From positions 62,001 to 126,000 of the forward strand of contig JAUICN010000009.1 of the NCBI GenBank assembly GCA_030427835.1: a stretch of DNA of 64,000 nucleotides. The letters are read 5' to 3'. The stretch's first letter is position 1. Every line of letters begins with the position of its first letter. Positions 1 through 64,000 of the stretch are shown here, in pieces. Origin of the DNA: Polyangia bacterium (GTDB lineage Bacteria; Myxococcota_A; Polyangia; Polyangiales; JAUICN01). The notes under the pieces were generated by a model. It had not been told where the DNA came from. It did no database searches and worked only from the letters and a program-made list of their open reading frames with translations. Position numbers and translations under genes: made by a program.

Positions 1-654
1 CCCGGTGGTGCGGAGGGCGGGTGCCTGTACCAGTACGTGCAGGGTTCCCCCGAGGAGGGCGGCCCAGGCCAATACCTGAATCCCCTGCTTTGGGTCCATG
101 GTGGTGAGTGCGGAGAAGAGCGCCGCGCCGATGAGGCATAGGTTGAGAAAGGCAGGGGCAAAGGCGGGCGGAGCAAAGCGATGGTGGGCGTGCAGGCCGC
201 CGGTGAAGATGGCGGCAAAGCCCATCAAAAAGAGATAGGGAAAAAGTACGCGCGTGAGTTCCACCGTGGTTTCAAATCGATCGGCGGTGTAGCCCGGGGC
301 ATAGAGCTGTACGATCCAGGGGGCACCCATGCTGCCCGCAATACTCAGGGCCAGCAGTACCACCACCATGACGGCCATGAGGCCACGAAAAAACGCACGG
401 GCCTGTGCCGCGCCCTGCTGGTGTTTGACCTCGGTGTACACGGGAATGAGTGCGGCGGACACCGTGCCCTCGGCGACGATGGCCCGAAAGGTGTTGGGTA
501 TGGTGAAGGCCACGAAGAAGGCGTCGGTGAGGGCCACCGGAAAGCTTGCGGCTAGGGCCACGTCACGTGCGGCTCCCAGGACCCGGGAGGTGAGGGTGCC
601 GCTGGCAACAGTGGCGGCGCGGCGTGTGACCGCCTGGGAGGAGGATGGGCTCAC
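1..654 (-). CDS. murJ: MurJ/MviN lipid II flippase, C-terminal part cut by window edge
   Basis: Reading the minus strand from a GTG at 654 gives an open frame to the window edge (218 codons). It contains the MurJ-family N-terminal signature: [17 protein letters not shown], then [20 protein letters not shown] and [10 protein letters not shown]. Several hydrophobic helices follow. MurJ flips undecaprenyl-linked peptidoglycan precursor across the inner membrane. The GTG start overlaps the tdh stop codon as GTGA (651-654), so translation is probably coupled to tdh. The 3' half of the gene lies outside the window. Family assignment is confident. The operon link to threonine catabolism is unusual and may be no more than genome packing. 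Confidence 0.9.
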
Positions 655-1706
655 GGGATGGATTGGGTTGCGGGGGTGCTTGCACCCCATTCAAGCAGGA
701 CTTTCCCGCAGTCTCCAGAGGTCATGACCTCAAATGCACGTTCGAAGTCGTCCGCGGGGAACCGGTGGGTGAGCACGGGGGCAATGTGGAGGCCGCTTTG
801 CAACATGCTGGACATCTTGTACCAGGTTTCGAACATTTCCCGACCGTAGATTCCCTTGAGCGCCAGCCCCTTGAAGATGACCTGGTTCCAATCGATGGTG
901 ATGTCGGATGGCGGAATGCCGAGCAGGGCCATGCGGCCGCCGTGGTTCATGGTTTTCAACATGGTTTGTAGGGCGGTGCCGTTGCCGCTCATCTCCAGGC
1001 CCACGTCGAATCCTTCGGTCATGCCCAGGGCGTTCATGGCGTCGTGCACGGACTCGGTTTGTACGTTCACTGCCCTGGAGGCCCCAAGCTTGCGGGCGAG
1101 GTCAAGGCGCATGTCATGGACGTCTGTGATGACCACGTGCCGCGCACCCACGTGCTTGGCCACGGCCACCGCCATGATGCCAATGGGGCCAGCTCCGGTG
1201 ATCAGCACATCTTCGCCCACAAGATCAAAGGCCAGGGTGGTGTGTACGGCGTTGCCCAGGGGATCCAGAAAAGACGCGATGTCGTCGTTGATGGCGTCCG
1301 GGAGTTTGAAGGCGTTTCCGGCGGGAATGCAAAGGTACTCAGCGAAGGCACCGTCCCGTTGGATTCCGAGGCCCACGGTGTTTCGGCATAGGTGGCGCTT
1401 GCCCGCCCGGCAGTTGCGGCAGTGACCGCAGGTCATGTGGCCCTCGCCCGAAACCCGGTCGCCAACCTGAAAACCTTCCACGTGGCTGCCCACTTCCACC
1501 ACGTGCCCACAGAACTCGTGGCCGGTGATGGTGTCCAGGGGGACGTTGTTCTGGGCCCACTCATCCCATTTGTGGATGTGAAGATCGGTGCCACAGACGG
1601 CGGTTTTGTGGACCTGCACCAATAGATCGTTGGGCCCTGCGGTGGGAATGGGACGATCTTCCATCCAAAGTCCCGGTGCGTTCTTCGCTTTGACGAGTGC
1701 TTTCAC
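651..1706 (-). CDS. tdh: L-threonine 3-dehydrogenase
   Basis: Zinc-dependent, NAD-linked oxidation of L-threonine to 2-amino-3-ketobutyrate. The product is about 351 aa and close to E. coli Tdh throughout. It has the catalytic-zinc Cys38 in [11 protein letters not shown], the GHEFCG motif, and the structural-zinc cysteines in [19 protein letters not shown]. The Rossmann segment is [19 protein letters not shown], and there is a downstream [14 protein letters not shown] block. I chose the GTG at 1706 because residues from there (VKALVKAKN) align with the usual Tdh N terminus; an in-frame GTG at 1766 would add 20 poorly conserved residues. It lies downstream of kbl, its pathway partner, with the diheme lipoprotein between them. 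The stop overlaps the murJ start. Confidence 0.95.
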
Positions 1707-1804
1707 GATGGGGACGGTACTCCCGATTGATGGGCCGACAAGCCGTGCCCTTTGGGCTGGACTCACGGGCGTGGATTCACCAGCTCGGACTCACGGGCCT
1801 GGAA

Positions 1805-2905
1805 TCATGGGCTAGGGCAGGTTTGCAGATCTTCAATCCACGCTCGTAGCAGGGCGCTTCCATTTGGGTCGGTGATGGAAACTCCAATGGGGGGCATTCG
1901 GTAGGGGAACATTTCATTCACGCGTACAAGGAGGCCAGATTGTTCTGGGTCTCCCGGGGTGATTCTGAATAGGCTGCTGAAGCCCGCAAACTCCATGGGG
2001 ACATCGCAGGTGCCCGTATCTGCGAGCGGAACACTGTTTCGCAGATCCATTTGGCTTAGGGCAGCCCAGCCCCCGGGCCTGTGGCAGTGGGAGCAGTTGG
2101 CGTGCATCCAGGATCGGGCGCGATCTTCCAGGGGCTGTTTTGTATCGGTGGGCAGGACTAGGGAGGGAAGTTCGTTTGTCTTGTGTGGGGGATCCGCGAC
2201 GAGTGCCTGGATATCCTCCAGTGCTGTCAGCTGGTTTTCCCTGGAGGGCCCGTAGTCGTATTCAAAGTTGAGTTGCTCGATTTCAAAGCCAAGTACGGGC
2301 TTGTCATTTCGGTGGCAGGTTTCGCAGCTGGATTTGTTTGGGAAGTGGTAGGAGAGCGTGGTTCCGTGGGCGGTGATTTCCTGATCGGCGGAGGCGTCGA
2401 GCAACTGGGCGGTGCTTCCATCGGGGGAGAACCGGTAGGTAAAGGCTTCCCATTGGGTTTCCGTTTTCACAAGGAACCGCATTTCCATGGGAAGCCGTTC
2501 CAGGTGGGAGGGGTTGAGGGCGTTGTCTTGTACCCCGGTGAGCGAGAAGAGTTTCACCAGGGTGGTTCCCCGGGGGAATTGGATTTCGTTATGGGTGAGC
2601 TGGAGTGTTTCTGTTGGAGGCAGCACCACCCAACGTTGTTTGTCGGCACCATCGGTCCACAGGGGAGAGCGTACTCCGTAGGGTATGAGGTCTGGGCCTG
2701 GTGTGATGGTTTCGATGTCCTGAAAACAGCCCGTTTCCTCGAGAGTTTGGACCGGGACGTGATCTTTCAGGGGCTGGCAGTGGAGCTCCGTGGCCCGTTG
2801 TGGCAGGGGTGGTTGTGCGCTGTTTCCTCCGCATCCGGTACTGGCTAGAAGTAGTAGCCCCATGAGCCTGCTTCTCGAGATTGTGACCGGCGTGGGTCGG
2901 TTCAT
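1805..2905 (-). CDS. Diheme c-type cytochrome-like lipoprotein (SO2930/HNE_0200-like)
   Basis: A 366-aa exported protein. A hydrophobic segment ends in ASTGC at residue 25, a plausible lipobox although position -3 is Ser. Two heme c attachment motifs are visible, CETCH at residues 194-198 and CSHCH at 271-275. The MPPIG segment near the C terminus could supply an axial Met. The overall pattern ([24 protein letters not shown]) recalls the SO2930/HNE_0200-type diheme proteins, whose function is not established. Its ATG overlaps the kbl stop (ATGA at 2902-2905), and tdh follows about 100 bp later. It is therefore co-transcribed with the threonine pathway, suggesting, without proof, a periplasmic electron-transfer role tied to that operon. 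Confidence 0.85.
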
Positions 2906-4137
2906 GGTGTGTTCAGGATCCCCAGTTGTTTTCCCACGGATTCGAAGGCGGTGAGGGCTTGGTCGATGTGGGCGTCGGTGTGGGCGGCTGACATTTGGGT
3001 ACGGATGCGGGCCTGACCCTTGGGCACCACGGGGTAGGAGAACCCAATGACGTACACGCCTTGCTGCAGCAGGGCTTCGGCAACCTGGGCCGCAAGCCGT
3101 GCATCGCCCAGCATGACGGGAATGATGGGGTGTTCGCCCGGGAGTAGCCTAAATCCTAGCGCTTCCATGCCCCCACGGAACCGGGTGGCGTTGCGTTTGA
3201 GTTGCGCCCGCCTCTCGCCGGATTGTTCCACCAGATCCAGCACGCGGATGGAGGTTTCGGCGATCACGGGTGCCAAGGTATTTGAGAAAAGGTAGGGGCG
3301 GGATCGTTGGCGCAGCAGTTCCACGATGGGGCGGCTTGCGCAAAGGTATCCGCCCGAGGCGCCGCCCAATGCTTTTCCAAGGGTGCCAGTGAGGATGTCG
3401 ACCCGACCCATGACGCCGCAGTGTTCCGGTGAACCCCTGCCGTGCTCTCCCAGGAATCCGACGGCGTGGGAGTCGTCCACCATGACCTGGGCTCCGTATT
3501 GATCCGCAAGGTCGCACAGGCCCCCGAGGTTGGCGATCACCCCGTCCATGGAGAAGACCCCGTCGGTGACGATGAGCTTGAGGCGTGCGCCCTTTGCTTC
3601 CCCGAGGGCGCGTTCCAGGTCTTCCATGTCGTTGTTGGCGTAGCGGTAGCGTTTGGCCTTGCAGAGGCGAATGCCGTCGATGATGGAGGCGTGGTTGAGG
3701 GTGTCACTGATGACGGCGTCCTCTGGACCTAGCAAGATTTCAAAGAATCCTCCGTTGGCATCCCAACAGGAGGGGTAGAGAATGGTGTCTTCCATGTTGA
3801 GGAAGCTGGAGATGCGTTGCTCTAGGGTTTTGTGGACGTCCTGGGTGCCGCAGATGAACCGTACGGAAGCCATGCCATAGCCGTGGTGATCCAGGGAACG
3901 TTTGGCTGCTGCGACCAGCTCAGGTGCGTTGGCAAGGCCGAGATAGTTGTTGGCACAGAGGTTGAGAACCCTGCGCCCGTCGTCCAGTTGAATGATGGCG
4001 TCCTGGGGGGACTGGATCACCCGTTCGGGCTTGCGCAGCCCCTGGGATTCGATTTCCGCCAGTTGCTCGGTGGCAAATGCGGACAGCGCTGTTGGCGTGG
4101 ATCCGTTAGGTAGGGGCGTTGGGGGTAGGGAGCTCAT
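2902..4137 (-). CDS. kbl: Glycine C-acetyltransferase (2-amino-3-ketobutyrate CoA ligase)
   Basis: A PLP-dependent alpha-oxoamine synthase that splits 2-amino-3-ketobutyrate with CoA into glycine and acetyl-CoA, completing the pathway begun by Tdh. The 411-aa product has the family landmarks: [35 protein letters not shown], and [11 protein letters not shown] with the PLP Asp. The Schiff-base lysine is at about residue 255 in [15 protein letters not shown]. An N-terminal extension of about 15 residues precedes the usual start. It is the first gene of the leftward operon, and its stop overlaps the next gene by 4 bp. Its start lies 121 bp from the divergent holA. No convincing Shine-Dalgarno is seen at the ATG, so the start is moderately certain. 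Confidence 0.96.
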
Positions 4138-4258
4138 GGCGATGGAAGTAGGCTAGCCGATGGGGCCGATGGGGCGCCAGTGCGGATCAACCATGGTCCC
4201 ATGGGAGCTTTGCTGGGTCGATGCTGGGTTGATGCTGGGGTTGTGCTAGCTAGAGGGT

Positions 4259-5308
4259 GTGGCGCGCGCAGCGAAAACCGGTCGAACACCAGGGCTGGAC
4301 CAGGTTCTCAAGGGGCTTGAGGGGCAGGGCCCTGAGCCCTTGTATGTACTGGTGGGAGCGGACAGCGCACGGGTGGGGCGCGTGGTGGATGGGTTGCGCG
4401 CACGGGTGGCGGCGGACGACCCCATGGGCATGAACCAGGATGTGTTGGATGGTCAGGGGTTGGCGGCGGAGTCTGTGATCGCCGCGGCCCGTACGGTTCC
4501 CATGATGGCGCCCCGTCGTTGGGTGCTGGTCCGTGGGGCTCACCGGATGGATACCAAGGAGCTGGAGAAGCTGGTGCCCTATCTGGCGGATCCCTGTGCC
4601 ACGGCCTGTGTGGTGATAACCGCCGAGAAGTTGGATGGTCGTGGTGCGTTTGCCAAGGCCGCCAAAAAGGCGGGGGTCGTGCGTGAGGATGCCCCATTGA
4701 AGCCCAGGGACGCGGCGGGTTTTGTGGTGCAGGAGGCCAACCGCCTTGGCCACGCCCTTTCGCGGGATGTGGCAGAGGCTGTGGTGGAGACCCTGGGGGC
4801 GGATGTGGCGGCGTTGACGGATTTGGTGGAGCGGGTGTCCCTCTACGTGGGTGCTGCTGAAGGAGGAGAGGGTGGAGCTCCAATTCGTATGGAGGACGTG
4901 CGGACCCAGCTGGAGGTTCGCCCCACACAAACCGTTTGGGTCATGGTAGACGCGCTTGGCCAGGGGGATGTACGTACCTTGATACGATCGGCGGCCACGT
5001 TGCTCCAGGATGGGGAAGCTCCGCTCAAGTTGCTGGCCATGGTGTCCCGTCAGGTGCGCATGATCTCGGTGATGCACGGGGCCCTGGCTGGGGGCCAATC
5101 GGCGGATTCAGCGGCAAAAGCGGCGGGTGTGCCCCCGTTTAAGGCGAGGGAAATGGCCCAGGTGGCCAGGAAATGGTCCACAGGTCAGTTGGGCGGGGCT
5201 GCCCAGGCCCTGGCGGATTTAGATGTGGCGTTGAAGAGTAGCCGCGTGCCCGGGCCCCACCTGTTTTTGGAGTCCATGCTCCGGTTGGGCATGTCCCTGC
5301 GTACCTGA
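4259..5308 (+). CDS. holA: DNA polymerase III subunit delta
   Basis: A 349-aa protein resembling HolA, the clamp-loader subunit that opens the beta sliding clamp. Visible hallmarks are LYVLVGADSARVGRVVDGLR near the N terminus, the central AARTVPMMAPRRWVLVRG strand-loop, ADVAALTDLVERVSLYVG, and the C-terminal helical bundle (LLAMVSRQVRMI, PPFKAREMAQVARKWS, LADLDVALKSS). The length matches E. coli HolA (343 aa). The GTG at 4259 is taken as the start. It sits directly behind GAGG, so an internal start a few codons on cannot be excluded. holA followed by rpsT is a common bacterial gene order, which supports the call. Confidence 0.92.
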   Translation: MARAAKTGRTPGLDQVLKGLEGQGPEPLYVLVGADSARVGRVVDGLRARVAADDPMGMNQDVLDGQGLAAESVIAAARTVPMMAPRRWVLVRGAHRMDTKELEKLVPYLADPCATACVVITAEKLDGRGAFAKAAKKAGVVREDAPLKPRDAAGFVVQEANRLGHALSRDVAEAVVETLGADVAALTDLVERVSLYVGAAEGGEGGAPIRMEDVRTQLEVRPTQTVWVMVDALGQGDVRTLIRSAATLLQDGEAPLKLLAMVSRQVRMISVMHGALAGGQSADSAAKAAGVPPFKAREMAQVARKWSTGQLGGAAQALADLDVALKSSRVPGPHLFLESMLRLGMSLRT

Positions 5309-5359
5309 TGGCGCGTACCTGCCTCTGCGTACCTGACTCTGGCCTTCTGATGGGCTTCC

Positions 5360-5387
5360 TTGACAGGGTAGGGGGAGGCACTATCCT
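5360..5387 (+). promoter_or_regulatory. Sigma70-type promoter of rpsT
   Basis: TTGACA at 5360-5365 and TATCCT at 5382-5387, with a 16-bp spacer, lie about 70 bp upstream of the rpsT start. The -35 box is a perfect consensus. The position gives a leader long enough to hold the hairpin at 5416-5431. Confidence 0.65.
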
Positions 5388-5415
5388 TGCCGGCCCAATC
5401 CTGGTGAACCTTTTG

Positions 5416-5431
5416 TGCTCCTTTTGGAGCA
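5416..5431 (+). promoter_or_regulatory. Hairpin in the rpsT leader
   Basis: TGCTCC (5416-5421) and GGAGCA (5426-5431) form a perfect 6-bp stem with a TTTT loop, followed by a short T-rich stretch, between the rpsT promoter and start codon. S20 is autoregulated in E. coli. Whether this stem takes part in such control or in attenuation is inference. Confidence 0.4.
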
Positions 5432-5457
5432 TGTTTTGAAGAGATTTAGAGGCGAAC

Positions 5458-5727
5458 GTGGCAAATCACGCATCATCCAAAAAGCGCATTCGGCAAACCC
5501 TTAAGAAGACAGCCCGTAACAAGCACATTCGATCCACCGTGCGCGGTATGGTGAAAAAGGTGCGCCAGGCCCTGGATACCCAGGACGGCGGAGCTGCAGC
5601 GACTGCCCTGAAGGTGGCCACCCGTGGCATCGACATGGCGGTTTCCAAGGGCGTGTACCACCGCAAGACGGGATCCAGGTACATTTCTAGGTTGACCGCG
5701 CAGGTTGCCAAACTGGTCTCCTCCTAG
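5458..5727 (+). CDS. rpsT: 30S ribosomal protein S20
   Basis: An 89-aa basic protein with the full S20 pattern: MANHASSKKRIRQTLKKTARN at the start, then helices rich in Lys/Arg, and YHRKTGSRYISRLTAQV near the end. S20 is a primary binder of 16S rRNA in the small subunit. It uses a GTG start preceded by TAGAGGCGAAC, which contains a usable Shine-Dalgarno. It has its own strong-looking promoter and leader hairpin, so it is probably transcribed independently of holA. Immediately after its stop lies a tandem pair of 120-bp repeats. Confidence 0.97.
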   Translation: MANHASSKKRIRQTLKKTARNKHIRSTVRGMVKKVRQALDTQDGGAAATALKVATRGIDMAVSKGVYHRKTGSRYISRLTAQVAKLVSS

Positions 5728-5739
5728 CCGCCGGGATCT

Positions 5740-5969
5740 TTTCCGCGCATGGTGGCTTACCTCCTCGCGCGGTACCTCAACGTATGTTGAATACGCCATC
5801 GGCACCGCGCTGCGGGGGCGCTCACCCTGCACGAAAAATCTCTCCGGCGGGTAGAAGTCTTTCCGCGCGTGGTGGCTTACCTCCTCGCGCGGTACCTCAA
5901 CGTATGTTGAATACGCCATCGGCACCGCGCTGCGGGGGCGCTCACCCTGCACGAAAAATCTCTCCGGTG
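5740..5969 (-). repeat. Tandem 120-bp repeat, two copies (R2 variant)
   Basis: Bases 5740-5849 and 5860-5969 are almost identical (about 110 bp, period exactly 120), separated by a divergent 10-bp linker. Read on the minus strand each unit contains GAGCGCCCCCGCAGCGC followed by a nested stem: GGTGCC pairs with GGTACC, and inside it CGTAT with ATACG. GAGGAGGTAAGCC then follows. The flanking GCGCCCC-GCAGCGC and GGAGGTAAGCC blocks match the R2 elements at 8850-8975 and 33600-33728, so I treat this as a diverged R2 core in opposite orientation. It lies 12 bp after the rpsT stop and 31 bp before the PAP2 gene. Confidence 0.75.
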
Positions 5970-6000
5970 GGGTTTGTTTTTCTCTGGGTGACATTGTCTG

Positions 6001-6555
6001 ATGTTTGAATCTCTTTCCCAGTGGGAGGCAGGGGTTCTACGGTCGGTGGCGGGTTTGCGCTCCGAATCGTTGACCCATTTTTTCTCTCTCGTCACGGAGA
6101 TGGGTTCGGTGAAGCTCATTGCACTGCTGACACTCGGCCTGGTGGTGTGGCGGTGGCGTCACTCAAGGCGTGAGAGCTATTTTTTTGCAGCCTCCGTGGG
6201 TGGATCGGCTGTGCTTATCAAGGGGCTCAAGGTGCTTATCCAGCGGCCTCGCCCGAACGGGGTGGAAGCGCTTGCAGAAGTCACGTCGTTTTCGTTTCCC
6301 AGTGGCCATTCCATGGGATCGGCTGCCTTCTTTTTCGCGATGGCCTATTGGGTGCAATACCGCCAACCCGCCAGGGCTCCGCTGGCGTTCGCGTTGGCCG
6401 CGGCCTGTACTTTGCTCATCGGCATGAGCCGCGTGTACCTGGGAGTGCACTACCCCTCCGACGTGCTTGTGGGCTGGGTACTCGCATTTGGCATGGTCTA
6501 CGCCGCCAAACGTACCTTCCTCTGCGACCGGTGCTTTCCTCAAGGGAGTGATTGA
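6001..6555 (+). CDS. PAP2-family membrane phosphatase
   Basis: A 184-aa membrane protein of the type 2 phosphatidic acid phosphatase superfamily. The three catalytic signatures are present and in order: KVLIQRPRP, SFPSGHSMGSA with the acid-base His, and SRVYLGVHYPSDVLVG with the nucleophilic His. Several transmembrane helices surround them. Members dephosphorylate phosphatidate, undecaprenyl pyrophosphate or related lipid phosphates; the substrate cannot be read from the sequence. The ATG at 6001 follows the tandem R2-type repeats, so its promoter must lie within or before them. An R1 element starts a few bases after the stop codon. Confidence 0.92.
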   Translation: MFESLSQWEAGVLRSVAGLRSESLTHFFSLVTEMGSVKLIALLTLGLVVWRWRHSRRESYFFAASVGGSAVLIKGLKVLIQRPRPNGVEALAEVTSFSFPSGHSMGSAAFFFAMAYWVQYRQPARAPLAFALAAACTLLIGMSRVYLGVHYPSDVLVGWVLAFGMVYAAKRTFLCDRCFPQGSD

Positions 6556-6558
6556 AGG

Positions 6559-6635
6559 GACCTCGGTCGAGCAGCCACGACCGCCAGAAAAAGTTGGGTT
6601 ATTTTTCTTCTGGTCGCACCCACTCGACCGCGGTC
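6559..6635. repeat. R1 hairpin element, copy a
   Basis: A 13-bp outer stem (6559-6571 with 6623-6635, one mismatch) encloses a core containing AGTTGGGTTATTTTT flanked by CCAGAA and TTCTGG, which form an inner stem. The core middle is shared with R1 copies b-e, but the internal loop is replaced by pairing, so it is the most diverged copy. It begins 3 bp after the stop of the PAP2 gene. Confidence 0.75.
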
Positions 6636-6667
6636 TTCACCACGTCTTTTGGCGTTCCCGTGGCATT

Positions 6668-6829
6668 TAGACCGCGTCGGAATTTAGATGAGTGAATGAT
6701 CGGTGCCCAGCGGAGCCTCCAGGGCACGACAAGCGACGAAGCAATGTAGAACATTGTTGAGGAGGTTGGAGTGTCATGGTGGTTTTGCTGGGTGCCGAGG
6801 GTCGATCAGATAAATTCCGACGCGGTCTA
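6668..6829. repeat. R3 hairpin-bounded element
   Basis: A perfect 19-bp inverted repeat (6668-6686 and 6811-6829) encloses about 124 bp with nested pairing. TGATCG pairs with CGATCA, GCCCAGC with GCTGGGT, and CAATGT-AGA-ACATTG forms an inner hairpin. It ends 28 bp beyond the icd stop on the minus strand. With R1 copy a it fills the 302-bp convergent gap 6556-6857, so each of the two converging genes ends at an element. Confidence 0.75.
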
Positions 6830-6857
6830 GCTTGGAGGCGACTGTTGGGGTGGCCGG

Positions 6858-7874
6858 CTAGAGATTCGCGATGATGGCTTGGGTGAAGTCTGTGGTGCTT
6901 AGGGGGCCGCCTAGGTCGCCAGTTTTGGAGCCGGCTTCCAGGGTTTTGTTGTAGGCGGTTTTGATGCGAACGGCCGTGGCTCGGCAGGTGGCGTCGTTGC
7001 GGGTGGTGGCCAGGTGGTTGAGCATCATGACGCCGGACATGAGGAAGGCTAAGGGGTTGGCCTTGCTTTGGCCGGCGATGTCAGGGGCGGAGCCGTGCAC
7101 GGCTTCGAACACGGCGCAGTCTTTGCCAATGTTGGCACCGGGCACGACGCCTAGGCCCCCTACCAGGCCGGCGCAGAGGTCGCTGACCACGTCGCCGTAG
7201 AGGTTTTCAAGCAGGAGCACATCGAACTGGGTGGGGTCCTGCACGAGGCGCATGCAGCCGGCGTCGATGATTTTTTGCTCGTATTCGATGTCGGGGAAGC
7301 TTGCGGTGTGCACCTCTTCGGCCAGTCGGATGAACATGCCGTCGGTGAGCTTCATGATGTTCGCTTTGTGAAATACGGTGACCTTCTTGCGGCCACGATC
7401 CCGGGCGTATTGGAAAGCAAACTCGGCGATGCGGCGGCAACCCTTTTCGGTGGCGACCTTTAGGCTGGTGACGACACCTTCGGTGACTTCGTTTTCGATG
7501 CCGCTGTAGAGGCCCTCGGTGTTTTCACGAACCACAACCAGGTCCACATCTTCAAACCGGGTTTCTACGCCTGCCAGGTTGCGGACGGGGCGAATGGCGC
7601 CGTAGAGGTCGAGCTTGCGGCGCAGCTGTACGTTGGCGGAGGTAAACCCTTTACCCACAGGTGTGGTGCATGGCCCCTTGAGTGCGACGCCGCACTCTTT
7701 GATGGCGTCGGTGGTGCTTTCAGGAACGACATCCTTGCCAAGCTCGATTGCGGCGAGGCCCGCGTGATGTTCCTCCCAGGTGAGCGGTGCGTCTGCAGCC
7801 TCCATCACCTGTTTCACTGCGTTTGAAACCTCTGGGCCGATTCCGTCCCCAGGAATAAGTACCACCCGATGCAT
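6858..7874 (-). CDS. Isocitrate dehydrogenase, NAD-type (decarboxylating dehydrogenase family)
   Basis: A 338-aa beta-decarboxylating dehydrogenase. Motifs include MHRVVLIPGDGIGPEV, the substrate loop SANVQLRRKLDLYGAIRPVRN, VVRENTEGLYSGIE, and the conserved Lys/Asp segments HKANIMKLTDGMF and LLLENLYGDVVSDL. HGSAPDIAGQSKANP is the adenine-binding region. Length and motif spelling fit the mitochondrial-like NAD-dependent isocitrate dehydrogenases better than 3-isopropylmalate or homoisocitrate dehydrogenase, but those paralogs cannot be excluded by eye. AGGAGAGACAGT before the ATG is a good ribosome-binding site. It is monocistronic on the minus strand, 101 bp downstream of dnaE2. Confidence 0.9.
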   Translation of the reverse strand: MHRVVLIPGDGIGPEVSNAVKQVMEAADAPLTWEEHHAGLAAIELGKDVVPESTTDAIKECGVALKGPCTTPVGKGFTSANVQLRRKLDLYGAIRPVRNLAGVETRFEDVDLVVVRENTEGLYSGIENEVTEGVVTSLKVATEKGCRRIAEFAFQYARDRGRKKVTVFHKANIMKLTDGMFIRLAEEVHTASFPDIEYEQKIIDAGCMRLVQDPTQFDVLLLENLYGDVVSDLCAGLVGGLGVVPGANIGKDCAVFEAVHGSAPDIAGQSKANPLAFLMSGVMMLNHLATTRNDATCRATAVRIKTAYNKTLEAGSKTGDLGGPLSTTDFTQAIIANL

Positions 7875-7975
7875 ACTGTCTCTCCTCTGGCGCCCAGGTT
7901 ACCACAGCCGCTTTAGGGGATGGCACAAAGTCGAATGTGGACTGAGCTGGGTAAGTACATGTGTGATGGATGGAT

Positions 7976-10900
7976 TCAGTGGAAGCTGCGGACGGGGGTT
8001 TGGGGGGCTGTGAAGGTGGGGTCTAGGGTGTGGGGTTCCCAGAGGTGGTCTGCGATGAGGTGGACGACATTGTGTTCTGCCTGGAGACTCCCTGTGATGC
8101 CCATGAGTTGTACGGTGCGTACGAGTACGGAGTACTTGTGGAATACGGTGTTCCAAATGACGCCGTTGACGAAGCCGGTTTCGTCCTCGAGGGTGAGGAA
8201 GGTGACGCCTGTGGCGGTGCCGGGTTGCTGGCGGCAGATGACACGGCCCACGTAGCGGGTGCGGGTGCCGTCGGGTAGGGCGTTGAGTTGAGCGGCCGTG
8301 GGGATGCGGTATTTGTTGAGGGTGGCGCGCATGGGTTCCATGGGGTGGCCGCGTACGGAGTGGGCGCTCGCGCGGTAGTCCCAGTGGATTTCGTCATGGC
8401 GCCCCAATGGCTGGAAGCGATACTTGGGGGCGCGGTTGTGTTGCCAGGTCAATGTTTGTTTGAGGTGGTGGATGCGTTCGCGCAGGATCCAGAGGGCTTG
8501 TCGGCGGGGGAGGTTCCAGCTGTCGAAGGCGCCGGCTTCGGCGAGTTGGGTGTAGGCTTTGAGGGGGAGGCGGGTGCGCCCGATGAGGTCGTCCAACCCT
8601 GCGTAGGGTTGCCCGCCAGGTTTGTGGCGAAGCTCCAGCATGCTTTGTTCGCGAACACCCAGTCCTTCCACATGGCGAAACCCCATGCGTAAAGCGAGTG
8701 TTGGCTGGCTTGTGCTGGACTGCAGGGACCGCGGACAGGAGGAGGAGCACCCGCCGTCAAAAGTTGGGTTGTTTTTCCTCTGGGCACACCTCCTCCTGTC
8801 CGCGGTCTTTGATTCGTTTTTACGTTGGGATATGTTGTCAAAAGGAGGCAGACCGGTTCGGATTGGAGTTGAGTGCGAGCGCCCCGGCAGCGCAGGAGTG
8901 GGGGACGCACTTGTGGTGCTTCCCCCCGACGAGCAGGGGAGGTAAGCCGCAGTCAGCCCAAGTCCGGACCGGTCTGGGAGGGGTTCTAGGGTGCAGTTCC
9001 AATGGCTGTTTTGGATGTCGATGGGGAGTACGGTGACTCCTGCGCGCTTGGCTTCTTCTACGATGGTGGCGGGGGTGTAGAAGCCCATGGGTTGGGCGTT
9101 GAGTAGGGCGCAGGCGAAGACTTCGGGGTGGTGGCATTTAAGCCAGGCGGTGGCGTAGGCGATGAGGGCAAAGCTTGCGGCGTGGCTTTCGGGGAAGCCG
9201 TATTCGCCGAAGCCGCGGATTTGGGAGAAGATGCGTTCGGCAAATTCCCTGGAGATGTCGTTTTCGATCATGCGGCCCACGAGTTTTTTCTCATGTCTCT
9301 CGATGCGGCCCGATTGTTTCCATGCGCCCATGTCTCGGCGGAGTTGATCGGCTTCGCCACCGGTGTAGCCGCCCACCAGGATGGCGATTTTCATGACCTG
9401 CTCCTGGAAGATGGGTATGCCCATGGTTTTTTTAAGGGCCTGTTTCAGGGCGGGGTGAGGGTAGTCCTCGGGCTCTTCACCGTTTCGGCGTTTCAGGTAA
9501 GGGTGCACCATGTTTCCCTGGATGGGGCCGGGGCGAACGAGAGCCACTTCCACGACCAGGTCGTAGAAGGTTTGGGGTTTGAGTCGTGGCAGCATGGTCA
9601 TCTGCGCCCGGCTTTCGATTTGAAAGACGCCCACGGTTTCACCACGGCTGATCATGTCGTAGGTGGCTTTGTCTTCCTGGGGCAGGGTGGCCATGTTGAG
9701 TTCGATGTCTTTGTGCTGTTTGAGCAGGTCAAAGCCCATGTGCAGTTGGGTCAGCGCACCCAGGCCCAGGAGATCCACCTTGAAGAGGCCCAGGTCCTCC
9801 ACGGCGTATTTGTCCCACTGGATGACGGTGCGGTTTTCCATGGTGGCGGGTTCCACGGGTACCAGGGTGTCCACGGGTTCGTGGCCGAGCAGGAATCCGC
9901 CAGGGTGAATGGAGAGGTGCCGGGGGAAGGTTTTGAGTTGGCCCACCAGGTCGAGCATGTGGTGGTGGACAAAGGCGGTGGGATCGAGGCCGGCATGGGT
10001 GAGGGCGTCGTCTTGTAGGTTGGCGAATCGACTGCCGAGTAACTTTGCTAGGCGGTCCAATGCGGTTTCAGGAATGCCCAGGGCCTTTCCCACGTCACGT
10101 ACGGCGGATCGGGTGCGGTAGCGGACCACGTTGGCGACCATGGCGGCGCGCCTGCGCCCGTAGCGTTGGTACATCCATTGGATGACTTCTTCCCGGCGGT
10201 TGTGTTCGATGTCCAGATCGATGTCGGGGGGCTCGGCCCGTTCCATGCTGAGGAAGCGTTCGAAGAGTAGGTCGAGCCGAATGGGGTCAATGGCGGTGAT
10301 GCCTAGGCAGTAACAGACGACGCTGTTGGCGGCGCTCCCCCGGCCCTGGCAAAGGATGTTCTCTCGACGGCAAAACTGTACGATTTCATACATGGTGAGA
10401 AAGTAGCCGCCGTACTCGAGTTTTTGGATGAGGGTGAGCTCTCGTTCGATTTGCTGTTGGACCTCCTGGGGGATTCCCTGGGGGTGGACTTCCTTGGGGT
10501 AGCGATGTTGGGCGCCCTTGAGGGTGAGCTTTCGTAGCCAATCACTTTCGCTGATGCCGTCGGGGCGTTTCTCTCCTGGATACACGTAGTGGATTTCATC
10601 GAGGGTGAAGGTGCAGCGTTCGGCGATCTCGAGGGAACGGTGTAGGGAGGGGAGGTCGTCTGCGAAGCGGGCGTGCATGCAGGCGTGGGTTTTGAGATCG
10701 TGTTCGGCGTTGGGTTGTAGTTGTGTGCCTGCTTGATTCAGGGTGGTGCCCAGGCGAATGCAGGTGAGTACGTCCTGCAGGCGGCGGCGCCCGGCGTGGT
10801 GGTAGAGGACCTGTGTGTTGGCCACAGTTGGGATGTTGAGCTGTTTGCATTCACGGCGAATACGATGTTCGAGTCGGTGTTCATCATTGGGGGTGAGGTG

Positions 10901-11644
10901 ACGGGTGTAGAGGCCGTAGAGTCGATCGCTGAAGGTGTCCTTAAGGTGGCGCAGCAGGGTGGGGTCGGTGCATAGGGCGATGAGGCCTTCGTTGTGCTGG
11001 AGAACTTCGTTCAATTCGGTGTGAGCCATGCCTTTGTCCCCGCCCTGGTTTTTGTTGTTGGCATGGCCTTTGGTGAGTAGGCGGCAGAGGTTGCCGTAGC
11101 CGGTGCGGTTTTGGGCAAGGAGGAGTAGGGGGAGGGGGTTGTGTGGTGTGCTTGAAGTTTCCCGAATAAAGGGGCCGTGGGAGGAACGAGGCGCACCCGC
11201 CGTCAAAAGTTGGGTTGTTTTTCCTCTGGGCACACCTCGTCCCTCCCACGGCCTTTGCTCGGCTTCTGTGATTGAACTGTCCTGTTGATGTTGCAATTTA
11301 GAGGAGACGTTTGGTTTTGAATTCAGTGAATGGTGTTTTGGGGTTGGAGAGTTGGATTGGTGGGGGGCGGGTGCCCGGCGCGCGGTTGATGCACGGCGGG
11401 CACCCGGAAGGGCGATGGGGTGGACGACTGCTCCGTGGATGAGGTGGATGCCGAGTTCCTTGGCTTTCATGTGGGCTTGCACGGCACTGTAGAGGCCGTG
11501 GCGGTCGGTGAGCGCCATGGAAGGGAGCCCGAGGGTGTGGGCCTGTTGTACGAGTTCACTGGGGTGGCTTGCGCCCTCAAGAAAGCTGAAGTTGGATTGC
11601 ACCCAGAGCGGTGCGTAACTCGGGGTGGGTTGCTTTGGAGGCAT
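7976..11644 (-). CDS. dnaE2: Error-prone DNA polymerase III alpha subunit DnaE2/ImuC, with two in-frame repeat insertions
   Basis: Catalytic subunit of the SOS-inducible ImuA-ImuB-DnaE2 translesion system. The N-terminal PHP-like domain starts FSFLEGASHPSELVQQA. The polymerase palm contains GRGSAANSVVCYCLGIT and the catalytic PPDIDLDIEH. QRFGFPESHA-type (GEYGFPESHAASFALIAY) and OB-fold (YVGRVICRQQ) regions follow. At 1222 aa it is about 150-170 aa longer than usual. The excess lies at two sites that translate repeat elements: about 85 residues after LIHGAVV (R1 copy c and a GC hairpin), and about 85 residues after RSGLGLT (R2-1 and R1 copy b). The polymerase sequence resumes at LALLLLAQNRTGYG-like and LALRMGFRHVEGLG text. 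The frame stays open, so the gene may be functional. Its start overlaps the imuB stop by one base (TGATG). Confidence 0.93.
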   Translation of the reverse strand: MPPKQPTPSYAPLWVQSNFSFLEGASHPSELVQQAHTLGLPSMALTDRHGLYSAVQAHMKAKELGIHLIHGAVVHPIALPGARRASTARRAPAPHQSNSPTPKHHSLNSKPNVSSKLQHQQDSSITEAEQRPWEGRGVPRGKTTQLLTAGAPRSSHGPFIRETSSTPHNPLPLLLLAQNRTGYGNLCRLLTKGHANNKNQGGDKGMAHTELNEVLQHNEGLIALCTDPTLLRHLKDTFSDRLYGLYTRHLTPNDEHRLEHRIRRECKQLNIPTVANTQVLYHHAGRRRLQDVLTCIRLGTTLNQAGTQLQPNAEHDLKTHACMHARFADDLPSLHRSLEIAERCTFTLDEIHYVYPGEKRPDGISESDWLRKLTLKGAQHRYPKEVHPQGIPQEVQQQIERELTLIQKLEYGGYFLTMYEIVQFCRRENILCQGRGSAANSVVCYCLGITAIDPIRLDLLFERFLSMERAEPPDIDLDIEHNRREEVIQWMYQRYGRRRAAMVANVVRYRTRSAVRDVGKALGIPETALDRLAKLLGSRFANLQDDALTHAGLDPTAFVHHHMLDLVGQLKTFPRHLSIHPGGFLLGHEPVDTLVPVEPATMENRTVIQWDKYAVEDLGLFKVDLLGLGALTQLHMGFDLLKQHKDIELNMATLPQEDKATYDMISRGETVGVFQIESRAQMTMLPRLKPQTFYDLVVEVALVRPGPIQGNMVHPYLKRRNGEEPEDYPHPALKQALKKTMGIPIFQEQVMKIAILVGGYTGGEADQLRRDMGAWKQSGRIERHEKKLVGRMIENDISREFAERIFSQIRGFGEYGFPESHAASFALIAYATAWLKCHHPEVFACALLNAQPMGFYTPATIVEEAKRAGVTVLPIDIQNSHWNCTLEPLPDRSGLGLTAAYLPCSSGGSTTSASPTPALPGRSHSTPIRTGLPPFDNISQRKNESKTADRRRCAQRKNNPTFDGGCSSSCPRSLQSSTSQPTLALRMGFRHVEGLGVREQSMLELRHKPGGQPYAGLDDLIGRTRLPLKAYTQLAEAGAFDSWNLPRRQALWILRERIHHLKQTLTWQHNRAPKYRFQPLGRHDEIHWDYRASAHSVRGHPMEPMRATLNKYRIPTAAQLNALPDGTRTRYVGRVICRQQPGTATGVTFLTLEDETGFVNGVIWNTVFHKYSVLVRTVQLMGITGSLQAEHNVVHLIADHLWEPHTLDPTFTAPQTPVRSFH
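8727..8807 (-). repeat. R1 hairpin element, copy b (inside dnaE2)
   Basis: A perfect 19-bp outer stem (8727-8745 with 8789-8807) surrounds the conserved R1 core. On the minus strand the core is GTGCCCAGAGGAAAAACAAC then CCAACTTTTGACGGCGGGTG. The element is translated as part of dnaE2 in a frame giving [14 protein letters not shown]. It lies 42 bp from R2-1, so this dnaE2 insertion is composite. Confidence 0.9.
8850..8975 (+). repeat. R2 hairpin element, copy 1 (inside dnaE2)
   Basis: A 15-bp outer stem (8850-8864 with 8961-8975) has two positions that are U-G on the plus strand and A-C on the minus strand, so a plus-strand RNA folds best. The core is GAGCGCCCCGGCAGCGCAGG, then a GTGGGGG/CCCCC helix capped by GCAC-GTGC, then CGACGAGCAGGGGAGGTAAG. 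It is translated antisense within dnaE2. The right arm (8961-8975) codes for PDRSGL, which looks like native DnaE2 sequence. Confidence 0.88.
11173..11253 (-). repeat. R1 hairpin element, copy c (inside dnaE2)
   Basis: A 19-bp outer stem (11173-11191 with 11235-11253). The single imperfect pair is A-C on the plus strand and G-U on the minus strand. The core is identical to copy b, but here it is read in a different dnaE2 frame ([13 protein letters not shown]). Confidence 0.9.
11369..11405. repeat. GC-rich hairpin inside the first dnaE2 insertion
   Basis: GGGTGCCCG (11369-11377) and CGGGCACCC (11397-11405) form a perfect 9-bp stem with a 19-nt loop. It lies in the same low-conservation insert as R1 copy c, coding for PGARRASTARRAP. 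It may be a third kind of inserted element. Confidence 0.5.
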
Positions 11645-13200
11645 CAGTCGAGGACTCCCTGTTCAAACCATTGCCCCTGTTCGTTGCTGTAGGCCCATCG
11701 CCAGGTTCCCTCAGGGGTTTGGACCCATTGGTAGTCTCGTCGTGGCATGGAACTCCCAAGGGGTTTGGTGTGCCAACCGGGAGACTCCATGCGTTGTAGG
11801 GGTTGTGGTGCAGAGTGTGGCCGAGTTGTTTTTGCACCCTTGGCCTTGTGGATGCCGGGGCGACCCTGTAGCGAGGATGTTTGTGGCGAGGATGCCTGCG
11901 GTAGGTTGTGCCTTTGTGGTGAACTGTGGAGCTGGCGTGTACAGGGGGGGGGCCAGGTGATGAGGTTCATGGGGATGGGGGGGCGGAGTTCGGTTGTGGG
12001 GATCCATTCAAAGGTGTTCTCAGGGAGCCAGAGATCCCTGAGTTGGGCATGGGTGACGGCCTGTGCTCCAAACAGGGCTTTTAACCGGGCCAGGGCTCGG
12101 GAGCCGGCATCCAGATCCCGTTCGGGGGGCTGTTCGAGCAGGTCGATTTGCTGGTGCTGTTTCTGTTGGCCGTCGAGTTGTAGGTGCAGGGTGTGTACTG
12201 GGCTGTGCAGTTGGATTTGGTTGAAACGGATGTGGGTGAGTTCCATCCATTGCTTTTTGTTTAGGGTGGGTGCCGCGGTTTGAATGTGTTCGATATGGGT
12301 GTTGTGGTGTTCAAGGTGGAGGGTGATGTGTAGATGGATGGCGGTTTGCCCACGGTCGGAGAGTTGGCGCAGTAGGGTTTCGAGGTGGTGCGCGATGCCA
12401 AACAGTAGGCGGTCCACATTGTCATCCGGGGGGGTGACTTCGATTTCTACCGTGATGGGGTCGACGGGGACTTTGGGTTGAATGGGGAGGGTGCCCCCCT
12501 GGGTTGCGGTGGCCTGTGTGCATTCGAGTAGGCGTGCGGCAGGGTGGCCAAACCGGGTGCGCACTTCGTCGGGGGTGAACTCCATGAGGTGGCCCAGGGT
12601 GGTGATGCCAAGTTTGTCCCACTGGGTGACGAGTTTGGGGTTGAGGCCCAGTTGTGCGATGGGGATGGTTGCGAGCAGGGTCGCTTCTTCTTCGGGTGTT
12701 TGAAGAAGGCGCACGCCTCGGGTGCACCGGGCAATGAAGTGGGTGCGGTGGCGTTCAAACCCGAGCACGAGGGAGGGGGACCACTGTTGCTTGTGCAGGT
12801 GTTGGTGAATCTGATGGGCCCAATCCTCGAGAGAATCATGGAGCGATGTGAGGCCGCGTGGATCGATCCAGTAATCACCTGGTGTGTCAGTGGAGGGTTC
12901 AATGGAGGGGCTGAAGTGGAGCAGCTGTTTGTGAAGGTCTTTTGTGGTGCTTTGGATTTCGTCGTCGGTGACGGTGGCGGCACGTAGTTCGGGTAGGAGG
13001 GATTGGGCTTGAGCGAAGCGCATTCCAGGGTGGATGCGGTGGTGGAGTGCGGCACGGTTGACCCAGAGGATGGGGGCGGTGGGTTTGATGGATTCGACGA
13101 CGACGGTGGGGGTGCGGCGCCACTGGGGATGGGCACGTAGGGTGATTTGCAACGGGAGTGCCGGTAGGTGTAGGCATGCGATTTGGGGGGGTACGCTCAC
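11644..13200 (-). CDS. imuB: ImuB, catalytically inactive Y-family polymerase-like protein
   Basis: A 518-aa DNA polymerase Y-family homologue that acts as the beta-clamp-binding hub of the ImuA-ImuB-DnaE2 mutasome. The N terminus reads IACLHLPALPLQITLRAHP, where active Y polymerases carry a metal-binding Asp; this is the usual ImuB signature of a dead palm. VNRAALHHRIHPGMRFAQAQSLLPEL, YWIDPRGLTSL and the HhH-like region follow. The C-terminal ~130 residues are Gln/Pro/Ser-rich and end in FEQGVLD. The stop overlaps the dnaE2 ATG. An R1 element lies 44 bp upstream of its start, between it and imuA. Confidence 0.92.
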   Translation of the reverse strand: MSVPPQIACLHLPALPLQITLRAHPQWRRTPTVVVESIKPTAPILWVNRAALHHRIHPGMRFAQAQSLLPELRAATVTDDEIQSTTKDLHKQLLHFSPSIEPSTDTPGDYWIDPRGLTSLHDSLEDWAHQIHQHLHKQQWSPSLVLGFERHRTHFIARCTRGVRLLQTPEEEATLLATIPIAQLGLNPKLVTQWDKLGITTLGHLMEFTPDEVRTRFGHPAARLLECTQATATQGGTLPIQPKVPVDPITVEIEVTPPDDNVDRLLFGIAHHLETLLRQLSDRGQTAIHLHITLHLEHHNTHIEHIQTAAPTLNKKQWMELTHIRFNQIQLHSPVHTLHLQLDGQQKQHQQIDLLEQPPERDLDAGSRALARLKALFGAQAVTHAQLRDLWLPENTFEWIPTTELRPPIPMNLITWPPPCTRQLHSSPQRHNLPQASSPQTSSLQGRPGIHKAKGAKTTRPHSAPQPLQRMESPGWHTKPLGSSMPRRDYQWVQTPEGTWRWAYSNEQGQWFEQGVLD

Positions 13201-13243
13201 TTTGTTTTCTCAGAGAGGAAGGTGTGAGGCGTTGGACTGAGGG

Positions 13244-13324
13244 GGCCGCGAGAAGGACGAAGCGCACCCGCCGTCAAAAGTTTAGTTATTTTTCCTCTGG
13301 GCACACTCCGTCCTTCTCGCGGCC
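13244..13324 (-). repeat. R1 hairpin element, copy d (between imuA and imuB)
   Basis: A 19-bp outer stem (13244-13262 with 13306-13324). The one non-Watson-Crick position is A-C on plus and G-U on minus. The core differs from b, c and e only in the loop (AGTTTAGTTATTTTT instead of AGTTGGGTTGTTTTT). It occupies most of the 202-bp gap between the imuA stop and the imuB start, so the operon transcript would carry it as a long hairpin. Confidence 0.88.
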
Positions 13325-13402
13325 TTTGTTGCCCTTCTAGATGGGTAGGTGCTTTTCTGAGGTTGGAAGATTGTGGATATCGGTTGGAGTTTGGGTAGTG
13401 GT

Positions 13403-14179
13403 TCATCCTGCTTTCTCCAGTTGGTTGAAATCCTGTTGTTGGAGAGGGTGAGGATGCGAAATGGTGGGGGTGTAGGTGTGGGGCCAGTGGCGGGGGGTGT
13501 GTTGGATCCAGGGGTTTAGGTTTAGGTTCAGGCCGCGTTTGTTTTTGAGGAGTTCGGGGGTGAACTGGAAGGTGCTTGGGGTGATGTGTTTCCGGTGTAC
13601 GCGCAGGTGCACGCCGATGAGTGGGCCCAGGGAATGGGCGTGGTTGTGTTCGGTGAGGAGAAGTACCTGGCTGTGGTGTTCTCTTGCGAGGGCGAGCAAG
13701 CGCCCCTGGTTGGTGTGGGACAGATCGGTGTGGGGTGTTGATCTCGGGCTGTGCACTGCCGATTGAGATATTGCCGATCGAGATGTGGAAGGCGGGTTGA
13801 CAGGGGGCTGGTTGACGGGAGCACGGGTGTCGAGGGTGATGAGGCCAAAGGCACCGGAACGGATCAGCATTTCACTGGCCCTTGCTAAACCGTGGGGCTG
13901 GCCCTGGGGAACGTGCACGATGATCAGTGCATTCAGATCGATGCCGTTGTCCGCCAGATCGGGGGGGTAGAGGGATCCTGCTTCGTATTGGATCCAGGCC
14001 ACGGGCTGCCCTTTTTGTTGGGCACAGCGAAGGGCCCGTGCGGCTACGCTGGTGTGCGAACAGTTGTTTTGACCTGAAATTTCAGTAAGTTGCCCGACAG
14101 GAAGTTGCTGAAAAAGCGGTGCCGGGGAGGGCTTTGCCGGGGTGTAGGAGCGCTCTGATGTGGGGAGGAGGACTTGCAA
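13403..14179 (-). CDS. imuA: ImuA, RecA-like cell-division/mutagenesis protein
   Basis: A 258-aa protein with the diverged RecA-fold pattern of ImuA: LPVGQLTEISGQNNCSHTS (replacing a canonical Walker A), VAWIQYEAGSLYPPDLADNG, LIIVHVP, and ASEMLIRSGAFGLITLD. It is the first gene of the imuA-imuB-dnaE2 cassette, all on the minus strand. A TTG at 14179 preceded by GGGGACC is taken as the start; a later start is possible. The Pro/Ser-rich insert around residues 135-160 contains short degenerate NQPPVNPP-type repeats. A LexA-like palindrome lies about 20 bp upstream of the start. Confidence 0.85.
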   Translation of the reverse strand: MQVLLPTSERSYTPAKPSPAPLFQQLPVGQLTEISGQNNCSHTSVAARALRCAQQKGQPVAWIQYEAGSLYPPDLADNGIDLNALIIVHVPQGQPHGLARASEMLIRSGAFGLITLDTRAPVNQPPVNPPSTSRSAISQSAVHSPRSTPHTDLSHTNQGRLLALAREHHSQVLLLTEHNHAHSLGPLIGVHLRVHRKHITPSTFQFTPELLKNKRGLNLNLNPWIQHTPRHWPHTYTPTISHPHPLQQQDFNQLEKAG

Positions 14180-14194
14180 GGTCCCCAGTGCATA

Positions 14195-14218
14195 CTGACT
14201 GAATGTTCAGTGTTCAAG
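14195..14218 (-). promoter_or_regulatory. Putative SOS promoter with LexA-like box for imuA-imuB-dnaE2
   Basis: CTGAATGTTCAG at 14199-14210 is an imperfect palindrome (CTGAA-TG-TTCAG) carrying the GTTCAG half-site reported in myxobacterial LexA boxes. On the minus strand TTGAAC (14213-14218) could serve as the -35 and TATGCA as the -10, placing the palindrome between them. imu cassettes are LexA-controlled in many bacteria; binding here is inferred. Confidence 0.55.
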
Positions 14219-14325
14219 ATAAAAGGCTCTGATGATGAGGTGCTTTGTTCTCGTCATGTCGGAGGTGTGGATGGAGCGCATGCGCTGGCGACCGTTTTGG
14301 TTCGTCTACGCGGAGCGGTTCATTG

Positions 14326-15708
14326 TTACTGCTTTTGGATGACCTTGCCGGTCATGTTCCAAGTTTCACTCCGATTGCAGGCGCCGGGTGCATCGGTGAT
14401 CTTGAAAGAGAAATTGGCGATGTCTTCCATTGGGTTTTTGTTCTTCGGGGTGAACTCCACCACGGTGCTTCCTGTGACTTTATCGTTGCAGGACAGTACA
14501 AGTCTTCCGTAGTAGTTGCCCTCGTATTCGTGCACGGAGATGGCGAAGCCGTTTCCACGATCCCGTAATGCTTCGGATTGATGAACGCGGAGGTACATGC
14601 CGCCTTCACGAAGCTGAACTTCTAAGGTGCTTTGTCCCGTGTATGTGTTGGAACCTACGGTTCGTTCCAGGTCGATGAGGTAACTTGGGTTTTCTTCCGC
14701 ATCTTCGTCGGCGTTCACTTGGGGGAAGGGCTTGATGATTTCCCATCGAAATGAGTAGCGCTCCTTCATCAGGGTGCACGGGTTGCGCATGAAGTAGTAA
14801 CCCGTGATTTCAGTATCGGCTACGCGTACATTTTCGATGGAATGCTCGGTGACGCGGCCGCAGGTTTTAGGTGTAACACCAAGGTGTCTGATGTTGTCCC
14901 AGCTTTCGTCTACAAACATTGCCCACTCCTTCGGAAGGGGTCGCAGGGTGGCTCTTTCTCGACTGAGCTGGATGGGGTGCTCGTACTCAAGAGAGAGCTG
15001 ATGCTCTATGTACGTGGAAAGCGTTGGGGTTTCCGACAATTGAAGGGCGTAGGGTTCTATGATTTGCTCGCTTGGGTTGTAGCCTACCGCACCAACAAGT
15101 TCCGGATGTTCATCGAATGGGTTGCTGATCATCCAGATGTTGTCTTCCGTAATCTGGTCAAGGGCTTTGGCGGTGGTCATGAATTGTCCTGCGTAGGTAA
15201 ATGGAAGCCTCCCCAACTCTCCTTTTCTATCGTTGTAGTTGGTCAGGCACCCTGTGGGGGCGACCTCTCCGTGGGAAGCATTGAACACCATCAGAATTTG
15301 GGAGGGCATGGCAGGCCCCCCAACGCCGTGGCGACCTGCATCCAGATCTGCTGGATCCGTGGTGGTGCGCCCAAAGCCCTCCAACACCTCCACTCGAATC
15401 TCATCACATGAGTCGATGAAAAGTGCTTTTTTGAAAACCTCTTGGTTTTCCGAGCTTGCTTGGCAAGCTTTCTTGTGTGCGAGTGTCCACCCGGGGCCGT
15501 CCTGCTGAGTGTAGGGGCTAGAATCTACTCGTGTACTGTTGTGGAAGTAATTGAAGACCTCCGTGCCAAGTGTCGTGCACTCACGCTGGGAGGTGGCTGT
15601 ACCCTTGGTCACCTGGGCCGCCTCCATGGAGCAACCCACAATGCCCATGAGAAGAGACGCAAGTAGTAACGTGACCAAAGTCGTCCGTGATTGGCTTTTG
15701 GGTTCCAT
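14326..15708 (-). CDS. Lipoprotein of unknown function
   Basis: About 460 aa. The N terminus is a type II signal peptide: MEPKSQSRTT, then a hydrophobic stretch ending LLMGIVGC, with Cys as the mature first residue. I recognise no domain. The body holds four or more scattered Cys that could form disulfides (SCDEIRVEV, TGCLTNYND, KTCGRVTE, LSCNDKV, GACNRSE). The last ~130 residues look beta-rich (YLIDLERTVGSNTYTGQSTL, FAISVHEYEGNYYGRLVLS). ATG 15708 was chosen because it leaves a short basic N region; in-frame ATGs at 15717 and further upstream are possible. It is monocistronic and divergent from the ClpA-like gene. Confidence 0.75.
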   Translation of the reverse strand: MEPKSQSRTTLVTLLLASLLMGIVGCSMEAAQVTKGTATSQRECTTLGTEVFNYFHNSTRVDSSPYTQQDGPGWTLAHKKACQASSENQEVFKKALFIDSCDEIRVEVLEGFGRTTTDPADLDAGRHGVGGPAMPSQILMVFNASHGEVAPTGCLTNYNDRKGELGRLPFTYAGQFMTTAKALDQITEDNIWMISNPFDEHPELVGAVGYNPSEQIIEPYALQLSETPTLSTYIEHQLSLEYEHPIQLSRERATLRPLPKEWAMFVDESWDNIRHLGVTPKTCGRVTEHSIENVRVADTEITGYYFMRNPCTLMKERYSFRWEIIKPFPQVNADEDAEENPSYLIDLERTVGSNTYTGQSTLEVQLREGGMYLRVHQSEALRDRGNGFAISVHEYEGNYYGRLVLSCNDKVTGSTVVEFTPKNKNPMEDIANFSFKITDAPGACNRSETWNMTGKVIQKQ

Positions 15709-15920
15709 GATTCCCATATGAAGCAAGTCACGTGCCACACCAGTGCACAACAAGTTCCTGGGATTTCAATGGATGACTAAATCTCAGAAGGACATTTCGT
15801 GTTCCAACTGAGGACTTAGATCCCTGTAAAATTCTGCCATGGCTTAATGTAAAGCATGTGTAGGTTTTTGTAGGTCCAAAAAGTTGGACGTTGGGGGAGA
15901 TACGGGTAGCAACTCTTCTT

Positions 15921-18551
15921 ATGTTCAGTGATCCCGTGGCGGTTGCCAGTTCTCGATCCTTGCCTTCCCATGCCTCCTGGATGGCCCAGGCACGGCATGC
16001 GGCGAAGCGGCGTGGGCAGCGGGTGAACACGGCCCATTTGTTGTTGGTGTTGTTGCAGCAACAATCTTCCGTACGGCGTGTGCTGGGGGCCTGTGGGGTG
16101 GACGAGGGGCGATTGCTTTCCACGGTTCGCCGTGCAGGTGAGGAATCGCCCAGTGCGTTGGAGTCTGCATGCAAGCGTGGGATGCGCCGTGCAGAAAAGC
16201 AGAGCCGACCTGCCGATGCATTGGATTTGTTGTGGGGTGTTTTGAAGGATGGCCGGTCCTCGGGGGCACGGTGCGTGAGCGCGCTGGATGCAATGCCCGA
16301 ACAGATTCTGGAGCAGCTTGAGGGAACCGACAGTGGAATGCCGTCTGGGACGGGACGTGGATCAAGACGTGGAGGTGTGCGTCAAAGCTACCGTGGGAAA
16401 CATTCTGGTGCCGTTGATGGATCGGGAGTGGTTCCTTCTTCCACGGCACGGCGTTCGATCACGCCGCCTCGATCGGGTTTGATGGTGCGCATTTTGGATG
16501 GCTCGGGTGCGCAGGTGGAGGCGCCGTCGGTAGCTGGCTCGTCGGCAGATCACTCTTCGGTAGTTGACTCTTCAGTAAGGGCGAAGAAAACGGGTGGTTC
16601 CAAAAAGAAGCCACCGACCAAGGTGCGTGAGGACGCAACGGTAGAGCCTGGTGCTACTCCTGTTTCCGAGGGGACCCTGAAGGAAGCCCCAGAGGTTTCT
16701 TCTTCCAGGCAGGATGCTTTGGCACCTAAGAAAACCGAGCCTACCCATGTCATGGTCGAGCCGTCTGGGGAGCAGGATGTGCAAGAGGGATTGGATAGGG
16801 ACCGGTTTCCGGTCTTATCTGTTTTGGGCCGAGATCTTTGTGGGCTTGCCCGTGAGGGGAAGCTGGATCCGGTGCTGGGTCGGGACAGGGAAATCGAGCA
16901 GCTGCTGGATGTGGTGGCCCGCAGGCGATCCAACAACCCGTTGCTGATTGGGGAGCCTGGTGTGGGCAAGACCGCCGTGGTGGAGGGTTTGGCCCAGGCG
17001 TTGGCCTGTGAGAATGCAGTGCCCCAGGGGATTCAGCATGTGGTGGAGATTTCCTGTGGGCGTCTATTGACGGGGACAGGAGTGCGTGGAGCTTTGGCTG
17101 AGCGTGTGCGCAAGATCCGTGAGGAGGTGCGTCGTTCCGAAGGAAGTGTGCTTCTCTTCTTTGATGAGATTCATTTGCTCGTGGCAGGTGAAGGCCTGGA
17201 AGAGCTTTCTGGGGAACTGAAAACAGCCCTTGCCCGAGGTGAGTTGCCCTGTGTGGGTGCCACCACGGAGGAGGAGTTCCGCCGGCACTTCGAAAAGGAT
17301 GCAGCGCTTGCACGGAGGTTTTCACCCCTGCGTGTGGTGGAGCCGGACGGAGCCCTGGCCCTTGAGATCCTGGAGGGTGTGGTTCCAAGGTACGCCGAGC
17401 ACCATCAGGTGCATTACCGGGCGGCGGCGTTGCGTGCGGCCGTGGATCTCTCGACCCGTTACATGACCGAACGCCAGTTGCCGGATAAGGCTGTGGCACT
17501 TTTGGACCAGGCGGGGGCCCGGGTACATCGCCGTGGCAAGCATTGGGTGACGGCACGGCAGGTGGCCGAGGTGGTGAGCGAGCAGGTGGGTGTGCCTGTG
17601 GAGCGCCTGGTGCAGGCGGATGGGAAATCCCTGCTTCAACTGGAGCGATCCTTACAGGAACGGATTGTGGGCCAGGACGAAGCGGTGGGGCGCGTGTCTG
17701 AGGTGATTCGCAAAGGGGCTTCTGGGCTTTTGGGTAAACGACCCTGGGGTACGTTTTTGTGTTTGGGGCCCACGGGTGTGGGCAAGACAGAGTTTGCCAA
17801 GGCGCTGTCTGACACGTTGTTTCCAAGGGGCGCCATGACGCGCATTGATTTGAGTGAGTACAGCGAGGCCCACTCGGTGGCGCGTTTGCTTGGGTCTCCC
17901 CCGGGGTACGTGGGCCATGAGCAGGGCGGGCAGTTGACCGAACCTGTGCGCCGTCGCCCGTTTCAGCTGATTCTTTTGGATGAGATGGAGAAGGCTCACC
18001 CGGATGTGTTGCTGGCGTTGCTACCCATGTTGGACGAGGGCCGATTGACGGATTCGCGTGGCCGTACGGTGGACTTTACCCAGACCGTGGTGGTGATGAC
18101 TTCGAACCTGGGTGTGAAGGTGAAATCACCCACTCGCTCGGTGGGGTTTGGTGCAGTCCCCAAACTGGAAGAAAGCACAAAAGAAAAGGACGCCATCATT
18201 GAAGCGGCGCGTAAGCGCCTGGCACCTGAATTGTGGAACCGCTTTGACGAGGTGCTGTGCTTTGATTCCCTGTCACGGGTCGACGTGCGTGAGGTGGCTG
18301 CCCGTATGCTTGCGGGGTTGGCGGCACGGCTTGGGGATCAACGGGGAATTGAACTTACGTTTGAGGATGCCCTGCTCGACCACCTGGTGGATGCGGGTGG
18401 CTTTGATCCCGAACTCGGCGCCCGCCCCATGGCCCGAACCATTGGCCGATTGGTGGAGTCTCCTTTGGCAAAGATTTTGTTGGAGAAAAACCTCCCCGCC
18501 GAAACCCAACTTACCGTGGGTGTGTCGGATGGGGATGTGGTGTTTGTTTAG
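15921..18551 (+). CDS. ClpA/ClpC-like AAA+ unfoldase with long variable linker
   Basis: About 876 aa. The N-terminal Clp_N double repeat (about residues 10-135, [20 protein letters not shown]) is followed by a ~150-residue Ser/Lys/Pro/Glu-rich linker. AAA1 has Walker [14 protein letters not shown] and Walker [15 protein letters not shown]2 has Walker [31 protein letters not shown] and [14 protein letters not shown], and ends with the C-terminal ClpB D2-small domain ([13 protein letters not shown]). No coiled-coil M domain separates the modules, so it is ClpA-like rather than ClpB. I see no clear ClpP-binding IGL/IGF loop, so it may act without ClpP. A GTCCAA-AAAG-TTGGAC hairpin (15874-15889) lies 32 bp before the ATG. 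Confidence 0.9.
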
Positions 18552-18561
18552 AGCTTTTTAA

Positions 18562-19095
18562 CTACGGCGTAGCGTCGAGGCCGGCGTCCATGGGGGTGGG
18601 TTCTTCGTCGCAGTACCCATAGGAGGGGGAGGCAGACTCCGTGTTGCATGGGTGCCCGTCTTTGTTGGACTGGTAGGCGCCTCCCTCTGCAGTGATGGTG
18701 AAGAAGGTTTCCCGTTCGCCCACGACTCTGCGGTCGGCCCACAGTTTGATGCTGTAGGTGGTCTCTGGTTGTAGAGCGGTGGCTGCAACACGCTCTTTGT
18801 GTTTCGAAGGTACGGTGCCATAGGTGAGGCGTTGAACGGTGTTGTTTCGGTTGCCTGTGCGTTTGATTTCCCAAACGACGTTCTCTGGATCATTGGCGAG
18901 AGAAAACTGGATGCGCTTCAGGGAGCAAAACCGTTTGCTGCAGTTTTCATTTACGATTCTAAAGGATGGTGTAGGCGCTCGCTCGTTCTCTGTTGAGAGT
19001 GTCAGCAAGGTGATGGGCTCAGGGCACCCGGTCGCCAGTAGGCTAAGCGTGACCGTTAGGAAAATGCCTGTGGTGTATTTTCTTGTTCGATTCAT
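18562..19095 (-). CDS. Small lipoprotein of unknown function
   Basis: A 177-aa protein with a clear lipoprotein signal (basic MNRTRKYTTG, hydrophobic core, SLLATGC). Residues 40-140 look like a single beta-sandwich (RIVNENCSKRFCSLKRIQFSL to TTYSIKLWADRRVVGERETFFTI), resembling a fibronectin-III-like fold. That resemblance is by pattern only. The C terminus is Pro/Asp-rich (EEPTPMDAGLDATP), a style common in lipoproteins of Bradymonadota and Myxococcota. A GGAGTGAGG Shine-Dalgarno precedes the ATG. It converges on the ClpA-like gene with an 10-bp gap. Confidence 0.75.
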   Translation of the reverse strand: MNRTRKYTTGIFLTVTLSLLATGCPEPITLLTLSTENERAPTPSFRIVNENCSKRFCSLKRIQFSLANDPENVVWEIKRTGNRNNTVQRLTYGTVPSKHKERVAATALQPETTYSIKLWADRRVVGERETFFTITAEGGAYQSNKDGHPCNTESASPSYGYCDEEPTPMDAGLDATP

Positions 19096-19497
19096 TAGAG
19101 CCTCACTCCTGTGTGAATACGTTCTTGTGCCACGAATGCTTCTACAAGGAGCAGTTCAAATGTGCTTTTTGCTCAGCTGTTTAGCCGGTTTTCACCGGTG
19201 TCGTTGACCCCGACTGGGTGTGGGGCCTTGGTAGCGGTGTACGCGGGTCGCATGTGGAATCTGTTATTCTGCCGCGCAGGTAATAAGTGGAATTTAGGCA
19301 GGCTATTCACATGGATGCGACATTTGGGGTGGTGACTGGAGTTTCTTCCTGGGGTCTGGGCTATTGTTTTCTCGTAGAAAACGGTTGTTTTTGGGGTGGT
19401 ATGTTTCGTGCTTTCTGAGTCAGGTTTGCAGTTGGGTTTGGATCGTTGTTGTCTGAACAACTTTCACTTTTGGACCCGGTAAGGTCGCGAGGGAACG
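19096..19497. other. 402-bp divergent intergenic region
   Basis: It separates two divergent lipoprotein genes and must hold both promoters. A short stem GTTGT-CTGA-ACAAC lies near 19450-19465. A GAGGGA Shine-Dalgarno precedes the rightward gene. I see no further gene; the open frame on the minus strand at 19173-19460 has no homology I recognise and no ribosome-binding site. Confidence 0.5.
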
Positions 19498-20703
19498 ATG
19501 GTACGTAGGAATCTTTCATTTCAATTCAGTTCTGCGCTGATCGCAGCGCTCGGTCTGGGATTTGGGTTTGGGGGTTGTACGAGCGATGCGGCTCCCGTCG
19601 CGAAAGGGCAGTTTTCGACTTTGGAAGGTACGGACTGTAGTCCCATTGCTGATGCCCTGAACCCGCGCATTGAAGTGGCGGTGGCAGATTGGCTGAAGAG
19701 GGGGGGGAAGAAACCGATTCAGAAGTTACTGGCAGCTCAGTTGCGTACGGAGAAGGATTTTCCGGAGCTTGGCGGTACGTTGGCCCAGTTTTCTGGGCTT
19801 GAGTCTCCGCTTGAGAACTTCAATGCCTATTGGGTGGAGTGGGCTGCCTGGAAGGTGGATGACGTGGTTCGCTTGGAAGAAACCACGATGGTGGATCTGT
19901 TGAACACTACGCCCGAGTCCTCTTCTGAAGGCATTCAGCTCATGCGAGGAACACCCAAGTCCGGTGCCCTTGTTCCGACCAGGGACGCGCGTAACTATGC
20001 GCTCCGGCTCGAGTTCACGAACGAAAATACTTTTGACTACGCGACCCAGGGATTTGCCTATTGGGTACGGATGATTCGTACGGGCGAAGGGTGGAAAGTG
20101 GGAGACTGGACCCTGCAGACGGTCGTAGAGAAGATATGGGATCCGCAGGGGTTTGGTGAGACCTTTCCGGTTGCTGTCTGTACTAAGAACTACCCTAGTT
20201 CAAGTGAGGGTTCCATCAACATTTCTCTGGGCAGCTACACTCGCGCGAGGTTCCATGGGCTCACCGTGGAGATTGGCCAAATGGATCTTCATGCCCCGAT
20301 TGAAGCGGGTGGGTTGCATGTGCTTGCCCAGCTGCCAGCGGCCAAGGATTTTCTGACCGATGTCTCGAATGACGCCCGAGCCAGTGATGCCATGCTCACG
20401 GCCTGGGGCACCCGGTTGGACGCTGTTCGGAGTGTGACGCTATTCAGTGGTGCGGTGACTAGTGAAGGTGTCCGAGGCTTGGTGGAACATGGGCCCGCAT
20501 TCCTGGAGACTTTGCAGTTGACCGTGGAGTACGAGCTTACCTATGCGGACCTGGTCTTCCTGGTGGAACACGCACCGCAGCTGGACAATCTCAGTGTGAA
20601 GGCCGTCGCTGACGGGGACAAGATTCTGATCGACAAGTATATCGAAGCAAAAAGGGAAACGGGCCGCCGTATCCGTGTGGGCGTTGATTCGGACCAGGAC
20701 TAG
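19498..20703 (+). CDS. Lipoprotein with C-terminal LRR-like segment, paralogue of 26035-27393
   Basis: A 401-aa exported protein; the signal peptide ends LGFGFGGC. The region after the lipid Cys carries the motifs GTDCSPIADAL, AQLRTEKDFPEL and GWKVGDWTLQTVVEKIWD. These line up by eye with GTPCEALASPV, EQAIRSENGF and PKVDNWVLLTVDQWN in the lipoprotein at 26035-27393, so the two are probably paralogues. The C-terminal third (SVTLFSGAVTSEGVRGLVEHGPAFLETLQL) resembles degenerate leucine-rich repeats, much clearer in the paralogue. Function unknown. The ATG follows GAGGGAACG. It has no operon partner. Confidence 0.8.
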   Translation: MVRRNLSFQFSSALIAALGLGFGFGGCTSDAAPVAKGQFSTLEGTDCSPIADALNPRIEVAVADWLKRGGKKPIQKLLAAQLRTEKDFPELGGTLAQFSGLESPLENFNAYWVEWAAWKVDDVVRLEETTMVDLLNTTPESSSEGIQLMRGTPKSGALVPTRDARNYALRLEFTNENTFDYATQGFAYWVRMIRTGEGWKVGDWTLQTVVEKIWDPQGFGETFPVAVCTKNYPSSSEGSINISLGSYTRARFHGLTVEIGQMDLHAPIEAGGLHVLAQLPAAKDFLTDVSNDARASDAMLTAWGTRLDAVRSVTLFSGAVTSEGVRGLVEHGPAFLETLQLTVEYELTYADLVFLVEHAPQLDNLSVKAVADGDKILIDKYIEAKRETGRRIRVGVDSDQD

Positions 20704-20776
20704 GTTTTTGATCCCATAGGCCGACCACGCAACTCTGGGATGTGGTAGACGGGATGGCTTTGCGGTGTGTGAGCCT

Positions 20777-20817
20777 ATCCTCGTAAATCTAAACTCTGAC
20801 TTTAAGTTTACAAGGAT
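20777..20817. repeat. Inverted repeat after the lipoprotein gene
   Basis: Arms of 11 bp (20777-20787 and 20807-20817) with one mismatch enclose about 19 nt in the 211-bp gap before the SulP gene. It could be a terminator of the upstream gene, although no T-tract follows, or an operator for the transporter. Undecided. Confidence 0.35.
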
Positions 20818-20914
20818 CTCTTTGTGCGGTCGATTTGCTCTGGGGGGGAGAGTGGGGTAGGTGGCGGCGCTCGTTCGGCCGATGTCTGGCCCATGGGCGA
20901 GGTAGTAGTTTCAC

Positions 20915-22579
20915 TTGGAATACACTTGGATTGATCGTCAACAGGGCAGCATTCGTGCTGACCTTCTTTCTGGACTTACGGTGGCCCTGGCCCTCGTACC
21001 TGAGGCTGTGGCATTCGCGTTTGTGGCGGGGGTGTCGCCGCTTGTGGGGCTTTACGGCGCGTTCATGATGGGTATTGTGACGTCGCTCTTTGGGGGGCGG
21101 CCGGGCATGATCTCAGGTGCCACGGGGGCCATGGCGGTGGTCATGGTGTCGCTTGTGGCGGAGGGGAAGGTACTGGGCGGCAGCGAAGGGGCGGGGCTGT
21201 CCTATTTGCTGGCCACCCTCCTGCTCGCCGGAGGGTTGCAGGTGGGGGCGGGGTTGCTTCGCTTGGGCAAGTTTGTTCGCATGATCCCGAGCTCCGTGAT
21301 GATGGGTTTTGTCAATGGGCTCGCGATTGTGATTTTCCTTTCGCAACTTGGCATGTTCAAGAAGGGGGATGTTTGGCTCTCTGGTGTTTCCCTTTGGACG
21401 ATGCTGGGGCTGACGCTCATCACCATGTTGATCATGGTGGGGCTACCCAAGTTGACCACCAAGGTGCCCGCCGCGTTGACCGCGATTGTGGTGGTGTCCC
21501 TGATTGTGATTTTCGGGGGTGTGGAAACGGAGACGGTGTCCAGCTTTGTTCAGGCCCGTGGGGGCAATGGTATTGAGGGTGGGCTGCCTACCTTTGCACT
21601 TCCCATGGTGGCGTTGAGCTGGGAGACGTTGGGGTTTATTTTTCCCTATGCGGTGATTTTGGCGGCCATTGGGCTCATCGAGTCGCTGATGACCCTGAAC
21701 CTTGTGGACGAGCTGACCGATACGCGGGGGCATGCGAACCGCGAGTGCATTGCCCAGGGTGCGGGCAATATTCTCAACGGCTTCTTTGGCGGCATGGGTG
21801 GCTGCGCCATGATTGGTCAGAGCATCATCAATATTAAGTCCGGCGGTCGCGGGCGGCTTTCAGGGATTGTGGCTGCGGTCACATTGCTCGGTTTTATTCT
21901 ATTTGGCGCCTCGGTGATCGGCCAGGTGCCCATTGCCGCACTGGTGGGTGTGATGTTCATGGTGGTGATCGGTACGTTTGCTTGGAGCACGTTTCGCATT
22001 CTTCACCGCTTTCCCCTGGCCGATGTGTTGGTCATGGCCATGGTGACGACGCTGACTGTGGTGTTTGATTTGGCCATTGCGGTACTGGCGGGCGTAGTCG
22101 CTTCCGCACTGGTGTTTGCCTGGCAGAACGCGGTTCGTATCCGAGCGCGCAAGTATGTGGATGACGCAGGCGTGAAGCACTACGAGATTTTTGGGCCCCT
22201 GTTTTTTGGTTCCACGACCCTGTTCATGTCCAAGTTTGACGTCCAGGGGGATCCAAAGGAGGTCATCATTGACTTTGGTGAATCACGCATTGCCGATCAA
22301 AGCGCGATCGAGGCCATCAACCGACTGACAGAGAAGTACGATCAAGCGGGCAAGAACGTGCACCTACGCCACCTCAGTGCGGACTGCATACGTCTCATCA
22401 AGCGCGCGGGTGACGTCTGCGAAGTGAATGTACTGGAAGACCCGGGGTATTTCGTGGCCGTGAACAACTACCGTGATGTGTTGCGCAAGGCTGTGGGCGA
22501 CAACATGCGCGATCTCTCTGACGAATCCGTCGCACGCCTGGCCCATGCGGGCACCCGGGTGGGTAAGAACCGGAGTTAG
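20915..22579 (+). CDS. SulP-family inorganic anion transporter
   Basis: A 554-aa inner-membrane transporter of the SLC26/SulP family. The conserved signature LLSGLTVALALVPEAVAFAFVAGVSPLVGLYGAF is at the N terminus. About 10-12 hydrophobic helices follow, then ANRECIAQGAGNILNGFFGGMGGCAMIGQSIINIKSGGR. The C terminus is a STAS domain (KEVIIDFGESRIADQSAIEAINRL). Substrates in the family include sulfate and bicarbonate; the specificity is not evident. Translation appears to start at TTG 20915, 12 bp after a GAGG. It is likely monocistronic. Confidence 0.92.
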   Translation: MEYTWIDRQQGSIRADLLSGLTVALALVPEAVAFAFVAGVSPLVGLYGAFMMGIVTSLFGGRPGMISGATGAMAVVMVSLVAEGKVLGGSEGAGLSYLLATLLLAGGLQVGAGLLRLGKFVRMIPSSVMMGFVNGLAIVIFLSQLGMFKKGDVWLSGVSLWTMLGLTLITMLIMVGLPKLTTKVPAALTAIVVVSLIVIFGGVETETVSSFVQARGGNGIEGGLPTFALPMVALSWETLGFIFPYAVILAAIGLIESLMTLNLVDELTDTRGHANRECIAQGAGNILNGFFGGMGGCAMIGQSIINIKSGGRGRLSGIVAAVTLLGFILFGASVIGQVPIAALVGVMFMVVIGTFAWSTFRILHRFPLADVLVMAMVTTLTVVFDLAIAVLAGVVASALVFAWQNAVRIRARKYVDDAGVKHYEIFGPLFFGSTTLFMSKFDVQGDPKEVIIDFGESRIADQSAIEAINRLTEKYDQAGKNVHLRHLSADCIRLIKRAGDVCEVNVLEDPGYFVAVNNYRDVLRKAVGDNMRDLSDESVARLAHAGTRVGKNRS

Positions 22580-22681
22580 GAACAGATTCCCAGGGCGCTG
22601 GGAGGTTCTTGACCGCCCTTCTTTTGGGCCTTGAAGGCTCCTGAGTGTGAGCCAATCGCTTCAAGAAGTAGTGGCTTTATT

Positions 22682-22841
22682 GCACACCTCATTTGAGATG
22701 ATCGAGTTTTGACCTTGATCTTTGGCCCTGGAGCGGCGTCGTACGTGCTCGCCGTAGCTTTGGCTACGCCTGCGCGCGCCTCCTCGCTCCAAAACCAAAT
22801 CTGCAGCGGCCAAATTCTCAATCATCTCAAATGAGGTGCGC
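22682..22841 (-). repeat. R4 hairpin-bounded element overlapping a stop codon
   Basis: An outer stem of about 25 bp (22682-22706 with 22817-22841). Its two deviations are mismatches on plus but G-U pairs on minus, so a minus-strand RNA folds best. Nested inside, TTTGGCC pairs with GGCCAAA and GGAGCG with CGCTCC, and GTAGC-TTTG-GCTAC forms a hairpin. The right arm contains the TGA stop (22822-22824) of the metalloprotease lipoprotein gene. It occupies most of the 242-bp gap 22580-22821. Confidence 0.8.
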
Positions 22842-25194
22842 TGTAGTTGTGCTCAATGGTGCAAGTCGCGTGAAGGTTGTGGGTCCCCATGGTTACCGTT
22901 CGGGTACAGGGTTGGCTCGTGCAAGGCGCTGTGGTGGTGGACGCCCCTGGGGAGTGGTCGAACAACTGGATTCCGGTGGCCGATGCATTGGGGCCGCCGC
23001 TGCATTGAAATTGTATGGTGGCGCCGGCGTGGCACCCACTGTACTCGTAGTGAACATCGGGACTTGAGCCACAGCCTCCGGAGGATCGAGGGGTGTTGGC
23101 GGCGTGAAACACGTGGGAGCCGAGCTCGGTGCCATCCATGCGGGTTGCTTTTGAGCAGGTTGCCTGGAAGCTTGCTCCTGACGCTTCCCCGTGCAAGCCG
23201 ATACCCAGGTAAGCGGGGTCTGTGGTTCCGCAATATCCCTCCACGCGCTCCATGATGTATTCGCCCGTGATCCCTTGGCACTGGATACGTTGTTTCCCGT
23301 CACATACAAAGTGTCCATCACTCACGTCGGTCGCAGGTTTTCCATCGGGCACAAGTACGCAGGAGCCTACCGGGGCACAGTACTTGTTGGAGTCGCCGCC
23401 TGTTCCAGCAGATCCGTTGTCCGTGTCTCTGGTTTGAACGGCCTGTGTACATCGTTGGCTCTTGCAATCACCGGAGGCTGTACAGAGCTGTAGATCTTTG
23501 ACAAAGGTGGATTCGGGTCGGGCCACGGAAGTGTAGTTGGCTTCAAGAACGGTTGCCTTTCCTTTGCCTCCGACTGAAACGTCAGATGGGGCCCCACGTA
23601 CCACCATGGATTGATGCACGAACTCTCCGCAATTTTTCCATTTCTCGTGCTCGAGTAGGTAGTAGCCACCTGTGGTTGTGGTCAAGCACCGTGGGCTTGC
23701 GTAGCGTACGGTGGAGCCATTGACGACATAGCGTTTATCCTCGAACGAAATGTTTCTCCGCCCGCTCATATCGAGCCACGGGGGGTCGATGAAGTCCTCG
23801 GAGGAGGATTGGCGGTACTGATTGTAGTGGTAGTCGCGGGGAAGCCCTCGGAGCATGACCCTTGCGGTACCCGTATTTCCCCAGCCAATTTGCATGCGCG
23901 TGTGCCAGCAAAGCTGCGAGTGAACAAAGGGTTGTGAAGACCAACCTATTACGCCACCGCTTCCCATGACGCATATTTGCTGCTTGGGAAAAACGGAACA
24001 TTCCTGATGGTTGGCGTTGCTTTGTTCCTTATCGAGGCCGAGGTCCTCCATTCGATCTCGAGCTGTTTTGGAAGAGGCTGCACAGGTTCCGCCGTTCCAG
24101 ATGCTTTTACTACTACCGAGATACTCGTCGTCTGCGTGAAACGTGTGAAGCAACTCATGAATATGTACTTTCCAATCTGCCTTGGATGACAGATTGCTTA
24201 CGGAAAATCCGTTGAAGTATGCGTGGGGCCAGGCTGTCTTCAACACGTCTTCGGGATCTGCGAGTGGTTTCATTTTGTCTCGCACCACGAACAGCACAGT
24301 GGCGTGGTCGAGGTCATTGTCGTCTTCAACATCTCGTTCAAAATCCCACACTCGGTCGTGCTCGTTGCCCTTCGAATATCCAAGGGAGTCCATGATATCT
24401 TTGACCCACTTTTTACGCTTTACACCGTTGGTGGGCTCATAGGGAACCTGCATCGCGGCGTGGGACGGGTCGTAGTAGGTCACATGGAACGATAGGCCCA
24501 TTTCAGGGGGTGCGGTTAACGCCAACCCGGCCAGGCCCATTTCCAAATCTTCCTTTTCGTTTTCGACCTCAGCCTTTGTCCAATCCTCGTTTCCAGTTCC
24601 GCTGCTTTCGACAAACATGACAATGATGCCGACTTTTCCACGTAGTGCTTTGGGATTGGTTTTTGACGTGCGCGAACTGGTGGGCCCTGGCTTGTCCAGG
24701 GTGCGCAAGGGTGGCTCGCTTCTTACTTCTTGCAGCTCCGCAATGAGCTTTTCGCGTTGGGCAGTGGTGGTGGCCTGCGCCAGTTCGCGCTGTAGTTGAT
24801 CGAGTTCGTTTTGCCAGTCGTCCTGCGGATTCATGACATCGCCTGTTCGAATGTGGACTATTTGTGTGAGTAGATCGGCGCCCTCCTCGCTGTCTGATTC
24901 GTCGGTACTTTCCTCTCCGCTACCTATTCCCTTTTCGTTGTTTGAGAGCTTCCCTGGTCTGGGAAGTACGCTTCGAGATGTGATGAGAGCGTGACCCGAT
25001 GGGGCAATAGAATGCTCGTTGGTGCCGTTGCTCGGTTGGTTTGTGACTGATGTGCTGGGGTCTTCGGTACAGGCCACTGCTGTGACGGAAAGCGCGGAAA
25101 ATAGAATGCGTAACGGCCATTGACGTATTCTAATCGAGAACAGGCTTGCCGGCGGCAAGGCACTCCAATCCCGTCTGCGAACTGATCCGCGCAT
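22822..25194 (-). CDS. Putative zinc metalloprotease lipoprotein (HELLH)
   Basis: About 790 aa. The N terminus has a basic stretch and hydrophobic segment ending SVTAVAC, a likely lipid-anchored Cys. A Glu/Ser-rich linker and a short coiled coil (WQNELDQLQRELAQ to AELQEV) precede a globular part with strand GKVGIIVMFVESSG. A zincin motif HELLHTFHADDEY (His346, Glu347, His350) follows, with Asp as a possible third ligand. QICVMGSGGVIGW about 50 residues later could be the Met-turn. The C-terminal half is Cys-rich (QLCTASGDCKSQRCTQ). Peptidase activity is inferred from the motif alone, and I cannot name the family. The start could also be TTG 25203. Confidence 0.75.
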   Translation of the reverse strand: MRGSVRRRDWSALPPASLFSIRIRQWPLRILFSALSVTAVACTEDPSTSVTNQPSNGTNEHSIAPSGHALITSRSVLPRPGKLSNNEKGIGSGEESTDESDSEEGADLLTQIVHIRTGDVMNPQDDWQNELDQLQRELAQATTTAQREKLIAELQEVRSEPPLRTLDKPGPTSSRTSKTNPKALRGKVGIIVMFVESSGTGNEDWTKAEVENEKEDLEMGLAGLALTAPPEMGLSFHVTYYDPSHAAMQVPYEPTNGVKRKKWVKDIMDSLGYSKGNEHDRVWDFERDVEDDNDLDHATVLFVVRDKMKPLADPEDVLKTAWPHAYFNGFSVSNLSSKADWKVHIHELLHTFHADDEYLGSSKSIWNGGTCAASSKTARDRMEDLGLDKEQSNANHQECSVFPKQQICVMGSGGVIGWSSQPFVHSQLCWHTRMQIGWGNTGTARVMLRGLPRDYHYNQYRQSSSEDFIDPPWLDMSGRRNISFEDKRYVVNGSTVRYASPRCLTTTTGGYYLLEHEKWKNCGEFVHQSMVVRGAPSDVSVGGKGKATVLEANYTSVARPESTFVKDLQLCTASGDCKSQRCTQAVQTRDTDNGSAGTGGDSNKYCAPVGSCVLVPDGKPATDVSDGHFVCDGKQRIQCQGITGEYIMERVEGYCGTTDPAYLGIGLHGEASGASFQATCSKATRMDGTELGSHVFHAANTPRSSGGCGSSPDVHYEYSGCHAGATIQFQCSGGPNASATGIQLFDHSPGASTTTAPCTSQPCTRTVTMGTHNLHATCTIEHNYSAPHLR

Positions 25195-25347
25195 GGCGTT
25201 CAAAGTAGCACAGGTTCTATTAAAACCGACTCACATTCCGGTTTTGGACAACGGTACAAGAATCTCGTACGGGTTTGAATGGTGTGCCACCATTTCATTC
25301 AGCAACGCGGTAGCGCGACGAAACGAAGCGATGAGGCCGCAGGACGT

Positions 25348-25902
25348 CTACTTGGACTCGACGGTGGCCTTGAGTTTTTCTAGGCCGCGGTCGAACATTT
25401 TTTCTACGGCTCCGCCCATGAGTAGGCCCATGTAGCGTTCCATGATGTTCATGCCGTGGTCGGCGCGCATGGTCCATGTGACCTTGGTACCTTCACCAAC
25501 GGGTGTGTAGCTGACGGCGCCGGTGCTTTCGTAGCTTTCGTCAAACACCATGTCGTAGGCCACGCCTTCGGTGGGGGAGGCCTTGGTAAACTCCAGGCGC
25601 CCGTTGCCGCTCTCGCCGGTCCAGCTTTGGGTGGCGCCCACACCGGTGGTTTGGCTTCCTGCGGTGACCTTGATGGTGGGGTCCTCTTCCTGCCAGGGGG
25701 ACCACTTGTCCCATTGGGTCAAGTCGCCCACGTAGGGATGGATCTCTGAGGTGGGTGCGTTGATGACGGTGGACCGCTCAAATACACATTCCTGGGGAAG
25801 GAAAAAACCTCCGATGACAAAAATACCGACCAGCGCTCCTACGCCGATCAGAATGCGTTTGGTCCAGCTGCTCTTCTTGGCTCCGTTGTTTGCTTCACTC
25901 AT
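25348..25902 (-). CDS. Membrane-anchored SRPBCC-family protein
   Basis: A 184-aa protein with one N-terminal transmembrane helix (RILIGVGALVGIFVIGGFFL). A START/SRPBCC-like polyketide-cyclase fold follows: VFERSTVINAPTSEIHPYVGDLTQWDKWSPW, GVGATQSWTGESGNGRLEF, GEGTKVTWTMRADHGMNIMERYMGLLMG. Members bind hydrophobic ligands; no catalytic function is evident. The ATG at 25902 is preceded by GAGGAGGGACC, a strong ribosome-binding site, so the longer frame beginning at 25938 is not used. It has its own promoter at about 25945-25980. Confidence 0.88.
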   Translation of the reverse strand: MSEANNGAKKSSWTKRILIGVGALVGIFVIGGFFLPQECVFERSTVINAPTSEIHPYVGDLTQWDKWSPWQEEDPTIKVTAGSQTTGVGATQSWTGESGNGRLEFTKASPTEGVAYDMVFDESYESTGAVSYTPVGEGTKVTWTMRADHGMNIMERYMGLLMGGAVEKMFDRGLEKLKATVESK

Positions 25903-25942
25903 GGTCCCTCCTCGGTGGATATCTCTCGCTCTGTGCAAGGCG

Positions 25943-25980
25943 GTTGTTTTACCACATGGAACAATGTGTCAAGTTGTTCC
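25943..25980 (-). promoter_or_regulatory. Promoter with overlapping inverted repeat for the SRPBCC gene
   Basis: On the minus strand a TTGACA -35 box lies inside the inverted repeat GGAACAA-N9-TTGTTCC (25958-25964 with 25974-25980). TAAAAC about 15 bp on is a possible -10. A repressor bound to the palindrome would occlude the -35. The regulator is unknown. Confidence 0.5.
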
Positions 25981-26034
25981 GGTTTTGTTCAATGGATTCG
26001 GCAGGTGCGGGGAGTGACTACCCCGAGAAAGCGA

Positions 26035-27393
26035 CTACTCGGCGAACGCGACTATGTCGGCGTGGGTGGCCCGGAGGGAAACCCGTTGGTCGAATGTGAA
26101 GTTGTTTCTGGGCAGTGTGATTTTTTTTAGGTGTGTCGCGTCGGAAATGGATGCTGCGGTAGCCACGCCGACCGAAGTGCCCGTGAACGTGGCCTCCCTC
26201 AGGTTGGGGAGCCCTTGGAGTAGGGTGATGGCTCCAGTATCTGTGAGCGGTGTATCGTGAAAGCTGACTTTTTCCAGCGTTGTGACGTGAGTGAACGCCC
26301 TGGCGATGTTGTCGCCGGCCTGGGTGTCGTTGACGACGATCTCCTTCAGGTTTGGAAAGCTGTCTTCCAGGTTGGGAATCTCTTTGCCTGGAGTCTCCTG
26401 GTCCGTAATTTGGGTGCCCTTCATGTTGAGAGTTTCTAGGTGAGGAAGTCCATGGGCCAGGGCGCCGAGTGCTTGGTTTCCTACAAGTGTTTGAACAAGG
26501 TACAGCTCGGTGAGTCGTTTTAGGTGAACCCCAATTTTGATGCCGCCAAGGTCTGTGACTCGGGTGCGATTGAGTACGAGTTTTGTCAGTTGCGGCATGT
26601 GTTGCACGATGGCGTCGACACCCTCGTCATCCAATTCGTTCCCTTCCAAAACCTTGGTGTGGTTCTTCCAAAGGATGATTCTTTGGAGTGTGACAAGGCC
26701 GATGATGGCTTTGGCCAATTCGTTTTCGACTCGGTGAGCCGTAATTTCCCGGGCGCTAAGGAGGGAGTGCACCATGTCTGGGAAGGTGTTTTCTTCTGTG
26801 TTGAAACCGAAGGTGCCGCCGGCATGCCGGTTGGAACAGCTGTGCACATCCACGGTACGGTTTGCCCCGTTCCACTGGTCGACGGTGAGCAGAACCCAGT
26901 TATCTACCTTTGGAGCACCCTTGTCGTCCTTGATGCTGGTAATGCGGAGGACGGTCGTTCGGCGGGTTGGTCTTTTGCTGTGGAATGCAATCTCGAGGAT
27001 CGGCTTGGATTCGGGGGTGAGTGTAGAATGCCTGGGACGGTTTCGATCTCTCCAGCCTACGGAGAGGTCCACACGATCCAGTTTAAACAGGGTGGCGAGC
27101 TGTGGTGACACCGAAGCATGAAACCCATTTTCGCTGCGAATGGCCTGTTCGATGGTATTTGCGATGATCGCGTGATCCGCCGTGGGGTTCGTTTGATTCA
27201 GTTCCCCTAGGGCGTGTTCCGTGCGTTTGATCACAGGCGATGCAAGTGCTTCGCAGGGAGTGCCGATGGTGGATTCCTGTTTGACGTGCGCGCCCTGGGA
27301 GGTGCTGCCGGCTACGCAACCGTGAACCACCATGGCGGTGGCGGGTACAAAAAGGATAAGTTGAAGGAGGGACTGATGAACGGGTGTACCCAT
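26035..27393 (-). CDS. Leucine-rich-repeat-like lipoprotein
   Basis: About 452 aa. The signal peptide from ATG 27393 is MGTPVHQSLLQLILFVP, ending MVVHGC. The N-terminal half matches the lipoprotein at 19498-20703 in motif order. The C-terminal half is a run of ribonuclease-inhibitor-like LRRs of about 23-25 residues: DEGVDAIVQHMPQLTKLVLNRTRVTD, LKRLTELYLVQTLVGNQALGALAH, LPHLETLNMKGTQITD, FPNLKEIVVNDTQAGD, LEKVSFHDTPLTDTG, LREATFTGTSVG. It is probably a surface or periplasmic binding protein; the partner is unknown. The frame extends upstream to 27432 but the signal peptide fits 27393. Confidence 0.82.
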   Translation of the reverse strand: MGTPVHQSLLQLILFVPATAMVVHGCVAGSTSQGAHVKQESTIGTPCEALASPVIKRTEHALGELNQTNPTADHAIIANTIEQAIRSENGFHASVSPQLATLFKLDRVDLSVGWRDRNRPRHSTLTPESKPILEIAFHSKRPTRRTTVLRITSIKDDKGAPKVDNWVLLTVDQWNGANRTVDVHSCSNRHAGGTFGFNTEENTFPDMVHSLLSAREITAHRVENELAKAIIGLVTLQRIILWKNHTKVLEGNELDDEGVDAIVQHMPQLTKLVLNRTRVTDLGGIKIGVHLKRLTELYLVQTLVGNQALGALAHGLPHLETLNMKGTQITDQETPGKEIPNLEDSFPNLKEIVVNDTQAGDNIARAFTHVTTLEKVSFHDTPLTDTGAITLLQGLPNLREATFTGTSVGVATAASISDATHLKKITLPRNNFTFDQRVSLRATHADIVAFAE

Positions 27394-27480
27394 GATACTG
27401 CGTTGAGTGCACAGGCAGATACCCCCTTCCACTGTTTTTGTCGAGGTTAGGGGGGATGGAAAGGCTCCTGGTAACGCCCG

Positions 27481-27630
27481 TTATTGCACCAGCGCAGAAG
27501 AACTTTGGGCCAACTCGTGGAGGGTTTCGTGGGGGTCGTGGCGATGCCAGGCTGTGTGCTTTCCGAGGGCCGTGGCGTTTTGGAAGGCGCGGCCGTTGGT
27601 GACGACGGGGTACTTGAGGTGGGTGGTGGC
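27481..27630 (-). pseudogene. Degenerate second copy of the epimerase 3' end
   Basis: Starting four codons after the vapC stop, the minus strand encodes [17 protein letters not shown] and then [11 protein letters not shown] before a TAA at 27481-27483. These match the C terminus of the epimerase at 28335-29267 ([17 protein letters not shown] and [11 protein letters not shown]), with a diverged middle. No start or upstream epimerase sequence accompanies it. It is therefore a 3'-end remnant separated from the intact gene by vapBC. Confidence 0.8.
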
Positions 27631-27642
27631 TGAAGTGATGCT

Positions 27643-28038
27643 TTATGGGGCTACAAACATTTCTTCTTTGAGCAGGTTTTTGTCAAAGGTTGCAACCTGC
27701 GTGAACCCTGCGGATGACGCGTGCTGTGCGATCAAATAGTCTGCGAAGTCGCCCTTGCCGTTTTCAAAGGAGTCCAGAGCTCGGGCGATCCTGTCTTCGT
27801 CCACAAAGGCAAGGTGGCCTGCACGGAGTAGCTGACGCATGACGCCGATGATCGGTTCTTTTTTGAACTTGTAGAGCCGCTTCAAAACCCAGATGGTTTC
27901 ACACAGTACGATGTCTGAGATGAAGAGCGATTGGTTTTGGGTTATCGCTCGCTTGATCAGTTTTGAGGCTTTTGCTGATTGGGCTTTGTCGTCGTCCACC
28001 AGAAACCGAACCACCACATTGGTGTCGAGTGCAATCAT
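27643..28038 (-). CDS. vapC: PIN-domain toxin, VapC-type ribonuclease
   Basis: A 131-aa PIN-domain protein with the expected acidic quartet: Asp in MIALDTNVVVRFL, Glu in IVLCETIWVL, and Asp in GDFADYLIA followed by Asp in ATFDKNLL. VapC toxins are Mg-dependent RNases that cleave tRNA or rRNA and are neutralised by the cognate antitoxin. The start overlaps the antitoxin stop by 4 bp (ATGA), the classic arrangement. The G+C looks lower than in the neighbouring genes, in keeping with acquisition by transfer. Confidence 0.93.
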   Translation of the reverse strand: MIALDTNVVVRFLVDDDKAQSAKASKLIKRAITQNQSLFISDIVLCETIWVLKRLYKFKKEPIIGVMRQLLRAGHLAFVDEDRIARALDSFENGKGDFADYLIAQHASSAGFTQVATFDKNLLKEEMFVAP

Positions 28039-28277
28039 GGGCTCTTGCCCGCTTCTTGGGCGATGGCTTCATTCATGTCTTCTACGCTGACTCCGCGAAC
28101 GGAACTCTTTAAAACCCCTTTTAGGCTCATGAGGTCTACGTTTTCTGGTTCTACGTAGACCTTGCCGTCTTCCTGGACTCGGAACGCGATTTGATCTCCA
28201 GTGTCCACACCCATGAGCTTTCGAATGGCTTTCGGTAGTGTGATTTGACCCTTGCTGGTGAGGGTGGCTGCCGGCAT
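28035..28277 (-). CDS. vapB: AbrB/MazE-type antitoxin of the vapBC pair
   Basis: An 80-aa protein with the swapped-hairpin AbrB fold: MPAATLTSKGQITLPKAIRKLMGV, then DQIAFRVQEDGKVYVEPE. The C-terminal tail (SSVRGVSVEDMNEAIAQE) would contact the toxin. AAGGAG lies 5 bp before the ATG. Such antitoxins repress their own operon by binding palindromes near the promoter, and a perfect 16-bp inverted repeat lies just upstream (28295-28330). Confidence 0.93.
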   Translation of the reverse strand: MPAATLTSKGQITLPKAIRKLMGVDTGDQIAFRVQEDGKVYVEPENVDLMSLKGVLKSSVRGVSVEDMNEAIAQEAGKSP

Positions 28278-28294
28278 GATGGCTCCTTCCGCTT

Positions 28295-28330
28295 TTGATT
28301 AATCCTTACATATTTGTAAGGATTAATCAA
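28295..28330 (-). promoter_or_regulatory. Perfect palindromic operator upstream of vapBC
   Basis: Two perfectly complementary 16-bp arms (28295-28310 and 28315-28330, TTGATTAATCCTTACA and its complement) flank a 4-bp TATT centre. The site is AT-rich in a GC-rich neighbourhood. It begins 18 bp upstream of the vapB ATG and ends 4 bp before the epimerase stop. It is most probably the VapB/VapBC autoregulatory site, overlapping the promoter. It could additionally act as a hairpin on transcripts from the epimerase. Confidence 0.75.
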
Positions 28331-28334
28331 GGTG

Positions 28335-29267
28335 TCATGGTGATGTCGGCGCAGGATGGATCTGGGCGAACTCGTGGAGGGTTTCGTGGGGGTCCTGGCG
28401 GGCTTGGAATTGGGTTTCTTTTTGGAAGGCGCTGCCGTCGATGACCACGGGGTACTTGAGGTGGGTGGTGGCACCCTTGGGTAGGGTGGGCATGCCGAAC
28501 TTGCCCATGGTGTAGGGGAAGACCCGTTCGGGGATGGGTACGTTGGTACGGTTTGTGTGTTGGATGAGGGTGGAGAGCGGCATGGGTTTGGGGCCACAGA
28601 CGTTGAAGACACCGCGGAGGTTTTTCTCCATGGCGAGGGTGATGGCGCAGGCGGCGTCGTGCTCGTGCATGAATTGAAAGAGGGGGTCGAAGCCGAGCAC
28701 GGTGGGTACGCGCGGGCCTTGCAAGTAGTTGGCGAGGGTGCCGTGGTGTGCGGGGCCCAGCGTGTAGCAAATGCGTAGCACGGCGGTGTTGAGTTCGGGC
28801 ATGCGCCAGAGGGCGGAGCCGGCGTAGAGGTCGGCGGCCACAAGATCTGCCAGTTCTGGGAAGGCTTCGAGGCCCATGGGGGGCTCGTCCTCGGTGTGGT
28901 AGAGCGGGGAGTCGGGTGCGGCGCCGTAGTAGGTGTGGCGGCCCACGAAGATGGCTTGCTTGACGTTGTACTGCTGGCAATGATCGAAAATGGCGCGGGT
29001 ACCCAATAGGTTGATGCGGGAGCGTTCCGCGGAACGCATTTTGATCTGGGTGACGGTGGCCATGTGGATCACCGTGTCTGGAAGGAAGTTGCGAAAGACC
29101 TGTTCAGCGTCCCGTTTTCGGATGTCGGCCTCGTGGATTTGGATGGCCTTGGGGGCATCGGCCCAGGGGCGTCTGTCCATGCCCACCACGTCGTGGCCTT
29201 GTTCAAGGAGGCTGTGTGCCACAAGTTGGCCCATCTTTCCTGCGATGCCGGTAATCAGAACTTTCAT
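28335..29267 (-). CDS. NAD-dependent epimerase/dehydratase family protein
   Basis: A 310-aa extended short-chain dehydrogenase. The Rossmann motif [33 protein letters not shown] is followed by the [11 protein letters not shown] strand and a [19 protein letters not shown] region in place of the canonical YxxxK. The catalytic Tyr-Lys pair is therefore not obvious and the reaction is uncertain. Sugar-nucleotide or steroid-type substrates are typical of the family. ATG 29267 gives the glycine-rich start; longer frames run into R1 copy e and are not used. Its 3' end is duplicated in degraded form beyond vapBC. Confidence 0.85.
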
Positions 29268-29339
29268 GGTGTGGTTGTGTCTTAGCCTAGATGGGCGAGC
29301 GGTGCAGTGCTGTGGGGAGACGATTCGGTGTGCCGAAGG

Positions 29340-29420
29340 AACTGCGGGAGAAAAGGGGCGCACCCGCCGTCAAAAGTTGGGTTGTTTTTCCTCTGGGCAC
29401 GCCCCTTCCCTCCCGCAGTT
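29340..29420 (-). repeat. R1 hairpin element, copy e
   Basis: A 20-bp outer stem (29340-29359 with 29401-29420). Two positions are A-C on plus and G-U on minus. The core is identical to copies b and c. It sits in the divergent gap between the epimerase and TonB-receptor genes. It is the only copy not placed within or after a gene end. Confidence 0.9.
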
Positions 29421-29490
29421 TTTGTTTGGCTGTGACGTTGAAGCTGAAGAGTCGCGGTATTGCAGTGGGCGAAACAGGGAACTGTGTGCG

Positions 29491-31686
29491 TTGGGACGGG
29501 GTGTGGTGGCGTTGGTCGTAGTGGCGTTGGTTGCCGTGAATGGGGCGTCAGCCTTGGCCCAGGTGAAGGAGGGAGTAGAGGGTGGCGATGCTGGGGAGGT
29601 TGGGTCCAGCGGTGAGTTCGGGGCGCAGGCGGTGGTGCGTGGGGAGGTGGCGAGCGGGGGTGGGGTGGAGCCGACCCAGGCGGTGACGGTGGTGGAGATG
29701 TCCCAGCGGGTGCAGGCGGCAGGGGAGTTGAAGGGGGTGATGCGCGAGGTACCCGGGGTGCGGGCGGTATCGATAGGAGCCACGGGTGCGTTTTCAACAT
29801 TGTCACTGCGTGGCGCAGATGCCCAGCACACGCGGGTACTTTGGGATACGGTTCGGCTAGATGGTGCAGGGGGGCAGGGGTTTGATCTGTCGACGGTGCC
29901 GCTGTCGCTACTGGACCGGGTGGAGGTGTACCGGGGCGCGACGCCGACCTGGCTTGGGGGAGGGGGGCTTGGGGGTGCGCTTCGGCTGGTTCCCGTTACG
30001 GCGGATGGATCGTCGGTAGGGGGCCCCACCTTAGGTGGTGCGGTGGGTGTGGGGTCCTGGGGGTACCGGAGTGTTCAGGCCCAGGCGGCCGCTCCGTCTT
30101 TTTTGGGGGGTGGGTGGTTGACGTCTGCGGGGTGGACCCGGAGCGAAGGGGATTTTCGGTACACCCTGGATGAGACGCCATTGACCGTGGGGGATGGGCG
30201 TGAGGTGCGGCGGCAAAATGGGGATGTGCTGCAGGTCCATGGAATGGTTCAGGGTGATCAGGCCGTGGCAGGTGGGCGGTTGCGGGTGTCTGCCTGGGGC
30301 GTGGAACGTACGGGGGGTGTTCCGGGGCCTGCGATTCAACCCACACTGCACACGCGGCGCACACGTACCCGGTTGATGACCTCGGTGGGCTGGTCAACTC
30401 TAGACGCGGCGAGCGTGCCTCCGGGTGAGGTGGACCGGGAGAGGGATCAGGTGGAGGTGCAGATCACTGGCAGTTCGGAGCGGCATCGCTTTACGGACCG
30501 GTTTGGTGAGATCGGGTTGGGGCGCCAGGTGACGGACGACTGGACCCACACCACCCAGTTTCGCCTGGCGGCAAAGCGCTGGCTAGGAACAGAAAGCCGC
30601 AGCGTGGAAAGGGATGGGGCTGTCGCGCTGCAGTCGGTTGTGGTTTTGGATGGTGGCCAGGAGTGGTTTGTGCCGAGTGATGCGTTGGCGGTGGCGGACA
30701 CGGGGCGTTCTTCACGGCAACGGTTGGGCCTAGGGTTGGAGACCCCGGTGCATGTGCGTTTGCCCAGGGAGATGTTGCTGATGTTTCGGCCGTCGGTTCG
30801 TGTGGAGGGGGTGTGGTCCCGGTTGGAGGGGTTGGCCTATGGTGGCGGTGTCGGCGGAGCGGATTCTGAAGGTGTTCGCACCGACCAGGTGTGGCCCACG
30901 TTTCGGCTGGCGGGGTTGCTCGCAAAGTCATCTCAAAAGTCATCCAAAAAGACATCCAAGTGGAGCCTCACCGCGTCCACCACCACAGGGCGCCGTGCGC
31001 CGACGTTGACGGAGCTGTTTGGGGACCGGGGCTTTTTGGTGGGCGATGCGGCGTTGTCACCGGAGCGAGCGACCGGGGTGGATCTGGGTTGGATTTACCA
31101 AATGGAGCGATCCCGGTGGTCGTTCCGGGAGGAGGTGCGTGGGTTCGCGATGTGGACGGAGGATTTGATTCGCTACGTGCGCACTTCCCAGTTTCAGGCG
31201 GTACCGCAGAATGTGTCCCGCGCGCGAAGCTACGGTGCGGAAATGGGGATTCGGCTGGCCTGGCGGGATCGCGGTGGAATGGGATACAGGGGAAGTGGAT
31301 CCAGGGGAGGGGAACGCATCCTGTGGAGCGGTTCCTGGACGTGGATGCGTGCGGAGGACCTGACCTTGGATCGGGTGTTGCCGCTTACACCTGTGCTGCG
31401 GGGGTACCGGCGTTTGGAGGGGGTGGTGTTCCGATCCCCCGAGGGTGAACTGCGGGTCTACGGGGATGCCTTTTACTTAGGGGCAAATTTTGCGGATGCG
31501 GCGAACCTTGTGCGGTTGGACGCGCGTACGCGGTTTGGTGCGGGAATTGCTGTAGATTGGAGATGTCTGCAGGGGACGGTATCGGTGGAGGATATTGCCG
31601 ATTCCAGGGGGCAGGATATCGTGGGGTTTCCCTTGCCGGGGCGGAGCGTGTTTGTGCGGGTGGGAGTAGATGGTTGTGGGGAGTGA
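29491..31686 (+). CDS. TonB-dependent outer-membrane receptor
   Basis: About 731 aa. A signal peptide (VVALVVVALVAVNGASALAQ) is followed by a plug domain (VQAAGELKGVMREVPGVRAVSIGATGAFSTLSLRG, LDRVEVYRGATPTWLGGGGLGGALRL). A long beta-barrel follows, with TGRRAPTLTELFGDRG typical of BtuB/FepA-type receptors, and it ends without the usual terminal Phe (VGVDGCGE). Receptors of this class import siderophores, vitamin B12 or other scarce ligands; no riboswitch or Fur box is recognisable upstream to decide. The start is uncertain: TTG 29491 behind AGGGA is preferred, with GTG 29503 the alternative. The open frame continues upstream through R1 copy e, which is not coding here. It is followed by a lipoprotein gene that is probably co-expressed. 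Confidence 0.9.
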   Translation: MGRGVVALVVVALVAVNGASALAQVKEGVEGGDAGEVGSSGEFGAQAVVRGEVASGGGVEPTQAVTVVEMSQRVQAAGELKGVMREVPGVRAVSIGATGAFSTLSLRGADAQHTRVLWDTVRLDGAGGQGFDLSTVPLSLLDRVEVYRGATPTWLGGGGLGGALRLVPVTADGSSVGGPTLGGAVGVGSWGYRSVQAQAAAPSFLGGGWLTSAGWTRSEGDFRYTLDETPLTVGDGREVRRQNGDVLQVHGMVQGDQAVAGGRLRVSAWGVERTGGVPGPAIQPTLHTRRTRTRLMTSVGWSTLDAASVPPGEVDRERDQVEVQITGSSERHRFTDRFGEIGLGRQVTDDWTHTTQFRLAAKRWLGTESRSVERDGAVALQSVVVLDGGQEWFVPSDALAVADTGRSSRQRLGLGLETPVHVRLPREMLLMFRPSVRVEGVWSRLEGLAYGGGVGGADSEGVRTDQVWPTFRLAGLLAKSSQKSSKKTSKWSLTASTTTGRRAPTLTELFGDRGFLVGDAALSPERATGVDLGWIYQMERSRWSFREEVRGFAMWTEDLIRYVRTSQFQAVPQNVSRARSYGAEMGIRLAWRDRGGMGYRGSGSRGGERILWSGSWTWMRAEDLTLDRVLPLTPVLRGYRRLEGVVFRSPEGELRVYGDAFYLGANFADAANLVRLDARTRFGAGIAVDWRCLQGTVSVEDIADSRGQDIVGFPLPGRSVFVRVGVDGCGE

Positions 31687-31699
31687 TGGACATGCGCTC

Positions 31700-31942
31700 G
31701 AAGAAAATCGAAGGAACTGCTCTCGGGAGAGGAGTGGTGTGAAGTCTCGGGGTAAATCGCAGGAACCGCCGGCGGAAGAGGGCACGCCCGCCAGAGAGCC
31801 TGTTCGGACTCCCCCCGGGATTCCTCACCCGATTCAGCCTCAGGCTGTCTTTGCGGAAGCGAAGCGCTGCGCGCCGCTTCCCTGCTCGCAGAGTTTTTCC
31901 CAACTCGATCTTCGATGCCCAGAAGGACTTCGATTTTTCTTC
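31700..31942. repeat. R6 hairpin-bounded element after the TonB receptor gene
   Basis: GAAGAAAATCGAAG (31700-31713) pairs with CTTCGATTTTTCTTC (31928-31942) with one bulged T. They enclose about 214 bp containing further local stems, such as GGAAGCG with CGCTTCC. It starts 13 bp after the TonB-receptor stop and fills most of the 307-bp gap before the next gene. The right arm reads into TTTTTCTTCTGG, resembling R1 copy a. Confidence 0.55.
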
Positions 31943-31993
31943 TGGAGGCACCCCTCCTGGAGGCGGTTTTCGCGGCGCTTCTGGGTAAGAGAA

Positions 31994-33298
31994 GTGTTGT
32001 TGTGGAATGTCGGGTTGATCTGGGTGGTTGGGTTACTCGGGGGGTGTGAGGTTGCGGCGCGGTGTGGGGGGGAGCGGTTGACGGGTTTGGATCCTTTGCC
32101 GCGGCTTGCTGTGGTGCAGAGTGATTTTGTGTCCACTTCGGTGGCGCTATTGGATGGTGAGGGTGGGGTGGTGCATCCGCACTGGGTGGATTCGGGGATG
32201 CAGGCACCCGGTGTGGTGGCGGCGCTCACGGGGGATGTGGTGTTGCCGTCCAATCCAGTGGCGGGGCAGTTGACGTTGCTCGACCGGTTTGGGGTGGATG
32301 TGGTGAACGGGTTTGAGTTGGCTACGGGTACTGTGGTGGGGCAATGGCCGACGCAGCTTCCCCGTGCGCAAAGCACCTCTGGGTTTCGTGCCAACCCCCA
32401 TGATGTGATCCCCTGGGGAGAGGGCCAGTTGTTGGTGTCGCGGTATGAGCCCAATTTGGACGGCAGTGCGCCGGATCTGGACCGTGGCAACGATGTGGTT
32501 TGGGTGGATACCATCCGGGGCCAGGTGACGGCGCGTTTCGATCTGTCGCCATGGGACGAGAGTTTGGCCCAGGAGGGGCAGGTGACTCGGGTATTCGCCC
32601 GCCCAGATCGACTGATTGCACTGGAGGGCGAAGGGAGCGGCGTGTTGGTTGGTTTGGGCCGGCTGGATGCATCCTTCTTTTCGGCGGCGGATGGCCTGTT
32701 GCTGTGGTGGGACCCGGACACCGGTGACACCGAAGCGCTCGTTTTGGATGGCTTGGCCAACTGTGGGCAGATCAAAGCGGCGCCTGGCGATCGATCTGTG
32801 GTGTGGGTGGTGTGTTCGGGGGATACGTTTGTGGATTCAGACGGTCGCCGTGCACGTTCAGGTGTGGTTCGTGTGGAGATGGATCCGATGAACGTCGGTG
32901 GCCGCCTGCAGCTCGACGGCGTTTGGTACGCTAGGGACTATCCCGATGTGTTGCCGCCAAGCCATGGTTTGGTTCCAGGGAGTGGGACACAAGCCTGGGT
33001 GGTGGCCATGGGCCACGGCGTAAACGATGTGCCGGATGCCCTGTTGCAAGTGGATGTGGAACCCGACGGTTCCCTGGATGTTCAGGCTGTGAACCTCAAT
33101 GGCGACAACGCACCCGTGACCGCGTTTGTATTGGGGGAGGGCGCCTACGATCCAGATATGGAAACGCTTTGGCTCCCCGATACCGAAGTGGGCCTTCGCA
33201 GATTTCAATCCGATGGCGAGAGCCTCACCGAACAGGCCCCCGTATTGACCGAAACCTGCTCCGGCATGCCCACCCGCCAGGTGGGCCTGCTGAATTGA
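31994..33298 (+). CDS. Lipoprotein, probable beta-propeller, partner of TonB receptor
   Basis: About 434 aa. The signal peptide from GTG 31994 or TTG 31997 ends VVGLLGGC. The mature part has repeated blades: PRLAVVQSDFVSTSVALLD, LTLLDRFGVDVVNGFELATG, VVWVDTIRGQVTARFDL, GLLLWWDPDTGDTEALVL, PDALLQVDVEPDGSLDV. These resemble YncE/surface-antigen beta-propellers. Propeller lipoproteins next to TonB receptors often help ligand capture, but that role is inferred here. The frame is open much further upstream through R6, but that part lacks coding character. Confidence 0.8.
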   Translation: MLLWNVGLIWVVGLLGGCEVAARCGGERLTGLDPLPRLAVVQSDFVSTSVALLDGEGGVVHPHWVDSGMQAPGVVAALTGDVVLPSNPVAGQLTLLDRFGVDVVNGFELATGTVVGQWPTQLPRAQSTSGFRANPHDVIPWGEGQLLVSRYEPNLDGSAPDLDRGNDVVWVDTIRGQVTARFDLSPWDESLAQEGQVTRVFARPDRLIALEGEGSGVLVGLGRLDASFFSAADGLLLWWDPDTGDTEALVLDGLANCGQIKAAPGDRSVVWVVCSGDTFVDSDGRRARSGVVRVEMDPMNVGGRLQLDGVWYARDYPDVLPPSHGLVPGSGTQAWVVAMGHGVNDVPDALLQVDVEPDGSLDVQAVNLNGDNAPVTAFVLGEGAYDPDMETLWLPDTEVGLRRFQSDGESLTEQAPVLTETCSGMPTRQVGLLN

Positions 33299-33360
33299 CA
33301 TGTATTCTTGATCGACCATGCACCTCTGGCGTTTATACTTGGCGTACTGGGAGGATGGGG

Positions 33361-33549
33361 ATGTCTGGGAAGAAAGCCACGGAGAGTGATCAAAGGCCGG
33401 ATCCGTTCGGAATGCACAAGGGCCAATCGGAGATCCTTGGTGACATAGTTTCTCCTATAGGTGTGGAATGGGAAGTATCGCCTTACCGGGAATCATTGAT
33501 GACCCAAGGAAGTCCCGAATGTGCGGTAGTGCCTTCCAGCGACAAGTAG
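33361..33549 (+). CDS. Small hypothetical protein
   Basis: A 62-codon frame starting MSGKKATESDQRPDPFGMHK and ending in SSDK. GGGAGGATGGGG just before the ATG is a good Shine-Dalgarno, and TATACT about 20 bp further up could be a -10. It is hydrophilic with no membrane segment. A short conserved-looking middle reads ILGDIVSPIGVEWEVSPYRESL. I recognise no family. The good ribosome-binding site is the main evidence; otherwise the 418-bp gap 33299-33716 would hold only R2-2. Confidence 0.45.
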   Translation: MSGKKATESDQRPDPFGMHKGQSEILGDIVSPIGVEWEVSPYRESLMTQGSPECAVVPSSDK

Positions 33550-33599
33550 TTGATAGGTTGAAGCTTGGGACAGTGTTTCCTGAGGTTGATGTCTGGCAA

Positions 33600-33728
33600 C
33601 AAACAGGCTGAGGTTGGGTTTGAATGAGAGTGCCCCGGCAGCGCAGGAGTGGGGGACGTACACGAGAGGTACTTCCCCCCGACGAGCAGGGGAGGTAAAC
33701 CACAGTCAGGCCAACCTCAGCCTGTTTG
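33600..33728 (+). repeat. R2 hairpin element, copy 2 (over the yqeY stop codon)
   Basis: A perfect 18-bp outer stem (33600-33617 with 33711-33728). The core matches R2-1 over GCCCCGGCAGCGCAGGAGTG and CCCCCCGACGAGCAGGGGAG. The inner cap is GTAC-GTAC where R2-1 has GCAC-GTGC, a compensatory change. The right arm contains the TGA stop (33717-33719) of the YqeY gene. Confidence 0.9.
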
Positions 33729-34184
33729 GGTGAGGAGTTGTTTTAGGATTGTGGAAGCGAGTTTTCCGTCGAGCAGGGCGCCGTGGCGTTTTTTGAGTTC
33801 GCCCATGGCGCGGCCCATGTCTTTGGGCCCCAAGTCTCTGGAGAGGCTGAGGCCGAGTTCTTTGACGATGGCCTCGGCGGATGCGCGGGTGGTGGCCGCG
33901 TCCAGGAGTTTGGGCAGGTAGCCCTCGATGACGGCGATTTCAGCCCGTTCCTTTTCGGCGGCTTCGGGGCGGTTGCCGGCTTCGTATTGCTGCACGGAAT
34001 CCTGGCGAGATTTGACGGCCTTTCGCAGGGTAGCGGTGGTTTCGTCGTCGCTGAGGTCGCGGCCCAGGGCCACTTCCTGGTTCATGAGGTCGGTCTTCAC
34101 CATGCGTAGGGTGTCGCGCACCATCTCGTTTTTAGACAACATGGCTTGCTTAAGGTCCGCCACGATTTGCTCCCGAATCGACAT
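33717..34184 (-). CDS. GatB/YqeY domain protein
   Basis: A 155-aa YqeY-family protein related to the C-terminal tail domain of GatB. It shows MSIREQIVADLKQAMLSKNEMVRDTLRMVKTDL, VKSRQDSVQQYEAGNRPEAAEKERAEIAVIEGYLP, and GPKDMGRAMGELKKRHG. Stand-alone YqeY proteins are widespread; a tRNA-related role is presumed from the GatB link. ATG 34184 fits the family start; the frame extends 40 codons upstream without similarity. The last codons and stop lie within one arm of R2-2. Confidence 0.93.
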   Translation of the reverse strand: MSIREQIVADLKQAMLSKNEMVRDTLRMVKTDLMNQEVALGRDLSDDETTATLRKAVKSRQDSVQQYEAGNRPEAAEKERAEIAVIEGYLPKLLDAATTRASAEAIVKELGLSLSRDLGPKDMGRAMGELKKRHGALLDGKLASTILKQLLTQTG

Positions 34185-34361
34185 AGGCAGGGGTGTACCA
34201 CGGATGGCAACCCTGGCGACTCGGGTGACCATCGGGGTGACACGTGACGTCACCGTGGGATCTAGCGGTGCGGGTATTGGAGCCAGATTGCGGTGATATT
34301 TCAAAAAATGAAGAGTATTCAGACAGGCACGAACCTTGCTTTGAGTTAGGGAGTGGTCGTT

Positions 34362-35318
34362 GTGGGAAATTTGAAGCTAGTGAGTGTTTGTTTGGTATCA
34401 GCCTTGTTCGGAGCCTGTGCTTCTGGGCAAATAGCGGGTGATGGGAAATCGGTTGAACAGGTGGAACCCGATGGTTCTTACGCAGTACGTTTTGCCGGTT
34501 TTACGTTTAAGCCGCCGTTTCCTTTTGGTCAGAGCAACTGTACTGGAACGATTGTCGCTGCAAAGGCAGTGGAGCTTCCTGACAATTCTTCGGTTTGTAG
34601 GGTGGTTATTGCTTCGGCGCAGCATTGCGTGGGAGTGCCGGCTGCTGGTGAAACAGCCACAGCACGTACCGTCACACTTAGCGAACACCCGTTGAGCGGG
34701 CTGTTTGCTATTGATCCAGATTCTTGGAGGACATCGGGGTCTCGTATCACGACCACTACCGGGTTACCTGAGTATCCGGATATTCAAACGGTTGGGGCCT
34801 ACGATGTGTCTAAGGATTGGTCATTTATGAAAGCCGAATCAAGAGTTTCTGCAGATTGTTTGAGCCTATCTCAACCGCCTACAATAGTCGGTACTCCATC
34901 AGGTGTGCGACCAAGTTGGTTGGAGCGAGAGGCACTAGCGTCCCACTTTACATACCGAGCAGCGGTTCAGAATACATTCAAGGATGTACTTTCTGCTCCC
35001 ACAATCGTTGAGCTTGGTGCTGTGACGTTTACTGCCCGCGAGCTGAGTTACGCTCCTGCAGGGTGGCTTGTTCCTTTGGGTGCTGAAAAAATATGCCAGG
35101 ACGATGCTTGTAGTGGCAAGGAGCTTGTTGTTCGTCTTAACGCAGTTTCGTTTGAAATAGGGACTATTCCTACTGTACCGGGTGATTCGGGGGCGGGCGT
35201 TTATGTTGGTTCTGAGCTTGTTGGTGCAGTGAACGCTGTTCGTGGAGATGGCGCTGCGGTTTCCATAGGCCTGTTCCCCGGAAATGCAAAGCAGATAGTG
35301 GATGGTTTGCTTTTGTAA
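34362..35318 (+). CDS. Trypsin-like serine protease lipoprotein
   Basis: About 318 aa. The signal peptide ends SALFGAC, with a Cys lipid site. The mature protein carries a chymotrypsin-like layout: NCTGTIVAAKAV, VIASAQHCVG (His as in TAAHC), GAYDVSKDWSFM (a possible Asp), and TIPTVPGDSGAGVYVGSELVGAV with the GDSGxG nucleophile. It is probably an envelope protease of unknown target. GTG 34362 with AGGGAG 8 bp upstream is the preferred start; GTG 34353 is the alternative. It is followed 76 bp later by hslO, also a stress-related gene. Confidence 0.82.
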   Translation: MGNLKLVSVCLVSALFGACASGQIAGDGKSVEQVEPDGSYAVRFAGFTFKPPFPFGQSNCTGTIVAAKAVELPDNSSVCRVVIASAQHCVGVPAAGETATARTVTLSEHPLSGLFAIDPDSWRTSGSRITTTTGLPEYPDIQTVGAYDVSKDWSFMKAESRVSADCLSLSQPPTIVGTPSGVRPSWLEREALASHFTYRAAVQNTFKDVLSAPTIVELGAVTFTARELSYAPAGWLVPLGAEKICQDDACSGKELVVRLNAVSFEIGTIPTVPGDSGAGVYVGSELVGAVNAVRGDGAAVSIGLFPGNAKQIVDGLLL

Positions 35319-35394
35319 GAAATCATAGCTCTCGAGTTGCTTGAGTGGCCTGGAGGCTGTTGCTGTGGAAGGGTTTGTCCCTAGGTGATCTTGG

Positions 35395-36288
35395 ATGATG
35401 GATTCTGGGGATAGGGTGTTGCGGGCGATGACGGATGATGGCGGGTTTCGGGTCATCACGTTGCAGAGTACGCAGACGGTTTCTGAGGCGATTGCCAACC
35501 AGGTGGCTCAGGTGACGGCAAGCGAGGGTGCAGCGCCCCTTTCGATGGACGTGTTGGGTGCGTTTGGGGAGCTGTTGACGGGGGCTGTGCTGTACCGGGA
35601 GACCATGGCTCCCACGTTGCGGGTGCAGGCGATTGTGCAGTCGGCAGATGGTACGGGGCAGATTGTGGCGGATTCGTTTCCCGAGGGGGATACCCGCGGG
35701 CTGATTCGTCGCACGGGTGATGCGCTGCACCTCAATGGAGCCATGTTGCAGATGATGCGCAGCCTACCGAACGGCACGTTGCACCGCGGTACGGTAGAGA
35801 TGAAGGGGGGCAGTATTTCCGAGGGGTTCATGTCCTACATGCAGTCATCTGAGCAGGTGGCGGGAATGCTGTCGGTGGGGTGCCAGCTCGAATGTGCAGG
35901 AGACGGTTCTGTGGAGGTGGTGGCGGCCGGCGGCTACATTGTGCAGTTGCTGCCCGAGCTTGAGGAAAACATGTTGATGCTGATGACTGAGCGGTTGAAG
36001 GAGTTTCGTTCGGTCGATGCCCTGTTTGATGGGGTGGCCTCCTCGCCTGACACGCTGATGGAAGAGCTGTTGTACGGGATGGCCTACACGCCACTCGACG
36101 ACAGCCCGGTACGGTTCAAATGCCAGTGCAGCCGCGCACGGGTGATGGCGAGCCTGGCCACATTGCCGCCGGCCGATATTGAAGAGATGGTGCGCGAGGG
36201 CAAAAATCTGGAGATGGCGTGCGACTACTGCGGCACCGACTATGAGGTGCACCCCACGGAGCTGAGGGGCCTTACGCAGCCGTCCTAG
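35395..36288 (+). CDS. hslO: Redox-regulated chaperone Hsp33
   Basis: A 297-aa Hsp33 homologue, a cytoplasmic holdase activated by oxidation of a zinc-bound Cys4 centre. The C-terminal CQCSRARV and CDYCG motifs supply CxC and CxxC. The N-terminal core includes LLTGAVLYRETM, RVQAIVQSADGTGQIVADSFPEG and MSYMQSSEQVAGMLSVG, replacing the usual YxxQSEQ. There are two adjacent ATGs at the start. It converges on the giant repeat lipoprotein with only 3 bp between stops. Confidence 0.95.
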   Translation: MMDSGDRVLRAMTDDGGFRVITLQSTQTVSEAIANQVAQVTASEGAAPLSMDVLGAFGELLTGAVLYRETMAPTLRVQAIVQSADGTGQIVADSFPEGDTRGLIRRTGDALHLNGAMLQMMRSLPNGTLHRGTVEMKGGSISEGFMSYMQSSEQVAGMLSVGCQLECAGDGSVEVVAAGGYIVQLLPELEENMLMLMTERLKEFRSVDALFDGVASSPDTLMEELLYGMAYTPLDDSPVRFKCQCSRARVMASLATLPPADIEEMVREGKNLEMACDYCGTDYEVHPTELRGLTQPS

Positions 36289-36291
36289 CGC

Positions 36292-39200
36292 CTATTTTAC
36301 ATAGACTTCGATGGCTTGGTTGGTGCCCCCACCCCAATGGGAATCGTTTTTTTGAAGCTCGAGGCCTCCGCTTGCGGCGTGCCATACGTCGGGGTGGGAT
36401 CCAAATTTCTTTTGACCTTGATAGAGCACGGTTGCTGGTGTGACACCGGCACCCACGAAGTGCGTGCCGAGTTGCGTCACGTCGTACACGGGGGAGCAAT
36501 GGGAGCTGTGGGTGCAGCTCAACATGCGAATGGTGGATTGTCGCCACCCGTTCATGACGTCGTCATCGTACATGGCGAGGCTTGTGACGGACTTGGTGGT
36601 GGCTGCACCGGCCGTGCGGATGTGGACTTGGGCCGAGACTCCGTCGGCAACCAGGGATTGCCACAGTTGGTAGTGATTGTTGGCGCCGGTGCTGGCGTCC
36701 AGGGTGCTGAGGCTTCCTGGAATCACGCCGCCGTCACGCATGAGGCTGGCGCCACTGGGGCCGCCTGTGCCGTCGGTGGATAGGATGAGGGTCCATCCGC
36801 CGGCGCCGGTGTCGTCGCCTGTGGCATCGAAGGTCATGTCGCAGTAGGCGCGATAGGCCGTGTAGCCACCGGTACCATCTGGATCGATCCAGTAGGTGCC
36901 GTCGCCTGCGTCATGGCCGTCGCCCTTGATGGTGGCGCAGGTGGTGCCAGGACATCGAAAGTTTCCTCCCTTGACCATGCAGGGGTCTTGGCAGGCCGTG
37001 GCCATGTAGTGGTTGTAGAGGTCGGTGATGTCACTTGAGCCGAGCACCGCATCGTAGATCATGAGCTCGTCAATCCGTGCCCGGAGTTCACCGTTGACGT
37101 CGTAGTCCGTTGCAGAGTCGGTATCGAGCAGTGTAAGGGGGTTTTGTCCGACAACAAGCATTCCCGTGGTGGCCATGTTGTGACCGGCTTGGTGGGTTCC
37201 TGTGGCTTCGGATGCCCCATCCAGATAGTAACCGAGTGCGCCGCTACTTTGATCCCAGGTAATGGCCACAAGGTGCCATTGGTTATCCCGGAGGTCGGTG
37301 GTGGAACTCCAGTCAGGGCCCAGGCTGTTGCCGATCATCACGCGTGGGGTACTCGTCATTTGCACCTCAAAGTCGTTGACGCTGGTGGAGGTGGCGTAGG
37401 CGAGCACCGTACCCGTGTTGTCAGGGTCCGTATCCATACGAATCCAGAAGGCCACGGATAGATCAGAGCCCGTGCTTGAGAAACCCGTCATGGGGTTGAC
37501 GACCATGCGTTGGTAGTCTGTCTCGTCGAAGAAGACACCCGTATTGTCGTCGGATGAACTCGTGATGCCCGCCGTGTTGAGTAAAGGAGTGGTCTTATAA
37601 ACGCCATGATGACCGTTGCCAGAGGCGTCGCTCGCGGGGTCGGTATCCGCGGTTTCCCCAAAGCGGTAGAACGCGACGGGGCCAAGGCTCGCGTTGGCGC
37701 CACAGCTGTCACAGGCATCCGGAGTGCTGTCGCCGTCGGTGTCCAAGTTGTCGTCCCCGGCAGCGCATAGGTCGCAGGCATCGGGAACTCCGTCGGAGTC
37801 CATATCGATGTTGTCGTCGCCGGAGGCGCAAACGTCGCACCCGTCGGGGACTCCGTCGGAGTCCGCATCGAGGGCGTCATCGGATCCGGCACAGGCGTCA
37901 CATCCATCGGGGACCCCGTCGGAGTCTGAATCCACGGCGTCGTCGGATCCTGGGCACATGTCGCAGGCATCGGGCACGCCATCGCTGTCGGCGTCGATGT
38001 TGTCATCGCCGGAGGCACAGATGTCGCATCCATTGGGTACGCCGTCCATGTCGGTGTCTTGGCTGTCGTCCGATCCGGCACAGGCGTCGCAACCGTCAGG
38101 GACGCCGTCGGAGTCTGTATCGACTGCGTCATCGGATCCTGGGCAGATGTCGCAGGCGTCTGGAACGCTGTCGGAATCCATGTCGATGTTGTCGTCGCCG
38201 GAGGCACAAATGTCGCACCCGTTGGGCACCCCATCCATGTCCGTGTCCTGGGCGTCGTCGTGGCCTGCGCAGACGTCGCATCCGTCGGGAACGCCGTCCG
38301 CATCGGTGTCGATGGCGTCGTCGGATCCGGCACAGATGTCACAGGCGTCGGGAACTCCGTCGGAGTCGGCATCGGGGCCGTTGTCGTCGGATCCTGCGCA
38401 AATGTCGCATCCATCGGGAACCCCATCGGAGTCGGCGTCGATGCTGTCGTCGTGGCCTGCGCAGACGTCGCAGCCGTTGGGTACGCCGTCGGAGTCCGCG
38501 TCCATGCTGTCATCGGACCCGGAACAGACGTCGCAACCGTCAGGCACGCCGTCCATGTCGGTATCGATGGCGTCGTCGGATCCTGCGCAGATGTCGCATC
38601 CGTCGGGCACACCGTCCGAGTCGGTATCGATGGCGTCGTCGGATCCGGCACAGATGTCGCAGCCGTCGGGGACTCCATCGGAATCCATGTCGATGGCGTC
38701 GTCGGACCCGGGGCAGATGTCGCAGAAGTTGGGTACGGTATCCATGTCGGTGTCGTCGGCATCGTTGCCGCCGGCGCAGACGTCACAGGCGTTGGGCACG
38801 CCGTCGGAGTCTGCATCCATGGTGTCGTCGGATCCGGCGCACAGGTCGCACCCGTCAGGCACACCGTCCGAGTCGGCGTCGATGGTGTCATCGGATCCAG
38901 CGCAGACGTCACAGGCGTTGGGCACGCCGTCGGAATCCACATCGGCGGTGTCGTCGCCAGAGGCACAGATGTCGCAGCCATCGGGAACCCCGTCGCTGTC
39001 GGTGTCGATGGCGTCATCGGATCCGGCGCAGATGTCGCAAGCATCGGGGACGCTGTCGGAATCCATGTCGATGTTGTCGTCTCCGCTGATGCAGATATCA
39101 CAGCCGTTGGGCACCCCGTCGCTGTCGGTGTCTTGGGTGTCGTCGGAACCCGCGCAGATATCGCAGGCGTCGGGGACGCCGTCACTGTCGGCGTCCACTG

Positions 39201-40155
39201 CGTCATCGCCCGCGGAACAAATGTCGCAACCGTCCGGCACGCTGTCGCCGTCGGTGTCGACTGTGTCGTCGTGGCCGGGGCAGATGTCACAGGCGTCTGC
39301 CACGCCGTCAGAGTCCGCGTCTGGATCGGTGGGTTGGCACAGTTCGCAGGCGTTGGGGGTACCGTCCATATCGGTGTCGATGTTGTCGTCGCCTAGCGCG
39401 CAGATGTCGCAGCCGTCGGGCAAGCTGTCGCCATCGGTATCCACGTTGTCGTCGTGCCCCGCGCAAATGTCACAGGCGTCAGGAACTCCATCGGTATCGG
39501 CATCCGCGCCGTTGTCATCTGAGCCGGGGCAAATGTCGCATCCGTCGGGAACTCCGTCTGAATCCGCATCGTCACTGTCTGGGTTGCCCGCACAGACGTC
39601 GCAGCCATCAGGAATGGTGTCCATGTCGGCGTCCGTACCGTCGTCGTGGCCGGCGCAGGTGTCGCAACCATCGGGAACTCCGTCCGAATCGGCGTCCACG
39701 GTGTCGTCGGATCCTGGGCAGGCGTCGCAACCATCGGGGATGCCGTCCGAGTCCGCATCCAGGCTGTCGTCGGTTCCCGGACAAAGGTCCATGGAATCGC
39801 AAACGCCATCCATGTCCGAGTCGGCGGTGCAGCCCATGCTGCCGTCGGTTCCTCCATCGTTGCCGAGGCCACTGTCGGGTGTGCTGCCGTCGGGTGTGCT
39901 GCCGTCTGTGGTAGCGTCGTCGGTTGTGTTTGCGTCCTGGACGCCACCGTCGCTGCTCATCTGGCCGGAGCTGGAATCCAGTGATCCATCCAGCGTGGGG
40001 GTGTTTCCCTCGTCTTTGGTGCCCTTGCCTTTTCCGCAGGCGGGTAGCAGAAGAATTGCGCTGAGGGTGTAGAGGATGATCCAAGGAATAGCCCCAGAAT
40101 TACTCCGGCGTTGCACCATGGAGAGGGTTTGGGGTGCCCGTAGAAATTCCTTCAT
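36292..40155 (-). CDS. Giant lipoprotein: about 33 TSP3-like Ca-binding repeats, LamG-like and fibrinogen-like domains
   Basis: Up to 1287 aa. The signal peptide ends LSAILLLPACG. A Ser/Asp/Gly-rich spacer is followed by about 33 tandem repeats of about 21 aa of the type DICAGSDDxxDxDSDGVPDGC, the thrombospondin type-3-like calcium-binding pattern with paired Cys. A LamG/concanavalin-like domain follows (GPVAFYRFGETADT, SVAFWIRMDTD, WHLVAITWDQSSG, ARIDELMIYDAVLGSSDI). The C-terminal domain (DGTYWIDPDG, YCDMTFDATGDDTGAGGWTLIL) recalls fibrinogen-C/COLFI-like modules. It is probably a long, calcium-stiffened surface adhesin. ATG 40119 is an alternative start with a shorter signal peptide. Confidence 0.88.
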   Translation of the reverse strand: MKEFLRAPQTLSMVQRRSNSGAIPWIILYTLSAILLLPACGKGKGTKDEGNTPTLDGSLDSSSGQMSSDGGVQDANTTDDATTDGSTPDGSTPDSGLGNDGGTDGSMGCTADSDMDGVCDSMDLCPGTDDSLDADSDGIPDGCDACPGSDDTVDADSDGVPDGCDTCAGHDDGTDADMDTIPDGCDVCAGNPDSDDADSDGVPDGCDICPGSDDNGADADTDGVPDACDICAGHDDNVDTDGDSLPDGCDICALGDDNIDTDMDGTPNACELCQPTDPDADSDGVADACDICPGHDDTVDTDGDSVPDGCDICSAGDDAVDADSDGVPDACDICAGSDDTQDTDSDGVPNGCDICISGDDNIDMDSDSVPDACDICAGSDDAIDTDSDGVPDGCDICASGDDTADVDSDGVPNACDVCAGSDDTIDADSDGVPDGCDLCAGSDDTMDADSDGVPNACDVCAGGNDADDTDMDTVPNFCDICPGSDDAIDMDSDGVPDGCDICAGSDDAIDTDSDGVPDGCDICAGSDDAIDTDMDGVPDGCDVCSGSDDSMDADSDGVPNGCDVCAGHDDSIDADSDGVPDGCDICAGSDDNGPDADSDGVPDACDICAGSDDAIDTDADGVPDGCDVCAGHDDAQDTDMDGVPNGCDICASGDDNIDMDSDSVPDACDICPGSDDAVDTDSDGVPDGCDACAGSDDSQDTDMDGVPNGCDICASGDDNIDADSDGVPDACDMCPGSDDAVDSDSDGVPDGCDACAGSDDALDADSDGVPDGCDVCASGDDNIDMDSDGVPDACDLCAAGDDNLDTDGDSTPDACDSCGANASLGPVAFYRFGETADTDPASDASGNGHHGVYKTTPLLNTAGITSSSDDNTGVFFDETDYQRMVVNPMTGFSSTGSDLSVAFWIRMDTDPDNTGTVLAYATSTSVNDFEVQMTSTPRVMIGNSLGPDWSSTTDLRDNQWHLVAITWDQSSGALGYYLDGASEATGTHQAGHNMATTGMLVVGQNPLTLLDTDSATDYDVNGELRARIDELMIYDAVLGSSDITDLYNHYMATACQDPCMVKGGNFRCPGTTCATIKGDGHDAGDGTYWIDPDGTGGYTAYRAYCDMTFDATGDDTGAGGWTLILSTDGTGGPSGASLMRDGGVIPGSLSTLDASTGANNHYQLWQSLVADGVSAQVHIRTAGAATTKSVTSLAMYDDDVMNGWRQSTIRMLSCTHSSHCSPVYDVTQLGTHFVGAGVTPATVLYQGQKKFGSHPDVWHAASGGLELQKNDSHWGGGTNQAIEVYVK
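37700..39795 (-). repeat. Coding tandem repeat, 63-bp period, about 33 copies
   Basis: The DNA encoding the TSP3-like repeats has a regular 63-bp period (21 codons). A few units are 19 or 22 codons, for example the QPTDPDADSDGVAD unit. Copies are similar but not identical. The repetition keeps long antisense frames open on the plus strand, which are artefacts. Confidence 0.85.
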
Positions 40156-40324
40156 TTATATATTATTCTACGTTTGTTAAATATTGGCTATCCTCCAGGT
40201 TTGGTGACCATTGGACGGGGATTGGGGTGGGTGTGTCACCTACGGGTACCTACGTTGTTTTGGTCGCTTTCGGTGTTTGGCCTGTTGTGTCGCGTGGGGT
40301 CTTGGGATCGCGTAAGTTGTGCCC

Positions 40325-41320
40325 ATGCGTGTACTGGTGACAGGTGCCCTGGGGTTTTTGGGTCAACATACCTGTGAGTTTCTGCATCGGGATGGTGTCA
40401 CGGTGGTGGGGACGGATCTTGCGGCCGATGCTAGGGATGCCGATGCTGGGGATAGGGTGTTGCTGGATTCGCCAGATGAATATTTTGGGGCGGATTTGAG
40501 CGAGCCGGATTGGTCGGGCTCCTGTTCCGAGGTGGACGCGGTGGTGCATACGGCGGGCTTGAGTCGACCCTGGGGGAAACCGGAGGCGTTTCACCGTGCC
40601 AATGTGGTGGCGAGCCAACGTGTGGCAGAGTTTTGTGTGAAGCGTGGGATCCCCCTGGTGCACATTTCATCCCCCGCCATTTATGCGCATGGTGCGAACG
40701 CGTTGGATTTGCTGGAGTCCACGCCGGTGAAGAAGGACCACGGTACCAATGGTTATTCTCGATCCAAGGCGGAGGCCGAGGCGTTGTTGCAACGCATGCG
40801 TACCGAACAGGGGTTGCGGGTGGTCACGTTGCGACCCGGTGCGATTGTGGGGTTGGGGGATCAGGCCACGGCTCCCCGTGTGGTTCAGGCCCTAAAGCGT
40901 GGGTGGTTTCCCCTGGTGGCCGGGGGCCGCGCTTTGCGGGATTTTACCTCGGTGGAAAATGTGGCCCATGCCATTGTGCTTTCCCTGAAGCATTTCGACG
41001 GGGCGGAGGGGCGAGCGTACAATATTACCAACGGCGTGGCCGTTTCGATCCAGGATGCGTTGACGCTTTTTTGTAAGGAGCTGCACCTCAGTCCTCGACG
41101 GGTGCACGTTCCTGCCTGGGTGGCTTGGACGTTGGCCGCAGTGCTGGAACCCATCGGGCGTTTGATCGGCTGGGAGCCGTTGATCACACGCTTTGCGGTG
41201 CGAAGGCTTGTGTACAGCCGAACGCTCAGCATTGAGGCCGCCAAACGGGATCTGGACTACCAGCCCAGTGTGAGCCTTGAGCAGTCGGTGGAGCGGTATT
41301 GTTTAGGGACCACCATCTGA
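40325..41320 (+). CDS. NAD-dependent epimerase / 3-beta-hydroxysteroid dehydrogenase-like protein
   Basis: About 331 aa, extended SDR. It has MRVLVTGALGFLGQHTCEFLHRDG, DAVVHTAGLSRPWG, ISSPAIYAHG, and the catalytic NGYSRSKAEAE (YxxxK). VTLRPGAIVGLGD and a long C-terminal substrate domain with a hydrophobic helix (VAWTLAAVLEPIGRLIGW) complete it. This pattern resembles the 3-beta-HSD/OleD-type SDRs acting on sterol or long-chain substrates; the exact reaction is open. ATG 40325 begins the Rossmann motif; GTG 40319 is an alternative. It converges on phyH. Confidence 0.88.
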   Translation: MRVLVTGALGFLGQHTCEFLHRDGVTVVGTDLAADARDADAGDRVLLDSPDEYFGADLSEPDWSGSCSEVDAVVHTAGLSRPWGKPEAFHRANVVASQRVAEFCVKRGIPLVHISSPAIYAHGANALDLLESTPVKKDHGTNGYSRSKAEAEALLQRMRTEQGLRVVTLRPGAIVGLGDQATAPRVVQALKRGWFPLVAGGRALRDFTSVENVAHAIVLSLKHFDGAEGRAYNITNGVAVSIQDALTLFCKELHLSPRRVHVPAWVAWTLAAVLEPIGRLIGWEPLITRFAVRRLVYSRTLSIEAAKRDLDYQPSVSLEQSVERYCLGTTI

Positions 41321-41334
41321 ATCTTCACGGGGTG

Positions 41335-42267
41335 TTAGCTCCGTTCAAACAGCTTGTGGATGGCGCGCCCGGCCTTTCCTAGGATGTGGTAGAAGGGCAT
41401 TTTGCTTTTGGCGCTCTTGGGAGCAAAGTCATCGGTGACATAGGGGATGTACATGACCTGGCGCAGGCTGCGTTTGCCCACGTAGGGGGAGCGTTCCACG
41501 CGGTGCCAAAGGCGGCCGTCGTGCACGGTGAGATCTCCCGGCTCGGTTTCCACCGCGATTTCGTTGGGGTCCGGCTTGTGGGCAATGAAGTGGGGTTTGT
41601 AGGTGCACATTTGCCAGAAGCTCTGGTTGTGGCTTCCCGGTATGAGGCGCAGCCCGCCATCTTCCTTACGAACTCGGCTAAAGTGTACGCCTACGTTCAA
41701 CATTTGCTTTGGCATGCGCCCAAGAAAGACGTCCCTGAGGCCGTCGGTGTGCCAGCCCAGTCGTTTGTAGGCGGTTCCGGGAACGTTCATGAATCGGTTG
41801 AATACAAGGCCATCTTTTTCTTTGTCGCCGACGCGCGCGTCGGCATCCACCAGTTGGCGCACGGGCTCAAATCGTGGGTCGTGAATGAACTTGGAAATGT
41901 AGTCGGAGTGCAGTGAGGTGAAGGGGAGGCGGTTGATGAAAGGTTGGCCTTCTTCACCCTTTCCGATGAAAAGTGGAATGCCGTTGATCCGTTTGAGTTT
42001 TTGGGAAAGCCAACATTGCTCTATGCGTTTCACTTCTTCTGTGATGGTGTTGACTTCTTCCTCGGTCGCCACATTGCCGAATATGATGAAACCATGTTCG
42101 TCGAGAAAGGCGCGCTGCACCGGGGTTAGCTCTGCCCCCAACGCAAACCGGGTGTCGAGTGGAAGCTTGCTTGCTTCCACTCGGTCTTCCTCGGTGGGTA
42201 GACGGGCGGGTGCCTTGGTGGGGACAGCGGGAGGCTGTTGGGAGGGGCTTACTTCTTGGACTTGCAT
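41335..42267 (-). CDS. Phytanoyl-CoA dioxygenase (PhyH) family protein
   Basis: About 310 aa, Fe(II)/2-oxoglutarate-dependent oxygenase. The iron triad is visible: HxD in LGWHTDGLRD and distal His in LTVHDGRLWHRVERSP, whose Arg would bind 2-oxoglutarate. LRLIPGSHNQSFW is the classic PhyH strand-turn. Substrate unknown; the family hydroxylates fatty acyl, hopanoid or small-molecule substrates. It lies 30 bp downstream of the TetR-type gene on the same strand, probably co-transcribed and under its control. Confidence 0.88.
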   Translation of the reverse strand: MQVQEVSPSQQPPAVPTKAPARLPTEEDRVEASKLPLDTRFALGAELTPVQRAFLDEHGFIIFGNVATEEEVNTITEEVKRIEQCWLSQKLKRINGIPLFIGKGEEGQPFINRLPFTSLHSDYISKFIHDPRFEPVRQLVDADARVGDKEKDGLVFNRFMNVPGTAYKRLGWHTDGLRDVFLGRMPKQMLNVGVHFSRVRKEDGGLRLIPGSHNQSFWQMCTYKPHFIAHKPDPNEIAVETEPGDLTVHDGRLWHRVERSPYVGKRSLRQVMYIPYVTDDFAPKSAKSKMPFYHILGKAGRAIHKLFERS

Positions 42268-42297
42268 GATCACTTCGTGTTGGGTTGATTGTTTCTT

Positions 42298-42939
42298 CTA
42301 ATCCATGGTGGGTTGTACGCCGAGAATGGCGCGTGCCACTTCCACCAGGTGATCTTCGGTGCGTTCCAGGGCGGTCTTGTCGTTTTCATCCCTGGGGGGG
42401 CCTGCAACGACCTGGAGTTCCTCGTCGTGGCCCAGGGCATAGCGGCTGATCAGCATCACGATGCTTTGAATGGCCATACGTAGTTCTTCGGGCGGTCTTC
42501 CCATGACTTTACCCAGGCGCTCGGAAGTGTAGGTAAGGAAGGGGCGCTGGATGATCTCCCGACGCTTGGTTTCCGTCTCGCCGCCTTCAATGATCTGTCG
42601 CAACAACATGCGAGAAGGGGTTTGATGCTCCCTAGCGAACCGAAAGCCCAGGCGGATCACGCGGTCCAGGGTGGCTTCGATGGGCATGTTGTTGAAGTAG
42701 GCGGATTCGATCCGGTTCCACATGGCCAACAGATCCCGGTACAGGTTGTCAATGCAGGCGACGTAGAGCTCGTCTTTGCTGCCAAAGTAGTGGTGGATCA
42801 TGGCCACGCTGACGCCTGCGTTTTGGGCAATCCCGCGTACGGACCCACCGCTTGGCCCGTGGTCGGCAAAGGCTTCCAGGGCGCTTTCTAGGATGCGCTT
42901 GCGGGTGGCACCAGCATCGGCATTGACGGGTCTTGACAC
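42298..42939 (-). CDS. TetR/AcrR-family transcriptional regulator
   Basis: About 213 aa. The N-terminal HTH is typical: TRKRILESALEAFADHGPSGGSVRGIAQNAGVSVAMIHHYFGSKDELY. An all-helical ligand domain follows. The GTG at 42939 is preferred. The open frame upstream to 42975 runs through the probable promoter and operator palindrome, which would then be coding and so is less likely. It probably represses itself and the phyH gene downstream. Confidence 0.9.
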   Translation of the reverse strand: MSRPVNADAGATRKRILESALEAFADHGPSGGSVRGIAQNAGVSVAMIHHYFGSKDELYVACIDNLYRDLLAMWNRIESAYFNNMPIEATLDRVIRLGFRFAREHQTPSRMLLRQIIEGGETETKRREIIQRPFLTYTSERLGKVMGRPPEELRMAIQSIVMLISRYALGHDEELQVVAGPPRDENDKTALERTEDHLVEVARAILGVQPTMD

Positions 42940-42945
42940 TCCCAA

Positions 42946-42975
42946 AATATAATCAATCAAACGTTTGATTACCAA
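42946..42975 (-). promoter_or_regulatory. Promoter with perfect TetR-type operator AATCAAACGTTTGATT
   Basis: The 16-bp perfect palindrome AATCAAACGTTTGATT (42955-42970) lies between a possible -35 TTGGTA and a -10 TATATT (42946-42951) on the minus strand, just upstream of the tetR-like gene. CAAACGTTTG resembles sites of fatty-acid-related TetR regulators such as PsrA. That parallel is suggestive only. Confidence 0.72.
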
Positions 42976-43051
42976 TTCGAAGTTGTAAAGTATTGATATT
43001 TAAAAGAAATATTTGTCTCAGGATTGTCACCAAAGTGCTGACGGATTTCTG

Positions 43052-43091
43052 CAGTGTACGTCTGTGGGCAAACACCTACAGGTGTACACTG
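43052..43091 (-). terminator. Hairpin downstream of the DUF58-MoxR-TPR operon
   Basis: CAGTGTAC (43052-43059) and GTACACTG (43084-43091) form an 8-bp stem 40 bp beyond the last gene's stop. An alternative inner stem CACCT-ACAGGTG overlaps it. No T-tract follows on the minus strand, so Rho-independent termination is uncertain. Confidence 0.4.
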
Positions 43092-43130
43092 GGGGATTGG
43101 GAGCGGCCGCTCTGGAACGGGGCGGGGGGG

Positions 43131-45206
43131 TTACCGTGCTGGGGGATCGCCAAAGGGCGTGCGGTTGAGGGTGTCCCGTTGGGTTTGGTTGCTGCCCTCC
43201 AGGGAGTTGATGTCGGTGAGCGACAGGTCCAGGGCGGGAGCAAAGGCGGTGTCGTGGAAATCCCTGGATGCCTGGATGCGGATCTCCCGTGGACTCTGGT
43301 CGCTTTTTAGGGGTGTGTTGCTGCAGGCCAGTGGGTTGTTGCTTCTGTCCATGAGGCAGCAGCGCAGGGAAGGGCCCGCCTGGGAAACCTTCAGGGCAAA
43401 ACCAAGATTTGCTTGCTGGAACCTGGGGGAACTGTCGAACCGGGGTGAGCGCAGGATGGCGTGCGCCACGTTTTGGGTGAGGTCGTCGCTGGAGGTGACG
43501 CTGTGGATGGGGATGGCCAGCTCAAGACGACGGAAGATCCCAGGGTCCATGGCATAGGCTTGGAATAGGGCGGTACCTGCGGACCTGGGTTGATTCAGTT
43601 GCATGGCAGTGGCGTACTGAAGTGCGTTCATGCGTGCTTGCATGAGCGTTTCCTGGATTTCAGCCAGAGCTGGGATGGCCTGTTGGAGCAGTGTGTGGGC
43701 TTCCCTGGGGTTGCCTGCGCGGTACTCCACTTCTGCCAGGAAACCTTTGTAGTGCCCATGGGCCCTTGGGCGCGGGTCGATGGTTTTGGCGTGATGTAGT
43801 ATCTGGCGGGCGAGGGTGGATTCCACGAGTTCGGTAAGGTCGCCGATCATCCACGGGGGGGTGATGGCACTCTTTGAGGTTCCGATTTGGAAAATGCCCT
43901 CGAGCAGGGTGTGTTCTGCCGTCTCGGATGGATCGGTCAGTGTGGAAAGGGCGAGCTTGCCCCGTTGCCAGCCCTTGTAGCGGAGCCAGAGGGATTGGGC
44001 CCAGTACCAGGGGCGTTTCCACCAGACGTCCGCGGCGGCCTGTTCCATGAGGCGTTCCGCTTCCATGCGTTGAACCCGGCGGTCCAGCAGGGCAATGATG
44101 GCCCGATCCTGCATGGGGTTTCGGCTGTTGTGGGCGCGGCGGTCTGGGGCACGAAGGGCCTGTTCAGTTCGTCTTAGGGCTTCCTTGGATTTGCCCATGG
44201 TCATGAGGAACGTGGCCATCGCCCGACGTGTTTCTGCCCGATCTGTGATTTGCACGTGGGGAGGGCGCCGTGCGCGGTAGGGGTGTGCCTTTTGCAAGGC
44301 GGACCAGGCCTCGGCGAAGCGAGCCTGTCGAACGTAGAGATCCGTGAGTTCGATCCAGGGATTTCCGTACCAGGAAAGCACCGCTTCGGTGGCCTTGATG
44401 GTGGCCTGTTCCGCTTCGTCCAGACGAAGCAATGCCCGGGCAGCTTCTGCAAAGTTTGTGTAGTCCACCGCGCTTGCACCGGTGTAGCCGTACGTGCTGT
44501 CGTCCAGGGCGGCCTTGCAGGCAGTGTAACTGGCCTCGTCGTTGCCCGCTTCAAACTCAATGGCACACAGGGCATTGAGCGCGACGGAACGTTGCCCGGC
44601 GGATCCCTCCGCGAGCCCGGCTGCTGCGGCTCGCCTGGCGTCGTCAAAACGACGGAGCTTCATGAGCGGCCAGGCTTTTTCTGCGATGATCTGGGGTTGG
44701 TATTGGCTGTTGAAACGGTCCATCCATTGGAGCGCTTCGGTGAAGTGCTCCATGTTGTTGTGCACGGAGGCGAGCTCCCTGAGGATCCTTGGGTGCCATT
44801 TCCAGGCGCTCCCGGTCGTGGGCGTGGCTCCATGGGTTTCGTAGTCTTCTCGGGCGATATTCAGGTGGTAGAGGGCCCTCGGGAAGTTGGCTTCCCGGTA
44901 GGCGTACACCATGGCCAGCACCAGTCGGGCCACGTACGCTCTGGGGTTCTTTTTTAGGGTGGCCTGGGCCAGTTCCCGGGCGCGAATGAATTTCTGCCGT
45001 TGCAGCCAGGACCAGGCTTCGAACTCCTCGGGGCTTCCGGTGGCCTCCCCCTGTTGGGGTTGGGCTTGCATCAGGATGTCCAGGTCGTCGGTCTGACTTG
45101 AGACCGTGCCGGAGGGAGCACATACGGCGCACGTGAAGACAACAAGGCATGCCCATCGGTAGGTCCCTGCAGTCAACGAGGACGCACTGCGCAAGGCACG
45201 GGGCAT
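43131..45206 (-). CDS. Exported TPR-repeat protein
   Basis: A 691-aa protein. A signal sequence (YRWACLVVFTCAVCAPSGTVSS) is followed by a long alpha-helical solenoid. TPR-like units include FIRARELAQATLKKNPRAYVARLVLAMVYAY, FPRALYHLNIAREDYE, LRELASVHNNMEHFTEALQWMDRF, SVALNALCAIEFEAGNDEASYTACKAAL and FAEAARALLRLDEAEQATIKATEAVLSWYG. Last gene of the DUF58-transglutaminase-MoxR operon, with 3 bp between the MoxR stop and its ATG. TPR proteins commonly accompany MoxR-DUF58 loci and act as scaffolds; the partner is unknown. Confidence 0.85.
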   Translation of the reverse strand: MPRALRSASSLTAGTYRWACLVVFTCAVCAPSGTVSSQTDDLDILMQAQPQQGEATGSPEEFEAWSWLQRQKFIRARELAQATLKKNPRAYVARLVLAMVYAYREANFPRALYHLNIAREDYETHGATPTTGSAWKWHPRILRELASVHNNMEHFTEALQWMDRFNSQYQPQIIAEKAWPLMKLRRFDDARRAAAAGLAEGSAGQRSVALNALCAIEFEAGNDEASYTACKAALDDSTYGYTGASAVDYTNFAEAARALLRLDEAEQATIKATEAVLSWYGNPWIELTDLYVRQARFAEAWSALQKAHPYRARRPPHVQITDRAETRRAMATFLMTMGKSKEALRRTEQALRAPDRRAHNSRNPMQDRAIIALLDRRVQRMEAERLMEQAAADVWWKRPWYWAQSLWLRYKGWQRGKLALSTLTDPSETAEHTLLEGIFQIGTSKSAITPPWMIGDLTELVESTLARQILHHAKTIDPRPRAHGHYKGFLAEVEYRAGNPREAHTLLQQAIPALAEIQETLMQARMNALQYATAMQLNQPRSAGTALFQAYAMDPGIFRRLELAIPIHSVTSSDDLTQNVAHAILRSPRFDSSPRFQQANLGFALKVSQAGPSLRCCLMDRSNNPLACSNTPLKSDQSPREIRIQASRDFHDTAFAPALDLSLTDINSLEGSNQTQRDTLNRTPFGDPPAR

Positions 45207-45209
45207 TCC

Positions 45210-46250
45210 CTAGGCTTTCAGTGTGAGGCGGGTGAGGGTTTCCAGCTGGGGAGCGACGCAACGCTGAATCACCTGCGCTACGGATTCGGCGCCAGGCATG
45301 ATTTCCAGGCGGTGCTGAAAGAGGGGGACGGCCAGTTGATCCAGGTCGTCGGGTGTGACGTGATCCCGGCCCTGCACCAGGGCCCGGGCCTGCAGGGCGG
45401 GGAGGGCGAGTACAAGGGAACGTGTGGAGGCCCCCTGAAGCACCTGTTCGTCTGAACGTAGGGCCCGGGCGGTGTCCACCAGGGCACTTCGAAAGGCGTC
45501 GTGGATGTGAACTCCCTGGCGCATGGTGTGGCGGGCGGCCACCAGTTCCTGCTCGGTGACGGTGGGCAATTGCTCGCCCTGTTTCAGGGCGGGGGTGGGG
45601 TATTGCTCCAGGACTTCCAGTTCGGATTCCCGGTCGATGTGTTCCATGCGCAGCTTGAATAGGAAGCGATCCAGTTGCGGTGTGGGTAGGGGGTAGGTTC
45701 CAGCCACGTCCAGGGGGTTTTGGGTGGCGATGACAAAGAAGAGTTCGCCCAGTGGGAGGGTGTCGTTGTCCACGGTGACTTGCTTTTCGGCCATGGCTTC
45801 CAACATGGCGGCTTGGACCTTGGGTGAGGTTCGGTTGATCTCGTCGGCCAATACGATGTGGGAAAACAATGGGCCGGGGCGAAAGACGAACCGGTTGTCG
45901 CTCACGTCAAAGACGTTGGTTCCGGTGATGTCGCTGGGGAGTAGATCGGGGGTGAACTGGATTCTGCGGAACGGTGCCAGGGCATGTTCATGGTCAACGC
46001 TAGGGATGTTTTTCCCAAGTTGAATGGAGTTGCCCAGGGCGCGGGCCAGGGTGGTTTTTCCGGAACCTGGGTAGTCTTCGAGCAGCACATGGCCATCTGC
46101 CAACAGGGCCACGAGCACGTGATCGATCACTTCGTCGCGACCACGAATGGCAGCCCGCATGCGGCTTTGCAGGCGTTGGGTGGTTTCCTGGGCCCGCTCC
46201 AGTGTATTGGAAGTGGCGGGTGTGCCTGTGATGGGAGAGTCGTCGTTCAT
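45210..46250 (-). CDS. MoxR-family AAA+ ATPase
   Basis: A 346-aa ATPase with Walker A LLEDYPGSGKTTLARALG (the family usually has GxPGxGKT), Walker B HIVLADEINRTSPKVQAAMLEAMAE, and sensor FFVIATQNPLDVAGTYPLP. LDRFLFK and the C-terminal lid STRSLVLALPALQARALVQGRDHVTPDD complete it. MoxR ATPases act as chaperones, often with VWA or DUF58 partners, in metal insertion or complex assembly. It is third in the operon. AGGA precedes the ATG by 6 bp. Confidence 0.94.
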   Translation of the reverse strand: MNDDSPITGTPATSNTLERAQETTQRLQSRMRAAIRGRDEVIDHVLVALLADGHVLLEDYPGSGKTTLARALGNSIQLGKNIPSVDHEHALAPFRRIQFTPDLLPSDITGTNVFDVSDNRFVFRPGPLFSHIVLADEINRTSPKVQAAMLEAMAEKQVTVDNDTLPLGELFFVIATQNPLDVAGTYPLPTPQLDRFLFKLRMEHIDRESELEVLEQYPTPALKQGEQLPTVTEQELVAARHTMRQGVHIHDAFRSALVDTARALRSDEQVLQGASTRSLVLALPALQARALVQGRDHVTPDDLDQLAVPLFQHRLEIMPGAESVAQVIQRCVAPQLETLTRLTLKA

Positions 46251-46277
46251 GGTTGTCCTTTGTGTTGTCGGATGTTT

Positions 46278-48545
46278 CTACCGTGTTCGCAACCACCCAA
46301 AGGGGTGGAGGGTGGCTAGGATTCGTTTGTATCTGGGGGTGTGGGATTTGAGCTGCCGTAGGGTTTCGGCGTAGTGGGTGTTCATGTCCCTGGATTCGCT
46401 GTTTTGGGATTCGGCACTTTGGGTTTCAATGGGTGCTTTGTAGGTGTGCCGCAGGTGCAGTTGGGTGAGTTTGGCGAGGGCGGGCAGCTGGGTGTGCATG
46501 CGCCTTGAAAAGGCCTCGCGGGTTTCGCCCGGGTGGCGTACTCGGTTGAGATCGGCCAGGCGGTCCATGAGGGCGCGGTAAAGCGTGGTGGGGCGGTGTC
46601 TGGGCCTTAGGTGGGGTGAGAGCCGTCGCCAGAGTTTGACGACGTAGCCAAGGGCCACCAGTGCGAGCAGCAGTGCACCCAGGGCACGGGCGGCCTGTTG
46701 GGCCCAACGTTTGAAATCTCGCACGGTTTGCAGGGTGGGGTTGGCCTCTTCGGGGAGGGGTTCAAGATCCCGGAGGAGGTCGGCGAGCAGTTGTTGCAGC
46801 TCCGGATCGGGTGGGGGTGGTGCCGCGCTCAACACCTGTTGGGGGGCCACGTCCAGGATGATCCAACCCGCGCCCTGTACGTACACCTCGGGCCATGCGT
46901 GGGCGCTGGCTCCCGTAAGCAGGATGGCAGAGCCACCCTTTCGTGATGCTTCTTCCACGGCGTAGCCCGTGCCCACCCGGGCGGGAATGCCCAGGGTGCG
47001 CATGAGGTACACGGCGGCGTGGGCAAAGTGCACGCAGTAGCCCGTAAGATCCCCAAACAGGAAGCTTGCGGTGGGGTCAGTGGAGTCGGCGTGTTGGCTC
47101 TTTAGGCTGTAGGTGCCCTGTTGCCCAAGCCAATGGGAGACGCTTGCGGCCTGGGCGAAGGGGAATGCCTGAATGTCCTTGGGCAGGACTTCGCCGGGTA
47201 TGGTGCGGGCGAGATTTTCGTACCGGGGGTCTTCCGGGTGTTCTGTGTAGTGGGCCCAGGTGTCCCTGTTCCAGCTGGGTTCACCCAGGGGTTGGGTCAA
47301 CATGTTTCTCGCCGGTTGGTGGAGTACCGCGGAGTGCACGCTGTACACCCGTTCGAAACGGTTGGGATCTGGGTTTTGTAGGGGTTCGAGTTTGACGGGG
47401 GCCTCCAGCGCCGGGGGGCGCGCGTGGGGAGCCATGAGTGCCACGGTGGTGTGGAGCCCGTGGCGTGCGTCGCTATTGCCCGGGTGTTGGGCGAGATCCG
47501 TGGGGGCGTTTGGGAAGCCTGTGGCAATGTCCGCATCCATGCCGGGGCGTGTGGCCCGCACCATGCGTCGGCCGTTGTACTGGCTGAAGGCGCTTTGCCG
47601 AAAGTAGTACATGCCCGACTCGGGGGAGTAGTCGTCGTGCAGGAGTACGATGCCCACGGGGATCTGCTTGTTGTTTTCGTTGTAGTCGTCCCTGAACTCC
47701 AGGTCTTCGTTGTTTTGTGAGCTGGAGTTGCCCTGCCCGCCGCCCTGGCCTCCCCCCTGGCCGGTTCCGTCCTTGGGGTTTTGCTTGTCCTTGTCGTTTT
47801 TGTTGTCGTCCCCTTTGCCGTCCCCACGAAGGCCTAGGCCTTCGCCGGTATTGGGGGGCGGGGGCATGCCGATGGTGGAGGTGGTGGCGAAGACCAGTAG
47901 TAGCAGTAGAGCAAGGAAGCTGCTGTGGTAGAGCCAGCGCAGGGGGTGGCGTTCGGCCAGCAGTAGGGCAAAGAGGGAAAGGGTGGCCACGGCGCCTATG
48001 CCCAGCAGGGCCCAGGTGGGGTCGATGCCGATGGCCACCAGTGGATCGGCAATGGAGAAGGGGCGGTGAATGGAGCCTTCCCTGTGGGAGTACACGGTTT
48101 GGGCGAACGCGGCGCCCACAAACGTGAGCTCTGCCAGGTTCCACAGGGACCACCGCGCGCCGAGGATTCGGGATGTGGTGGAGAGGCTTGCGGCCATGAG
48201 GCCGGCGGTGATGGCTTGGGTGATGCGCAGGGTGCGTGCAGGTGAGGCGTCCAACGCGGAAAGGGCGAGCGGGGAGCCTGCGGTTGTGATGAGCCACGTG
48301 AGCACCGCGCCGAACAGGAGTGTGGCGGTAGCCAAGGGGATCGTGCGCCAGGGGGAGCGTTGTAGTCGAGGGCTTGCCCAGGGGCCGATGGCAGCGCCCA
48401 GGCCTGCACATAGGGCGGCCACGGGTGCAAAGTTGGGCCAACAGAACACGGCTGCGGCCACGCCCACCACGAGAGACCGAAGTATGGTGGATGCGCCCCA
48501 GGGGGCGGGTTCTTGAGTTGCGGGTTTCGGAGTCTTGGAACTCAT
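46278..48545 (-). CDS. Membrane transglutaminase-like protein (TgpA-like)
   Basis: About 755 aa. The N-terminal region has five to seven transmembrane helices. A periplasmic part with a Gly/Asn/Lys/Asp-rich stretch (about residues 245-290) precedes the transglutaminase-like core, which has the Cys-His-Asp triad: GDLTGYCVHFAHAAVYLMRTLGIPARVGTGYAV, SAHAWPEVYV, GWIILDVAP. One more transmembrane helix (ALGALLLALVALGYVV) and a cytosolic DUF4129-like tail (EAFSRRMHTQLPAL) follow. This is the TgpA architecture. The ATG overlaps the DUF58 stop (ATGA, 48542-48545), so the longer frame to 48704 is not used. Confidence 0.92.
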   Translation of the reverse strand: MSSKTPKPATQEPAPWGASTILRSLVVGVAAAVFCWPNFAPVAALCAGLGAAIGPWASPRLQRSPWRTIPLATATLLFGAVLTWLITTAGSPLALSALDASPARTLRITQAITAGLMAASLSTTSRILGARWSLWNLAELTFVGAAFAQTVYSHREGSIHRPFSIADPLVAIGIDPTWALLGIGAVATLSLFALLLAERHPLRWLYHSSFLALLLLLVFATTSTIGMPPPPNTGEGLGLRGDGKGDDNKNDKDKQNPKDGTGQGGGQGGGQGNSSSQNNEDLEFRDDYNENNKQIPVGIVLLHDDYSPESGMYYFRQSAFSQYNGRRMVRATRPGMDADIATGFPNAPTDLAQHPGNSDARHGLHTTVALMAPHARPPALEAPVKLEPLQNPDPNRFERVYSVHSAVLHQPARNMLTQPLGEPSWNRDTWAHYTEHPEDPRYENLARTIPGEVLPKDIQAFPFAQAASVSHWLGQQGTYSLKSQHADSTDPTASFLFGDLTGYCVHFAHAAVYLMRTLGIPARVGTGYAVEEASRKGGSAILLTGASAHAWPEVYVQGAGWIILDVAPQQVLSAAPPPPDPELQQLLADLLRDLEPLPEEANPTLQTVRDFKRWAQQAARALGALLLALVALGYVVKLWRRLSPHLRPRHRPTTLYRALMDRLADLNRVRHPGETREAFSRRMHTQLPALAKLTQLHLRHTYKAPIETQSAESQNSESRDMNTHYAETLRQLKSHTPRYKRILATLHPFGWLRTR

Positions 48546-49888
48546 GGAGTGAACTCCTGGGGTGAGATTTCCCTGCCCTTCATGCGGTCCACCACATGAA
48601 CGTGGCAATGGGATCGGCCCAGTTGCTGCAAGGTAGCGTGAAGTTTTGTGGCCTGGGCCCATTCCGGGGGCGGTGGGTGGTGCCGTTTGAGGGGTGCCAT
48701 CCAACGGGGGGGTTCAGGCGTGCGCCAGCCATCCACTCCGATCAGGATTTGAACGGGTACGTTTTGGGTGCGCACCAGGGCCTGTACTTGCTCCACCCAG
48801 GGGCCGGCTTGGTGGGGTGCAAATACCAGCACCTGGGCCGGGCCTTCCTTCAGGGCGGTTTGGACAAACGTGTGCAGGCCGGCGGCCTGTTGGTTGGGTG
48901 TGGTGGACGCTTTCAGGATTTGATCGATTGCCCCGTGGGGATGGCGCGTGGAGGAGGCCTGTCCATCTGCCTGGAAGGTCCACTCTATTCCTAGGCCTGT
49001 CGGGGCTCCAAGCCCAGTGGGGGTACTCGAGGGGTTGGCGGTGAGCATGTGAGTGGCGACGCCGGCGGTGGGTTCGTCTCCTGGGCCTGCCACGAAGTAG
49101 GCCACGGTTCTTCGGGATTGGCTCAGGGCCCGTTCGGGAATGCGCACCATGAGTTTGCGGGTGCGGCCAAAGACTTTCCAATGGAGAAAGCGTGCCGGGT
49201 CGCCCGCCACGTAACGACGGATATCGGTGCGGTCGCCGTCGTCGATGCCCATGGGGTGGGGGATTTCATCGCCGCCGGTCATGGAAAGGAAGCGGGGCAG
49301 TTGGTTCAGGGTGCCGGTGTGGGGCAGGCACCGTAGGGGCTGATGGTGGGTGCGTGTGAGAGTGACGCGACACAGGCCCAGGACGTCTTCAATGATGAGG
49401 TGGCGCGTGAGCTGCTGGGTGTGCACGCGATGGTGCAGTCGTGCCTGTTCGGTGCGGTTCGTGGTGGCGCGTACGTCGGTGGTGTGGGGTTGTGCCCAAC
49501 TGCGGCGCAGGCGAATGAGTGGCCACCGGGCGAGGGTGGGGCATGGAAAGGGCACGGTGGCGGTTTGCCCTGCGATGGTATCTACGACGACTGTGTTCTC
49601 TGGGTTGCTGGATCCTGGGTTGGATGCTGATTTGGGTCCTGGGGCTCTAGCTGCCGACCGGAGCCCTAGATGGACACGCAATGTGCCCGCAATCACCAGC
49701 AGGGTGGACACTGCCAAAAGGCCCAGGGCGCCGTAGCTGACCACGAGCCACACCAGATCCAGCTGTTGGAACGCGTAGGTTTTCAGCAGTACCGCGAACA
49801 GCAGAGCAGAGGCGATGCCAAGGGGGGTCCATGGGAACCCATTGGAGGCCCGTTGAAAGGTGGGCTTGAGTGCGTTCAATAACTTCAC
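48542..49888 (-). CDS. DUF58 domain protein
   Basis: A 448-aa protein with two N-terminal transmembrane helices (GIASALLFAVLL and LVWLVVSYGALGLLAV). The DUF58 signature is RTDIRRYVAGDPARFLHWKVFGRTRKLMVR, and a VWA-like C-terminal part follows. DUF58 proteins associate with MoxR ATPases and transglutaminases in conserved loci. First gene of the operon; its stop overlaps the transglutaminase start by 4 bp. Confidence 0.92.
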   Translation of the reverse strand: MKLLNALKPTFQRASNGFPWTPLGIASALLFAVLLKTYAFQQLDLVWLVVSYGALGLLAVSTLLVIAGTLRVHLGLRSAARAPGPKSASNPGSSNPENTVVVDTIAGQTATVPFPCPTLARWPLIRLRRSWAQPHTTDVRATTNRTEQARLHHRVHTQQLTRHLIIEDVLGLCRVTLTRTHHQPLRCLPHTGTLNQLPRFLSMTGGDEIPHPMGIDDGDRTDIRRYVAGDPARFLHWKVFGRTRKLMVRIPERALSQSRRTVAYFVAGPGDEPTAGVATHMLTANPSSTPTGLGAPTGLGIEWTFQADGQASSTRHPHGAIDQILKASTTPNQQAAGLHTFVQTALKEGPAQVLVFAPHQAGPWVEQVQALVRTQNVPVQILIGVDGWRTPEPPRWMAPLKRHHPPPPEWAQATKLHATLQQLGRSHCHVHVVDRMKGREISPQEFTP

Positions 49889-50013
49889 GTTGCGGGTGGG
49901 GTGCTGGAGTCTGTCTCGGAAGCTCGCTTCTGGCGTCCTTTTTTCAGCGCCTTTTTCAATGCCTTTTTCTGGGGTGGCGTGTGCCTGGGGTTCTCTGCTA
50001 CCTTGGCGTTGCC

Positions 50014-50148
50014 ATGTCTACCACGCGGCAGCCCATGAAGAACACCGCAGCAGCGCGCATCGCCACGATTGCGCTCGCGGCCCTGAATGGCAATGGGCGC
50101 GAGATCCTCTGGTTTTTTAAGCGCATCCCTTACGGGTTTGCCCTCTAG
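50014..50148 (+). CDS. Possible 44-aa peptide upstream of the MFS gene
   Basis: ATG 50014 opens a 44-codon frame, MSTTRQPMKNTAAARIATIA onward, ending FFKRIPYGFAL. It lies 35 bp before the transporter start in the 295-bp gap 49889-50183. No strong ribosome-binding site is seen. It could be a small basic protein, a leader peptide or a chance frame. A short stem TCCGA-TTCACT-TCGGA lies just after its stop. Confidence 0.3.
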   Translation: MSTTRQPMKNTAAARIATIALAALNGNGREILWFFKRIPYGFAL

Positions 50149-50183
50149 TTCCGATTCACTTCGGATTTTAGGTAGGTTGACCC

Positions 50184-51374
50184 GTGAAACACTTTTTCAC
50201 GTTGCCGTTCCTGTGCGGCTTTTTCACAAGTTTTCTGACTGGCATGGCCTTCCATGGGCTGGTGCATCTGCCCGGGTTTCTGCACCGCCTTGGGGCGGGG
50301 GAGGCGGAGATCGGCATATTGACCGGGGTGATGGCCCTGACGGCGGTTTTGTGCCGGCCGCTTGTGGGGTGGTGGATCGACACCCGCGGGCGTCGTTGGA
50401 CTTTGCTTTTGGGTACGTGGGTGACGACCCTCTGCGCGGCGTTGTATTTGACGGTGGATTCCATTGGGCTGTGGATTTACGTGATTCGTGTGCTGCACGG
50501 GTTTGCGGCGGGGCTGGTGTTTTCGTCCCTGTTCACACTGGCGGCAGATTTGTCCCCACCGGAACGCCGTGCCCAGGGCATTGGCCTGTTTGGGGCCTCG
50601 GGGATCCTTTCGGTGGCAGCCGGCGGCGTGTTGGGGGATTGGCTGCTGTCCCGGTGGGATTACCATATGCTGTTTTTGGTCATCACGGGCTTTGCCGGTA
50701 TGTCGATTGTGCTGGCTGCATTGTTGCCCAAGGGCGCAGCAGCCACAGCGGCGCAGGTCACGGCGAGCCAGGCCTCGGGTGAGTCGGATGGCACGTGGAC
50801 GTTGCTCACGCGCCCGGACCTGGTGCGCATTTGGGGGGTGACCATGGGGCTGTCCATGGGGTTTACGTCCTATTTTACGTTTTTGAAAACCTATCTGGAA
50901 TCCCACGGGGAGCACCGTGTGGGTACGTTTTTTGTGGCCTACGCCGTGGCGGCCTCTGCGTTGCGGTTGTTTGGGGGCAGTTTGCCCGACCGGTTGGGCC
51001 GCAAAAGGGTGTTGGTGCCGGCCATGGCGTGCATGGCGGCGGGGGCCATGGTGCTTTCTGTTTCGGTGTCGCCGTCATTTCTTGTGGGTGCGGGGGTGCT
51101 TTGTGGGTTCGGCCACGGGTACGCGTTTCCCATCTTAAGTGCCCTTGTGGTGGAGCGCGTGCGCCAGCGGAACCGGGGCCGTGCCGTGGCCCTGTTCACG
51201 GCCACCTTTGATCTCGGCCTGCTCGTGGGCGGCCCCGCACTTGGGTACGTGGTGGAGTTCCAGGGCTACGGCACCATGTTTGTGGTCACCGGAATGTGTG
51301 TCCTTGCAAGCCTATTGGCATTCCTGTGGTTCGACCGACGCACCGAGCCCGTCTCGCTTGCTGCTGGCGAGTAG
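50184..51374 (+). CDS. MFS transporter
   Basis: A 396-aa major facilitator with 12 hydrophobic helices in two halves. The loop 2-3 motif is PLVGWWIDTRGRRWTLLLG in the first half and GGSLPDRLGRKRVLV in the second. Each has the classic GxxxDRxGRR-type signature. VIRVLHGFAAGLVFSSLFTLAADLSPPERRAQG is typical of drug/sugar-efflux-like MFS members. Substrate unknown. It starts with GTG 50184 after GGTTGACCC and converges on the PP2C-like gene. Confidence 0.9.
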   Translation: MKHFFTLPFLCGFFTSFLTGMAFHGLVHLPGFLHRLGAGEAEIGILTGVMALTAVLCRPLVGWWIDTRGRRWTLLLGTWVTTLCAALYLTVDSIGLWIYVIRVLHGFAAGLVFSSLFTLAADLSPPERRAQGIGLFGASGILSVAAGGVLGDWLLSRWDYHMLFLVITGFAGMSIVLAALLPKGAAATAAQVTASQASGESDGTWTLLTRPDLVRIWGVTMGLSMGFTSYFTFLKTYLESHGEHRVGTFFVAYAVAASALRLFGGSLPDRLGRKRVLVPAMACMAAGAMVLSVSVSPSFLVGAGVLCGFGHGYAFPILSALVVERVRQRNRGRAVALFTATFDLGLLVGGPALGYVVEFQGYGTMFVVTGMCVLASLLAFLWFDRRTEPVSLAAGE

Positions 51375-51383
51375 GTTTCTTGT

Positions 51384-52091
51384 TTATCCCTGGTGGGTGG
51401 GACGGTCGAGGATGCGTAGGGTGATGGCGGCGCCGCCTAGGGTGTTTTGAATGGTGGGGCGGGTGAGGAGTCTCGCAAGTAGGCCGAGGTCGGGTTGGGC
51501 GTCCTGGGAGAGTACTTTGCCGACGTCGTCCACGCTTTGTTGGGAGAAGGCGGTGGAGGAGCCGAGCAGGATGATGTCGTCGGGCTCGATGGGGGTGGTG
51601 GAGTGGAAGGGGGCGCCTTCGAGCAGGCCGCCCAGGGAGTCTTCCCTGGGGGTGAGGCGCTGGGGGCGTTCGTTGCCGCGCTTGAGGTACACGCGGCCGG
51701 AGCCCACGCGTACGGTGTGCATGAGGGAGCCCTCGATCCACAGGGCCACAAGCCGGCAGTCCGGGGTTTGGCGTTCGATGAGGGTGCCGCAGTGGTTTGC
51801 AAAGGTTTGCTGCGCTTGCTGCATGGCGGTTTCGACCTGGGCTGGGTTTATCGGAGTGTGGGCCGGGTTCATGGGAGCGTGCTTGGTCGTTTCCGATGGG
51901 GGGCTTGGCTCAAAAGCGGAGTCCAGGGCACGGGCGGCCGCCTGGGTGGAGAACTGCCACAGGCGAGGGAGGCTGTGGGCGGTGGTGACCGCGAAGCCCC
52001 TTTGGTTTGCGAACTGGTGGGTGCTGTGCCGGTACAGATCGGTGTCGCGCATGAGGGCGGGCACCACCCGCTGTTGGAACTCTAGGCTCAC
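51384..52091 (-). CDS. Degenerate PP2C-like phosphatase domain protein
   Basis: A 235-aa protein. The C-terminal two thirds have the order of a PP2C fold: LVALWIEGSLMHTVRVGSGRVYLKRGNERPQRLTPRE (compare VGDSRxYLxRxGxxxxLTxDH), then IEPDDIILLGSSTAFSQ (compare LxxGDxLLLCSDGL). The metal-binding Asp residues are replaced (GSGR for GDSR; LGSST for CSDGL), so it is probably catalytically dead. The N terminus (RDTDLYRHSTHQFANQRGFAV) may be a remnant of the first PP2C strands. It is most likely a pseudophosphatase, perhaps binding a kinase. The start codon is GTG. Confidence 0.65.
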   Translation of the reverse strand: MSLEFQQRVVPALMRDTDLYRHSTHQFANQRGFAVTTAHSLPRLWQFSTQAAARALDSAFEPSPPSETTKHAPMNPAHTPINPAQVETAMQQAQQTFANHCGTLIERQTPDCRLVALWIEGSLMHTVRVGSGRVYLKRGNERPQRLTPREDSLGGLLEGAPFHSTTPIEPDDIILLGSSTAFSQQSVDDVGKVLSQDAQPDLGLLARLLTRPTIQNTLGGAAITLRILDRPTHQG

Positions 52092-52269
52092 GCAGCAAGG
52101 GTAATCCCATTTGCTTGGGAGCGGCCCTGGAAAATATTCTGCTTATTATCTGCGCGGTGAAATTTTAATTTCTGCTCACATCGGATCCGTTCGCATGTTC
52201 GTTTCAACTTCCAATGGGTCTGGTCAACTTCAAACGGGTTTGGGATGTGGACGTGGTAGGTTGCGGCGG

Positions 52270-54258
52270 ATGTGTGGGGTGGTTGGTTTTTGGGCGCCTT
52301 CTGGCGTGAACCCGGGGCAAGCGCAGCGCCTTGGCGAGGGCATGGCCCGACGCATTGCCCACCGTGGGCCCGACGATTCGGGGGTGTGGGTCGACGGGGA
52401 TGCGGGCGTGGTGCTTGCCCACCGGCGTTTGTCCATTGTGGATCTCTCGGCAGCCGGTGCGCAGCCCATGGTGAGTGCCTCCGGGCGCTACGTGTTGGTG
52501 TACAACGGTGAGGTTTACAACGGGCCCGAGTTGCGGGAGTCCCTGGAGCCCCTAGGAGGAGGGGCGGGTGAGTCCGTGGGTTGGCGTGGGCATTCGGACA
52601 CGGAGGCGTTGCTTGCCACGATGGACCGGTTTGGGGTGGTGCAAGCCTGCAGGCGTGCCAACGGAATGTTCGCCTTTGCGGTGTGGGACCGGGAGACCCG
52701 AACCCTTTCGTTGGCTCGGGATCGTGTGGGCATCAAGCCGCTCTATTTCACCGCGGAGGGGCGAACCGGTGACGGGGCGGGGCCGGTTGTGCTGTTTGGA
52801 TCCGAACTGAAGGCTATGGCCACTCACCCTGGGTTTCGTTTTGGGATCGATCGTGATGCGTTGAGCGCCTTCTTTTTTTACGGGTACGTGCCTGCGCCGC
52901 AGAGCATCTACCAGGGTGTGTACAAGGTGATGCCCGGCGAGGTGGTTACCGTTGGATTCTCAGGATCATTCGAGATTTCCAAGCAGGTGTATTGGTCCGG
53001 GAAGGAGGTAGCCAAACGGGGAGTCGCCCAGCCGTTTCAGGGAGATCGCGCGGAAGCTGCAGCACGGTTGGAATCCCTGTTGCTGGAGTCGGTGCAACGG
53101 CGGTTGGTGGCGGATGTGCCCGTGGGGGCGTTTTTGTCAGGTGGGGTGGATTCCTCTGTGGTGACGGCCTTGATGCAGAAGGTGACCGGGGGCACTGGGC
53201 GCACCTTTAGCATTGGGTATGCCTCCGGGGACTACGACGAATCCCAGGATGCACAACGGGTGGCGGCCCATTTGGGTACGCGCCACGAGACCCTGCGCGT
53301 GACGCCGGAGGAGGCCCAGGACGTGGTGCCCCGGCTGGGGGAAATGTACGATGAGCCGTTTGCGGATTCGTCCCAGATCCCTACCCACCTGGTGAGTGCG
53401 CTTGCGCGGCAGCATGTGACCGTGGCCCTTTCGGGCGATGGCGGGGATGAACTGTTCGGCGGTTACAACCGGCACACCTGGGGGCCTAGGCTTTGGAAGC
53501 GTTTGGGGCAGGTGCCCGTGGGGTTGCGGTCCATGGCGGCCGGGGCGATGGGCAGGGTACCGCCTGGGGCCTGGGAGTGGTTGTTGCGGGTGGGGGCCCC
53601 GTTGTTTCCCGATGCGCGATTGCCCCTGGATAAGCTGCGCAAGGTGCAGCGTATTTTGGATGCGCCCGACTACGACACCCTCTACGCACGGTTGTGTGCC
53701 CAGTGGCAGGATCCCAGTCGGCTGGTGTGCGATGCCCGCCCCATGGAGGTGTTGCGTACGGAGGATGTGGTGCACCCGGCCCAGCGCATGATGCTGGCGG
53801 ATTTGCTGGGCTACCTGCCAGGGGATATTTTGACGAAGGTGGACCGAGCCAGCATGGCGGTTTCCCTGGAGGTGCGGGTGCCGCTTTTGGATCACGCGCT
53901 GGTGGAGTTTGCCTGGAGCTTGCCGCCCTCCATGACCGTGGGGGAGGGCCCCAACGCATCCGGCAAGGAGGTGCTGCGGGATGTGCTGTACAAGTACGTG
54001 CCCCGGGCACTCATCGACCGCCCCAAGATGGGTTTTGGTGTGCCCGTGGGAGAATGGATCTGCGGCCCCATGCGCGACTGGGCTGAAGCGTTGCTCGATC
54101 CGAAGTCACTGGAAGATCAGGGGCTGGAAAGTGCACCCGTTACCCAGTGCTGGAACGAACACCTCAGCGGCACACAGGATCACACCGCCGAACTCTGGTG
54201 CGTGCTGATGTTTCGGCAGTGGGTGCAGAGTTCTGAGGATCGTTTGGATCAAGTTTAG
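52270..54258 (+). CDS. asnB: Asparagine synthetase, glutamine-hydrolysing
   Basis: A 662-aa class II amidotransferase. ATG 52270 places the catalytic Cys at position 2 (MCGVVGFW), which fixes the start. The glutaminase domain has AHRGPDDSGVW and LAHRRLSIVDLS. The synthetase domain has the PP-loop GAFLSGGVDSSVV and later SGDGGDELFGGYNRH and LLDHALVEFAWSLP. It is longer than E. coli AsnB (554 aa), nearer the B. subtilis-type enzymes, so a specialised amidotransferase of a polysaccharide or peptide pathway is possible. There is no pathway context. Confidence 0.93.
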   Translation: MCGVVGFWAPSGVNPGQAQRLGEGMARRIAHRGPDDSGVWVDGDAGVVLAHRRLSIVDLSAAGAQPMVSASGRYVLVYNGEVYNGPELRESLEPLGGGAGESVGWRGHSDTEALLATMDRFGVVQACRRANGMFAFAVWDRETRTLSLARDRVGIKPLYFTAEGRTGDGAGPVVLFGSELKAMATHPGFRFGIDRDALSAFFFYGYVPAPQSIYQGVYKVMPGEVVTVGFSGSFEISKQVYWSGKEVAKRGVAQPFQGDRAEAAARLESLLLESVQRRLVADVPVGAFLSGGVDSSVVTALMQKVTGGTGRTFSIGYASGDYDESQDAQRVAAHLGTRHETLRVTPEEAQDVVPRLGEMYDEPFADSSQIPTHLVSALARQHVTVALSGDGGDELFGGYNRHTWGPRLWKRLGQVPVGLRSMAAGAMGRVPPGAWEWLLRVGAPLFPDARLPLDKLRKVQRILDAPDYDTLYARLCAQWQDPSRLVCDARPMEVLRTEDVVHPAQRMMLADLLGYLPGDILTKVDRASMAVSLEVRVPLLDHALVEFAWSLPPSMTVGEGPNASGKEVLRDVLYKYVPRALIDRPKMGFGVPVGEWICGPMRDWAEALLDPKSLEDQGLESAPVTQCWNEHLSGTQDHTAELWCVLMFRQWVQSSEDRLDQV

Positions 54259-54302
54259 TTCGGGGCGCACTTGTCCGCCGCTCGAATTCCATGGTCTAAC
54301 GT

Positions 54303-54329
54303 AGTCCTCGACTACGTCAATTGAGGACT
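54303..54329 (+). terminator. Hairpin after asnB
   Basis: AGTCCTC (54303-54309) and GAGGACT (54323-54329) form a perfect 7-bp stem with a 13-nt loop, 44 bp after the asnB stop. It is followed by a weakly T-rich stretch, and may end the asnB transcript. Confidence 0.45.
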
Positions 54330-54420
54330 GCGTTCATATTTGCGAACGGCAGTTCCGAAGACGCGAGCTTGCCGAGCGTGCGGTGTGGGGTGAGGAGTCG
54401 GCAATCGCATTGCCGCGACG

Positions 54421-54444
54421 AGGGGCCCTTCGCAAGGGGCCCCT
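54421..54444. terminator. GC-rich hairpin between converging genes
   Basis: AGGGGCCC (54421-54428) and GGGCCCCT (54437-54444) form a perfect 8-bp stem with an 8-nt loop, a few bases from the stop of the leftward Cys-rich lipoprotein gene. No T-tract on either strand, so termination is plausible but unproven. Confidence 0.45.
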
Positions 54445-54450
54445 GGAAAA

Positions 54451-55980
54451 CTAGTTCGGGACGCATTCGCCGGCGGATGATCCTGTGGTGGCGCAGGAGA
54501 AGGTGAAGGTGATGCCGCCGATGGTGGTATTGAGTTGGGAACAGAAGAGGAGGCCGCCAAAGGGTCCAAAGAGTCTGCAGTCGATGCCACAGACGCCAAA
54601 GGTTTGGGTCCAGCACACCTGATTGAGGCTACCCACGCCCAAGCACTCGGAGTCGTTGGTGCAGCGGCAGGTGAAGAGGTCCACGTCGCCGTCGCCGGTG
54701 TCGTCGATGCCGTTGCAGCATTCGTTGGTGGGGCCAAAGGGAGAGCACTCCGGGTCGGCGCAGTCGGTGAGGGTGTCGCAGTCGTTGTCTAGGCCGTCCG
54801 TGCAGAGCGCAATGCTGGTTTCCACCGGGGCGGTGGGCATGCACATCATGCCGCCATCCACGGTACCGCCGTCCATTCCCATTCCAGAGTCCATGCCGGT
54901 TCCCGAGTCCACGGCGGCATCCATTCCCATTCCGGAGTCGGTTCCGGTTCCCGAATCCAGGGCGGCATCCGTGCCCGTTCCGGAGTCGGTTCCGGTTCCC
55001 GAGTCCACGGCGGCGTCGACAGCTGTTCCGGAATCCATGCCCGAGTCGTTTGGTGCCGCGTCGTTTGGTCCAGCGTCCATGGGGCCTGCATCCATGGAGC
55101 CGGCATCTACGGATCCAGCATCCATGGATCCGGCGTCGGGTACGCCGGCATCACCGGAGGTGCAAATGGGTTGGGCGATGCACGCTCCGTCCACGCAGTC
55201 GGTGAAGGTGTCGCAATCGTCATCGATGCCGTTGTTGCAGGTTTCAGGGGCCGCCGGGTGCACGGCCATGTTCATGTCGTTGCAGTCGGTGCCGCCACAG
55301 GCGAGGGCCAGGTCGCCGTCCCCATCGCCGTCCCTGGGGGTGAACGTGCAGCCGCTGGCAGCTTCGGAGCATTCGTCCAGGGTACAGTCCAAACTATCGG
55401 CACAGGTGAGGGCGGTGCCCCCGGTGCAGGCACCTGACAGGCACGTCTCAACGCCGTTGCAGGTGAACCCGTCGTCGCAGTCGGGATCCGTGGTGCAGGG
55501 TTGGGTTTCGCAACCGTCGGTGGGCGAGCATATCTGGCCGGGGTTGCACAGGTTGGTGTTCGGCACAGATTCGCACGTTTCGGAGGACTCCACACATCGG
55601 TCGTCGGTGCAATCCAGGGCGTCGTCACAGGTGATGGGAGTCCCGGTCTTGCAGGAACCGCTGTCGCACTGCTCTTCCCCGTTACAAAACACGTCGTCGT
55701 CGCAGTCGTCGTCAGAGGTGCACTCTGGGCTGCTGGAGTCGGCGCTGCCGTCGCCTGGGGCACCATCCCCTATGGCGCTGTCGGTGACTCCGGCCTCCAG
55801 GGTGTCACCAAAGGTGGTGGTTAGGGGCGTGCGGCCACAGCCGGTGCCTACAAGAAACAGGCAGGCCCATGCAAGGATGCCAAGCCGGTGTCCCCGGGTT
55901 GGGGATCCAAAAAAAATGGAACGAATAGGGAATAGATGGAGCCGCCTGTTGTTATCGGCGCACTGTGTTGAGTTTTGCAC
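54451..55980 (-). CDS. Cys-rich lipoprotein with metal-binding-type motifs and acidic repeats
   Basis: About 509 aa. The signal peptide ends LVGTGC. The N-terminal half is a series of Cys-rich modules (CTSDDDCDDDVFCNGEEQC, CTTDPDCDDGFTCNGVETC) of the Dickkopf/EGF-like type common in Myxococcota. The MopE-like motif ETCNNGIDDDCDTFTDC occurs once and LCTDGLDNDCDTLTDC once. Between them lies a low-complexity Asp/Gly/Ser/Met stretch of DSGTGTD and DAGSMDAG units, likely a flexible acidic stalk. Probable surface protein, perhaps binding metal ions. The GTG at 55980 leaves a long N region; a later start is possible. Confidence 0.8.
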   Translation of the reverse strand: MQNSTQCADNNRRLHLFPIRSIFFGSPTRGHRLGILAWACLFLVGTGCGRTPLTTTFGDTLEAGVTDSAIGDGAPGDGSADSSSPECTSDDDCDDDVFCNGEEQCDSGSCKTGTPITCDDALDCTDDRCVESSETCESVPNTNLCNPGQICSPTDGCETQPCTTDPDCDDGFTCNGVETCLSGACTGGTALTCADSLDCTLDECSEAASGCTFTPRDGDGDGDLALACGGTDCNDMNMAVHPAAPETCNNGIDDDCDTFTDCVDGACIAQPICTSGDAGVPDAGSMDAGSVDAGSMDAGPMDAGPNDAAPNDSGMDSGTAVDAAVDSGTGTDSGTGTDAALDSGTGTDSGMGMDAAVDSGTGMDSGMGMDGGTVDGGMMCMPTAPVETSIALCTDGLDNDCDTLTDCADPECSPFGPTNECCNGIDDTGDGDVDLFTCRCTNDSECLGVGSLNQVCWTQTFGVCGIDCRLFGPFGGLLFCSQLNTTIGGITFTFSCATTGSSAGECVPN

Positions 55981-56105
55981 GGGTCAGACTTTCTCCCAGG
56001 GTACCAAATGGAGCGGCCCAGAAGCAAAAGGCCTTCTTTCATGGAGCCCTGTTTCCTTGGCCCAGCGGCCGTGGGGCCCTGTGGGCGCAGGTGGGTTCGA
56101 CGTCC

Positions 56106-56155
56106 TTGACTGCGGCAACATCACCTGTACAGTGGGGGCCAATTTCGTGCACGAA
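56106..56155 (+). promoter_or_regulatory. Promoter and palindrome upstream of the Gld-like ABC operon
   Basis: TTGACT (56106-56111) and TACAGT (56128-56133) with a 16-bp spacer form a plausible sigma70 promoter. The perfect 12-bp palindrome TTCGTGCACGAA (56144-56155) falls at about +5 to +16, a typical repressor position. No cognate regulator is encoded in the window. Confidence 0.5.
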
Positions 56156-56237
56156 TTTAAGTGTTCATCCTGATTGCTGGGGTCTGCCTGGCCAGGACGA
56201 GGTAGTTCCTATGGAACGGAAAAGAATGGGGTCGCGA

Positions 56238-57214
56238 TGGGAAACGTGATGATTGAGGCCAAGGGGCTCACCAAGCGGTACGGTGACTTTACCGCGCTCA
56301 ACAAGGTGAGTTTCCAGGTCCGGCAGGGTGAAGTTCTTGGATTTCTAGGGCCCAACGGCGCGGGCAAGACCACCACAATGAAGATTTTGACATGCTTCAT
56401 TGCCCCCACGGAAGGCACGGCCGAAGTCCATGGCTGCAACGTTCACAGTGACCCCATGGGCGTGCGCCAGGCCATTGGTTACCTGCCTGAGAGCAATCCG
56501 CTGTACACCGAAATGTTGGTGCTCGAGTACCTGCAATGGGTGGCTCGGATGCGTGGCCTTGAGGGGGCCCAGTCCACCCAACGGATTCGTACGGTGGTGG
56601 AGCAGGCTGCCCTGGGAGATGTGGTGACCAAGGAAATCCGGGCCCTTTCCAAGGGGTACCGGCAGCGTGTGGGGCTTGCGAGTGCGCTTGTGCACGAACC
56701 ACCAATTCTGATTTTGGATGAACCCATGAGCGGTTTGGACCCGAACCAGGCGGTGGAGATTCGTGAACTCATCAAGTCCATTGGGCGTGAGCGCACGGTG
56801 ATATTTTCCACGCACAACCTGGCGGAGGCAGAGCTTGCCTGTGACCGGTTCCTGATCATCACGGGTGGCAAAATCGTGGCGGACGATACCCCTTTGGGAC
56901 TTCGTCGCAGTGCGGGTAACCGCCGGTTTGTGGTGGGCTTCCGCGGTGGTGATCGCGCGGGAATCGAATCCGGCCTGAGGCAGCTCCCCGGGGTGGGTTC
57001 TGTGCGGCTACTTGAAGAGGGTGCAGAGACCCGTTTTGAGTTGGAGCCAGACGGTGCTCTGGATTTGCGAGAGATGGTGTTTGAGGCAGCGGGCAGTTCG
57101 TCCTGGCCCCTCGTGGAACTGCGTGGGGAGACCCGCAATCTGGAACGGCGGTTTCGGGAATTGACGGTCTCCGAGACCACGGATCCCTCTTTTGGGGATC
57201 GGGAGGATGCATAA
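56238..57214 (+). CDS. ABC transporter ATP-binding protein, GldA-like
   Basis: About 325 aa. The nucleotide-binding domain has Walker A GFLGPNGAGKTTTMK, the Q-loop region LPESNPLYTEM, signature LSKGYRQRVGLASAL, Walker B ILILDEPMSGLDPNQ and the H-loop FSTHNLAEAE. A C-terminal ~80-residue regulatory domain follows. It pairs with the ABC-2 permease starting immediately after its stop. With the next two genes it matches the GldA/GldF/GldG cluster, named from Bacteroidetes gliding but widespread in other phyla. ATG 56238 or 56250 is the likely start; the longer frame runs into the leader. Confidence 0.93.
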
Positions 57215-57925
57215 ATGCGGATGATGAGGAATATCGCTCAACGCCAGTTCGTGAGCTACTTCAATGGCCCCGTGGCCTACATTGTGATCTGTGTGGTGCT
57301 GCTCATCACTGGGTTTTTCTTTTGGCAGCAGTTCTTTCTGGACGGCCGCGCCACCGTTCGGCAGATGTGGACCTGGCTGACCTGGTGCATGATCGTGGGT
57401 GCGCCTGCGCTTACCATGGGCTTGCTTGCTGAAGAGAAGCGCACGGGTACGGTGGAGTTGTTGCTCACCATGCCCGTGTTGGATCGGGATGTAATTCTGG
57501 GTAAGTTTTTGGGAGTGCTTGGCCTCTACGCCGTGTTGCTCGCCTTGACGTTGCCCTACCCACTGAGTGTGGCGAGTCTGGGTGATCTGGATTGGGGTCA
57601 GGTTACGGCGGGCTACCTGGGAATCTTGCTTCAGGGTGGAACCATGTTGGCCATTGGCCTTCTGGCTTCCAGTTGGACGGACAGCCAGGTGGTAGCTTTT
57701 TTTGTTTCCCTGATTCTTTGTTTTGCCCTGGGCGTGGTGGACAAGGTGCTCCCCCTATTGCCCTCCGGTGTGGCCACGGTCGCCGAGTGGCTCTCCTTTG
57801 ATTTTCATCGCCGCAGCATGGCCCGTGGCGTGATCGACAGCCGTGACGTGGTGTTCTTTGCCACAAGTATTGCGGTGCCCCTGATGTTTGCGTTTCGCTC
57901 CCTTGAGAGCCGGAGGTGGAAGTAA
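57215..57925 (+). CDS. ABC-2-type permease, GldF-like
   Basis: A 236-aa inner-membrane protein with six hydrophobic helices. It begins MRMMRNIAQRQFVSYFNGPVAYIV; FNSPxAYI is characteristic of GldF. LLAEEKRTGTVELLLTMPVLDRDVILGKFLG is the conserved cytosolic motif of ABC-2 exporters. It follows the ATPase with no spacing, so translation is coupled. Confidence 0.93.
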   Translation: MRMMRNIAQRQFVSYFNGPVAYIVICVVLLITGFFFWQQFFLDGRATVRQMWTWLTWCMIVGAPALTMGLLAEEKRTGTVELLLTMPVLDRDVILGKFLGVLGLYAVLLALTLPYPLSVASLGDLDWGQVTAGYLGILLQGGTMLAIGLLASSWTDSQVVAFFVSLILCFALGVVDKVLPLLPSGVATVAEWLSFDFHRRSMARGVIDSRDVVFFATSIAVPLMFAFRSLESRRWK

Positions 57926-57927
57926 CC

Positions 57928-59835
57928 ATGGCAACTGAACCACAAGATACGGAATCCCAGGTGGACAATGGCACCGACAATGGCACCGACAACGGCACCG
58001 ATAACGGTGCGCCTTCCCCAGGTGAGACCTCTGCCGCTGCTTCTGACAGCGCGGCGACTATGGCCGGAACCTTCGCTGGTGCTGCTTCTGTGGGTAGGCG
58101 CAAGGCTGCCACGGAGTCCCTCGGTTTTCTGGGGATTTTGACTGGCATTCTCGTGGTGCTGAATGTGCTCGGGGTTTCCCTGTTCACGCGACTCGATTGC
58201 ACGGCGAACGAGAAGTACTCCCTGGCCAACGGCTCCAAGCGCCTTGCGGCAAAGCTGACCGACGATCTGGAGATCGTGGCCTACTTTACCAAGGATCTTC
58301 CTGCGCCCTTCAATGCCACGGAGCGGTACGTGCGTGACATGCTTTCGGAATACGTTTCTGCGGGCAAGGGCCGTGTGAAGTTTCGCATGATCCACCCGGA
58401 TTCTGAGGAAGAGCAATCTGAGGCGGAAAAGGCTGGCGTGCGGCGTGTGACCCACCAGGCCATCAAAGACGATGGCGTGACCGTGGTGGAAGGCTACCGG
58501 GGCCTTGTGATGCGGTACCTGGACAAAACCGAGGTGGTACCCACAATCGAAAATACGGCGGGCCTCGAATACACCATTACCACCAACATCAAGAAGATGG
58601 TCGGTGAGAAAACGTCCATCGGTTTGGTCTCCGGCCATGGCGGGCCGACTTTTTCAGAGGGTCTTTCCAGGTTGAAGGAGTGCTTGCCCACCTACCGGAT
58701 GGAAGAGGTGGATGCCACAAGTGAGATCGACGGAAGCTACACTGCATTGATGGTGGTGGAACCCAAGGAGCCCTTCAGCGAGGAGGAACTACGTTACCTT
58801 GACCAGTATGTGATGCGAGGGGGATCCCTGGGTGTGTTCGGCGGTTCCATGAAAGTGGAGCTCGCCGCGGGCATGCCCACAGCGACTCCGGTGGACTCCG
58901 GCATCAATCCCATGCTTTCCAAGTGGGGGCTGACAGTCAACAGCGGCATTGTGCATGACTCCCAGTGCAGCCGTGCACCGTTGCAATCGCCCATCGGCAT
59001 GATCCCTGTGCCCCATCCGCCGGTACCCAAGGTGTCGTTTACGGATGGGCAGTCGGCCCACCCGGTGTTGTTTCGGCTTTCTACCACACCCATGCCGTTC
59101 ACTTCTCCGGTGGAAATCAATCCCCTGGAGGACGAGGAGGTTCTTACCAAAACCCTGGCGAACTCCACCAAGTACTCGTGGCTGGAGGATGGGCCGAGTG
59201 TGTCCTTGCGTATTCGAGCGCCCCAGGAGTGGCGTCAGGGAGGAACCCCCGGGCCCTTTGACCTGATGGCTGCCGTGGAAGGGAAACTCCCATCGGCTTT
59301 TTCTGAAGGCTCGCAGGTGTCCCAGGAGAACCCATCCGGTATCGAGTCCCCAAGCCGTGCCGAAAAGGAAGTCCATGTTCTAGTTTCTGGAAGCTCGTTC
59401 TTCTTTCGGGATGAGGCCTTTCCCCCGGCGAACCAGGGTCAGGATCCCTGCGCCATGAATAGCAACCTCGCCCTTGCCCTGAACTCTGTGGACTGGCTTG
59501 CCCAGGATTCCGATTTGATCGCCATTCGGGCCAAGGATGTGGAGGATCCGACCATCGATGTTCCCTCGGAGGTGATGACTGCGGAGCAGGATATTCGTGC
59601 GGCCACCGACGAAGCCATGAATGCTGCTGAGAGTGGTGACGAGGCGGGGGCCAACGAAGCCATCGCCAAGCAGGAAAAGGCGGTTGAGGAACGCAAGTCG
59701 GCCATGCGCCAGTGGGAGTTTAAGAAGGCGCTTTACCGATGGGGAAATATGATCGGTATTCCGCTTTTGTTTGCGCTCTACGGTGTGGTGCGTTGGCGCC
59801 GCCGGCAGCGTAAACGGCAGTTGCTTGAAACGTAG
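57928..59835 (+). CDS. GldG-like component of the ABC system
   Basis: About 635 aa. A short NGTD tandem repeat (DNGTDNGTDNGTDNG) is unusual at the N terminus. A transmembrane helix (LGFLGILTGILVVLNVLGVSLF) precedes a large extracytoplasmic domain of the GldG/DUF7088 type (YSLANGSKRLAAKL, DDLEIVAYFTKDLP, LEYTITTNIKKM, IGLVSGHGGP). A C-terminal coiled coil (DEAMNAAESGDEAGANEAIAKQEKAVEERK) and second transmembrane helix close it. GGAGG lies 12 bp before ATG 57928. Function of these proteins is unresolved; they are thought to be the accessory subunit of the ABC exporter. Confidence 0.88.
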   Translation: MATEPQDTESQVDNGTDNGTDNGTDNGAPSPGETSAAASDSAATMAGTFAGAASVGRRKAATESLGFLGILTGILVVLNVLGVSLFTRLDCTANEKYSLANGSKRLAAKLTDDLEIVAYFTKDLPAPFNATERYVRDMLSEYVSAGKGRVKFRMIHPDSEEEQSEAEKAGVRRVTHQAIKDDGVTVVEGYRGLVMRYLDKTEVVPTIENTAGLEYTITTNIKKMVGEKTSIGLVSGHGGPTFSEGLSRLKECLPTYRMEEVDATSEIDGSYTALMVVEPKEPFSEEELRYLDQYVMRGGSLGVFGGSMKVELAAGMPTATPVDSGINPMLSKWGLTVNSGIVHDSQCSRAPLQSPIGMIPVPHPPVPKVSFTDGQSAHPVLFRLSTTPMPFTSPVEINPLEDEEVLTKTLANSTKYSWLEDGPSVSLRIRAPQEWRQGGTPGPFDLMAAVEGKLPSAFSEGSQVSQENPSGIESPSRAEKEVHVLVSGSSFFFRDEAFPPANQGQDPCAMNSNLALALNSVDWLAQDSDLIAIRAKDVEDPTIDVPSEVMTAEQDIRAATDEAMNAAESGDEAGANEAIAKQEKAVEERKSAMRQWEFKKALYRWGNMIGIPLLFALYGVVRWRRRQRKRQLLET

Positions 59836-59889
59836 GCGCTCGATTTAGATTAGGGTGTTCTGGATTTAGCTAGGAACGAGGAGAAGACC

Positions 59890-61047
59890 GTGAAACAGCA
59901 TCGTATTTCGATTGCCGCATTGGTATTGGTGGGGTTGGTGGCCGCAACTGTGGTTGTGGTGCGTCAGCAGAACAATGAGGTGGATCCGCTTGAGGCGGAG
60001 AAGTCTGGGGAAGAATCGGTGTTCGCTGAGCTTTCCGCGGACGATGTTCTCAAGTTGGAAATCCAGCGCCCCAATACTCCGAAGGTGCGCTTGGAGCGCA
60101 GCAAGGGTGAGGATGGGCTTACCCCCTGGCGGATGACCTTGCCCGTGGACGCGAGCGTGGACGAAACCTCCGTGAATCTTGCGGTGGAGAAACTTGCGGA
60201 GCTCCATGCGGTTCGCGTGGCTTCAAGAAATGCAGACAACCACGGGCAGTTGGAAGTGTCCGAGGAAACGGGCATTCGAGTGACCGCCTCTGGTGAAGAA
60301 GACACACTGGTGGATGTGTGGGTGGGGCGTAGCGCTGGTGGGCACACCATGGTGCGCCGTCATGATGGTGAAAAGGTGTTCGCTGTGGAAGGTTCCATTC
60401 AGTATGCCTTCAACAAGGAAGTGAAGATCTGGCGGGATCGGACCATGACCGATGTGCTTCCTGCTTCGGTCGAGGCCATGACCATTCAACACGGGGAGTC
60501 CTCCTATGGATTCCAGAAGACGAACGATGAATGGGCGTTGACAGATCCCAAGGTGAGCATAGAAAAGTTTTCGGCGGATAAGGTGCAGGGGCTTGTGTCT
60601 AGCCTTGCCCGGGCCAGCGCAGTGGACTTTGGGGAGCCTGAGGCCGATCGAACGGCCCTACGTCTGACAGGGGGCCAGTGCCTTTCCACGGTGGTGCTTT
60701 CCTACCGTGAGGTGGCCGCAGGCCAGGAGAATTCTGCCCTGGACGACGGGTCCCAGGAGGATGGGGCAGGGGAAGGTTCCGTGGATGCTCCCTTGCAACA
60801 GCTTACCCTTTGTTTGGGTCGGGCCAAGGAAGGTACGGCGGAGCACTATCTTGCCGTGAGTGGATCCGACACGGTCTTTGTGGTGTCGAGTTACTTTGCC
60901 AAGCAAATGCGGCCCGAGGACATGGCATTCCAGGAGTCCGAAGAGGACAACACGCCCGCTCCACAGGGGTTGCCTACCCCCACGGGGGATACTCCGCAGT
61001 TGCCACCCGAGGTGATGCGACAGTTGCAACAGCAACTCGGCAGGTGA
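59890..61047 (+). CDS. DUF4340 domain protein
   Basis: A 385-aa protein with an N-terminal anchor helix (ISIAALVLVGLVAATVVVV) and a beta-rich body of two DUF4340 units (VLKLEIQRPNTPKVRLERSKGE, VKIWRDRTMTDVLPASVEAMTIQHGESSYGFQKTNDEWALTDP). DUF4340 proteins regularly follow GldG-like genes, as here. It ends in a Pro/Gln-rich tail. GTG 59890 follows GAGGAG with correct spacing. Last gene of the operon. Confidence 0.88.
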   Translation: MKQHRISIAALVLVGLVAATVVVVRQQNNEVDPLEAEKSGEESVFAELSADDVLKLEIQRPNTPKVRLERSKGEDGLTPWRMTLPVDASVDETSVNLAVEKLAELHAVRVASRNADNHGQLEVSEETGIRVTASGEEDTLVDVWVGRSAGGHTMVRRHDGEKVFAVEGSIQYAFNKEVKIWRDRTMTDVLPASVEAMTIQHGESSYGFQKTNDEWALTDPKVSIEKFSADKVQGLVSSLARASAVDFGEPEADRTALRLTGGQCLSTVVLSYREVAAGQENSALDDGSQEDGAGEGSVDAPLQQLTLCLGRAKEGTAEHYLAVSGSDTVFVVSSYFAKQMRPEDMAFQESEEDNTPAPQGLPTPTGDTPQLPPEVMRQLQQQLGR

Positions 61048-61151
61048 TCTTGGCCTGAGAGACGCCCAGTCGTTGGCGTGGCGCTTCGTTGGCGCTCGAA
61101 TCGGATCGAAAATCCCCCCGACGGATGATGTGTTTGGGTTAGGTTCGGCAG

Positions 61152-62516
61152 ATGGGGTTTCGAACAGTTGCGGATGATACGGAGGTGGGGTGGCCCTCTG
61201 GGATCCCCCATATTGTGGGCAACGAGGCCAGTGAGCGGTTTAGCTTCTATGGGATGAAGTTCATTCTGTGGCCCTACCTGGTGTTTTTGTATTGCCAGGA
61301 GGCAGGGCTCGGTGAGGCCTGTGGGGATGTGGAGGGCCTATCGGAGAGTGGCCCGGGGAAGCTGCTTGCATCCCATGCCACATCAACTGTGCATCTGTTT
61401 ATTGCTGGGGTGTACGCCATGCCCATTGTGGGGGCTTGGGTGGCGGATCGTGTGTTGGGCAAGTACCGGACGATTCTCTGGTTGTCCCTTCTGTACTGCC
61501 TTGGGCATGGGATCCTTGCTTTCTTTGAAGGGGCACTGTTCTGGGTGTACGTGGGCCTGGCGTGCATTGCGGTTGGCTCTGGAGGGATCAAGCCCTGCGT
61601 CTCTGCCCATGTGGGGGATCAGTTTGGCGCGGCGAACCGTTTCAGGTTGGCGGTGGTGTTTCGTTGGTTTTATTTTGCCATCAATCTGGGTGCCTTTGCG
61701 GCGGCCCTGTTGGTTCCCTGGGCCCGTAGTCGTTTTGGTTGGAGTGTGGCGTTCGGGATTCCGGGAGTGTTGATGGCATTTGCCACCTGGGTGTTTTGGT
61801 TGGGGCGCCACCGGTTTGTGCACGTGCCGCCCACCCGCGGCCCCTTTTGGGGGTCCGTTGCCGATCGTGGAATGTTGCTTCGAATCTGTGGGCTGTTTCT
61901 ATTCGTGGCCGTGTTCTGGGCGCTTTTTGATCAGCATGCGTCTTCGTGGATGCAGCAGGGCGGTGCCATGGAACGGCGGGTCGGGCGGTTTGAGATCCTC
62001 AAGGAGCAGATGACCGCGGCAAACCCAGTGCTTGTCATGTTGCTGTTGCCCTTCAGTAGCCGTGTGTTGCAACCCCTGATGGCCCAATGGGGATTTCGTA
62101 CGGATGCGTTCTTTTGGATGCGCCTGGGAATGTGGATTGCTGCGGTGGCCTTTGTGGTGGTGGCGGGTCTTCAATGGTTGTTGGACCACGGGGCTATGGT
62201 GCACATTCTGTGGCAGCTGTTGGGCTACGTGCTCATGACGCTGGCAGAGGTGTTGGTTTCCGTCACGAGTCTGGAGTTTGCGTACCGACAGGCGCCCCAT
62301 GGGCACAAGTCCCTGGTGATGGGAGTTTGGTGTTTGGCCATTGCGGTGGGCAACGCAGGCACGGCCATTGCGGCCCTGTTGTCCGGCCTGTCGCTGTTTG
62401 GCTTTTTTCTCAGTTTTGCGGGCCTCATGGCGCTGACCGCGATTGCCTTTGGGAATGTGGTACCGCTTCTGTTTCCAGGAAAAGAGTCTGCAAGGAGTTC
62501 AAATGGGGTTGCCTAG
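61152..62516 (+). CDS. POT/PTR-family peptide transporter
   Basis: A 454-aa proton-coupled oligopeptide transporter. It has the ExxERF motif in NEASERFSFYGMKFIL, GAWVADRVLGKYRTILWLSLLY, and GSGGIKPCVSAHVGDQF. The PTR2 signature RWFYFAINLGAFAAALLVPW and FWALFDQHASSW follow. About 12 transmembrane helices. It probably imports di- and tripeptides. It converges with the kinase gene, their coding ends overlapping by 4 bp. Confidence 0.92.
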   Translation: MGFRTVADDTEVGWPSGIPHIVGNEASERFSFYGMKFILWPYLVFLYCQEAGLGEACGDVEGLSESGPGKLLASHATSTVHLFIAGVYAMPIVGAWVADRVLGKYRTILWLSLLYCLGHGILAFFEGALFWVYVGLACIAVGSGGIKPCVSAHVGDQFGAANRFRLAVVFRWFYFAINLGAFAAALLVPWARSRFGWSVAFGIPGVLMAFATWVFWLGRHRFVHVPPTRGPFWGSVADRGMLLRICGLFLFVAVFWALFDQHASSWMQQGGAMERRVGRFEILKEQMTAANPVLVMLLLPFSSRVLQPLMAQWGFRTDAFFWMRLGMWIAAVAFVVVAGLQWLLDHGAMVHILWQLLGYVLMTLAEVLVSVTSLEFAYRQAPHGHKSLVMGVWCLAIAVGNAGTAIAALLSGLSLFGFFLSFAGLMALTAIAFGNVVPLLFPGKESARSSNGVA

Positions 62517-64000
62517 GCTGCCTGTTCCTTGCGGATTGTAGCGATGGGCCACGCGGTTTGTTGATGCTTGGTACGTAGCTCGCGCAGTTTTCGATGGGCC
62601 TCGCCGATACTGATGCGGTTCTTGGGGTCCTGGCGCAGCATGCTGCGTAGGAGTTCCCCAATCTCTGCGGTTTGCTGGTTTTCGCACAACTGTTTCACGC
62701 CGTCGGGCGTGCCGTCGTGTGAGATGTGGCTCGTAATCAATGCTACTTCGTTGGCGCCATGCATGAGGGTCTCCCCGGTGAAGACTTCGTAGGCCAGGCA
62801 GCCCAGGGCGTACACATCCGCAGGAGTCGGTGAGGTGTAATGCTCGCCTTGGGATCCCCAGATCTCCGGAGCTCCGTACTGGCCGGTGGCACAGCCCGGG
62901 CGCAGGTGCCGCCCTGCAAGCCCAAAGTCCACCAACACCGGTTCACCGAGCGCGTCCGTTGTCTTTCTGTCTTCCGGCTGCCTGAGGATTACGTTGGAGG
63001 GTTTGACGTCCAGGTGGCCGATGCCCGTGGCGTGCATGCCCTTGAGGCCATCTGCGATGCCTTCGAGGATGTCAAAGGCGCGCTTGCTATCCATGTCACC
63101 GATTTCCAGCACGCGCTCCAGGGTGGGGCCTTCCACAAGTTCCATGACGAGAATGGGTTTGGGCTGTGCGCCGGCGTCAAAGGTGACAAAGCGGGCAATG
63201 TTGGGGTGGATGGGAAGGGACAGCAGGGCGCCTGCCTCTTGACGAAACATGTCAAGGAACTCCTTTTCGGAAAGGGTACGGGCTGCGGTTCCACTGTATT
63301 CGGGCACTTTCAGGGCGAACCGTTCCGCGGTGTCGTCGTGTTTTTGCTCAATGCGTCGCGCTGCAAATACGGAGCCCACGGCGCCTGCACCAAGCGCACG
63401 GAGCACGAAGAACCCTCCCAATACACGCCCGGGTGGTAACCATTGGGGAAGGAGCGGAGCCTTTCTCTTGTGGCGGACCGGAATGAAACTTGTGCGTTCC
63501 CTGTGGGGCGCACGGGTGGGTAGGGTGCTCAATCGCATGAGTGGAAATAGGGCTGCGTCTGCAATGAGCCTGGGCAGTTCCGTGCGCATGGTGGTGGCGA
63601 CTTTCTCCAACGCAATTTGCAGGTCGGCGCGATCCCCTCGCACCGCACGTTCCACGGAGAAGTCGAGTTCCCGTACGGTGGCGGGAAGTTTGGAGAGGTG
63701 GTTTTCCTTGTCGATACCCAGGCGCATTCGTGCGCCCGCCACCAATTGGGCAAGCATGCCTGCGGTGGCTTCAAGATCCTGGAGCATCCCCCCATCGGAG
63801 GATGAGCTCACGTGGGCCAGGGAACTTGCGGTGGCGATGGTTTCCACGGCTTCCACGAGGCCCGTGAGGCTGGTTCGCAGGGCCTCCACACGGGGAGATC
63901 GTGCCACGGGTAGGGCGTCGGCCAACCGCAACAAACCGTTGAGGCAACTGCGTTCTCCTGCCCCGTCAGGGGTGGCTTCCTTGGTGCGGGTCTCAAGGTC
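62513..64000 (-). CDS. Serine/threonine protein kinase, 5' end outside the window
   Basis: An open frame from the right edge (at least 495 codons). The N-terminal ~170 residues are helical and unrecognised. The kinase domain has the P-loop LGAGAVGSVFAARR, the VAIK Lys in RFALKVPEY, a catalytic loop HLDVKPSNVIL (HLD replacing HRD), and DFGLAG. APEIWGSQ (APE motif) and ADVYALGCLAYEVFTGE follow. It resembles the Hanks-type kinases abundant in Myxococcota. The codons from 63935 to 64000 are in frame, so the true start lies beyond the window. Confidence 0.92.
   Translation of the reverse strand, partial: DLETRTKEATPDGAGERSCLNGLLRLADALPVARSPRVEALRTSLTGLVEAVETIATASSLAHVSSSSDGGMLQDLEATAGMLAQLVAGARMRLGIDKENHLSKLPATVRELDFSVERAVRGDRADLQIALEKVATTMRTELPRLIADAALFPLMRLSTLPTRAPHRERTSFIPVRHKRKAPLLPQWLPPGRVLGGFFVLRALGAGAVGSVFAARRIEQKHDDTAERFALKVPEYSGTAARTLSEKEFLDMFRQEAGALLSLPIHPNIARFVTFDAGAQPKPILVMELVEGPTLERVLEIGDMDSKRAFDILEGIADGLKGMHATGIGHLDVKPSNVILRQPEDRKTTDALGEPVLVDFGLAGRHLRPGCATGQYGAPEIWGSQGEHYTSPTPADVYALGCLAYEVFTGETLMHGANEVALITSHISHDGTPDGVKQLCENQQTAEIGELLRSMLRQDPKNRISIGEAHRKLRELRTKHQQTAWPIATIRKEQAA

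Follow-up and report, generated by a model that had tools for sequence, protein, structure and literature searches.

A vapBC toxin-antitoxin pair between an epimerase gene and a second copy of its 3' end in a Polyangia bacterium: probable insertion with long target duplication

Gene content and organisation of the locus

The window, i.e. the whole stretch of 64,000 nucleotides that was analysed, belongs to a genome of 3.3 Mb assembled in 30 contigs and estimated as 98% complete. On its minus strand an epimerase gene, vapB, vapC and a second copy of the epimerase 3' end follow one another in this order. The epimerase gene (28335..29267, minus strand) is intact and encodes an NAD-dependent epimerase/dehydratase (SDR; PF01370, E 2.6e-22). 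Its reading frame is open to 29363, and the ATG at 29267 was considered as the likely start, being the methionine from which relatives with 60-65% identity align. The next gene downstream (26035..27432, minus strand) encodes a leucine-rich-repeat protein (PF12799) and constitutes the outer flank of the inserted region.

The segment lying between the two copies, as delimited by the repeat boundaries and by its G + C content, measures 718 nt (27631..28348, minus strand) and contains vapB and vapC only, with margins of 71 nt 5' of the vapB start and 12 nt 3' of the vapC stop. Its G + C content is 50%, versus 62% and 65% in the two copies and 61% in the epimerase gene. The vapB gene (28035..28277, minus strand) encodes an antitoxin of the AbrB/MazE/PrlF type of 80 aa (PF04014, E 1.3e-11; TIGR01439, E 1.2e-11), and its end overlaps the start of vapC (27643..28038, minus strand), which is intact and encodes a PIN-domain toxin of 131 aa (PF01850, E 9e-16). 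The acidic residues D5, E47, D97/D100 and D119 of VapC, which we take to be catalytic, are all present. On the basis of the overlapping genes and of Pfam and TIGR matches above cut-off, the pair was classified as a predicted type II VapBC toxin-antitoxin system.

A perfect palindrome of 36 nt with 16-nt arms and a 4-nt loop (28295..28330, core CCTTAC-N6-GTAAGG) is a likely candidate for the VapBC operator/promoter; no sigma-70-like match was obtained for it. Among 52 related vapBC loci, 15 have the motif CCTTRC-N-GYAAGG at the same place, just 5' of vapB, and since the core of the palindrome in the window corresponds to this motif, the insert seems to begin at or near the operator.

No recombinase gene was detected by Pfam in the 718-nt insert. 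PADLOC gave no match for VapB and VapC of the window, and Rfam gave none over the whole window. A protein search of the genome with its own VapC retrieved only the query, and four other PIN genes exist in this genome. A phage or plasmid vehicle was considered and rejected: a scan of viral contigs for VapC returned two pattern matches and no relatives, and plasmid-borne VapC relatives (431 records) were all less than 60% identical.

The duplicated gene end

The copy in use at the end of the epimerase gene (28349..28472, minus strand, 124 nt) has the same length as the C termini of relatives, and the decayed downstream copy (27492..27630, minus strand, 139 nt) was delimited by nucleotide alignment to it. 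The two copies are direct repeats in the order of 100 bp. Their alignment (28472-28349 against 27630-27492) has a score of 145, versus 43 for the best of 500 shuffles, and includes an ungapped block of 53 nt with 92% identity (28420-28472 / 27578-27630, start-to-start spacing 842) and another of 52 nt with 85% identity (28349-28400 / 27492-27543, start-to-start spacing 857); blastn gives 78% identity across both copies. Homology of the downstream copy begins abruptly, 12 nt past the vapC stop, and this copy is in frame ([49 protein letters not shown], then a stop). The original prediction of a duplicated epimerase end beyond vapC and in the same orientation is confirmed by this alignment, as is the restriction of the repeat to the gene end; the repeated part, predicted at ~50 codons, is in fact of 41 codons. 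The divergence that had been attributed to the copy was also recovered, with 78% identity versus about 93-98% at five of the loci described below (L137, L197, L155, L075 and L085).

Over 31 codons, the two copies differ by ~7.5 amino-acid-changing and 3.5 silent changes, which corresponds to 0.10 and 0.17 differences per site, respectively, so that one copy has been at most weakly constrained. The repeat consists of epimerase coding sequence and exists in just two copies genome-wide; when the whole genome was searched at the DNA level with positions 27400-28520, only the locus itself and its own palindrome were matched.

The closest epimerase relatives that were compared belong to other families of one order, with at most ~65% identity, and the named records among epimerase relatives are mostly from Myxococcota. 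None of 60 loci has, within the available flank, a tandem copy of the epimerase gene or another copy of its 3' end, this flank being shorter than 400 nt downstream for 8 of the 51 loci listed and some genomes being present in both collections. One partial epimerase copy, in G018, was rejected as merely the end of a contig. Residues [12 protein letters not shown] are common to both copies of the window and missing in relatives, which indicates that the duplication arose in the lineage of the window.

Several other repeats are present in the window. A dispersed repeat of 85-110 nt has five copies (29346-29440, 13233-13330, 11170-11264, 8716-8827 and 6550-6637), one of them just 5' of the epimerase gene; it folds into a long hairpin (-36 to -55 kcal/mol) and is MITE/REP-like, with no match in Rfam. 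A second dispersed repeat of ~100 nt (8863-8961 and 33614-33714) is 86% identical between copies, and at 5740-5971 a 120-nt unit is tandemly duplicated with 98% identity. Finally, ~32 copies of a 63-nt unit at 37763-39773, within the gene 36292-40155 (minus strand), encode acidic DxDxDGxPDGCDxC repeats in a protein of 1287 aa.

Survey of direct repeats around vapC and PIN loci

Direct repeats were searched for in three sets of loci, window excluded: vapC relatives of the order (25 loci), vapC relatives of the phylum (23 loci) and other PIN genes of the order (74 loci). The score of a locus was that of the best direct repeat between the 1 kb on either side of it, with a threshold of 80. The PIN set was derived from 81 PIN genes at 80 places, near the top of the matches listed, and loci with less than 500 nt on one side were left out, which removed 4 from the first vapC set and 7 from the 81 PIN loci. 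Nucleotide scores were preferred to tblastx self-comparison, which was dropped on account of many chance matches in G + C-rich loci.

Repeats with a score of 80 or more were found at 6 of 25 vapC loci of the order, 5 of 23 of the phylum and 4 of 74 PIN loci, that is, at 15 of 122 loci, against 5 of 387 points placed as controls on the PIN contigs (p 1.2e-6, the control points lying on the same contigs as the loci and being not fully independent). For the PIN set alone, comparison with the controls gave a p of 0.04; the flanks of epimerase genes, used as another control, reached the threshold in 1 case out of 168. In a narrower test, a score of 50 was reached by 9 of 130 loci, the number predicted from mismatched flank pairs being none. 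No such repeat exists at 107 of the 122 vapC/PIN loci. Three of the five control matches come from a single repetitive stretch of L158, and another lies inside a repeat-bearing gene (L211); the fifth, in L136, is itself a possible toxin insertion, judging from a weak AbiEii match below cut-off. ParE-type toxins showed little excess (1 of 28 loci with a score of 80 or more, 2 skipped), which suggests that addiction alone is insufficient to produce the bias and counts against simple retention by addiction.

In 7 of the 15 loci, window not counted, the repeat is the 3' end of a neighbouring gene or a stretch near it. It comprises the last 14 codons and the stop of the neighbouring gene in L075 (G096; 49 nt), the last 64-65 codons and the stop of a gene in L137 (G096; 195 nt, flanking a vapC), and about 72 codons and the stop of a DUF4143 ATPase gene in L197 (about 215 nt); the genes concerned encode a homocysteine methyltransferase in L076 (G095; 57 nt) and a cytochrome P450 in L085 (89 nt), and the repeats of L155 (70 nt) and L087 (112 nt) are also at or near a gene 3' end. 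Similar vapBC pairs beside other duplicated gene ends, which the original prediction had proposed to look for, are thus found at unrelated genes within the same order; the phylum-wide set has none (0/23). These repeats of 49 to 215 nt have no common sequence between loci. One copy of the gene is complete or longer and the other is truncated, and the toxin operon may be oriented either way relative to the gene. Silent versus amino-acid-changing differences between copies number 4:0 in L137, 2:0 in L085 and 3:1 in L155, a pattern that suggests two alleles rather than the decay of one copy. In the other 8 loci, a dispersed repeat of up to ~240 nt lies on both sides of vapBC (L228, L229, L232 and probably L219), the repeat is of low complexity (L220) or includes the end of a broken vapC (L100), or is not clearly a gene end (L090 and L186). 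L219, L220, L228, L229 and L232 are the five loci of the phylum-wide set.

The distance from the toxin stop to the downstream copy is -1 nt in L075, 0 in L090, 5 in L197, 8 in L137, 11 in L155 and 12 in the window, as well as 6 in L080 (score of 51 only) and 25 in L076. It does not exceed 12 nt in 6 of the 16 cases with a score of at least 80, window included, and such closeness would be rare if the copy started anywhere in the searched kilobase. The upstream edge is more variable than the downstream edge.

Other toxin-like genes were also observed between repeats. In L268 (G094), direct repeats of 357 nt with 96% identity (1972-2328 and 4128-4484) enclose an FGE-sulfatase-like and an AbiEii/nucleotidyltransferase-like gene, the second copy beginning 11 nt past the stop of the latter. 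In L136, an AbiEii-like gene lies between two copies (2265-2368 and 4700-4803) of a 104-nt repeat that corresponds to the 5' end of a DUF6079/BrxC-like gene; one of these two AbiEii-like proteins is above and the other below the Pfam cut-off. A ParE-family toxin gene lies between identical 30-nt stretches in L275 (246-275 and 1261-1290 of the reversed locus, one of them in a tRNA-Ala gene), and in L277 a ParE-type toxin gene is enclosed by copies (201-477 and 2260-2534, at least 275 nt) of a gene end, that of a TrpG-like glutamine amidotransferase.

Empty and filled sites in sister species

Empty and filled sites were observed for two vapBC insertions of the same order, L075 and L137, within one genus (G094, G095 and G096). 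The flanks of L075 are contiguous in the sister species G095 (C145) and G094 (C1), which have a single 49-nt copy and no vapBC. The L075 cassette is present elsewhere in both: in G095 as L076 (671 nt, 88% identity), at another gene and with another repeat, and in G094 as L077 (450 nt, 90% identity), where it is shortened on the 5' side and much of vapB is missing. The part conserved between L075, L076 and L077 stops at most 5 nt from the vapC stop.

At the L137 site, G094 lacks the insert, and its gene end and downstream flank share a single copy of the repeat; in G095 only the gene side is matched. Both L137 copies carry the states of their own species when compared with the sisters. Within the L137 insert (positions 1764-1901 of the query sequence) lies a dispersed repeat of ~137 nt with many copies in G094, G095 and G096, some of them ~0.9-1.1 kb apart, which is perhaps a cassette array.

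For L076, neither of the two sisters has a clean empty site, the intergenic region being different in all three sister species. The gene side and the far side are ~4 kb apart in G096, and in G094 the site is occupied by 14 kb of sequence that includes additional partial copies of gene ends; no integrase was found among the 7 proteins of this island scanned with Pfam (3 without any match).

Discussion

We consider it probable (about 0.7) that the window contains a minimal vapBC cassette inserted at the 3' end of the epimerase gene with a long target duplication. A cassette of ~0.7 kb, extending from the operator to the toxin stop codon, would have entered this gene end and left ~125 nt of target on either side; the upstream copy would preserve the intact gene, and the downstream copy, being free, would have decayed. 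An insertion that duplicates its target accounts for single-copy empty sites, for repeats unrelated between loci, for an intact gene and for one cassette at different genes. The window locus would have arisen like L075 and L137, its closest relatives compared being from other families of the order. The original prediction had proposed either an element carrying its own copy of the gene end or the erosion of a tandem paralogue. Insertion of vapBC at the gene end, with the duplicate tied to the insertion, is retained; target duplication is preferred over a copy brought by the element because the empty sites of L075 and L137 are single-copy in the sisters and the repeats differ by locus.

The import of vapBC together with the epimerase 3' end of another strain, by homologous recombination or by crossover of a circle in the gene end, would displace the old tail downstream and predicts an identical layout. 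The copies of L137, L085 and L155, which differ almost only silently like two functional alleles, would fit such an import, and strain-to-strain recombination after a first insertion would also give this silent pattern. However, a donor with vapBC already at that gene end is required, amino-acid-changing differences exceed silent ones in the window, both copies of L137 share own-species states against the sisters, and the L075/L076 cassette is located at unrelated genes with unrelated repeats; we regard this import as unlikely. The joining of a circular vapBC element to the gene 3' end by an integrase acting in trans appears more unlikely still. Gene 3' ends are classical attachment sites, and the ParE-family gene of L275 is bracketed by two copies of a 30-nt piece of a tRNA-Ala gene, but the 718-nt insert is without a recombinase, the repeats (49 to 215 nt) are unrelated to one another in sequence, and one cassette occupies unrelated targets in sister species. 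A mobile element with a fixed attachment site was rejected for the same dissimilarity of repeats between loci.

The least probable reading, to which very little weight is given, is that vapBC fell into a tandem second epimerase gene since eroded to its 3' end alone. The remnant is indeed in frame and in the same orientation, and some relatives (G003, G012 and G036) have two epimerase paralogues; these are located on different contigs, however, and a second copy or 3' end is present in the flanks of 0 of 60 relatives, which disfavours the erosion originally proposed. Moreover, the remnant is limited to the last 41 codons and cut 12 nt from the toxin stop, and unrelated genes show the same layout.

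For an insertion with target duplication, the duplication may result from the fill-in of a staggered break that had captured a fragment or, alternatively, from a template switch re-entering upstream of the exit point; a break or a template switch, and not an element-borne recombinase, would then be the maker of the duplication. If the segment between the repeats were deleted, the antitoxin would be lost, the toxin freed and the cell poisoned; the pair would persist for this reason, whereas a non-addictive insert between repeats of this length would often be lost by recombination. It is conceivable, although we hold it as rather doubtful, that vapBC is itself the moving unit: a cassette from operator to stop would be copied without transposase, with its right end set by the end of the toxin gene and target duplications of 49 to >200 nt, and would be kept since precise deletion between the repeats would be lethal, through a pathway common to restriction-modification genes. 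If this is true, addictive modules are a class of transposase-free mobile element.

According to the available text of a review (PMC2654758), solitary chromosomal toxin-antitoxin operons are highly mobile, and the way in which they are fixed is not understood. Comparing filled with empty sites among sister species exposes one route of movement for such operons. This route matches the one described for the other kind of addictive module, restriction-modification genes, and suggests that a cassette between direct repeats would be lost quickly unless its loss kills.

Comparison with known systems

Prophage e14 is inserted at icd and has its own integrase. As in the window, the gene 3' end is duplicated at both ends of the insert and the gene remains intact; e14 is however a prophage with an integrase, and the insert described here consists of 718 nt with vapBC alone. 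Toxin-antitoxin cassettes of integrons, as described in the text seen of PMC2654758, are likewise compact operons with their own promoter, mobile between repeats. They differ by shared attC repeats and an integrase, whereas here each repeat is a piece of its target gene's coding sequence, specific to the locus and single at the empty site, and the genome of the window has only two copies of its repeat and no integrase in the insert. Transposed Arabidopsis genes (PMC2869330, accessible part) are similarly bracketed by direct repeats that are present at the orthologous empty site; that case concerns a eukaryote, and the route proposed there is circle excision followed by homologous re-insertion.

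The kind of event considered here is already known. For the restriction-modification genes of Helicobacter pylori it has been described under the name 'insertion with long target duplication' (Nobusato et al. 2000, Gene 259:99, as cited in PMC1643837, PMC3874152, PMC2654758, PMC3031569 and PMC2869330), and in the text available of PMC1643837 the long duplications are reported as having been found by comparison of empty and filled sites. Section 7 of PMC3874152 gives target duplications 'in the order of 100 bp' for some restriction-modification systems and contains no such statement for toxin-antitoxin systems; the term 'direct repeat' does not occur in the text available of PMC2701414. A solitary vapBC with this layout was not found reported in a literature search that missed most subscription papers, and as far as this search reached, the vapBC cargo and the multi-locus evidence are new. 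Both in the published H. pylori description, as far as its citing papers relate it, and here, an addictive unit without transposase is inserted in the chromosome with long target duplications of variable length. The present case differs in its cargo, a two-gene vapBC operon, in its Myxococcota-like hosts, in its targets, which are gene 3' ends, and in a downstream copy that often begins right at the toxin stop. As the published cargo is restriction-modification genes, the vapBC case is a variant of insertion with long target duplication and not a strict member of it.
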